This document shows, one piece after another, positions 1 to 36,838 of a DNA stretch of 36,838 nucleotides; within the stretch, counting starts at the first letter, position 1, and each line of letters opens with the position of its first letter. This stretch comes from an uncultured Chromatiales bacterium (GTDB taxonomy: Bacteria; Pseudomonadota; Gammaproteobacteria; Steroidobacterales; BM003). The notes under the pieces are model-generated. The model worked only from the letters and a program-made list of their open reading frames with translations, searched no databases and was not told the origin of the DNA. The translations under genes were made by a program, and so were the position numbers. The stretch is from the NCBI GenBank assembly GCA_937128475.1, contig CAKZML010000207.1, forward strand, positions 1 through 36,838, given 5' to 3'.

Positions 1-50
1 CGATAACTAGCACCTGAAGCTAGCGCGTCTACCAATTCCGCCACCTGGGC
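1..50 (-). tRNA. tRNA-Leu (anticodon CAG), 5' part only
   Basis: Read on the minus strand from position 50, the sequence starts with a leucine-tRNA acceptor/D-arm (GCCCAGGTGGCGGAATT, then GGTAGACGCGC). An anticodon arm follows with stem CTAGC / GCTAG and loop TTCAGGT, giving anticodon CAG. It closely resembles the E. coli tRNA-Leu(CAG) genes over this stretch. The variable arm, T arm and acceptor 3' strand lie before the window start, so the gene is cut by the window edge rather than broken. It is transcribed divergently from rnr. Confidence 0.93.
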
Positions 51-90
51 ATAGGCTGAATCCGGGAACCGGACCCTGACTGGAGGGCGA

Positions 91-119
91 ACTTTACGTA
101 GACGTTGTATCCTTGTCAA
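91..119 (-). promoter_or_regulatory. sigma-70 promoter for the tRNA-Leu gene
   Basis: On the minus strand a perfect -35 hexamer TTGACA (114-119) is followed by a 17-base spacer and a -10 hexamer TAAAGT (91-96). The next bases (TCGCCC) are GC-rich, as in the discriminators of stringently controlled stable-RNA promoters. Transcription should start near 84, about 34 bases before the mature tRNA 5' end at 50. Control by ppGpp is inferred from the discriminator only. Confidence 0.8.
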
Positions 120-147
120 CTATCTATCTGTCCTGAGGGCAAACTTT

Positions 148-2496
148 TTGAGCAACACAAACGATAAGACCAGGCGTCCGGGTTCAAGCCCGCGCAGCCA
201 GGCCGATTACGAATTCACGATACCGGGCCGGGACGAGGTCCTGGCCTTGCTGGAAGCCCAGGGAAAGCCCATGTCACCCCGGGAGGTTTTCTCTGCCCTG
301 AAGCTCAAGGGTGAGCCCGTGCGCCAGGCTATGCGCAAGCGCCTGGGGGCCATGGGCCGTGACGGGCAACTGATTATCAACCGCAAGGGCGAGTATTGCC
401 TGATCGCGCGCATTAACCTGGTGACCGGTATTGTCCAGGGTCACCGGGACGGGTTCGGATTCCTGATACCCGAGGATGGCTCCGACGACGTATTCCTGTC
501 TGCCCGCCAGATGCGGGAAGTCATGCATGGCGACCGGATTGCGGTGCGTATCAAGTCCTACGACCGCAAGGGCCGTCCCGAAGGGGCGGTGGCCGAGGTC
601 TTCGAGCGAGCCAACACCCAGGTGGTGGGCCGCTATGTTGCCCAGGGGGGTATAGGATTCGTGGTGCCGGATAATCCCCGGATCACTCACGAGATTCTGA
701 TTGGCCCGAAGCACCGTGGGGGCGCACAGCCCGGTCAGATTGTCATTGCCGAGATTACTGCACCACCGGATCAGAAGACTTATCCGGTAGGGCGAATCAG
801 CCGGGTACTGGGTGAGGAAAACGATCCCGGCATGGAAACCGAGATCGCGGTACACGCCCACAACCTGCCATACCTGTGGCCGGCCGAGGTGGAGCAGGAG
901 ATGGTCTCCTTTGGCGAGGAAGTGCCTGAGAGCGCCAAGCAGGGCCGCGAGGACCTGCGCAAACTGCCGTTGGTGACCATTGACGGCGCGGACGCCCGGG
1001 ACTTCGACGACGCGGTGTACTGCGAGCCTGATGGCACTGGCTGGAAATTGCTGGTGGCCATTGCGGACGTATCCCATTACGTGGTCCAGGGTACGGCGCT
1101 GGATGCCGAGGCCCGGAACCGGGGAACTTCCGTGTATTTCCCCAACCGGGTGATCCCCATGCTGCCCGAAGCGCTGTCCAACGGGCTGTGCTCGTTGAAA
1201 CCGGATGTGGACCGGCTGTGCCTGGTGTGCGAGATGCGCATCGACAATAAGGGTCAGGTGACCAAATCGCGGTTCTTCCGGGGTGTGATGCGTTCGGCTC
1301 AGCGTTTCACCTATGAGCAGGTGGCTGGAATTATCCAGCATGGCGACGAACGGCTGCGAGAACGCTTCCAGGCCCGGGTTGAGGGTCTGGAGACACTGTA
1401 TTCGCTGTACAAGGCGCTGTTGGGCGCCCGTAAGGAACGCGGCGCGATAGATTTTGAGATTCCCGAGAACACCCTGGAATTTGACGAACGGGGCAGGGTG
1501 GCTGCAATCCACGAGCGGGTGCGCAGCGATGCTCACAAGCTGATCGAGGAATGCATGATCGCCGCCAACGTGGAGGCCGCAAGGTTCCTGCGCAAGGCGC
1601 GCATTCCCTCCCTGTACCGAGTGCATGCCGGGCCCGACGAGGACCGCCTGGAAGAGCTGAAGCTGTTCCTGGCTGCGGTGGGTGTGCCCTTTAATCCCGG
1701 TTCCACGTTCAAGCCGGAAATGCTGAGCAAGGTCATTAAGCTGGTCCAGGATCGACCGGATGCGGCCTTGATCGAGACCGTGATGCTGCGCTCCCTGGCC
1801 CAGGCCGTATACAAGCCCGGCAGCGGTGGGCACTTTGGCCTGGCCCTGGGCGAGTACGCCCATTTCACCTCGCCAATCAGGCGTTACCCTGACTTGTTGG
1901 TGCACCGAGCCATCGGGCACTTGCTGGACGGTGGCAAGCCCGGCGCCTACAGCTATTCCCTGACCGAGATGGAAGGTCTTGGCGACCACTGCTCGCGCTG
2001 CGAGCGGCGCGCGGATGATGCCACCCGTGAGGCCATGGGCTGGCTGAAGACCGAATTCATGCAGGACAAGCTGGGCCAGGAGTTCGAGGGTACGATCAGT
2101 GGCGTGACCCAGTTCGGGGTGTTCGTACAGCTGGATACCTTACAGATTGATGGCCTGGTGCATGTGAGCGCCCTGGGCAGTGAATACTTTGACCTGGACA
2201 GGCCCCGCTATCGGCTCATAGGCAGCCAAAGCAAACGGATCTTCCAATTGGGAGACAGGCTGCAGGTCAGGGTGGCCCGTGCCAGTCTTGAGGACCGCAA
2301 GATCGACTTTGACCTGGTTAGTAAGGAAGGCGACGTTGGCCGTCACAAGGACGAGGGCGCTACGGAACGCCGCAAAAAAGGCGGCGGAACCCGGAAAAAG
2401 GGTGGAAATCCCAAGAAAAAGAAAGGAAATGCGGCTAAAAAGTCGGTATCTCCCGGGAAAAAGCGAAGAAGTGTAAAGAAAAAGGTTAAATCGTGA
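148..2496 (+). CDS. rnr: Ribonuclease R (RNase R)
   Basis: A processive 3'-to-5' exoribonuclease that degrades structured RNA and takes part in mRNA and rRNA quality control; cytosolic. The 782 residues are close to E. coli RNase R (813). Domains in order: winged helix (about 30-90), cold-shock/OB folds (about 90-250), RNB catalytic domain with DGADARDFDDAV at 279-290 (acidic metal ligands D279, D285, D287, D288), S1 domain (about 644-726), and a lysine-rich tail from about 735 typical of RNase R and absent from RNase II. The start is TTG at 148, preceded by GAGGG at 135-139; the first in-frame ATG lies inside the winged helix at residue 42. Its last four bases overlap rlmB, the same pairing as in E. 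coli. No promoter of its own was convincing in the short gap shared with the tRNA promoter. Confidence 0.97.
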   Translation: MSNTNDKTRRPGSSPRSQADYEFTIPGRDEVLALLEAQGKPMSPREVFSALKLKGEPVRQAMRKRLGAMGRDGQLIINRKGEYCLIARINLVTGIVQGHRDGFGFLIPEDGSDDVFLSARQMREVMHGDRIAVRIKSYDRKGRPEGAVAEVFERANTQVVGRYVAQGGIGFVVPDNPRITHEILIGPKHRGGAQPGQIVIAEITAPPDQKTYPVGRISRVLGEENDPGMETEIAVHAHNLPYLWPAEVEQEMVSFGEEVPESAKQGREDLRKLPLVTIDGADARDFDDAVYCEPDGTGWKLLVAIADVSHYVVQGTALDAEARNRGTSVYFPNRVIPMLPEALSNGLCSLKPDVDRLCLVCEMRIDNKGQVTKSRFFRGVMRSAQRFTYEQVAGIIQHGDERLRERFQARVEGLETLYSLYKALLGARKERGAIDFEIPENTLEFDERGRVAAIHERVRSDAHKLIEECMIAANVEAARFLRKARIPSLYRVHAGPDEDRLEELKLFLAAVGVPFNPGSTFKPEMLSKVIKLVQDRPDAALIETVMLRSLAQAVYKPGSGGHFGLALGEYAHFTSPIRRYPDLLVHRAIGHLLDGGKPGAYSYSLTEMEGLGDHCSRCERRADDATREAMGWLKTEFMQDKLGQEFEGTISGVTQFGVFVQLDTLQIDGLVHVSALGSEYFDLDRPRYRLIGSQSKRIFQLGDRLQVRVARASLEDRKIDFDLVSKEGDVGRHKDEGATERRKKGGGTRKKGGNPKKKKGNAAKKSVSPGKKRRSVKKKVKS

Positions 2497-3236
2497 GCGA
2501 AGGAAGTTTAATTTTCGGACACCATGCGGTGCGGGCCATGGTGGCGCGCTCGGCTTCCCGGGTGATCGAAGTGCTGCTGGTGGATGAACGCCAGGACAAG
2601 CGCATGAACGAAACCCGCAAGCTGGTGGAGCAGGCCGGCTTGCCGGTGAAGCGCCTGGGCCGCAAGGACCTTAACCACTTGCTGCCGGATACCTCCCACC
2701 AGGGTGTGGCGGCGCGGCTGCGTGTGCCTCGGCAGTGGAATGAGCCGGAATTACCTGACCTGGTGGCCGCCGCCGGCCCCAAGCCCCTGGTGTTGATACT
2801 GGATGGTGTGCAGGATCCCCATAACCTGGGGGCCTGTATGAGAACCGCCGATGCGGTGGGAGCTTGCGCGGTTGTTGTACCCAAGGACCGTGCGGCCAGC
2901 CTGACCCCGGCAGCCAGGAAGGTGGCCTCCGGGGCTGCCGAGACCGTGCCGTTGATCCGGGTGACTAATCTCAGCCGTACCATGCTGCTGCTCAAGGAAC
3001 TTGGCCTGACCCTGGTCGGAGCCGATGAGCGCGGCCCCGTCATGTACCACCAGGCGGACCTGAATGGCCCGCTGGGCCTGGTTATGGGCGCCGAGGGAAG
3101 GGGGTTGAGGCGACTGACATCAGAGCGTTGCGATGTCCTTGTGCAACTGCCCATGGAAGGCATTGTCGAGAGCTTGAACGTGTCGGTGGCCCTGGGGGTC
3201 ATGGCCTTTGAGGCCGTTCGCCAGCGCTCAGTCTAG
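2493..3236 (+). CDS. rlmB: 23S rRNA (guanosine-2251-2'-O)-methyltransferase
   Basis: A SpoU/TrmH-family (SPOUT) enzyme that methylates the 2'-OH of G2251 in the peptidyl-transferase P loop of 23S rRNA using S-adenosylmethionine. The 247 residues match RlmB in length. An N-terminal substrate-binding domain (about 1-75) precedes the knotted catalytic domain with motif 1 DPHNLGACMRTADA (108-121), motif 2 VMGAEGRGLR (197-206) and motif 3 LPMEGIVESLNVSVA (219-233). The start is GTG at 2493, overlapping the rnr stop as GTGA, so translation is probably coupled; AAAGG at 2481-2485 can serve as ribosome-binding site. The rnr-rlmB pair is conserved in gammaproteobacteria. Confidence 0.96.
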   Translation: MSEGSLIFGHHAVRAMVARSASRVIEVLLVDERQDKRMNETRKLVEQAGLPVKRLGRKDLNHLLPDTSHQGVAARLRVPRQWNEPELPDLVAAAGPKPLVLILDGVQDPHNLGACMRTADAVGACAVVVPKDRAASLTPAARKVASGAAETVPLIRVTNLSRTMLLLKELGLTLVGADERGPVMYHQADLNGPLGLVMGAEGRGLRRLTSERCDVLVQLPMEGIVESLNVSVALGVMAFEAVRQRSV

Positions 3237-3332
3237 GATTCCCCGGTTCCAGGCCACTTTGGGTCTTGCCCAAGTTATTGAATGAGCTTGAATTGGCTTG
3301 TTTTTAGCCGGGTCCTTAGTTACCATTGCCGG

Positions 3333-3360
3333 CCCTCGGACAGGTCTATGCCTGCCAGGG
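3333..3360 (+). promoter_or_regulatory. Stem-loop in the rpsF leader, candidate S6:S18 autoregulatory element
   Basis: In the 185-base gap before rpsF, an outer stem CCCT (3333-3336) / AGGG (3357-3360) encloses an asymmetric internal loop (CGGA on one side, CC on the other) and an inner stem CAGG (3341-3344) / CCTG (3351-3354) with a six-base loop. Many bacteria carry an S6:S18-binding hairpin with an asymmetric loop in this leader. The structure and position fit that idea, but I cannot place the conserved CCG of the published motif with certainty. No clear -35/-10 pair was found in the gap; TATATT at 3364-3369 lacks a matching -35. Confidence 0.35.
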
Positions 3361-3421
3361 GTTTATATTTTCTCTCTGCCTCACCATCGATTGGGAGGCC
3401 CAAAGCCCGAAGGGAACTACA

Positions 3422-3955
3422 ATGAGACATTATGAAGTGGTCTTTCTGGTCCACCCGGATCAGAGCGAGCAGGTTCCTGCCATGCTCGAACGTTACAAAA
3501 CCATGATCGAAACCGGCGGTGGAGCCATCCATCGTGAAGAAGATTGGGGTCGCCGCCAGTTGGCTTACCCGATCAACAAGATTCACAAGGCCCATTACCT
3601 GATGCTGAACGTTGAGTGCGGCCAGGAAAGCCTTGATGAACTGATGAGCCTGTTCAAGTTCAATGATGCAATCATTCGACACATGGTGCTTGGCCGCGAA
3701 GAAGCCGTCACCGAACCCTCTCACATGGCCAAGTCCGTGGAAGAGGAGCGTCGTCGTGATAGCGAACGCGCCGAGCGTGATGCTGCCCGTGCCCCTCGTC
3801 CCACCGAAGATAGTGAAGATGACGCACAGGCTGATGAAGAAAACGCGCCTGTTGAAGCCGAAGCTGAAGTTGAAGCTCCTGCTGAAGAAAAAGCGCCTGC
3901 TGCTGACGAAGCTCCTGCAGAAGAATCGAAAGACGATTCTTCTGAAGAGAAGTAA
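3422..3955 (+). CDS. rpsF: 30S ribosomal protein S6 with long acidic C-terminal tail
   Basis: S6 binds 16S rRNA as a heterodimer with S18 in the platform of the small subunit. The start is ATG at 3422 (protein begins [12 protein letters not shown], the family N-terminus) with GAAGGGAA at 3409-3416; the frame stays open back to 3326, but that region is leader, not S6. Residues 1 to about 96 form the ferredoxin-like S6 fold ([20 protein letters not shown]). The protein has 177 residues against about 131-135 in E. coli. The extra length is a low-complexity tail of Glu, Asp, Ala and Pro from about residue 107, ending DDSSEEK. E. coli S6 is modified by RimK with added glutamates, so a genetically encoded acidic tail is notable. 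It is followed by rpsR after 44 bases, with no priB between them. Confidence 0.97.
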
Positions 3956-3999
3956 GTCGACGTATCTTTGCTGAATTGAATTCGATAGAGGACTAAACC

Positions 4000-4224
4000 A
4001 TGTCACGTTATTTTCGTCGCCGCAGGTTCTGCCGCTTCACCGCTGATGGTGTGAAAGAGATTGATTACAAGGATCTCGTCACCCTGAAGAATTACATCAC
4101 CGAGACCGGGAAAATTGTTCCCAGTCGTATTACCGGTACCAAGGCAAATTATCAGCGTCAGCTGGCCACCGCTGTAAAGCGTGCCCGCTTCCTGGCTCTG
4201 CTGCCGTACACCGATAGCCACTAA
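4000..4224 (+). CDS. rpsR: 30S ribosomal protein S18
   Basis: Partner of S6 in the central domain of the 30S subunit. The 74 residues match the family (E. coli 75): a basic, arginine-rich N-terminus ([13 protein letters not shown]), the conserved [13 protein letters not shown] segment, and the C-terminal helix with the [16 protein letters not shown] signature. Start ATG 4000 follows GAGGAC at 3988-3993. It is co-directional with rpsF, the membrane-protein gene and rplI. Confidence 0.98.
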
Positions 4225-4278
4225 GGCTATGTTCGCTGCTTCGCGCCGAGAGTGCGGGGCAGTGATTTTTGAATACTG

Positions 4279-5157
4279 ATGAACGGTATCCTGCGTTGGA
4301 TCATGCAGAGGCAGCACCGCCAGGTCACACTGGTTGCTGCGTTGTCCCTGCTTCCGTTCCTTGGAGTGCTTAGTAGCGGTTTGCTCGCCCTGGTTGCTCT
4401 GCAACGAGGTGTCAAACAGTCGCTGATGACCGCCGCGCTTGCCATGCTTTTGCTGGCTGGTGTGGCCCTGGCCTCGGGGAGTGACCCCGTGCCCATGCTG
4501 GAAGTGACCGGCGTGATGTGGGGCCCGGTACTACTGCTTGCTGGATTGCTGCAGGCGTACCGATCGTTGAACCTGGTTTTCCAGGTTGCCGCGATCCTCG
4601 GGGTGGTAGCTGTTTCTTTGTTGTTGGTCGTGTTGCCTGACCCGGTGAGTATGCTGGGCGACGTGATGGGACCGGTGAAGGAGCAGTTCAGTGTTGCTGG
4701 GCAGGAATTGTCCGAGGAAAGCTGGAACTCGATTTTTCGAGTAATGCCGGGAGTCATGACCGGGCTTATTACGCTGGTCTGCCTGACCGGCCTCTTTGTA
4801 GGTCGGGTGTGGCAGGATGGGTTGGAAGAGTTTGCGGGACGTTTTGGAGCTGAATTCCGGCAGTTGAAGTTGGGAACAGTTCTGACCGCAGTGTCCACCC
4901 TGACTATCGTGATTGCCATGTTGGTCGGCGGTCTCTGGATTGAGAACGTGATGTGGGTTTTCGTTGTCTTGCTGATGTTGCAGGGCCTGTCGTTAGCTCA
5001 CTTCCTGGTCTCCGAGGGCGGTTGGCCGATGGCACTGTTGATAGTGGTTTACGGATTGCTGGTCCTGCTTTTGCAGTTAGCGCTTCCACTGTTGGCAATG
5101 TTCGGATATTTGGATAACTGGTTCGGCTTGCGCCAAAAACTGGCGCGGCGTGGATAA
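4279..5157 (+). CDS. Polytopic inner-membrane protein between S18 and L9 (DUF2232-like)
   Basis: A 292-residue, strongly hydrophobic protein with roughly seven to eight predicted membrane segments (for example around residues 16-42, 47-65, 72-92, 98-118, 155-175, 198-222, 225-245 and 250-277). No catalytic motif is visible. Pseudomonas and relatives have an uncharacterised membrane-protein gene in exactly this slot between rpsR and rplI. I associate that group with DUF2232, from memory of position and topology rather than a search. The function is unknown. Lying inside a ribosomal-protein operon implies growth-linked expression. The start is uncertain: ATG 4279 lacks a good Shine-Dalgarno sequence and ATG 4303 is an alternative. 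A short basic N-terminus (MQRQHRQ) precedes the first helix. Confidence 0.8.
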   Translation: MNGILRWIMQRQHRQVTLVAALSLLPFLGVLSSGLLALVALQRGVKQSLMTAALAMLLLAGVALASGSDPVPMLEVTGVMWGPVLLLAGLLQAYRSLNLVFQVAAILGVVAVSLLLVVLPDPVSMLGDVMGPVKEQFSVAGQELSEESWNSIFRVMPGVMTGLITLVCLTGLFVGRVWQDGLEEFAGRFGAEFRQLKLGTVLTAVSTLTIVIAMLVGGLWIENVMWVFVVLLMLQGLSLAHFLVSEGGWPMALLIVVYGLLVLLLQLALPLLAMFGYLDNWFGLRQKLARRG

Positions 5158-5206
5158 ATTTTTAGGATAGATGGCCCACTGCGGGCTTGATAAAACGGGT
5201 GAGATG

Positions 5207-5656
5207 ATGGAAGTCATACTTCTGGAAAAAGTTGAAAACCTGGGTTCCATGGGCGACCGCGTAAAGGTCCGCTCAGGTTATGGTCGTAATTTCCTTCTGC
5301 CCCAGGGCAAGGCAACGCTGGCTACCGCTGTGAACATCGAAAAGTTCGAAGCGATCCGTGCGGAGCTTGAGGCAAAGTCTGCTGAATTGCTGACTCGCGC
5401 CCAGGGTCGTGCCAAGCTGCTGGAAGGCAAGTCTGTGAAACTGACTGCCAAGGCCGGTAACGAAGGCAAGCTGTTTGGTTCTATCGGTAACGCCGATATC
5501 GCTGCTGCTCTGACCGCACAGGGTGTGGAAATTGAGCGTCGCGAAGTTCAGATGGGCGAAGGTCCGATCCGCCAGCTTGGCGATCATACCGTCGAAATCG
5601 TCCTGCACAGCGAACTCAGCGTTACTGTGCCGGTCGAGGTTACTGGCGAAGAATAA
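5207..5656 (+). CDS. rplI: 50S ribosomal protein L9
   Basis: L9 binds domain V of 23S rRNA near the L1 stalk and helps maintain reading frame. With the start at ATG 5207 the product is 149 residues, identical in length to E. coli L9, and begins MEVILLEKVENLG, the family start. ATG 5204 is adjacent, and the frame is open back to 5171, but the extra residues are not L9-like. GGGTGAG at 5197-5203 is the likely ribosome-binding site, unusually close to the start. The N-terminal rRNA-binding domain (GYGRNFLLPQGKA) is joined by a long helix (about 41-75) to the C-terminal domain (GKLFGSIGNADIAAAL onward). Confidence 0.97.
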   Translation: MEVILLEKVENLGSMGDRVKVRSGYGRNFLLPQGKATLATAVNIEKFEAIRAELEAKSAELLTRAQGRAKLLEGKSVKLTAKAGNEGKLFGSIGNADIAAALTAQGVEIERREVQMGEGPIRQLGDHTVEIVLHSELSVTVPVEVTGEE

Positions 5657-5669
5657 GATCACCCCGCAT

Positions 5670-5688
5670 CCCGGGGTCCAACCCCGGG
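5670..5688 (+). terminator. Strong hairpin between rplI and dnaB, no T run
   Basis: CCCGGGGT (5670-5677) and ACCCCGGG (5681-5688) form a perfect eight-base-pair, GC-rich stem with a three-base loop, 14 bases after the rplI stop. No U-tract follows, so it is not a textbook intrinsic terminator. It may act as a partial terminator, a processing barrier or an mRNA 3'-end stabiliser separating ribosomal-protein from dnaB expression. Confidence 0.45.
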
Positions 5689-5739
5689 GCGCGGTGTGCT
5701 ATCTTGATCTGCCCTTGATTAACCTGGCGGTACTGGTCG

Positions 5740-7143
5740 ATGGCAACTCCAATGGGTGATGATCGGTTTGACCCGATGGGCGGCACGGAGAAGCTTCGTG
5801 TTCCGCCGCACTCTGTTGATGCCGAAAGGGCCGTTCTCGGCGGCCTGATGCTGGATAACAAGGCCTGGGACCGCATCGCCGATGTGGTAACCGCCGAGGA
5901 TTTCTATCGTCACGACCATCGCCTGATCTTCAATGCGATCGGCGAACTTGCCGAGCGGAATCAGCCGCTAGACGCAGTCACAGTCTCCGAATTCCTTGCC
6001 CGTAACGACCAGTTGGACGAAATGGGCGGCCTGGCCTTCCTGGGTCAATTGGCCAAAGACACTCCCAGTGCGGCAAATATCCAGGCCTATGGCCAAATCG
6101 TTCGTGAGCGCGCACTGCTGCGTAATCTGATCGACGTGGGTGTGGCTATCGCTGACAGCGCGTATACCTCTGACGGGCGGGATGCCTCTGAGTTGGTGGA
6201 TGACGCAGAACGTTCGGTATTCCAGATCGCCGAGCGAGGAAAGAGACGGGGTTCGGGTTTCCAGGCTCTGAAAAAGATTCTTCCCGGCACTATCGATAGA
6301 CTCGATTATCTCAGTCACACCGAAGGCGATGTGACCGGTCTGGCCACCGGGTTCGCTACCCTGGACGATATGACCGCTGGATTCCAGGGCGGAGACCTGG
6401 TGATTGTTGCGGGTCGACCTTCAATGGGTAAGACCACCCTGGCAATGAATATCGCCGAGAATGCGGCAATTGGTTCGGGCGTGGCCGTGGCCATTTTCAG
6501 TATGGAAATGTCCGCCGAACAGCTGAGCTTCCGAATGATCGGTTCCATCGGCCGTGTTGACCAGTCGAATTTGCGTCGCGGAAAGTTCAACGACGAGGAC
6601 TGGAATCGCATCAATTCCGCTGTGGCGATAATGTCCGAGGCAAGGATCTTCATTGACGATACGCCATCACTGAGCCCCACCGAGGTAAGAGCCCGTGCTC
6701 GTCGCCTGGCTCGTGAGAACGGCGGTCTTGGCCTGATCGTGCTTGATTACCTCCAGCTGATGCAGGTTAAGGGCAATACAGAAAACCGGGCCACGGAAAT
6801 TTCCGAGATCTCCCGGTCGCTAAAAGCCCTGGCCAAGGAACTGGATTGCCCGGTTATCGCATTGTCCCAGCTCAATCGAAGCGTGGAGTCCCGTACCGAC
6901 AAGCGGCCCGTGATGTCGGATCTGCGTGAGTCCGGTGCTATCGAGCAGGATGCCGATGTGATCTGCTTCATTTATCGTGATGAAGTTTACGATAAAGAAA
7001 CCACCCGCAAGGGCATCGCCGATATCATTATCGCCAAGCAGCGTAATGGTCCTACCGGTGAAGTGCACCTGACCTTCCTTGGTCAGTACACCAAGTTTGA
7101 AAACCTGATGGCCGAAAGCTACGTGGATGAGGCCTTTCAGTGA
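5740..7143 (+). CDS. dnaB: Replicative DNA helicase DnaB
   Basis: The hexameric 5'-to-3' helicase of the replication fork. The 467 residues compare with 471 in E. coli. The N-terminal helical domain (about 20-125; PHSVDAERAVLGGLM) binds primase and loader. The C-terminal RecA-like motor carries Walker A GRPSMGKTT (225-233), Walker B LIVLDYLQLM, and motif H4 through SQLNRSVESR and DLRESGAIEQDADV. No intein or insertion interrupts the motor domain. Start ATG 5740 is used here; ATG 5752 is also possible because neither has a strong ribosome-binding site. The stop overlaps the alr start by four bases. Confidence 0.98.
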   Translation: MATPMGDDRFDPMGGTEKLRVPPHSVDAERAVLGGLMLDNKAWDRIADVVTAEDFYRHDHRLIFNAIGELAERNQPLDAVTVSEFLARNDQLDEMGGLAFLGQLAKDTPSAANIQAYGQIVRERALLRNLIDVGVAIADSAYTSDGRDASELVDDAERSVFQIAERGKRRGSGFQALKKILPGTIDRLDYLSHTEGDVTGLATGFATLDDMTAGFQGGDLVIVAGRPSMGKTTLAMNIAENAAIGSGVAVAIFSMEMSAEQLSFRMIGSIGRVDQSNLRRGKFNDEDWNRINSAVAIMSEARIFIDDTPSLSPTEVRARARRLARENGGLGLIVLDYLQLMQVKGNTENRATEISEISRSLKALAKELDCPVIALSQLNRSVESRTDKRPVMSDLRESGAIEQDADVICFIYRDEVYDKETTRKGIADIIIAKQRNGPTGEVHLTFLGQYTKFENLMAESYVDEAFQ

Positions 7144-8219
7144 CAGCACTGTGTCGGGCCACAGTAGATACCCTTGCCCTCAATCACAATCTCAGACGTA
7201 TACGAAAGCTTAGCGACGGGGCAAAGGTCCTGGCGGTCATCAAGGCCAATGCCTATGGCCATGGCCTGGTTCCGGTGGCCAAGGCGCTTTGCGATGCGGA
7301 TGCGCTGGCGGTAGCCCGAATCGAGGAAGCGGTTGCGCTACGTGCAGCCGGTGTCGGTCAGCGGCTGGTGCTGCTCGAGGGCGTGTTTAATCGTAATCAA
7401 CTCGAACTGGCAGCAGCCAATGCCTGTGACCTGGTTGTTCACTCCCATGAACAGCTGGAGTTGTTGGAGTCTTTCGGCCGCAATAGCCGGTTCACCGTCT
7501 GGTTAAAAATTGATACGGGCATGAACCGTCTTGGGTTCAGGCCAGAGGAGTTTTCCGCGGTCCTGGCCCGGCTGCGTAGCCTGCATGCCGTGCGAGAAGA
7601 GCTGGTGTTGATGACCCACCTGGCTAACGCCGATGTGCTCTCCAGCGACGGGACGCGTAACCAGTTGGCGTTATTCGAGAAGACCACGCGGGGCGTGGAG
7701 GCCGAGCGCAGTATCGCTAATTCCGCCGGATTGTTGTCCTGGCCCGAGAGTCGCGCACAGTGGGTGAGGCCGGGTTTGGCCTTGTTCGGGGTGTCGCCCA
7801 TCGCGGGCAAGACCGGAGAGGAGTTGGGGCTCAAGCCGGTCATGCGCCTGGGAACCGAGCTTATAGCGATTCGCAAGGTCGCGGCCGGCGAGTCCGTGGG
7901 CTATGGCTCGGCATGGTCAGCCAGCCGGGATTGCCGGATAGGCGTAGCTGCGATCGGATACGGGGACGGTTACCCCAGACACCTGGGTAATGGCACGCCG
8001 GTACTACTGGGGGACAGTCGTATCCCCCTGGTTGGGCGCGTCTCAATGGATATGATCACAGTGGATCTGACCGACCACCCGGAAGCCCGGGTGGGGGATA
8101 GCCTTACGCTATGGGGCGCTGGCCTTCCGGTTGAGGAATTGGCTCAGCTGGCCGGGACCATTCCCTACGAGATGTTATGCGGTGTCACCCAGAGGGTGGC
8201 AGTGCAATACCTCAAGTAA
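7140..8219 (+). CDS. alr: Alanine racemase (PLP-dependent)
   Basis: Interconverts L- and D-alanine and so supplies D-Ala for peptidoglycan. The 359 residues match the family. The PLP-binding lysine is K35 in VIKANAYGHG, and the second catalytic base is Y255 in VGYGSAW; the substrate-binding segment RVSMDMITVDLT is also present. The start is GTG 7140 overlapping the dnaB stop (GTGA); dnaB-alr adjacency is common in gammaproteobacteria. The gene converges on the FHA gene and their 3' ends overlap by eight bases, with no terminator between them. Confidence 0.97.
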   Translation: MTALCRATVDTLALNHNLRRIRKLSDGAKVLAVIKANAYGHGLVPVAKALCDADALAVARIEEAVALRAAGVGQRLVLLEGVFNRNQLELAAANACDLVVHSHEQLELLESFGRNSRFTVWLKIDTGMNRLGFRPEEFSAVLARLRSLHAVREELVLMTHLANADVLSSDGTRNQLALFEKTTRGVEAERSIANSAGLLSWPESRAQWVRPGLALFGVSPIAGKTGEELGLKPVMRLGTELIAIRKVAAGESVGYGSAWSASRDCRIGVAAIGYGDGYPRHLGNGTPVLLGDSRIPLVGRVSMDMITVDLTDHPEARVGDSLTLWGAGLPVEELAQLAGTIPYEMLCGVTQRVAVQYLK

Positions 8220-8925
8220 GGAAGAAGCCCATCTTCACACCGGCGATCTCGATCACGTCGCTATCTTCAAGCTTACGCGCCTTGGCGCCAATGGATTCGC
8301 CGTTGAGTATCGGGTGACGATCGTCTTTGCCGCCGTCAACGTGTACCACGAAGTATCCCTCGGCACGCCGGGTAATGGCCGCAACCTGCAGTCCGGGACG
8401 GCCAAGAGTGGTCAGGGCCTTTTTCAGTTCCAGTTCGCGACCGGCGAATGTACCGCTCAGGACCTGTAGCTTGGCCATCACGACCATGCCTGCACCGCGG
8501 GTGGAGGGGGCCGCAACATCGGGCTGGGCAGCAGCTTCTGCAACCTGCTGGCGTACTCGGTCGATCTTGTCCTGGCTCTGGCTGCTGGGATTGATGACCA
8601 TGGTCTTTTCAAACTCATCGTCATCATCTGCGCCTTCATCGCCATCAACGAATCTGAGCTGATGGTGGCCGATGGTGATTACATCGCTATTCTGAAGAGC
8701 GTGCTTCTTGATCAGCTTGCCATTGACGTACGTGCCATTGGTACTGTTCAGATCTTCCAGGAAGGAATCATTCAGGATGTTGATGATTAGTGAATGATGA
8801 CCACTGACGGCTGCGTTATCGATGCGCACGTCGTTATCAGGAAGGCGGCCGATGGTGTACCGCTCCTTGGTCATGTTGTATTCAGCCATTAATTGACCGT
8901 CTAGGCTGAGAATTAAACGTGCCAT
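8212..8925 (-). CDS. Double-FHA-domain phosphothreonine-binding protein
   Basis: A 237-residue cytosolic protein without signal or membrane segments. The first FHA domain (about 1-95) has the full phosphothreonine-recognition set: GRLPDND (26-32), VSGHHS (40-45) and STNGTYVNG (61-69). An acidic linker (about 94-106) leads to EKTMVINP, where T108 is a plausible kinase target reminiscent of the phosphorylated N-terminal threonines of the FHA protein GarA. The C-terminal part (about 150-237) looks like a second, degenerate FHA fold (LGRPGLQVA, ILNGESIG, LEDSDVIEIAGVKMGF) lacking the S-x-x-H pair. The gene starts 18 bases after the PP2C gene and probably forms an operon with phosphatase and kinase. 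Role inferred: reader or effector of the kinase. GAGGG lies before the ATG. Confidence 0.88.
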   Translation of the reverse strand: MARLILSLDGQLMAEYNMTKERYTIGRLPDNDVRIDNAAVSGHHSLIINILNDSFLEDLNSTNGTYVNGKLIKKHALQNSDVITIGHHQLRFVDGDEGADDDDEFEKTMVINPSSQSQDKIDRVRQQVAEAAAQPDVAAPSTRGAGMVVMAKLQVLSGTFAGRELELKKALTTLGRPGLQVAAITRRAEGYFVVHVDGGKDDRHPILNGESIGAKARKLEDSDVIEIAGVKMGFFLT

Positions 8926-8943
8926 GCCAAGCCCTCACTGGGT

Positions 8944-9774
8944 TTATCTGAGCTTTCTCGCAAGCTTCTTAAGCAATCCTTTACGCACCCCGAAAGACTG
9001 GGCCACGTAACCAATAATTATGGATATGTTGTCTTTCCCGCCATGGTCATTTGACAGCTTGATTAATTGTTGACCAGCGATGTCAAGATTATCATGAAAA
9101 GTACTGATCGTTAAATGAATATCCTCATCCTCGACCATATCCGTTAAACCGTCTGAGCACAGCAGAAAATAATCGCCGGGCTTCACTTCGAACTCGTTAA
9201 TCTCCACCTCAACGCCTTTTTCTACCCCAAGCGCCCTGGTGACGTAGTTGCGGTTGGTGGAGCGTTGAGCCTCTTCCTGGGAATAGAAACCTCTATCCAC
9301 CAGTTCCTGGAGCAATGAGTGGTCCAGGGTGAGTTGCTCAAACCGTCCGTCTCGCAAGCGATACATGCGTGAGTCACCAACATGGGCGATGGAGACGTGG
9401 TTGTTATAAAACAGGCAGGAGACAAGGGTGGTACCCATGCCTTCGCACTCAGGCCTGATCTGCGCCTGGTTGTGAATTAGTTTGTTGGCTCTGGCCACTG
9501 CATCCCGCAGAATCACGCTCTGTCGCCACAATCCGGTCTGGGGCTCTACTTCATCCCGGTCCTCGCCCAGGCGTTCCAGGGACTCTTCAACTTGTTTGAG
9601 GATGGTCTTTACAGCGATGGAGGAGGCGACTTCGCCGGCGTTGTAGCCTCCCATTCCATCGGCCAGCACCAGCAGCCCGATATCCTTCTCGCTGCCAATT
9701 GCATCTTCATTGTGGTCACGAATCTTTCCTGTGTCCGTGAGTTCAACAACTTTGATTTTATTCCGAAGGCTCAT
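8944..9774 (-). CDS. PP2C-family Ser/Thr protein phosphatase
   Basis: A Mn/Mg-dependent phosphatase of the PrpC/Stp type that removes phosphate from Ser/Thr of proteins phosphorylated by Hanks-type kinases. The 276 residues include the PP2C signatures RDHNEDA (19-25), LADGMGG (37-43), GMGTTL (112-117), AHVGDSRMYR (130-139), LLCSDGLTD (204-212) and KDNISIII (247-254), giving the metal-binding aspartates D24, D39, D208 and D248. There is no membrane segment; the last residues (KKLARKLR) are basic. The ATG overlaps the stop of the upstream kinase gene (9771-9774), which implies coupled synthesis of kinase and phosphatase. Confidence 0.94.
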   Translation of the reverse strand: MSLRNKIKVVELTDTGKIRDHNEDAIGSEKDIGLLVLADGMGGYNAGEVASSIAVKTILKQVEESLERLGEDRDEVEPQTGLWRQSVILRDAVARANKLIHNQAQIRPECEGMGTTLVSCLFYNNHVSIAHVGDSRMYRLRDGRFEQLTLDHSLLQELVDRGFYSQEEAQRSTNRNYVTRALGVEKGVEVEINEFEVKPGDYFLLCSDGLTDMVEDEDIHLTISTFHDNLDIAGQQLIKLSNDHGGKDNISIIIGYVAQSFGVRKGLLKKLARKLR

Positions 9775-12302
9775 GTGCGTTTAGGGGTAGTGCCCCTTTC
9801 TTCTCTTATTGTGGTCAAACAATTCCGGATGACATGAGCCATCTCGGCGCCGGTTTTAAATCGATCCAAAGGCTTTTTCGCCAGAGCCTTGCCAATCAGT
9901 TGTTCTATGCAATTCGGCAGGTCATCCCGCACCGTATGCACTGCCATATGGGGTTCATTGGCTATTTTGTACATCAACTTGGCCAACGAATCCGCACGGA
10001 ACGGCAAATATCCCGTAAGTAGTTGATACAGAGTAACACCTAAGGAAAACAAGTCCGAGGCTCCCGTCACATTTTCTCCTTCAATTTGCTCGGGAGACAT
10101 ATATGAGGGAGTGCCCAGAACCAGCCCGGTTCGAGTGCGATTGCTCTCGTCAAAACGGGCAACTCCAAAATCAGCGATCTTGATTTTATTTATTTCCGGG
10201 TTGTACAGCAGATTGGAGGGTTTTATGTCTCTGTGCACCACGCCCCGGGCGTGGGCGTAGTGTAGGGCCTCGGCAACCGTGGCTCCCAACTCCAATATGG
10301 TCTCGTCAGCCAGTCGGGTGGTGCTGGACGTGAACTCGCTCAGCCTGCTGCCTTCCATGTATTCCATGGCGATATAGGCCAGGTCATTGTCCTCGCCGGC
10401 ATCGTACACACCCACAATGTTGGGATGATCCAGCCGTCCCGCGGCCTCCGCCTCACGGAAAAACCGCTTTTTCACATCCTCCAGCACGCCCTCATCGAAT
10501 TCTTCGGCCAGGGGGATGGCCTTCAGGGCCACCTTGCGGTTGAGGCTGGGGTCCAGGGCCAGGTAGACAACACCCATCGCGCCCTTGCCGATTTCTTCCT
10601 GCACCACGTATCGGCCAAGTCGGGGCTTGTCCTGGCCGCCTTCGGAGAGCCAGACCGGCACCCGGCCGGTTGCGCCGGGGAGCCCGAGGGTGACCGTGTC
10701 TTCCAGCTTCTGCGCCATCTGCATGCGTTGCTGCAGATCGCGATAATCTGCGTCGAAGCTGGCCATATGGTCATAGACCTGGCGCGAACGGGTGAGCTTT
10801 CGCTTGGCTTCATAGGCCAGGGCCAGGTCGTAAAGAATTGCCATCATGGCGTCATCAAGGGGCAGGGTCCTGAATTTGTCCCAGGCCAGGTCCAGTTGGC
10901 CCTGCTGCTGAAATGCGAGCCCCAGCATTCGGTCGCTTTCCATTTTCTCATCCGGCGGTCCCTTGCGGATCCGGCTGAACAAATCCAGCGCCTTTATGCT
11001 TATCAGCAATTGCCCGCCCAGTAGCATCAGGATTGGGCCAAGCGGCTGGAACCAGATCTCTTTAGAGACAAAAATGGCCATGCTGGTGACTAACAGGATA
11101 GCAACGACACCCAGGGTGATCAGGGCTGAGATTCGGGACCTGAGTCGGGTGAGGATAAACGCCAGGTAAAGCGCAACCAGGAACCAGGTAACGCGCTCGG
11201 CCTGGACAACCCAGCCTGGCCTTTCGGTGAAATGCTGGTTAACGAGGGTTGATACCTGGTGGGCCAGGGCGAAAACCTCGGCGGTGCCTTCGCCCAGGGG
11301 GGTGCTGAGTCGACGGGCAATACGCCTGTCAGTAGGTCCAAGCAGAACTACCTTGTTGCGGAATTTATCCGCCGGGGTATTGCCCGCAAACACGTCCCAG
11401 AATGAGTCTACCGGGAAGGCTGACTTGCCGCCGCGCCTGGGATACCAGTGCGTGATGACGGCAAGGGATTCATCAACAGGGATTACCAGGTTGTTAAGTT
11501 GCAGTTTTCCTTGTGCGTTCAGGCTGGCGGTGATTGTTTTGTCTTGATTGACGCCGCTGGCCAGCAGCGCAGCCAGGGAGGGGTAAAGCTTGCCCTGGGA
11601 AGACACAAGCAAATTAAACCGACGTTTTACATTGTCGCTGTCGCTGGGCATGTACAGATGACCGTTGCCGGCAGCGACGGAGGCGAATTCGGGCAGGGAT
11701 TGGAGTGCGAATCCTGCCCTGGGAGCCTGGGCTGGTCGGCTATCGGCTAACCACTGGACCGGGCTTTCAGGTGACACGCCGTCCGGGTGGCCGCTACTGG
11801 GGAAGTCCATAGGAAGATATACATTGCCAGCGGCGGCGATGATTTTTGCCAGGCTGTTATCGGTATTCAGCTCGGCCAGCGCCTTGTCCAGGTAATCCTC
11901 GGACTGTCGCAAGCTCTGTTCGTTGCCATTGCTGGATTGCAAACGATCCCGGATTTGCTCCAGGTGGTATCGCCCGAGTTCGTTTTGAGGGGTGTCCAGT
12001 CGCACCGTCGTGGCAATCGCCCTGGCTCCGTTGTCTGCAAGTAGCTCGATCACCTGTGCCAGTACACTGCGCTGCCAGGGCCAGGGGCCAACGTTATCCA
12101 GGCTTTTCTGATCGATGGAGATGATCGCCAGGTCATTGGAGGGCGTTTTGTTGGTCCAGCTCATGGCCTGGGTCAACAGGGCTGACTCGGCGCTGTGCAG
12201 TGAATTACGGAGGGGAAATGCGGCCAGGAGGGTAAAAAAAACGCAGTAAATTGCTGCGACCAGCCAGTTTGAGCTCCAGATGTTAGATGTACCCAGGCCC
12301 AT
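9771..12302 (-). CDS. Transmembrane Ser/Thr protein kinase with CHASE2 sensor domain
   Basis: An 843-residue membrane receptor kinase. An N-terminal helix (about 13-30) leads to an extracytoplasmic CHASE2 domain (about 35-365) with the hallmark IISIDQKSLDNVGPWPW (60-76). Three membrane helices follow (about 371-386, 393-412, 418-436), then a cytosolic helical TPR-like linker (about 455-530). The Hanks kinase domain (about 564-825) has glycine loop GKGAMG (572-577), K594 in VALK, HRDIKPSN (690-697), DFG (711-713) and SPEQ (736-739), so it should be catalytically active. The activation segment has threonines (T723, T725, T731) for autophosphorylation. The layout is inverted relative to PknB-type kinases: sensor N-terminal, kinase C-terminal. 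It heads an apparent operon with PP2C and FHA genes. The ligand of CHASE2 is unknown. Confidence 0.94.
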   Translation of the reverse strand: MGLGTSNIWSSNWLVAAIYCVFFTLLAAFPLRNSLHSAESALLTQAMSWTNKTPSNDLAIISIDQKSLDNVGPWPWQRSVLAQVIELLADNGARAIATTVRLDTPQNELGRYHLEQIRDRLQSSNGNEQSLRQSEDYLDKALAELNTDNSLAKIIAAAGNVYLPMDFPSSGHPDGVSPESPVQWLADSRPAQAPRAGFALQSLPEFASVAAGNGHLYMPSDSDNVKRRFNLLVSSQGKLYPSLAALLASGVNQDKTITASLNAQGKLQLNNLVIPVDESLAVITHWYPRRGGKSAFPVDSFWDVFAGNTPADKFRNKVVLLGPTDRRIARRLSTPLGEGTAEVFALAHQVSTLVNQHFTERPGWVVQAERVTWFLVALYLAFILTRLRSRISALITLGVVAILLVTSMAIFVSKEIWFQPLGPILMLLGGQLLISIKALDLFSRIRKGPPDEKMESDRMLGLAFQQQGQLDLAWDKFRTLPLDDAMMAILYDLALAYEAKRKLTRSRQVYDHMASFDADYRDLQQRMQMAQKLEDTVTLGLPGATGRVPVWLSEGGQDKPRLGRYVVQEEIGKGAMGVVYLALDPSLNRKVALKAIPLAEEFDEGVLEDVKKRFFREAEAAGRLDHPNIVGVYDAGEDNDLAYIAMEYMEGSRLSEFTSSTTRLADETILELGATVAEALHYAHARGVVHRDIKPSNLLYNPEINKIKIADFGVARFDESNRTRTGLVLGTPSYMSPEQIEGENVTGASDLFSLGVTLYQLLTGYLPFRADSLAKLMYKIANEPHMAVHTVRDDLPNCIEQLIGKALAKKPLDRFKTGAEMAHVIRNCLTTIREERGTTPKRT

Positions 12303-12374
12303 AGTGCCCTCGAAAGTTAACTGACTCTGAAGTCTATTCGATAATGCATTGTTAGTTCTAGGTTTTTTCGGACT

Positions 12375-12402
12375 TTTTTAGGTCGGTGCCCAGGATTATC
12401 AA
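12375..12402 (-). promoter_or_regulatory. Candidate promoter of the kinase-phosphatase-FHA operon
   Basis: In the 118-base gap between radA and the kinase gene, the minus strand has TTGATA (12397-12402), a 16-base spacer and TAAAAA (12375-12380), about 70 bases before the kinase ATG. A short hairpin, CCGGG / CCCGG with loop GTACG (12406-12420), sits directly after the radA stop and may reduce read-through. Both are pattern matches only. Confidence 0.35.
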
Positions 12403-12420
12403 CCCCCGGGCGTACCCCGG

Positions 12421-13818
12421 CTATTCCCGGTGGCTAGCTCGGGCTGGAGTCAGGGATTCAAGTGCCCAGTCCAGTGCCTCTTGCAGGCTGTTTACCGGTA
12501 TGAGTTTCAAGCCCGGGATTGACCCCTTGGGAGCGTTGGCTGCGGGCACGATGGCGGTCTTGAAGCCGTGCTTGGCTGCCTCGCGTATGCGTTCCTGGCC
12601 GTTTGCGCAGGGCCGCACCTCGCCGGAGAGGCCTATTTCACCGAAGGCGAACGTATCTGACGGGATGGCCCGGTCACGGAGACTGCTAAGCACGCTTAAT
12701 AAGATTGCCAGGTCTGCGCTGGGTTCGCTGACCCGTATTCCACCGACCACATTTACATATACGTCCTGGTCGTGAACCGCGATGCCGCCATGCCGGTTCA
12801 GCACCGCCAACAGCATGGCTACCCGGGTATTGTCTATTCCCACGGTTACCCGTCGAGGGTTGCCCAGGGCGCTCTGATCAACCAGTGCCTGCAGTTCTAC
12901 CAGCAGGGGGCGACTGCCTTCCCACAGCACGGTGATAATGCTTCCGGGCAGTTCCTTGTTGGACTTGCTTAGAAAAATTGCCGACGGATTGCGAACCTCT
13001 TTCATGCCGGTGCCGGTCATGGCGAATACGCCGATCTCCGCAACCGAACCAAACCGGTTCTTGTCCGAGCGCACGATGCGATAGCGGGCGTCGTCAGTGC
13101 TCGAAAGCATCATCGTCGCGTCCACCAGGTGATTAAGGGTCATGGGACCGGCCAGGTTTTCGCTCTTGGTAATGTGGCCGACCATGATGACGGAGCTATT
13201 CAGACGCTTGGCGAATCGGCTGAGCAAGTTGGCGCACTCGCGAACCTGGGTGGTGTTGCCGGCAAGTGAATCGATCTCCGGATGGTGCATGACCTGGATG
13301 GAGTCGACGATGACTACCGCGGGCCGATCCCGTTCCATGATTGCGGTGATCGCTGAGATATCTGTTTCGGCCAGTACCTTCAGTTTGTCTGTTTGTAGCT
13401 GCAACCGTTGGGCGCGGTCCGCAATTTGCTCCAGGGACTCTTCGCCCGCCACATACAGGACCGGGTGGGTTTCGGCTATCTGGCAGGCGCTTTGCAGGAG
13501 CAGGGTGGATTTTCCGGCGCCGGGGAAGCCGCCCAGTACCAGGGTGCTGCCGGGAACCAGTCCACCGCCAAGTACCCGGTCGAATTCCACCAGGCCCGTG
13601 GATAGACGGGCAATCCGCTTCTTGCTGATCTTGTCCAGGGTGGTGACCTTGCTCTGTCCAGCGCCGGCAGGCGTATTGCGAGAGGGCGTCACATTGACCT
13701 GCTGTTCCAGGGTGTTCCACGCGCCGCATCCGGAGCACTGACCGGACCACTTGTTGTGATCCGTATCGCAATCGCTACAGCGAAATACTGTCTTGGGTTT
13801 CTTTGCGCCGGTGGCCAT
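12421..13818 (-). CDS. radA: DNA repair protein RadA (Sms), branch-migration ATPase
   Basis: A RecA-related ATPase that processes recombination intermediates. The 465 residues are of usual length. The N-terminal zinc finger has C14, C17, C28 and C31. The ATPase core has Walker A GGFPGAGKST (96-105) and the RadA-specific KNRFG motif at 253-257. The C-terminal third is the Lon-protease-like domain (about 290-450), where it binds DNA in a ring. ATG 13818 begins MATGAKKPKTVFRCSDC; no strong Shine-Dalgarno sequence precedes it. It lies downstream of yfjD on the same strand after a 136-base gap. Confidence 0.96.
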   Translation of the reverse strand: MATGAKKPKTVFRCSDCDTDHNKWSGQCSGCGAWNTLEQQVNVTPSRNTPAGAGQSKVTTLDKISKKRIARLSTGLVEFDRVLGGGLVPGSTLVLGGFPGAGKSTLLLQSACQIAETHPVLYVAGEESLEQIADRAQRLQLQTDKLKVLAETDISAITAIMERDRPAVVIVDSIQVMHHPEIDSLAGNTTQVRECANLLSRFAKRLNSSVIMVGHITKSENLAGPMTLNHLVDATMMLSSTDDARYRIVRSDKNRFGSVAEIGVFAMTGTGMKEVRNPSAIFLSKSNKELPGSIITVLWEGSRPLLVELQALVDQSALGNPRRVTVGIDNTRVAMLLAVLNRHGGIAVHDQDVYVNVVGGIRVSEPSADLAILLSVLSSLRDRAIPSDTFAFGEIGLSGEVRPCANGQERIREAAKHGFKTAIVPAANAPKGSIPGLKLIPVNSLQEALDWALESLTPARASHRE

Positions 13819-13954
13819 ATTTGCTTGTCTGGGTCAGGTTATCGAATTATTTGTTCGGAGAGTTCTGGTTGCGGGACCAGCCTACCTCGACAGCGGCATT
13901 CCGGTCGACCGCCACAACCGGGTCGATCGCCGGGTAATGGCTGGCCGGGTGTCT

Positions 13955-15220
13955 CTAGGAGGTTTCCCGCAACTGAATGCGAACAGTCTTCACCGCGTTC
14001 TCCGCAGTCTGGAGCACTGTCATATCAAATTCTTTTATACCCAGCTGAATTCCGGGTTCCGGAATATCCCCCAGGGCCTCTACGACCAGTCCGTTGAGGG
14101 TCTTGGGTCCGTCAGTGGGCAGTTCCCAGTTCATTGACCGGTTCAGATCCCGCAGGTTGGCAGAGCCGGCTACCACGAAACTGCCGTCTTGCTCCGCGTG
14201 TACGTCCGGGTTAATGGTTCCGGGTGCGGAGGTGAATTCGCCAACAATTTCTTCAAGAATGTCTGCCAGGGTAACCAGTCCCTGGATGTCGCCATATTCA
14301 TCTACCACCACACCAAATCGTCTGCTCTGGCGCTGGAAGTTCAACAACTGGGTGTTCAGCGGCGTGCCCTCTGGAACGAAATAGGGGTCGCGGGCGGCAT
14401 TTTCCAGGGCCTCAGGAGTAAGTCTCTGGTGAGCCAGGTCACTGATTACCTTGCGCAGGTGAATGATGCCCAGGATGTTGTCCAGGCTGTCGCGGTAAAG
14501 AGGTAGCCGGGTGTGCTGGCTGGTCTGGATTTGACGCAGAACCTCATCCCACTCGTCATTCAGGTCGATGCCCTGGATGTCCGAACGGGGCACCATCACG
14601 TCATCCACGGTGATGTTTTCCAGGTCCAGGATGCTCAGCAGCATGCGTTGGTGCTTCCTGGGAATCAAAGAGCCGGCCTCGGCCACGACTGTTCGAAGTT
14701 CTTCTCTGCTCAGGGCGTCGCTGGCAGCATTTCTTGTCGAAAGCCCCATCGCATAGAGCAACATGTGGGTGACGCCGTTAAGCAGCCAAACCACCGGGCC
14801 CAGTATTTTGAGCAGGGGGTAGTAAACGTATGCCGAGGGAAAGGCGATGCTCTCGGGATGCAGGGCAGCGATAGTCTTGGGGGTGACTTCGGCAAAAATC
14901 AGCAGCACAACCGTCAGTATTATGGCGCCCGCCGCAATGCCGGAGTCGCCGGCGATGCGCATACTTATGATCGTGGTCAGGGATGCCGCGAGAATGTTAA
15001 CCAGGTTATTACCCAGCAGTATCAGCCCGATCAGCTTGTCCGGTCTGCGTAACAGGGTGTCGGCAATTTTTGCTCCCCGGTGGCCTGCCCTGGCCTTATG
15101 CCTCAACCGATAGCGGTTCAGGCTCATCAAGGCGGTTTCCGAGCTTGAAAAGAAAGCGGAAAGCAGCAGCAGCAGGAAAAGAATGCCGAAAAGCAGTGAG
15201 GTCGAAGCGCTATCGTCCAA
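13955..15220 (-). CDS. yfjD: CorC/HlyC-family membrane protein YfjD (DUF21-CBS, CNNM-like)
   Basis: A 421-residue member of the CNNM/CorB superfamily implicated in Mg2+/Co2+ homeostasis. The order is: N-terminal membrane DUF21 domain (about 1-185, three to four helices, SAFFSSSETALMSLNRYRL and IFAEVTPKTIAALHPE), a CBS pair (about 200-325, VDDVMVPRSDI and VVDEYGDIQGLVTLADILEEIVG), and a C-terminal CorC_HlyC domain (about 345-415). It is closely similar in sequence pattern and length to E. coli YfjD, which also neighbours ypjD and ffh. The start is TTG 15220 (MDDSASTSLLFG); no good Shine-Dalgarno is visible, and the next methionine is inside the first membrane segment. Confidence 0.92.
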   Translation of the reverse strand: MDDSASTSLLFGILFLLLLLSAFFSSSETALMSLNRYRLRHKARAGHRGAKIADTLLRRPDKLIGLILLGNNLVNILAASLTTIISMRIAGDSGIAAGAIILTVVLLIFAEVTPKTIAALHPESIAFPSAYVYYPLLKILGPVVWLLNGVTHMLLYAMGLSTRNAASDALSREELRTVVAEAGSLIPRKHQRMLLSILDLENITVDDVMVPRSDIQGIDLNDEWDEVLRQIQTSQHTRLPLYRDSLDNILGIIHLRKVISDLAHQRLTPEALENAARDPYFVPEGTPLNTQLLNFQRQSRRFGVVVDEYGDIQGLVTLADILEEIVGEFTSAPGTINPDVHAEQDGSFVVAGSANLRDLNRSMNWELPTDGPKTLNGLVVEALGDIPEPGIQLGIKEFDMTVLQTAENAVKTVRIQLRETS

Positions 15221-15271
15221 TGGGGTTTACGTCATTCCGTGGCAGAAGTTATTGAAAATACTGAAGGTGCC

Positions 15272-16096
15272 TTAGAAACCTGTCAAGGCTCCGGCTAGTT
15301 GCCATTGGCGCTCCAGCAGGGTTTCCAGCACCAATTTGGTGCCGAAATACGCCATGGCCAGGAAGACAAAACCGGCCAATGCCATGTACACCGCTTTCTT
15401 GCCTCGCCAACCCCGACGCCAGCGACCGACCAGCAAGGTCGCGAAAATAAGCCAGGCGATCACCGACAGGATCGTCTTGTGGGCCAGGTGCTGGGCCAAC
15501 ATGTTGTCGACGAATATCAATCCGCTGAACAGACTCAGGGTAAGCAGCACAAAGCCCACTGTCAGGATGGAGAACAGTATCTGCTCCATACCTTCCAGGG
15601 ATGGCAGCATGAGCAGCCAGCCACTGGGTTTGCGGTTACGCAGGCGAGCGTCTTGCAAGGCGATGGCGGCGGCCATCAGGGCGCCAATGCCCAGCAGGGA
15701 GTAGGCGGTAATGGAAATCAGAATATGGCTGGTTAATTGCCAGCTAAGGTCGCTGGTGATCGGTTCACCCAGCGGCAGGAAGCTGATGGTCACGCCAGCA
15801 ATGGAGAGACTCAGCAACATACTGGCCAGGCCAACCATTCGAACCCGCGGGCTCAAAAACAACGCGATCCAGGCGGTCAGCCAGCCAAGCATTGAAGTCA
15901 TGTTGGTGACCCCCAGGGCGAGGCCTCCTTCAACGTGTATGGCTTGATATAGCCAGTAGCCGTGACTGATGACACCCAGACCCACAAGCGCCGTACCGAT
16001 ACGGTGCTTGGCCGTTCCGGTCGTACTTGTTAGGGCCGACTTTCCGAGCAGGAGCATGGCTCCTACGTAGAGCAAAAGAACTGTGATTCGTAACAC
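15272..16096 (-). CDS. ypjD: YpjD-like CcsA/cytochrome-c-assembly family membrane protein
   Basis: A 274-residue inner-membrane protein with about eight hydrophobic segments, related to the CcsA/CcmC haem-handling family (Cytochrom_C_asm). Features seen: the paired histidines expected in this fold (H124 in LTSHILI and H206 in QHLAHKT), and the C-terminal helices flanked by RWRRGWRGKK. The E. coli counterpart YpjD sits beside yfjD and ffh, as here. Its physiological substrate is not established. The start is GTG 16096; it is divergent from the downstream metallohydrolase gene, with a 132-base gap in which I found no convincing promoter. Confidence 0.87.
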   Translation of the reverse strand: MLRITVLLLYVGAMLLLGKSALTSTTGTAKHRIGTALVGLGVISHGYWLYQAIHVEGGLALGVTNMTSMLGWLTAWIALFLSPRVRMVGLASMLLSLSIAGVTISFLPLGEPITSDLSWQLTSHILISITAYSLLGIGALMAAAIALQDARLRNRKPSGWLLMLPSLEGMEQILFSILTVGFVLLTLSLFSGLIFVDNMLAQHLAHKTILSVIAWLIFATLLVGRWRRGWRGKKAVYMALAGFVFLAMAYFGTKLVLETLLERQWQLAGALTGF

Positions 16097-16228
16097 AGAA
16101 ATGGTTTCCGCTATGACTTAGCTTGATTCTCGAAATCTTCGCACATGGTGAGGCATAAGAGAAGTCCGCGAATACACTGATATTAATGGTGTTCATGGCG
16201 GGCTTGATTTTAGGGGAACCAAGGTTCA

Positions 16229-16996
16229 ATGCAGGTACGAATTCTGGGATGCAGTGGGGGCATAGGCGCAGGCCTTAAAACCACCTCTATTTTGTTGGAC
16301 GACGATGTTCTCATCGACGCCGGAACAGGCGTGGGTGACTTGTCCCTGGAAGAGTTGCGCCGGCTGCGGCACGTGTTCCTGACCCATTCTCACCTGGATC
16401 ATGTTGTTGGCCTGCCCCTGTTCATTGATGCGGCGTTTGAGGCCTATCTGGAAAACCCCCTGCAGGTGCATGGTTCTGACGACACTATCAAGGCTTTGCA
16501 AACCCACCTCTTTAATGACGTGATGTGGCCCGACTTCTCGGTCTTGCCCAATGCGGAGGAGGCGGTGATGCGCTTCAGTCCCCTGTCGGCAGGCGATGTG
16601 CTGGACCTGGGTTCGCGAAAGATGACTGCTGTGGAAGTGAAGCATTCAGTGCCCACCCTGGGGTTTTGCGTTGAGTCGGAAGGCAAGGTGCTGGCATTCA
16701 GCGCGGATACCACGAATAACCAGACCCTGTGGCCGGTGCTCAATGGATATAAAAATATTGATGTGCTGGTGATTGAAGTGTCGTTTCCCAACCGCCAGGC
16801 CGAACTTGCGCAAAAATCAGGGCATTACTGTCCCCGTACCTTTGCCCAGGACCTGGCCAAGCTCGAGCATAATCCTGCCATTTGGCTTACCGCCATGAAG
16901 CCGGGCGAGGAAGAGTTGATCATGGAAGAGGTGAGGGCGGAGTTGCCTGATCGGCATGTGAGCCGTCTCGAATCCGGGGTGGTATTCTACCTCTAG
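16229..16996 (+). CDS. Metallo-beta-lactamase-fold hydrolase, class II cyclic-nucleotide phosphodiesterase-like
   Basis: A 255-residue cytosolic protein of the MBL fold. The zinc motif is THSHLDHVVGLP, whose HxHLDH-x2-G form resembles the class II 3',5'-cyclic-nucleotide phosphodiesterase signature (CpdP/yeast PDE1 family) more than glyoxalase II or RNase Z. Other metal-ligand candidates are the histidine in VEVKHSVPTLGF, the aspartate in FSADTT, and the C-terminal SGHYCPRTFAQDL. The start MQVRILGCSGGIGAG is a typical first beta strand of the family. Hydrolysis of cAMP is possible but not shown; a general phosphodiesterase or hydrolase is the alternative. It precedes ffh on the same strand by 145 bases. 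Confidence 0.75.
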   Translation: MQVRILGCSGGIGAGLKTTSILLDDDVLIDAGTGVGDLSLEELRRLRHVFLTHSHLDHVVGLPLFIDAAFEAYLENPLQVHGSDDTIKALQTHLFNDVMWPDFSVLPNAEEAVMRFSPLSAGDVLDLGSRKMTAVEVKHSVPTLGFCVESEGKVLAFSADTTNNQTLWPVLNGYKNIDVLVIEVSFPNRQAELAQKSGHYCPRTFAQDLAKLEHNPAIWLTAMKPGEEELIMEEVRAELPDRHVSRLESGVVFYL

Positions 16997-17066
16997 CCCG
17001 GCGGCCCCACCCGTGGCCGACAGTCTTTCCAAGAACGTCGTTTTCTCGTGGATTCCGGGTCTGACT

Positions 17067-17096
17067 TTGCCCTGTACACACTGTCTATCTTAAGAT
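17067..17096 (+). promoter_or_regulatory. Candidate promoter of ffh
   Basis: TTGCCC (17067-17072), an 18-base spacer and TAAGAT (17091-17096) lie about 45 bases before the ffh start. Both hexamers match consensus at four of six positions. An overlapping alternative, CTGACT (17061-17066) with TATCTT (17086-17091), has a 19-base spacer and is less likely. Confidence 0.35.
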
Positions 17097-17141
17097 GCGT
17101 CCTCTCCGGGTACGGCATCCACCAGCAAGTATTTAACAGAT

Positions 17142-18488
17142 ATGTTTGATCAACTAACAGAAAGACTTTCCTCCGCAGTCGGCGCCTTGCGCGGCAAGGG
17201 CCGAATTTCCGAGGACAATATCAAGGATGCCCTGCGCCAGGTGCGGATGGCGATGCTGGAGGCTGACGTTGCCCTGCCGGTGGTTAAAGACTTTATAGAG
17301 CAGGTTCGGGAAAAGGCCGTAGGCGAAGAAGTGCTGCGCAGTCTCACCCCGGGACAGGCGCTGATAAAGATCGTCCACGCTGAGCTGGTCACCCTTATGG
17401 GTGGTGGCGACAGCGAGTTGAATCTTCGCTCCCAGCCGCCGGTAGTGATTTTGTTGGCCGGTTTGCAGGGCGCGGGTAAAACCACCAGTGCCGCCAAGCT
17501 TGCACGCTTTTTGATAGAGCGGGACAAGAAAAAGGTCCTGCTGGCCAGTGCCGACGTTTATCGGCCGGCCGCCATCCTCCAGTTGCAGCGACTTGCCGAG
17601 CAGGTTGGCGCGGGATTTATGCCCAGCGATGCAAGCGAGGATCCGGCGGTTATTGCCGTCCGGGCCCTGGAGGAAGGGCGCCGATCATTGGCAGATGTGG
17701 TGATCCTGGATACTGCTGGTCGCCTGCACGTTGACGAGAAAATGATGGGGGAGATCAAACTCCTTCACCAGGCTGTCTCGCCAACTGAAACATTGTTTGT
17801 CGTGGACAGCATGGCCGGCCAGGACGCGGTCAATGCGGCCAGGGCATTTTCCGACGCCTTGCCTCTTACCGGTGTAGTCCTGACCAAGACCGATGGTGAC
17901 GCACGAGGTGGTGCGGCCCTGTCGGTACGCCAGGTTACCGGCGCGCCGATCAAGTTCCTGGGTGTGGGTGAGAAGACCGAGGCGCTTGAGCGCTTCCATG
18001 CGGAACGTGTGGCTTCGCGCATCCTGGGTATGGGTGATGTGCTCACCCTGGTTGAGGAAGTCGAGCGTAAGGTTGACCGGGACCAGGCCGAGAAACTGGC
18101 GCGAAAGGTCCAAAAAGGCAAAGGCCTGGACCTGACTGACCTGCGTGAGCAGCTTCAGCAGATGATTAATATGGGCGGGCTGGCGGCCCTGATGGACAAG
18201 CTGCCCATGGGCGGGAAGCTGCCCCAGGGCGTTTCCGAGCAGGCTGGAGACAAGCAGTTGCACCGGCAGATTGCGATTATTAATTCCATGACTCCTCATG
18301 AAAGAAAGCTGCCTGCCGTGATCAATGGATCCCGCAAGCGCCGGATTGCCGTCGGATCGGGGGTGCAGATCCAGGATGTGAATCGTCTGCTTAAGCAGTA
18401 CAAGCAGATGCAAAAGATGATGAAAAACAAGAAGTTATTCAGGCAGTTGTCATCTATGGGCAAGGGCGGCTTCAGGGGCCGGCCCTGA
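17142..18488 (+). CDS. ffh: Signal recognition particle protein Ffh (SRP54)
   Basis: The GTPase subunit of the signal recognition particle; with 4.5S RNA it targets inner-membrane proteins co-translationally to FtsY. The 448 residues compare with 453 in E. coli. The N domain (1 to about 95) precedes the G domain with G1 GLQGAGKTT (107-115), DVYRPA, DTAGRLH, TKTDGDARGG and the closing GVGEKTEALERF. The methionine-rich M domain (about 320-430) has the SRP-RNA-binding GSRKRRIAVGSGVQIQDVNRLL and a C-terminal KQMQKMMK stretch. Start ATG 17142. The SRP RNA gene itself is not in the window as far as I can see. Confidence 0.97.
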   Translation: MFDQLTERLSSAVGALRGKGRISEDNIKDALRQVRMAMLEADVALPVVKDFIEQVREKAVGEEVLRSLTPGQALIKIVHAELVTLMGGGDSELNLRSQPPVVILLAGLQGAGKTTSAAKLARFLIERDKKKVLLASADVYRPAAILQLQRLAEQVGAGFMPSDASEDPAVIAVRALEEGRRSLADVVILDTAGRLHVDEKMMGEIKLLHQAVSPTETLFVVDSMAGQDAVNAARAFSDALPLTGVVLTKTDGDARGGAALSVRQVTGAPIKFLGVGEKTEALERFHAERVASRILGMGDVLTLVEEVERKVDRDQAEKLARKVQKGKGLDLTDLREQLQQMINMGGLAALMDKLPMGGKLPQGVSEQAGDKQLHRQIAIINSMTPHERKLPAVINGSRKRRIAVGSGVQIQDVNRLLKQYKQMQKMMKNKKLFRQLSSMGKGGFRGRP

Positions 18489-18498
18489 GTCTTGTTTT

Positions 18499-18523
18499 GC
18501 CGCTATTTTTGCGGGTTAGCGGC
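18499..18523 (+). terminator. Hairpin after ffh, possible weak terminator
   Basis: GCCGCTA (18499-18505) pairs perfectly with TAGCGGC (18517-18523) across an 11-base loop, ten bases after the ffh stop. There is no T run afterwards, so intrinsic termination is doubtful; it may instead mark a processed 3' end. Confidence 0.35.
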
Positions 18524-18598
18524 CCAAACCCCGCCAGGGGTGGGAATTTGCCAGCTCGGATAGCTTATTGCCGGTATTCCGTAAAATTGCGGTTTCTC

Positions 18599-18626
18599 TG
18601 GGGTCTCAGGGGGCGGTTGAGCCCCA
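18599..18626 (+). repeat. Inverted repeat upstream of rpsP
   Basis: TGGGG-T-CTCA (18599-18608) can pair with TGAG-CCCCA (18618-18626), giving nine base pairs with one bulged T and a nine-base purine-rich loop. It lies mid-gap and has no U-tract. Function unknown; candidate RNA stem or operator. Confidence 0.35.
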
Positions 18627-18684
18627 AAGGGTAAGGTAAGTTGGACTCAGTCCGAATTTCTTGCCTTCAAGCCTAGGAAAACCC

Positions 18685-18715
18685 TTCCAATTTTCTCTAA
18701 AAGCATTAAAATGCT
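18685..18715 (+). promoter_or_regulatory. Candidate rpsP-operon promoter with palindrome over the -10
   Basis: A good -10 hexamer TAAAAT (18707-18712) is preceded, after 16 bases, by only a weak -35 (TTCCAA, 18685-18690). The -10 is embedded in a perfect palindrome, AGCATT-AA-AATGCT (18702-18715), that could be an operator or a chance feature. A transcript from here would start near 18719, just before the stem-loop at 18726. Confidence 0.4.
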
Positions 18716-18725
18716 CTGTTTACTG

Positions 18726-18753
18726 CGGCCCCCCGCCGGAAAGCGGAGGGCCG
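18726..18753 (+). promoter_or_regulatory. GC-rich stem-loop in the rpsP leader
   Basis: CGGCCC-C-CCGC (18726-18736) pairs with GCGG-A-GGGCCG (18743-18753): ten base pairs with one C/A mismatch and a six-base loop CGGAAA. It is followed by GTTTATTTC, which is too T-poor for a classical terminator. If the promoter at 18707 is right, the mRNA begins almost directly with this hairpin, 50 bases before the rpsP start. It could be an attenuator, a protein-binding site or a 5'-end stabiliser. Confidence 0.45.
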
Positions 18754-18804
18754 GTTTATTTCAGCTGAAGCAATTCAAAAGCTCAATAGCGGGTATACAA
18801 ACAG

Positions 18805-19059
18805 ATGGTAAGTATTCGTCTTTCGCGCGGTGGTGCGAAAAAGCGGCCTTTCTACCACTTCGTGGTAACTGACAGCCGTAATCGCCGTGACGGCCGTTAC
18901 ATCGAAAAAATTGGTTATTTCAATCCGGTTGCCAAGGGCAAAGAAATTCGCCTGCACATGGAAATTGATCGGTTTGAGCACTGGGTCGGCCAGGGCGCAC
19001 AGCCCAGCGATCGTGTTGCTGCTCTGATCAAGGAATTCCGCAAGCAGGCTGCTGCCTGA
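18805..19059 (+). CDS. rpsP: 30S ribosomal protein S16
   Basis: An early-assembling protein of the 30S body. The 84 residues match the family (E. coli 82) with the diagnostic [25 protein letters not shown]-type N-terminus (first 19 residues [19 protein letters not shown]) and the IGYFNPV segment. First gene of the conserved rpsP-rimM-trmD-rplS operon; five bases separate it from rimM. The ribosome-binding site before ATG 18805 is weak (AGCGGG about 15 bases upstream). Confidence 0.97.
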
Positions 19060-19064
19060 TAACT

Positions 19065-19571
19065 GTGGACGGAAATGACTGGGTACAGCTGGGCAAGATT
19101 ACCGGGCTGTACGGAGTCAAGGGCTGGGTAAAGGTCTTTGCCTATACCAATCCCAGGGAAAACATCCTCCACTATCGGCGCTGGTTCTTGTTGTTAAACG
19201 GGAAGCGCACCGAAGTTAAGCTGGAATCAGGGCGGGTACACGGTAAAGGTATCGTCGTGCTGATCCAGGGTGTGGAAGACCGTGATGGCGCTACGGAATG
19301 GATGGGCGCGGAAATTGAAGTTCCGCGATCAGACATGCCGGAAAGTGAAGACGGGAGCTGGTACTGGATGGATTTGATCGGCTTGCAGGTTGTAAATCTG
19401 CAGGGCGTGGTCCTCGGCCAGGTTTCCAGTCTCATGGAGACCGGCGCCAACGATGTGTTGATCATCAAGGGGGACCGGGAGAGGCTGGTTCCGTTTGTAC
19501 AGGATCAGTACGTTAAACGGGTTGACCTGGAAGCCAAGTTGATTGAGGTGGATTGGGACCCGGATTTTTGA
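19065..19571 (+). CDS. rimM: Ribosome maturation factor RimM
   Basis: Assists assembly of the 30S head and binds S19. The 168 residues include the N-terminal RimM beta barrel ([17 protein letters not shown], about 8-24) and a C-terminal PRC-barrel domain (about 95-168; [36 protein letters not shown]). GTG at 19065 is the start that gives the family N-terminus; it has no evident Shine-Dalgarno sequence and lies five bases after the rpsP stop, so translation is probably by re-initiation. Operon position supports the call. Confidence 0.95.
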
Positions 19572-19581
19572 CGCGGGTGCC

Positions 19582-20328
19582 ATGCACATAGAAGTTGTTT
19601 CATTGTTCCCCGAGTTGGTTGAGTCCGGCGTGAGTTACGGGGTGATTGGTCGGGCGATGCAGCGCGGCCTCACAACGTTGGGTACAGTGAATCCGAGAGA
19701 ATATGCCGATGACCGGCACCGCACCGTGGACGACCGTCCATATGGAGGCGGACCGGGCATGGTGATGAAGGTAGAACCGCTGCGCCAGGCAATAGCCCAG
19801 GCGCGTGAGAAGGCTCCCGAGGGAGCTCCGGTTATTTACCTGAGTGCCCAGGGCAGGGTGTTTAACCAGGCCCGGGCAGAAGAATTGGCCAGCTTGCCGG
19901 GGTTGATCCTGGTGGCCGGTCGCTACGAGGGCGTTGATGAACGCGCCATCGAGCAGGAGATGGATGAGGAATTGTCCATAGGTGATTTCGTTCTCAGTGG
20001 GGGCGAGTTGCCGGCTCTGGTAGTGATTGATTCGGTACTTCGGCTGTTGCCGGGTGTACTGGGAGACGAGGATTCGGCTGCCCAGGACTCCTTCAGCGCT
20101 GGATTGCTGGATTGCCCGCACTACACGCGACCTGAAGAGGTTGATGGAATGCGGGTGCCCGAGGTGCTGCTTGGCGGTAACCACGAGCAAATTAGGCGGT
20201 GGAGGCTCAAGCAGTCGCTTGGGCGGACATGGCTGAGACGGCCTGAGCTGCTGGCTGTCTTGAAGTTAGATGATGAGCAGCAGGAATTATTGAGTGAGTT
20301 TATCGCCGAAAGAGGCGGGGAACTTTAG
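19582..20328 (+). CDS. trmD: tRNA (guanine-37-N1)-methyltransferase TrmD
   Basis: A SPOUT-class enzyme that makes m1G37 next to the anticodon and prevents +1 frameshifting. ATG 19582 gives 248 residues beginning [12 protein letters not shown], the family start; the frame is open upstream to 19543, but that overlaps rimM and is not TrmD-like. The trefoil-knot cofactor site is seen in [26 protein letters not shown] and [19 protein letters not shown] (19 residues). The substrate-binding [11 protein letters not shown] is also present. It lies ten bases after rimM. Confidence 0.97.
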
Positions 20329-20363
20329 TTTTGTTTGGAGACCGGCGTGAGCGGGATGTCGAC

Positions 20364-20708
20364 ATGAGCAACATAATCGAGCAACTTGAAAAAGAACAGA
20401 TGGATCGTGAGATCCCTGAATTTGGACCCGGCGACACCGTCGTGGTGCAGGTTAAAGTGGTAGAAGGTACCCGTGAACGTCTGCAGGCTTACGAAGGCGT
20501 AGTTATCGCCAAGCGTAACCGCGGTCTGAATAGCGCCTTCACAGTGCGAAAGATGTCCCATGGCGAGGGTGTGGAGCGTGTGTTCCAGACCTACAGCAAG
20601 GTCATCGAGTCGATCACCGTGAAGCGTCGTGGTGACGTCCGTCGTGCCAAGCTTTACTACCTGCGCGAGCGCACTGGTAAGGCAGCCAGGATCAAAGAGA
20701 AAATCTAA
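20364..20708 (+). CDS. rplS: 50S ribosomal protein L19
   Basis: Sits at the 30S-50S interface. ATG 20364 gives 114 residues (E. coli 115) starting [13 protein letters not shown]; the frame extends upstream to 20331, but those residues are not part of L19. Signature segments are [32 protein letters not shown] and [29 protein letters not shown] before the start is a plausible ribosome-binding site. Last gene of the rpsP operon, closed by the terminator at 20738-20776. Confidence 0.97.
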
Positions 20709-20710
20709 CA

Positions 20711-20776
20711 CGGGTGCAAACCCGGGTTACTGGAAACGGCAAGTGCGGGTGTTAACCCATGCGCACTTGCCTTTTT
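20711..20776 (+). terminator. Tandem hairpins ending the rpsP-rplS operon, second a strong intrinsic terminator
   Basis: A first small hairpin CGGGT-GCAA-ACCCG (20711-20724) starts two bases after the rplS stop. The second is a ten-base-pair perfect stem, GGCAAGTGCG (20738-20747) / CGCACTTGCC (20762-20771), with a nested GGGT / ACCC pairing option in its loop, followed directly by TTTTT (20772-20776). The second element is a textbook rho-independent terminator on the plus strand. Confidence 0.9.
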
Positions 20777-20878
20777 CGTTTGTGCGCTTCGCTTTTTTCC
20801 TGAATCGAGTGAACCTTCTACTGCGAATGCACTCAAAACATTGCACCTACCTGGTTGCGTGATTCAGAGTAAAATCGA

Positions 20879-21751
20879 ATGCACATGAAAAGAATCAAAT
20901 CCATATTCCCTATGCCAGCTCTTTTGGCATTGCTGGCCCTGCAATCAGGCTGTGCAATCGTGATGGACAGGGTGACCGGAAAAATCGCCGGTAATCTTTC
21001 CAGTGCGATCCTGAACCAGGAAGACCCCGAAACGGTGCGCGATGGCGCGCCAGCCTATCTGCTGTTGATGGATAGCATGATCGAGGGCAATCCTGAAAGC
21101 GCGTCTGCGCTAAGTTCCGCCGCGAATCTCTATGCCGCCTATGGCGCTGTTTTTGTCGAAGACCCGGAGCGTGCCAAGCGACTAACCCGCCGTGCCCATG
21201 AGTACGGCCTCAGGGCGATGTGCGTGGTGCATGAGCCCGCTTGTGGTTGGTCTGAAATGGACTTCGCCAGTTTTGATGCGGACCTGGAGACTCTTACCTC
21301 TGACGAGTTGCCGGAGTTGTATAGTTTCACGGTCAGCAGCCTGGCCTACACCCGGGCCAACAGCGATGACTGGGGTGTACTGGCAGAGCTTCCCAAGGTG
21401 GAGTCGGCATTGAACCGTCTGTACCAGTTGGACTCCGATTATCAAAGCGGTGCTATCCACTTGTACATGGGAATTCTCAACACCATCCGTCCGCCCTCAC
21501 TGGGTGGCAAACCGGAAGTGGGTAGAGAGCACTTTGAGAAGGCCATAGAGTTATCCGCTGGCAAGGACCTGTCGGTGAAAGTGGAATTCGCCCGAAGTTA
21601 TGCCCGCCTGGTATACGATCGAGAACTCCATGACAGCTTGCTGAAAGACGTGATCGAGTCAGACCCTGTCCAGCCGGGACTAACCTTGTTTAATACCCTT
21701 GCCCAGAGGCAGGCCGAGAGATTACTGGAGACTGCCGATGATTATTTCTAG
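20879..21751 (+). CDS. TRAP-associated TPR lipoprotein, TatT (TPAT) family
   Basis: A 290-residue lipoprotein. A basic start and hydrophobic stretch end in lipobox LQSGC, with lipidated Cys at residue 25, so the mature protein is periplasmic and membrane-anchored. The body is alpha-helical with TPR-like repeats and matches my knowledge of TatT (Treponema pallidum Tp0956), which pairs with the TRAP binding protein TatP in TPR-protein-associated TRAP transporters; here too the binding protein follows immediately. Characteristic features seen: ETVRDGAPAYLLLMDSMIEG, AAYGAVFVEDPERAKRLT and MGILNTIRPPSLGG. TatT is not the twin-arginine system. It overlaps the next gene by 14 bases. ATG 20879 or ATG 20885 could be the start; neither has a strong ribosome-binding site. 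Confidence 0.87.
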   Translation: MHMKRIKSIFPMPALLALLALQSGCAIVMDRVTGKIAGNLSSAILNQEDPETVRDGAPAYLLLMDSMIEGNPESASALSSAANLYAAYGAVFVEDPERAKRLTRRAHEYGLRAMCVVHEPACGWSEMDFASFDADLETLTSDELPELYSFTVSSLAYTRANSDDWGVLAELPKVESALNRLYQLDSDYQSGAIHLYMGILNTIRPPSLGGKPEVGREHFEKAIELSAGKDLSVKVEFARSYARLVYDRELHDSLLKDVIESDPVQPGLTLFNTLAQRQAERLLETADDYF

Positions 21752-22769
21752 AACCCGAAGTGGACTGTTGTCGATGGTGTCCGCCATCGTGCTTGGCCTG
21801 CTGTTAGCACCTTCTGCCCAGGCTCTGGATCTCAAGATTGCCACCATCGCTCCCGAAGGCACCGTCTGGATGAAGCAGATGCGTGATGGCAGTAAAGAGA
21901 TCAAGGAAAGAACCGATGGCCGCGTGAACTTCAAGTTCTTCGGCGGCGGCGTCATGGGCAACGACAAAAAGGTGATGCGCAAGATTCGTATTGGCCAGTT
22001 GCATGGTGGCATGTTTACCCCCAGTTCAGTCGCTGACATTTATCCAAGCATGCAGCTTTACGGGATGCCCCTGGTGTTCAGTTCCGTGGGCGAAGTGGAG
22101 TACGTCAGGGAACGGATGGACAGCATCCTGATGGCAGGTCTTGAAGAGGCCGGACTGGTGAGCTTTGGCTTTTCGGACGGTGGATTCGCACGGGTGCTTT
22201 CTAACACGCCGATCACCTCAGTCGACTCTCTTAAGGGCCGCAAGGTATGGGTTCCCGAGGGTGACTTGATTACCTACAACACCATGTCGGCGCTGGGTTT
22301 GTCGCCGGTAACCCTTGCGGTAACCGATGTGATGACCGGCCTGCAGACCGGGCTGGTAGATATCGTGGGGTCCTCGCCTGTGGGGGCAGTGGTGATGCAG
22401 TGGCACACCAAGGTCAAGTACATGACTGATTTTCCGCTAGGCTACCTGATGGGTTACATGGTGGTGGACAAGAAGTACTTCGATAAAATTTCCGATGCAG
22501 ATCAGCAGATTGTGCGTGAGGTATTCGGCAAGGTTTACGCTGAATTTGATCGTCAGAACAAGTTGGATGACAGCGCGGCCTTCCAGGCCCTGGTGGATTC
22601 GGGAATTGAGATTGTCCGTCCCAATGAGCAAGAAATTGAAAACTGGCGCACCCTGGTTTACGCCAGCAATTTTGAAATGGCCGATCGCGGTGTGATCTCC
22701 AGGGAACTGCTGGACAAGATGCTGGGCTACATAGACGAATATCGTCAGAGCCAGAAAGAGGCAAACTAA
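21738..22769 (+). CDS. TRAP transporter substrate-binding protein, DctP/TatP type
   Basis: A periplasmic solute-binding protein of the DctP superfamily, 343 residues. A signal peptide (about 1-29, ending APSAQA before LDLKIAT) is followed by the two-lobed binding fold with the conserved VWMKQMRDGSKEIKERT, VNFKFFGGGVMGND, LKGRKVWVPEGD and a long interlobe helix near the C-terminus. ATG 21738 has GGAG at 21727-21730; the frame opens earlier (21699), but only inside the tatT homologue. Next to the TatT-like lipoprotein, it most resembles TatP (Tp0957). The ligand is unknown; for TPAT systems a hydrophobic ligand has been proposed. Confidence 0.9.
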   Translation: MIISRTRSGLLSMVSAIVLGLLLAPSAQALDLKIATIAPEGTVWMKQMRDGSKEIKERTDGRVNFKFFGGGVMGNDKKVMRKIRIGQLHGGMFTPSSVADIYPSMQLYGMPLVFSSVGEVEYVRERMDSILMAGLEEAGLVSFGFSDGGFARVLSNTPITSVDSLKGRKVWVPEGDLITYNTMSALGLSPVTLAVTDVMTGLQTGLVDIVGSSPVGAVVMQWHTKVKYMTDFPLGYLMGYMVVDKKYFDKISDADQQIVREVFGKVYAEFDRQNKLDDSAAFQALVDSGIEIVRPNEQEIENWRTLVYASNFEMADRGVISRELLDKMLGYIDEYRQSQKEAN

Positions 22770-22772
22770 GCG

Positions 22773-23288
22773 GTGGTAGAGCAACAGGCAGGCATCATTG
22801 CCCGACTGGATCGCCTGGGGCGACTGGTCGAAAACAGTATGCTGGTGGTGTTGCTTACCAGCATGATTTTGCTGGCATCCTCGCAAATTATTCTGCGTAA
22901 TTTCTTTGATAGTGGCTTTGTCTGGGCCGACGAGTTGTTGCGTATTCTGTTGTTGTGGACGGCCATGTTTGGTGCTGTTGCTGCCAGCCGGGAAAATCGC
23001 CAGATAGCCATCGATGTCCTGTCGCGATTCCTTCCCGGTCGCTGGAAAAACCTGGCCATGACCCTGGTGCAGTTTTTTACCGCTGCCGTGTCCGGCTTGA
23101 TCGCCTGGCATTCTTATCGCTTCGTGAATGATTCACGCATGTTTGAAGACTTGTTGATGGGTGATTGGCCTGCCTGGGTATTCCAGTCGGTTATCCCCCT
23201 GGGCTTCGCAATGATCGCCTATCGCTACCTGGTTTTCGGTTTGGCCAGTGCGTGGAAGGTAATCCGCGGGAAAGGGGTGGCGGCATGA
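22773..23288 (+). CDS. TRAP transporter small permease subunit (DctQ family)
   Basis: A 171-residue inner-membrane protein with four predicted helices (about 23-45, 57-74, 90-112, 133-157). It contains the family features IILRNFF, a WADELLRILLLWTAMFGA segment and ENRQIAIDVL. It pairs with the large DctM subunit in a Na+-driven secondary transporter. The start is GTG 22773, with AGAGG at 22757-22761, three bases after the binding-protein gene; its stop overlaps the DctM start as ATGA. Confidence 0.93.
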   Translation: MVEQQAGIIARLDRLGRLVENSMLVVLLTSMILLASSQIILRNFFDSGFVWADELLRILLLWTAMFGAVAASRENRQIAIDVLSRFLPGRWKNLAMTLVQFFTAAVSGLIAWHSYRFVNDSRMFEDLLMGDWPAWVFQSVIPLGFAMIAYRYLVFGLASAWKVIRGKGVAA

Positions 23289-24544
23289 TTATCGTCAGCC
23301 TTTTACTGGTCTTGCTGGCGCTGCTGGGTGCGCCGTTGTTCGCCATCATTGCCGCCAGCGCCATGTGGGGCTTCGCCAATACCGATGTGGACCTGTCGGT
23401 GATGGGTATCGAGATCTTCGGTCTGGCTGAGGTCCCGATCCTGCTGGCTATACCGCTATTTACCTTTGCCGGTTACCTGATCAGTGAAAGCGGTGCTCCG
23501 CGACGCCTGGTACGAATTTCCAACGCACTGCTAGGCTGGCTGCCCGGCGGGCTTGCGATGATTTCCCTGGCGGCCTGTGCGTTGTTTACCGCGTTCACCG
23601 GCGCCTCGGGTGTCACCATCATCGCGCTGGGAGCGCTTCTCTATCCGGCCCTTAAAGAGGCGGGCTACAAAGAGTCATTTAACCTGGGACTGGTTACCTC
23701 TGCTGGCAGCCTGGGTTTGTTGTTCGCGCCTTCCTTGCCCTTGATTCTGTATGGCGTGGTGGCCGAAGTATCGATCGACAGCTTGTTCCTCGGGGGCATT
23801 CTGCCGGGTACCCTCATGGTGGTGATGTTGGCTGCCTACAGTTTCTGGGTGAACCGTCACAACCGGGCCGAGCCAGGCAAGTTTTCCTGGAAAGAAGTAC
23901 GCGACTCCTTGTGGGAAGCCAAGTGGGAAGTGCCGCTGCCGATTGTCGTACTGGGTGGCATCTACGGTGGTGTGTTCGCCGTTTCCGAAGCGGCTGCAGT
24001 CACCGCATTGTATGTGCTGATCATTGATGTATTGATCATGCGCGAGGTGTCCCTGAAGCAGTTACCCCGGATCATGCAGGAGTCCATGGTACTGGTAGGT
24101 GGCATCCTGATTATTCTTGCGGTCTCCCTGGCATCAACCAATTACATGATTGATTCAGGCGTGCCTGACAAGTTGTTCGCCATGGTGGAATCCATGGTCG
24201 ATACTCCTTTCGGATTCATGGTGGCGCTGCTGATTTTCCTGCTGGTGCTGGGTGCCATCCTGGATATTTTCTCAGCTATCGTGCTGGTAGTGCCGTTAAT
24301 TCTTCCGGTGGCCCAGGGCTTTGGTATCGACCCCGTTCACCTGGGCATTGTTTTCCTGGCTGCCATGCAGTTGGGGTACCTGACTCCACCCGTGGGTCTG
24401 AATCTGTTTATAGCGAGTTTCAGATTCGAGAAATCCATTACCAGTATTTACATGGCCACCTTGCCCTTCCTTCTGATCCTGGCGGTGGCCGTGGTTATTA
24501 TTGCGTTCTGGCCAGAGATGACGCTGTTTTTCTTGCAAGATTAG
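23285..24544 (+). CDS. TRAP transporter large permease subunit (DctM family)
   Basis: The 419-residue transport subunit with about eleven to twelve membrane segments. Family signatures: LLALLGAPLFAIIAASAMWGF at the N-terminus (shown from about residue 9), GWLPGGLAMISLAACALFTAF-type central region with GASGVTIIALGALLYPALKE, SAGSLGLLFAPSLPLILYG, and the C-terminal GYLTPPVGLNLFIASF. It couples substrate import to an ion gradient, probably Na+. ATG 23285 overlaps the DctQ stop by four bases; a longer frame back to 23165 lies wholly inside the DctQ gene and is rejected. The four-gene TRAP set ends here. Confidence 0.94.
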   Translation: MIIVSLLLVLLALLGAPLFAIIAASAMWGFANTDVDLSVMGIEIFGLAEVPILLAIPLFTFAGYLISESGAPRRLVRISNALLGWLPGGLAMISLAACALFTAFTGASGVTIIALGALLYPALKEAGYKESFNLGLVTSAGSLGLLFAPSLPLILYGVVAEVSIDSLFLGGILPGTLMVVMLAAYSFWVNRHNRAEPGKFSWKEVRDSLWEAKWEVPLPIVVLGGIYGGVFAVSEAAAVTALYVLIIDVLIMREVSLKQLPRIMQESMVLVGGILIILAVSLASTNYMIDSGVPDKLFAMVESMVDTPFGFMVALLIFLLVLGAILDIFSAIVLVVPLILPVAQGFGIDPVHLGIVFLAAMQLGYLTPPVGLNLFIASFRFEKSITSIYMATLPFLLILAVAVVIIAFWPEMTLFFLQD

Positions 24545-24589
24545 GGCAGAGTTTGAATTTGGGCTGATTAATCTGGGGATTGTAGATAG

Positions 24590-25687
24590 ATGAACCTTTC
24601 GGGAAAATTATTTGTTGTGGCCCTGGCCATGCTGCTTTTCAGTGGATGTGGGAATACAGCAGCTCGGGTTCCTGAACTGATTCTGCCCAAGGGGTTTTCC
24701 GCCGAGGTTTACGTGGAAAACATTCCCAACGCCCGCTCCATGGTGATGGGAGACAAGGGAACCCTGTTCGTTGCGAGCAAGGGTGAGGGTAAGGTCTACG
24801 CAGTCACGGGTGTGGGTAGCGACAGGCGAACGGTAGTGGTAGTTGCCCGGGGATTGAATATGCCCAATGGCGTGGCATTTCGTGACGGCAGTCTCTATGT
24901 TGCAGCGGTAAGCCAAATTACCCGCTATCCCGGTATTGAGGACTCCCTGGAGTCGCCTCCCGAGCCGGTGATGGTGGCGAATGATTTCCCCACTGATGGC
25001 CATCATGGCTGGCGATACATCGCCTTCGGTCCCGACGGCAAGCTGTATGTACCCATAGGCGCTCCCTGTAATGTCTGTGATGAACCAGGCTACGCGGTCA
25101 TTACACGTATGAATCCGGATGGCAGTGATCGGGAGGTTGTTGCCCGGGGTGTGCGCAATACCGTGGGCTTTACCTGGCACCCGGAAAGCGGGGACTTGTG
25201 GTTCACGGACAACGGTCGTGACTGGATGGGTGACGACATGCCGCCCTGTGAGCTCAACCATGTAACCGGCCCCGACATGCACTTTGGCTTCCCCTATTGT
25301 CACGGTAACGGGATCTCCGACCCGGACTTCGGACCGGGACATGATTGCACTGATTACACGCCCCCGGCCCAGGCCCTGGGTGCTCATGTTGCCCCACTGG
25401 GCGTGAAGTTTTATACCGGCAGTATGTTCCCCGAGGAATATCACATGCAGGCTTTTATCGCCGAGCACGGCTCGTGGAATCGCAGCGAGAAAAGCGGCTA
25501 CCGGGTGAGTATGGTGCGAATGGAAAACGGTAAGCCCGTGGCTTATCAGCCTTTCATCGAAGGTTGGCTAAAAGACGATGCAGTCGCTGGCAGGCCGGTG
25601 GATTTACTTGTGCTAAAGGATGGCTCCATGCTGGTCAGCGATGACCAGGCAGGTAGAATCTGGCGAATTAGTTACACAGCAGATTAG
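24590..25687 (+). CDS. PQQ-type sorbosone/glucose dehydrogenase-like lipoprotein
   Basis: A 365-residue secreted protein with a lipoprotein signal (lipobox LFSGC, Cys20) and a six-bladed beta-propeller of the soluble glucose/sorbosone dehydrogenase family. Visible signatures: LPKGFSAEVYVENIPNARSM, GLNMPNGVAFRDGSLYVA, the HHGWRYIAFGPDGKLYVPIG region whose histidine matches the family's catalytic/PQQ site, WFTDNGRD, EHGSWNRSEKSGYRV and SDDQAGRIWRI. Oxidation of a sugar or aldose-like substrate in the periplasm is expected from the family; the real substrate is unknown. It lies 45 bases after the TRAP permease and may be co-transcribed. Ribosome-binding site GGGGA before ATG 24590. Confidence 0.85.
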   Translation: MNLSGKLFVVALAMLLFSGCGNTAARVPELILPKGFSAEVYVENIPNARSMVMGDKGTLFVASKGEGKVYAVTGVGSDRRTVVVVARGLNMPNGVAFRDGSLYVAAVSQITRYPGIEDSLESPPEPVMVANDFPTDGHHGWRYIAFGPDGKLYVPIGAPCNVCDEPGYAVITRMNPDGSDREVVARGVRNTVGFTWHPESGDLWFTDNGRDWMGDDMPPCELNHVTGPDMHFGFPYCHGNGISDPDFGPGHDCTDYTPPAQALGAHVAPLGVKFYTGSMFPEEYHMQAFIAEHGSWNRSEKSGYRVSMVRMENGKPVAYQPFIEGWLKDDAVAGRPVDLLVLKDGSMLVSDDQAGRIWRISYTAD

Positions 25688-25734
25688 GTTGCAGATACGC
25701 GGGCCGGCAGATTTGGGCCTTGTAGACATTATGG

Positions 25735-27594
25735 ATGACAGGAACTATGCGTAAAAACTCAATTTTGGCCAAGGTCTTTATGGTTTTCTGGAATACCCTG
25801 GATGGGGCCAGAAAAATAATGCATCTGCTGCTGTTGTCGGCGTTTTTCCTGGTCCTGCTGGCTGGCCTGGCACCCAAGGTTTACCACGTGCCTGATGGGG
25901 TGGCCCTGATCCTTGCGCCTGCCGGTGCCCTGGTAGAGCAGATCGAAGGTGATCCGCTGGATCGGGCGTTGGAGGAAGCCACAGGAGGCGGCTCCGTACA
26001 GACCCAGATGCGTGACCTGGTAACTGTGATGAAACGCGCCAAGGATGATTCCCGGATTGAGGCGATGGTCCTGGACCTGGATGGTATGGGCGGCGCCGGA
26101 TTGTCCAAGTTGCAAGAACTGGGGCAGGCCATTGATGACTTCAAGACCAGCGGCAAGCCGGTCCTTGCCATGGCCAGTGCCTACGGCAAAGAAAGTTACT
26201 ACCTTGCGGCGCATGCAGACGATATTTATTTGCATCCCATGGGAATGGTTATTCTCGATGGCTATGCGCGTTATCGGATGTTCTACAAGGATGCCCTGGA
26301 CAAACTTTCCATCGACTGGAATGTCTTCCGTGCCGGCGCCTATAAGTCTTACGCAGAACCTTACATGCGCAATGACATGTCAGATGAAGACCGTGCGTCC
26401 AGTAAAGAGTGGCTGGACGGCCTTTGGGGCTCCTACCGCCAGGGCGTGGTCGATGCACGGGGCATAACCATGGAAGAACTCGATGGTTACGTGAACGATT
26501 ACGTGCCCCGCCTGACTGCCGCTGGTGGAGATACTGCCGTGGTGGCCCTTGAGGGCAAACTGGTAGACAAGCTGATGTCCCGGATCGAGTTTTCCGATCA
26601 CATGAAAGAGATTGTCGGCGTTGATGATGAAGACGAGAGCTTCAAGCAAATTCATTTCCTGGATTACCTGGACGCGCTGAATGGGTCCGAGAAGGGCGGC
26701 CACGGTAAGGATCAGGTTGCCGTCATTGTCGCCAGTGGCAGCATCGTTGGTGGCGAGCAACCCCCTGGCACCATCGGGTCTGATTCAACTTCGCGATTGA
26801 TTCGCCGCGCCGCCGAGGACGAACACGTCAAGGCCGTGGTGTTACGGGTAGACAGTGGCGGCGGTAGCGCCCTGGCCTCGGAATTTATCAGGGAAGAATT
26901 GCTGCGTCTGAAACAGACGGGCAAGCCACTTGTCGTCTCCATGGGTAGCGTGGCCGCCTCGGGTGGCTACTGGATATCCATGTCGGCGGATGAAATCTGG
27001 GCCAGCCCAAATACCATTACCGGATCAATTGGGGTGATCGCCATGTTCCCCTCGTTCCCGCGAGCACTGGCCAGGCTGGGATTGAACGTCGACGGTGTGG
27101 GAACGGCTCCTTTGAGCGGCGATTTCCGTGTTGATCGTCCCTTGTCGGATGATGTGAAGGCGATTGTCCAGGCTATCGTGGACAGTGGTTACCAGGACTT
27201 CATTACCAAGGTCGCTGCGGCAAGGGAGATGGAAGTCAGCGAGGTGGATAGCGTTGGCCAGGGAAGAGTCTGGATAGGCTCCAGGGCTCATGAACTGGGT
27301 CTGGTCGACCAGTTGGGTGGACTCCAGGACGCCGTGGAATCCGCCGCTGCGATGGCCGAGTTGGATGACTATCGGGTTCGCTACATCGAACAGGAACTGG
27401 ATCCCACGGATCAGCTTCTGATCAGCATGCTTAAGGATGCTGGCGTGTTGGGCCGGGCGCAACAGACCACAGCTGCCTGGTCCGCGCTAACCGTTGATGG
27501 CGTGCTGGACAAGCTGAAGTTGGAACTGGACGCCTTGTCGAGATTCAATGACCCCCGCGGCGTGTATATGCACTGCTTCTGCGGGGATCAGTAA
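25735..27594 (+). CDS. sppA: Signal peptide peptidase SppA, 67 kDa type
   Basis: A membrane-bound serine protease that degrades cleaved signal peptides. The 619 residues match E. coli SppA (618). An N-terminal helix (about 31-48) anchors two tandem S49 domains. The catalytic lysine is K204 in GAYKSYAEP of the first domain and the nucleophile is S409 in GSVAASGGYW of the second, the Lys/Ser dyad arrangement of the E. coli enzyme. The closing SRFNDPRGVYMHCFCG is typical of the long form. ATG 25735 is given; ATG 25747, preceded by AGGA, is a reasonable alternative (615 residues). It converges on tdh with 13 bases between stops. Confidence 0.95.
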   Translation: MTGTMRKNSILAKVFMVFWNTLDGARKIMHLLLLSAFFLVLLAGLAPKVYHVPDGVALILAPAGALVEQIEGDPLDRALEEATGGGSVQTQMRDLVTVMKRAKDDSRIEAMVLDLDGMGGAGLSKLQELGQAIDDFKTSGKPVLAMASAYGKESYYLAAHADDIYLHPMGMVILDGYARYRMFYKDALDKLSIDWNVFRAGAYKSYAEPYMRNDMSDEDRASSKEWLDGLWGSYRQGVVDARGITMEELDGYVNDYVPRLTAAGGDTAVVALEGKLVDKLMSRIEFSDHMKEIVGVDDEDESFKQIHFLDYLDALNGSEKGGHGKDQVAVIVASGSIVGGEQPPGTIGSDSTSRLIRRAAEDEHVKAVVLRVDSGGGSALASEFIREELLRLKQTGKPLVVSMGSVAASGGYWISMSADEIWASPNTITGSIGVIAMFPSFPRALARLGLNVDGVGTAPLSGDFRVDRPLSDDVKAIVQAIVDSGYQDFITKVAAAREMEVSEVDSVGQGRVWIGSRAHELGLVDQLGGLQDAVESAAAMAELDDYRVRYIEQELDPTDQLLISMLKDAGVLGRAQQTTAAWSALTVDGVLDKLKLELDALSRFNDPRGVYMHCFCGDQ

Positions 27595-27600
27595 ACGAAC

Positions 27601-27618
27601 GGGCTGCCTAGGCAGCCC
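27601..27618 (-). terminator. 18-bp perfect palindrome over the tdh stop codon, candidate terminator
   Basis: GGGCTGCC-TA-GGCAGCCC (27601-27618) is a perfect palindrome in the convergent sppA/tdh junction. Read on the minus strand it includes the last two Ala codons and the TAG stop of tdh and is followed by GTTCGTTTACTG, a modest U-containing tail. It could terminate tdh transcription and, being symmetrical, form the same hairpin in sppA transcripts. Confidence 0.5.
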
Positions 27619-28636
27619 AGTTCAGAATCACTTTGCCCGACTGGCCGGAATTCATGATGTCGAAGCCCTTCTGGAAATCATCAATACCGAAGTGATGGGT
27701 AATGATGGGTGAGACATCCAGTCCGCTTTGAATCATGCTGGACATCTTGTACCAGGTTTCGAACATTTCCCGGCCATAAACGCCCTTGAGTACCAGGCCC
27801 TTGAAAATAACCTGGTTCCAGTCGATAGAGGTGTCGCCAGGGGGAATGCCAAGCAGCGCTACCTTGCCGCCGTGATGCATGGCGGCAAGCAGATCCCGCA
27901 GAGCCTGGGGATTGCCGGACATTTCCATACCCACGTCGAAACCTTCCTGCATGCCCAGGTCCTGCATCACTTGCTGCAGATTGTCCCGGGTGGCGTTGAC
28001 GGTGGCGGTAGCGCCCATCTTCTTGGCCAGGTCCAGGCGGAAATCATTCACGTCGGTGATGACCACGTGGCGGGCGCCCACGAAGCGTGCGATGGCGACG
28101 GCCATGATGCCGATCGGGCCTGCGCCGGTAATCAGCACATCCTCACCCACCAGGTCGAAGGACAAGGCCGTGTGTGTGGCGTTGCCCAGCGGATCCAGGA
28201 TGGAGGCGATGTCATCGCTGATCGCATCGGAGAGTTTGAATGCGTTGAAAGCGGGGATGCTCAGGTATTCAGCGAAACACCCCGAGCGGTTAACGCCCAC
28301 ACCGGTGGTGTTGCGGCAAAGGTGCCGTTTTCCGGCGCGACAGTTGCGGCAGAAGCCACAGGTAATGTGTCCCTCGCCGGATACCCTGTCACCAGGCTCA
28401 AAGCCCCTGACTTCGCTGCCTATCTCCACGACTTCGCCCACGAATTCATGGCCAACCGTCATGGGGACCGGAATCGTTTTACTGGCCCATTCATCCCAGT
28501 TGTAAATGTGGATGTCGGTGCCGCAAATAGCGGTTTTTTTGACCTTGATGAGAATGTCGTTGTGGCCCACGGGGGGCTTGCTCACATCGTCCATCCAGAT
28601 TCCGGGCTCGGCGTGTTTTTTCACCAGTGCTTTCAC
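27608..28636 (-). CDS. tdh: L-threonine 3-dehydrogenase
   Basis: A zinc-dependent, NAD+-linked medium-chain dehydrogenase that oxidises L-threonine to 2-amino-3-ketobutyrate, the substrate of Kbl. The 342 residues compare with 341 in E. coli. Catalytic-zinc residues are C38, H63 and E64 ([18 protein letters not shown]); structural-zinc cysteines are C93, C96, C99 and C107. The Rossmann signature [13 protein letters not shown] follows. The start is GTG 28636 with AGGA upstream; it begins 23 bases after kbl on the same strand, giving the standard kbl-tdh operon. Confidence 0.97.
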
Positions 28637-28659
28637 AATATCTATTCCTGATGGGTGTT

Positions 28660-29847
28660 CTAGATGACGCCGAGATTCTTGCCCACGAGGGTGAACGCAG
28701 CGATGGCCTTGTCCAGGTGTTCGCGGGTATGACCGGCGGACATCTGGGTACGAATCCTTGCCTTGCCCTGGGGCACGACCGGGAATGAGAAACCAATAAC
28801 GTAAATACCGTGTTCCAGCAGCTGTTCAGCCATGGCGCTGGCCAGCTTGGCATCACCCAGCATCACCGGAATGATGGGGTGCTCACCGGGAACCAGGTCA
28901 AAGCCTGCTTCTTCCATTGCCTTGCGGAAATAGCGGCTGTTCTCGTGCAAGCGGGTGCGCAGGTCGTCACTGGACTGAAGTAAATCCAGCACCTTGATGG
29001 AGGTGGCAGCGATCACCGGTGCAACGGTGTTTGAGAACAGGTAGGGGCGTGAGCGCTGGCGCAGCCAGTCCACGATTTCCTTCCTGCCGCTGGCATAGCC
29101 GCCGGAGGCGCCGCCCAGGGCTTTGCCCAGGGTGCCGGTTAATACATCGATCCGTCCCACCACGTCACGGTACTCGTGAGAGCCGCGGCCGTTGGCGCCC
29201 ATGAAGCCGGTGGCGTGACAATCGTCTACCATGACCATCGCGCCATGCTTGTCGGCAAGGTCACATATCTGGTCCAGGCTAGCGATGGTGCCATCCATGG
29301 AAAACACGCCGTCAGTGGCGATCAGTTTCGCCCTGGCGCTGCGTGCTTCGATGAGCTTGCTCTCCAGGTCCGCCATGTCGTTATTGGCATAGCGCAAGCG
29401 CTGCGCCTTGGACAGGCGAATGCCGTCGATGATGCTGGCATGGTTCAGGGAATCGCTGATCACCGCGTCCTGTTCGGTCAGGATGGTTTCAAACAAGCCG
29501 CCGTTGGCATCAAAGGCCGAGGGGTAGAGGATGGTGTCCTCGGTGCCCAGGAACTCGGAAATGCGCTGTTCCAGTTCCTTGTGAACGGTCTGGGTGCCGC
29601 AGATGAAGCGTACCGAGGCCATGCCGTAGCCGTACTTGTCCAGCGCCTCGTGGGCTGCCTGGACCAGGGCCGGGTGGTTTGCCAGGCCCAGGTAGTTGTT
29701 GGCGCAGAAATTAATGACCTCCTGGCCATTTTGTACGCCAATGACTGCCTGTTGGGGCGTGGTGATGACCCGTTCTGGTTTGAACAGTCCGGTCTCGCGC
29801 AGGGTCTGCAGTTCCTGCTTCAGGTTGTTCAGAAATTCCGCATCCAT
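28660..29847 (-). CDS. kbl: Glycine C-acetyltransferase (2-amino-3-ketobutyrate CoA ligase)
   Basis: A PLP-dependent alpha-oxoamine synthase that cleaves 2-amino-3-ketobutyrate with CoA to glycine and acetyl-CoA. The 395 residues match E. coli Kbl (398). The PLP lysine is K242 in [10 protein letters not shown]; other signatures are [30 protein letters not shown] and [16 protein letters not shown] 29847 begins [13 protein letters not shown]; its Shine-Dalgarno sequence is weak. It is transcribed divergently from hslR from an extended -10 promoter. Confidence 0.97.
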
Positions 29848-29878
29848 TTTTCTAGATCTTTGTTGGTAAAGGAGGCTG

Positions 29879-29887
29879 ATTATAGCA
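29879..29887 (-). promoter_or_regulatory. Extended -10 promoter of kbl-tdh
   Basis: The minus strand carries TGC-TATAAT (29887 to 29879): a perfect -10 hexamer with the TGn extension, about 32 bases before the kbl ATG. No good -35 hexamer lies 16 to 18 bases upstream, which fits an extended -10 type. No Lrp-like operator was recognised. Confidence 0.6.
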
Positions 29888-29984
29888 GTAGAAAAGGGAT
29901 TTCGTAGGCCTCAGAGATTGCTGCGTCCTGTGAGTGGCTGGGGTAGACTGAATCGGACTAGCAGCGGTCGGATTAACCAACTCG

Positions 29985-30362
29985 ATGGAAGGTTTACGAA
30001 TAGACAAGTGGCTTTGGGCCACACGGTTCTACAAAACCCGCTCCCTGGCGGCAAAGGCCGTATCGGGGGGGCTCGTGCACCTGAACGAGCAACGGGTCAA
30101 ACCGGCGCGAGCCTTGAAAGAAGGCGATTTGTTAAGCGTGGGAAGCCAGCCTGATATCAGGGAAATCCGGGTATTGGGCATGCCCCGAAGACGTGGCCCG
30201 GCGGTTGAGGCAGTCACTTTCTACGAGGAAACCGAGCAAAGCGTCGCTCGAAGAGAGACAAACAAGGAGCAAAGGCAACTGGACCGGTTGTCAGAGCCCA
30301 AGCCCGAGGTTAGACCGGACAAGCGATCCCGTCGCCAACTCAATCAGCTCAGAGGCCGATAA
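29985..30362 (+). CDS. hslR: Ribosome-associated heat-shock protein Hsp15 (S4-like RNA-binding)
   Basis: Rescues stalled 50S subunits carrying nascent peptidyl-tRNA after heat stress. The 125 residues (E. coli 133) start with an S4 RNA-binding domain (about 4-60): RIDKWLWATRFYKTRSLA, then GGLVHLNEQRVKPA. The family C-terminal region contains FYEETEQSVARRE and a basic tail PDKRSRRQLNQL. Start ATG 29985; no strong Shine-Dalgarno and no sigma-32 promoter was recognised. The Nudix gene begins two bases after its stop. Confidence 0.93.
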   Translation: MEGLRIDKWLWATRFYKTRSLAAKAVSGGLVHLNEQRVKPARALKEGDLLSVGSQPDIREIRVLGMPRRRGPAVEAVTFYEETEQSVARRETNKEQRQLDRLSEPKPEVRPDKRSRRQLNQLRGR

Positions 30363-30364
30363 CC

Positions 30365-30790
30365 ATGCCCCGTCCCGTGACTCCGGCCCTGACTGTCGAT
30401 GCGATTATTGCCCTGAGGGATCGTCCCGGTGCGCCTATTGTCCTGATAGAACGCCGCTACGAGCCACTGGGATGGGCGTTGCCGGGTGGCTTTGTGGATC
30501 TGGGTGAAACCGTGGAGCAGGCAGTGGTGCGAGAGGCCCGGGAGGAAACCGGCCTGGATATCGTGCTGGGCCCCATGCTCGGTGTTTATTCGGATCCGCA
30601 ACGGGATTCACGTGGCCACACGGTCAGCGTGGTGTTTACCGGTGCGGCGGCAGGTCAGCCCGTCGCGGCAGATGATGCAAAGGCGGTTGGAATCTACAGC
30701 CTGGATGCGTTGCCGCCATTGGCCTTTGATCACGCCCGGATTCTGGACGATTACCGGCGCTGGCTGGAGCGCTGCAACAATAGCCGCTGA
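30365..30790 (+). CDS. Nudix hydrolase, ADP-ribose pyrophosphatase-like
   Basis: A 141-residue Nudix-fold phosphohydrolase. The Nudix box is intact: GGFVDLGETVEQAVVREAREETGL reads as G-x5-E-x7-REAREETG across about residues 42-64, with the metal-binding glutamates in REAREE. The short N-terminal strand TVDAIIALRDRPGAPIVLIERR and the LGVYSDPQRDSRGHTVSVVF region resemble small ADP-ribose/NADH pyrophosphatases, but substrate cannot be read from sequence. It starts two bases after hslR and is very likely co-transcribed and translationally coupled with it. Confidence 0.88.
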   Translation: MPRPVTPALTVDAIIALRDRPGAPIVLIERRYEPLGWALPGGFVDLGETVEQAVVREAREETGLDIVLGPMLGVYSDPQRDSRGHTVSVVFTGAAAGQPVAADDAKAVGIYSLDALPPLAFDHARILDDYRRWLERCNNSR

Positions 30791-30916
30791 GGATCGTGTT
30801 TCGGCTTGTATTTGGGCCGATTTGCTATCAAGATTTGCCTCCTCGCAATAATTTCACGCTGGATCTGATGCTTTCCTGCCGACCAGTGCATTCAAACGAT
30901 TCTGGAGACTTACCCA

Positions 30917-33900
30917 GTGCATCCTACGCAACATGCCTCGGTGGACGCCGGAGAGATTATTTTTTCTTCGTCCGCGCCTGAACAACCTGATAGCCAGCTT
31001 CCGATCCAGGAAAAATACCTGGAGGATGAAACCCTGTGTATTAACAGGCTGCTGGATATCGCACGCCTGACTGAAGCTCAGTCCAGGCAAGTCCAGGAGA
31101 CTGCGGCCGCCCTGGTTACCGCTGTGCGCAGCAACCGTAAGCGCAAGGGTGGCCTGGATGCCTTTTTGAAAAAGTACGACCTGTCATCCCAGGAAGGCGT
31201 GGTGCTGATGTGCCTGGCAGAGGCCCTGTTGCGGGTGCCCGATGCCGAGACCGCCGACAAGTTGATTGCCGACAAGCTGTCTACCGGAAAATGGCAGGAG
31301 CACGTGGGTACCAGCGACTCGATGTTTGTAAACGCCTCGACCTGGGGGTTGATGCTTACCGGGAAACTGGTACGGCCCGAAGAAGTCGCCATGGAAAATC
31401 CGGCGAATTTCCTGTCCCGACTGATGTCTCGCATGGGCGAACCCGTGGTGCGGGCGTCATTGCGACAGGCAATGAAGATCATGGGGCACCAGTTTGTCAT
31501 GGGCCGGAATATTACCGAGGCCATGAAGCGCTCCCAGAAGGAAGACAATCGAATCTTCCGCTATTCCTTCGACATGCTGGGCGAGGCCGCTCTGACCTCG
31601 GCGGATGCCAGGCGTTATCTGCAGGCCTATTCGGACGCGATTACCACCCTGGGCGGAATGGTTGATAAGTCGGCGAAAATAGAAGACTTGCCCAGTATTT
31701 CCGTGAAGCTCTCGGCGCTGTTTCCGCGTTATGAACTTGCCCAGCGCAGACGGGTGCTGGAAGAACTCACGCCGCGCCTGAAAGACCTGGCGCTGCAGGC
31801 CCGGGATGCAGGCATTGCCCTGACCGTGGATGCGGAGGAAGCAGATCGTCTGCAACTTTCCCTGGAAGTGATTGAGCGGGTCTACCGTGATCCGGACCTG
31901 GCTGGCTGGAACGGTTTTGGACTGGCGGTGCAGGCCTACCAGAAACGTTCCCTGGAAGTGGTGCGCTGGTTGTGTCGCCTGAGTTCTGAAGTCGGCCGCA
32001 CGATATGTGTACGGCTGGTCAAGGGCGCTTACTGGGATACCGAAATCAAGCGCTCCCAGGAGCAGGGGCTGGCGTCCTATCCGGTGTTTACCCGCAAGCC
32101 GAATACCGATGTGGCCTACCTGGCCTGCGCCCGGGTATTGCTGGAGGAGGGCGACAAGATTTATCCCCAGTTCGCCACACATAACGCCCATACCGTAGCC
32201 AGCATTCTGAGCATGGCAGGGGAGCGTGAGTTCGAGTTCCAGCGCCTGCACGGCATGGGTGAAGAGCTCTATGACGAGATCGTGCCCGCCGATCGCCTGA
32301 ACCTTCCTTGCCGGGTGTATGCGCCGGTTGGCAAGCACGAAGACTTGCTGCCCTACCTGGTGCGGCGCTTGCTGGAGAACGGCGCGAATACCTCCTTTGT
32401 GCACCGTATCGTTGACGAAAGCGCCCCTATCTCTGACCTGGTGGCGGACCCGGTGGCCCAGGTAGAGGCCTTCGAGCAAATTCCCCATCCCCATATCCGA
32501 CTGCCAGCGGACATGTTTGCTCCCCAGAGAGCGAATTCTGCGGGATTGAACCTTGCGGACCCGTTAGCGCTGAAACAGCTGTCACTGGCCATGCATAACT
32601 CCCTGACGTCCCAGAAAGAGGCAGGGCCTGTGGTTAATGGGGTTACCTCAAGAGCCACGGCTCACGCTATTTATGATCCGTCGGACCGTCGTCGGCAGAT
32701 TGGTTCGGTTGCGGATGCCACGCCTGAGCATGTTGACCAGGCGATTACCGCGGCATGCGCTGCCCAGCCGGGCTGGAACAAGACCCCGGCGGCTCGCCGT
32801 GCCGAAATCCTGGAAAAGACCGCGGACCTGTTCCAGGAACACATGCATGAATTGATGGCCCTGTGTATTCGTGAGGCGGGCAAGTCCTTGCCGGACACGG
32901 TGTCGGAATGGCGTGAAGCGGTGGACTTCCTGCGCTACTACGCGGCCCGTTGCCGGGCTGAGTTTGCAGGCGAGGAAAGGCTGCCAGGGCCCACCGGTGA
33001 GTTAAATCAGCTCAGCCTGCACGGGCGTGGCACATTTGTATGCATCAGTCCGTGGAATTTCCCTCTTGCGATATTTACCGGCCAGGTAGCCGCTGCGCTG
33101 GCAGCGGGTAATGCGGTCATAGCCAAGCCTGCGGAACAGACTCCGCTGGTTGCGGCCCAAGTGGTGGGACTGTTCCACCAGGCGGGCGTGCCTACCGGTG
33201 TGTTGCACTTTTTGCCCGGTGACGGGGCAAGTGTCGGTGGAACTGCTGTGGCCGACCCGCGGGTGGCAGGGGTGGCATTCACCGGATCAACCGATACCGC
33301 GCGCCTGATTAACCGGACCCTGGCCGCCAGGCCTGGCCCGATTGGTACCCTGATCGCCGAGACCGGTGGCCAGAATGCCATGATTGTCGACAGTTCGGCC
33401 TTGCCAGAACAGGTGGTGAAAGACGTCGTGATGTCGGCATTCAACAGTGCCGGCCAACGTTGCTCGGCATTGCGTGTGTTGTTTCTTCAGAATGAAATTG
33501 CTCCCCGGGTCATTGAGTTGTTGAAGGGCTACATGCAGGAACTCAGGGTCGGAGATCCTGCCTTGTTGTCCACTGACGTGGGTCCCGTGATTGATCGCGA
33601 GGCCCTGGGCTTGCTGGAAGAACACGTCAGCAAGATGGCGCAGATGGGCAAGATTATTCACCAGTGCAAGGTGCCGGAGGAGTCTTCTCACGGTACGTTC
33701 CTGGCGCCGGTGGCGGTGGAAATCGATGACATCGGTATCCTGGAGAAAGAAGTCTTCGGGCCGGTTCTGCATATCGTGCGTTACAAGGCATCTGACCTGG
33801 ACAAGGTTCTGGAGAGTATTCGTAACACAGGTTTTGGTCTGACCCTGGGTGTGCACAGTCGTATCGATGGCATGGCCAGGTACGTGAATCGCCGGGTCCA

Positions 33901-34105
33901 GGTGGGCAATGTTTACGTGAATAGAAACATGGTCGGTGCCGTCGTCGGGGTGCAGCCTTTTGGTGGTTGCGGCCTGTCTGGCACAGGTCCCAAGGCCGGC
34001 GGACCTCATTATCTTCACCGTTTCGCAACAGAGCGGACGCTTTCCATCAATACCGCGGCAGTAGGCGGGGACACGAGTTTGTTGTCTCTGTCCGCTGACC
34101 GCTAG
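30917..34105 (+). CDS. putA: Bifunctional proline dehydrogenase / glutamate-semialdehyde dehydrogenase PutA without DNA-binding domain
   Basis: Oxidises proline to glutamate in two coupled steps: FAD-dependent proline dehydrogenase, then NAD+-dependent aldehyde dehydrogenase. The 1062 residues begin with an arm/dimerisation region (about 33-150, [20 protein letters not shown]), then the PRODH barrel (about 170-480; [13 protein letters not shown] from R366, [22 protein letters not shown]) and the ALDH domain (about 560-1050; E815 in ETGGQN, nucleophile C849 in AGQRCSALR). There is no N-terminal ribbon-helix-helix domain and no extra C-terminal domain, so it is the short bifunctional type and should not repress its own gene. 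The start is GTG 30917 with GGAG at 30904-30907. The 126-base upstream gap shows no convincing promoter. The serine dehydratase gene follows after 11 bases. Confidence 0.96.
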
Positions 34106-34116
34106 CAGGAGCTCAC

Positions 34117-35490
34117 TTGAGCATAAGCATCTTCGATATTTTCAAGGTAGGTATAGGTCCGTCCAGTTCCCATACCATGGGGCCCATGCGGGCGGCCGAG
34201 CGCTTTGTAAGGACTCTCGAAGAACAGGGATGCTTTGATCGAGTGCACCGGGTTGCGGTGCAGTTATACGGTTCCCTTGCGCTGACCGGTAAAGGACACT
34301 GCACGGACACCGCCATGATGCTGGGTCTCGAAGGTTCGCTACCGGACGGGATTGATCCGGACAGTGTGCAGGCACGCCTGGGGGAAATCCGCGAGCAGGG
34401 AAAACTTCTGCTGGGTGGTCGCAAGGAAATCGCGTTTGATGAAGTGCTGGACCTGTTGTTTCTGAAAGACCAGGTGTTGCCCGGTCACAGCAACGGGATG
34501 CGGATCACCGCCCTGGACAATCACTTTGAACCGTTGCTCGCACGGGAGTATTTCTCCATAGGCGGTGGCTTCATCGTGGAATCCGGTGAGCAGGAGGATG
34601 TCCCTGTCGATGCCAGGGAACACGAAACATTTCCTTATCCTTTTGTTTCCGCCCAGGAGTTGCTGGATCTGTCACAACGGCATCACTTGCCGATTCATGA
34701 GTTGATTCGCGGCAACGAACGCAAGTGGCGCCCCGATGCCGAGATTGAGTCAGAGCTGGATAGAATCTGGAGTGCCATGCAGGACTGCGTGGCTCGTGGC
34801 CTTCGGCAGGACGGTGTGTTGCCTGGAAATCTCAAGGTCCGCCGCCGCGCGGCCCTGATGGCCCGCAACCTGGAAGAGGCGGGTATTGGCGATCCGCTCA
34901 ACGCCATGGAATGGGTGAATGTCTGGGCGCTGGCGGTCAATGAAGAAAATGCATCGGGTGGCCGAGTGGTAACGGCGCCCACCAATGGTGCGGCAGGCGT
35001 GATTCCAGCCGTGCTGCACTACTACGTGAATTTCATTCCGGGCTCGGACGTGGAGGGCGTTTATCGCTTCCTGCTTACCGCCGGCGCTGTGGGAGTGCTG
35101 TACAAGCGCAACGCATCGATTTCCGGTGCCGAAATGGGCTGCCAGGGTGAGGTGGGTGTGGCCTGTTCAATGGCTGCGGCCGGTCTTGCAGCAGCCAGGG
35201 GTGCCACGCCTGAACAGGTGGAGAATGCCGCTGAGATTGGCATGGAACACAATCTGGGGCTGACTTGCGATCCGGTGGGTGGCCTGGTCCAGATTCCCTG
35301 TATCGAACGTAATGCCATGGGCGCGGTGAAGGCGATTAATGCCGCCAGCCTGGCAAGACGCGGAGACGGAAAGCACAGCGTCAGCCTGGATCAGGTGATC
35401 GCGACCATGCGTCAGACAGGCCTGGATATGGCGAGTAATTACAAGGAAACTTCTTTGGGCGGCCTGGCTGTCAACGTACCCGAATGCTAG
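34117..35490 (+). CDS. sdaA: L-serine dehydratase (L-serine ammonia-lyase), iron-sulfur type
   Basis: Deaminates L-serine to pyruvate and ammonia using a [4Fe-4S] cluster. The 457 residues match the single-chain SdaA type (E. coli 454). The N-terminal beta domain begins [20 protein letters not shown]; the alpha domain has the catalytic region [14 protein letters not shown]. Cluster cysteines are C342 (GCQGEVG), C384 (LTCDPVGG) and C395 (QIPCIER), matching the spacing known for the family. The start is TTG 34117, with AGGAG at 34107-34111 spaced five bases away; no in-frame ATG would give the conserved N-terminus. It follows putA by 11 bases, so both may form one amino-acid catabolic transcript. 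Confidence 0.96.
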
Positions 35491-35518
35491 GCGCGTAGCG
35501 GGCGAACAAGAAGTTCGG

Positions 35519-36025
35519 CTAGTCCTCTGTCCTGCCGGTTTTAGCCGGCCAGTCGAAATGGGTCAGGGTTCCTGTTTCCCAATCCACATCTTTCCATTTC
35601 TCAAGTTCAAAGGTGATTTCGGCGTAGCTGCTGGTAGGCATGTTGTCCACGTGGGCATCGGCCAGGCGTCCCGCAAATCCGGTGATGCCGGGATTGTGTC
35701 CGACCACCATGATTTCAGGAGTCTCCACAGTCAGTTCGCGCAGTACAGCCATCAAGTCGCCGGGTTCGGCAAGGTAGATTCTGCGGTCATAGGAGATTGC
35801 CGTCTCACTAACTCCCAGTTCGGCTGATACCAGTTTGCTGGTGCGCTTTGCCCGGGTTGCGGGACTGCTCAGGATTTTTCCGGGCTTGATGCCTCGAGCG
35901 CTCATGCGCTGGCCTATCATCTTGGCATCGTGTTCGCCGCGTTCATTGAGGTGACGCTCAAAATCACTTTGCGCGCCCTGGGCCCAAGCGCTTTTTGCAT
36001 GACGTAAAAGAATAAGTTTCAGCAT
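35519..36025 (-). CDS. sixA: SixA-like histidine phosphatase
   Basis: A 168-residue member of the histidine phosphatase (RHG) superfamily. LILLRHAKSAW gives the phospho-accepting H9 with R8; R58 (SSPATRAKRT) and H110 (VVGHNPGITGF) complete the active site. The short length and RHAKS motif fit SixA, which dephosphorylates HPt domains and the nitrogen phosphotransferase protein NPr in E. coli. The target in this organism is not known. ATG 36025 is preceded by AGGA. It ends 28 bases from sdaA, converging. Confidence 0.87.
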   Translation of the reverse strand: MLKLILLRHAKSAWAQGAQSDFERHLNERGEHDAKMIGQRMSARGIKPGKILSSPATRAKRTSKLVSAELGVSETAISYDRRIYLAEPGDLMAVLRELTVETPEIMVVGHNPGITGFAGRLADAHVDNMPTSSYAEITFELEKWKDVDWETGTLTHFDWPAKTGRTED

Positions 36026-36052
36026 GATTGGGAGTCCTTTCCTGCTAACTGT

Positions 36053-36439
36053 CTACGGGGAGCTTGGGGAGTCGTCCCGGTACAGCTGGAGAATGCCCAG
36101 CATCCAGTCTTTTAATGGCATGCGCTGGCCGTCGGCCAGCACTACTTCATAGGCCTTGCCAGTCATCAGGCTGCGTGTGGCCGTGAATTCGATGAACTCT
36201 TCGGGGCTGGTGATCTCATCCTGAAAATGTTCGTACTTGCGGCGTATGTGCTGGGCAGCCTTGTCGCCGGTTGCCCGGTTGTTATTCCGGATGAAGGTCA
36301 GTCCGGAGTTCTCCACGGCCAGGATCAGGTGCTCGCAGGTGGCCTTTAACTCGAGGGTGTTTGCATCCGCATCCTCAGACTGCGCCAGGGCAGCCTGGGT
36401 GAACAGTAGGAAAAAAGCGGTGAGCAGCAATCTTGTCAT
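36053..36439 (-). CDS. Small periplasmic protein, DUF5329-like
   Basis: A 128-residue protein with a clear signal peptide (about 1-19, cleaved after ALA before QSEDAD). The mature part contains LILAVENSGLTFIRNNN, DKAAQHIRRKYEHF, SPEEFIEFTATRSLMTGKAYEV and LKDWMLGILQLY. This pattern is what I remember for DUF5329, a family of unknown function; I could not confirm it by search. It starts eight bases after the Rieske gene (GAGG ribosome-binding site), so the two are probably co-transcribed, and sixA follows after 27 bases. Cytoplasmic enzymes on both sides give no direct clue to its role. Confidence 0.75.
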   Translation of the reverse strand: MTRLLLTAFFLLFTQAALAQSEDADANTLELKATCEHLILAVENSGLTFIRNNNRATGDKAAQHIRRKYEHFQDEITSPEEFIEFTATRSLMTGKAYEVVLADGQRMPLKDWMLGILQLYRDDSPSSP

Positions 36440-36447
36440 GAAGACCT

Positions 36448-36768
36448 CTAGTCAGTATCGACTTGTACCTGGATCATGCCATCCTGCACCCGCGTGGGGA
36501 ACGTGGCCACGGCTTCGTAGGCGGGGGCGGTGAGGGCCTTGCCCGTGCGGATGCAAAAACGCGCGCCGTGTCGGGGGCAAATAATCTGATCGCCGTCAAT
36601 TGGACCGCCAGTCAATTCTTCATTGTCATGGGTGCAAATATCTTCGATGGCGTAGTACATGCCGTCAAGGTTGAACAGCGCAATCACGCATTCATCCAGT
36701 TCGAGAACTTCGAATTCACCCGGCGCCAGGTCAGCTTCGCTGGTAACGTCCAGCCAGTTTAATGCCAT
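36448..36768 (-). CDS. Rieske-type [2Fe-2S] ferredoxin
   Basis: A 106-residue soluble Rieske protein. The cluster ligands are C45 and H47 in ICTHDNEEL and C64 and H67 in CPRHGARF. The size and the FCIRTGKALTAPAYEAVATF segment resemble the ferredoxin components of aromatic-ring dioxygenases (BphF/NdoA type). No oxygenase or reductase gene is visible nearby, and in many gammaproteobacteria such proteins occur outside dioxygenase operons, so its partner is unknown. ATG 36768 has GGAG upstream, 15 bases after the partial gene. Confidence 0.92.
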   Translation of the reverse strand: MALNWLDVTSEADLAPGEFEVLELDECVIALFNLDGMYYAIEDICTHDNEELTGGPIDGDQIICPRHGARFCIRTGKALTAPAYEAVATFPTRVQDGMIQVQVDTD

Positions 36769-36783
36769 GCTATTTAGCTCCGA

Positions 36784-36838
36784 TTACATGAGGCCGGTTT
36801 GCAGTCGGGCTGCTTCGGACATCATGCTCTGGTTCCAG
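36784..36838 (-). CDS. C-terminal end of an unidentified gene (partial)
   Basis: At the window end the minus strand encodes WNQSMMSEAARLQTGLM followed by TAA (36784-36786). The other two frames either stop early or read as non-protein-like. Spacing of 15 bases to the Rieske ATG suggests one operon. Seventeen residues are too few to identify the product. Confidence 0.5.
   Translation of the reverse strand, partial: WNQSMMSEAARLQTGLM

Follow-up and report, generated by a model that had tools for sequence, protein, structure and literature searches.

A TPAT-type TRAP transporter operon whose binding protein carries tryptophan in place of the carboxylate-binding arginine in an uncultured gammaproteobacterium

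Introduction

Does the four-gene cluster at positions 20879-24544 of a 36,838-nucleotide stretch of DNA from an uncultured Chromatiales bacterium (the window) encode a genuine TPAT-type TRAP transporter, and what kind of molecule would such a transporter carry? The TPAT family owes its definition to an organism that is difficult to culture and manipulate, and we found no measured ligand for any TPAT importer in the literature. An earlier note on this DNA, made from its sequence alone, read the cluster as a TPAT with a TPR lipoprotein and suggested that the adjacent propeller gene might act on the cargo or be co-regulated with it. In DctP-type solute-binding proteins (SBPs), a single arginine (Arg147 of SiaP) grips the ligand carboxylate, is conserved in about 97% of sequences, and restricts TRAP SBPs to carboxylates (PMC4646407). 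Here we examine the operon, its two periplasmic components, its chromosomal slot, and the likely nature of its cargo.

Results

The cluster is a TPAT operon

Open reading frame calls and Pfam assignments place four co-directional genes at 20879-24544 in the order tatT-tatP-tatQ-tatM (Table 1). The first 14 nt of tatP overlap the 3' end of tatT, as the earlier note had described, and its statement that the permease genes follow without gaps was nearly exact, with 3 nt between tatP and tatQ and an ATGA overlap at the tatQ/tatM junction. TatM additionally scored 341.7 bits against TIGR00786, which exceeds the cut-off of 268. On the 5' side of tatT lie trmD, rplS, and then a hairpin; tatM is followed by a GSDH-like propeller gene and then sppA. 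RNA folding of 20705-20790 gave -38.7 kcal/mol (z -4.9), and none of 200 shuffles was equally stable; the hairpin is absent from the list returned by a simple terminator scan. This strong terminator-like hairpin between rplS and tatT points to a separate transcript start for tatT, which thus probably opens its own transcript.

Table 1. Features of the TPAT locus and its surroundings in the window.
Feature	Position	Strand	Evidence
Terminator-like hairpin with T-run, 3' of rplS	20738..20776	+	RNA fold and direct reading of sequence
tatT, TPR-fold lipoprotein, T-component, 290 aa	20879..21751	+	PF16811 TAtT, 244 bits, E 2.1e-72, full-length
tatP, DctP-type TRAP solute-binding protein, 343 aa	21738..22769	+	ATG start; PF03480 E 8.7e-37
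TatP Trp171 codon TGG	22248..22250	+	Column of SiaP Arg147
tatQ, small permease subunit, DctQ family, 171 aa	22773..23288	+	GTG start; PF04290 E 1.6e-26
tatM, large permease subunit, DctM family, 419 aa	23285..24544	+	PF06808 E 4.4e-82
GSDH-like beta-propeller gene	24590..25687	+	PF07995 GSDH E 6e-12; 45 bp 3' of tatM

The tatT-tatP-tatQ-tatM order was found again in most of 44 named loci. A chance match is ruled out because tatT occupies the same place in 39 genomes from this bacterial order and the gene order is recurrent. Given the TAtT, DctP, DctQ, and DctM families in one operon, together with the TatT fold and the arginine-less SBP described below, we conclude that 20879-24544 is a genuine TPAT operon and an unremarkable family member for its lineage, in agreement with the original assignment.

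TatT is predicted to have the T-component fold

Structures of TatT and TatP were predicted with AlphaFold2 from alignments of 62 sequences, with pLDDT values of 91.6 and 93.0, respectively. The top Foldseek matches of the TatT model (8g52, 3u64, and 4di3) are all TPAT T-components. VIA-align superposed the model on Treponema pallidum TatT (4di3_A) with Z 28.0 and 2.2 Å over 254 residues, and on 8g52 with Z 26.3; more distant fold matches were the TPR domain of PTPIP51 (Z 19.1) and the sterol-binding protein BstC (Z 18.2). The predicted lipoprotein therefore has the TatT/TPR fold that the earlier note had made a condition of its reading.

The lipobox cysteine of TatT, Cys25 (codon 20951-20953), is invariant across the 62 aligned sequences. 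A strict lipobox pattern was matched by 86 of 94 TatT proteins, none of which has Asp at +2. By the E. coli sorting rule, this consistent lack of Asp suggests the outer membrane, where TatT, whose own lipobox (QSGC) is off-consensus with Gln at -3, is probably anchored, as judged from the +2 residue only.

Two further cysteines, C115 and C122 (21221-21244), are conserved in almost all of 62 TatT sequences; they stand seven residues apart and are a candidate disulphide pair. TatT ends in Phe in 82 of 94 relatives, and a Phe also aligns here in two solved homologues, 3u64 and 8g52. A phage origin of TatT was rejected, since PHROG gave no match.

TatP lacks the carboxylate-binding arginine

The TatP model has the standard fold of TRAP SBPs, and its matches include Tp0957 (3u65). 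A type-I signal peptide is present here and in nearly all relatives, and TatP is probably soluble in the periplasm. Lipoprotein candidates picked out among TatPs by a loose pattern mostly have a Cys in the signal-peptide core with an AxA site after it; one protein (L105) is a possible exception.

In a profile alignment, Trp171 of TatP (residue 170 of model m82872e7c3347, which is numbered without Met1) stands opposite the classical Arg of solved SBPs, and the arginine motif KIRV is replaced by KVWVPEGD. Among 100 TatT-linked SBPs that cover this column, 97 have Trp, two have Phe, and one has Arg. By contrast, the column is Arg in all 31 control DctPs (separate alignment), including the only other DctP of this genome; the controls were DctPs without a TatT neighbour within the fetched flanks and were the best-scoring family members rather than a random draw. 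The classical arginine that would have spoken against the earlier note is thus absent, and most TPAT SBPs bear KxWxPxGD where carboxylate transporters have the arginine motif. The single Arg occurs in a planctomycete TatT-linked SBP (L075, 7796-9430).

These results support the view that the TatP ligand would be held without a carboxylate-arginine salt bridge. They also bear on the possibility that the locus encodes a conventional carboxylate-importing TRAP system to which an accessory lipoprotein has been added, the role of Arg being taken by another residue. The DctP, DctQ, and DctM domains are typical, and in SiaP mutants water can partly take the place of the lost Arg (PMC4646407), both of which speak for such an importer; nevertheless, loss of SiaP Arg147 abolishes high-affinity uptake (PMC4646407), and Trp or Phe replaces Arg in 99 of the 100 TatT-linked SBPs, compared to none of the 31 controls. 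We therefore regard a carboxylate importer as decidedly improbable.

Several other residues are fixed in TatP and differ in the controls, namely the aromatics W44, F150, and W222, and the charged residues K82, R84, E119, and R124.

The propeller gene is a tenant of a variable chromosomal slot

Among 59 relatives, the interval between rplS and sppA (20709-25734 in the window) is variable: it may be empty, may hold GSDH or TPAT alone or the two together, or may contain about 2 kb of other DNA. In all 39 TPAT genomes, tatT lies on the same strand as rplS and 117-2439 bp downstream of it. In the 20 genomes without TPAT, rplS is followed directly by sppA in 12 (15-226 bp) and the order is rplS-GSDH-sppA in five; of the remaining three, two have about 2 kb of other DNA in the slot, and no rplS was detected in the third. 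When 89 concatenated TatT-TatP pairs were placed in a tree, members from the slot clustered with three label changes, one of which comes from the mislabelled row L075. This pattern fits a mainly vertical descent of TPAT in the order, in a heritable chromosomal slot.

A five-gene catabolic unit, in which the dehydrogenase-like propeller protein processes the cargo, is suggested by the position of its gene on the same strand just downstream of tatM and by a close homologue in 17 of the 39 TPAT genomes of the order. However, the other 22 TPAT genomes lack this homologue, five genomes have rplS-GSDH-sppA without TPAT, and GSDH and TPAT are independent in the 59 genomes (counts of 17, 22, 5, and 15; Fisher p 0.26, for genomes that are not independent of one another). 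Likewise, no GSDH match was found near TPAT loci outside the rplS slot. Because GSDH and TPAT are independent and each is found alone, we interpret the propeller gene as a tenant of the slot rather than a demonstrated partner of TPAT; the action on, or co-regulation with, the cargo proposed in the earlier note is unsupported, and we give the five-gene unit hardly any weight. The N-terminus of the propeller protein is lipobox-like (FSGC) in this genus, and most relatives have an ordinary signal peptide.

TPATs are common in gammaproteobacteria and lie mostly among housekeeping genes outside the slot

PF16811 scored above cut-off in 87 of 369 sampled gammaproteobacterial genomes. Outside the rplS slot, TPAT neighbours are mixed and mostly housekeeping genes, among which no sign of a catabolic operon was found. 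As clues to a ligand these neighbours were set aside; they offered only phosphopantetheinyl transferase, class I glutamyl/glutaminyl-tRNA synthetase, M48 peptidase, ExbD, and the like. In two loci labelled Desulfobacteraceae and Desulfuromonas (L048 and L052), a 4'-phosphopantetheinyl transferase gene directly precedes tatT. A distant second gammaproteobacterial TPAT subgroup (L077-L083, L086, L089, and L092) lies outside the rplS slot and has mostly IWxWQGDP instead of VWVPEGD, with Phe in L081 and L083.

The cargo is most likely hydrophobic

In T. pallidum, the TatT pore and the TatP cleft are hydrophobic (PMC5812351), and BstC, a member of the TatT family, binds sterols (PMC10942540). By homology to TatT, Tp0957, and BstC, and from the loss of Arg, a hydrophobic cargo is the most likely reading here. 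Loss of Arg alone does not imply a hydrophobic ligand, because Csal_0678, another arginine-less exception, binds ethanolamine (PMC4646407). This precedent raises the alternative of a small polar non-carboxylate (an amine, alcohol, or zwitterion), bound by W171 through cation-pi or stacking contacts, with TatT as a docking or scaffold protein instead of a lipid conduit. Such a cargo would be consistent with the fixed charges of TatP that are missing in controls and with protein-protein contact as a common role of TPR folds; in particular, Lys82, Arg84, and Arg124 could form a new charged anchor, which would count against a hydrophobic ligand. On the other hand, TatP has several fixed aromatics, and the nearest characterised relatives of TatT have a hydrophobic pore (PMC5812351) or bind lipid (PMC10942540). 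We consider a polar cargo unlikely.

In T. pallidum, FadL has been put forward as the outer-membrane donor (PMC8407342). Searches for FadL (PF03349) found none in this genome or in its two genus-mates, and FadL is unlinked to TPAT among the relatives (10 of 39 TPAT genomes compared to 7 of 20 without TPAT; p 0.55). A hand-off from FadL to TatT as in T. pallidum was rejected on both grounds. A self-made sterol or hopanoid cargo was likewise rejected, since this genome gave no SQHop_cyclase_C match to a squalene/hopene-type cyclase. The assembly is 96% complete, which makes these single-gene absences strong, if short of final. The lack of a detectable FadL and cyclase, together with the housekeeping neighbourhood, makes an inducible carbon source, or a sterol or hopanoid of the cell's own making, less likely as the ligand than a lipid-like molecule that is already in the envelope or arrives by another route.

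Discussion

Proposed mechanism and significance

We propose, with moderate confidence, that the operon encodes a TPAT-type TRAP importer that moves a hydrophobic or amphipathic cargo from outer-membrane TatT to soluble TatP and on to TatQM. TatT would take the molecule into its central pore and hand it directly to periplasmic TatP, whose cleft would hold it with W171 in place of the carboxylate-gripping Arg; TatP would then deliver it to TatQM for import driven by an ion gradient. The TatT-TatP complex, the hydrophobic ligand path, the direction of import, and the ion coupling are inferred from the T. pallidum relatives and from TRAP transporters generally. With TatT anchored in the outer membrane and TatP free to diffuse, the pair would be compatible with a shuttle across the periplasm. 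More speculatively, the importer may serve a housekeeping, ion-driven retrograde route, in which TatT would extract an endogenous outer-membrane lipid (e.g., a lysolipid, fatty acid, or isoprenoid) and TatP-TatQM would return it to the cytoplasm. We hold this extension to be doubtful; if true, it would constitute a TRAP-powered counterpart of ATP-driven lipid trafficking, present in roughly one in four of the gammaproteobacterial genomes sampled.

Independently of the cargo, the survey shows that TPATs are common among gammaproteobacteria, and it identifies free-living hosts as candidates for finding the TPAT ligand. Moreover, KxWxPxGD provides a simple sequence mark that sets TPAT SBPs apart from carboxylate transporters and allows their recognition by sequence.

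Comparison with known systems

The T. pallidum TPAT (TatT Tp0956, TatP_T Tp0957, and TatQM; PDB 3u64, 3u65, and 4di3) shares the TatT family and fold with the system described here, as well as an adjoining arginine-less DctP-type SBP and a DctQ/DctM permease. The two systems differ in several respects. Tp0957 has Ala at the arginine column (PMC4646407), where TatP has Trp; the T. pallidum TatP is a lipoprotein (PMC5812351), whereas ours has a type-I signal peptide; and Q and M are fused in one T. pallidum gene and encoded separately here. Given a probably soluble TatP, separate genes for Q and M, and the failure to detect FadL or a cyclase in this genome, the T. pallidum picture is not directly transferable.

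Structures 8g52 and 8g53, deposited as 'bacterial TPAT family transporter', are only 21-22% identical to this TatT; 8g52 is nevertheless its nearest solved relative by sequence (E 4.7e-14) and has the same fold. BstC of Methylococcus capsulatus (7t1s) has a TatT-like fold and is classed in the T-component superfamily, but it works with BstA and BstB beside sterol-synthesis genes and is not described with DctQM, in contrast to the operon reported here, whose genome has no detected sterol/hopanoid cyclase. Finally, SiaPQM and other classical DctP-TRAP systems share the SBP fold and the DctQ and DctM families with this transporter, which is set apart from them by Trp in place of the carboxylate-binding Arg and by the additional TatT lipoprotein.
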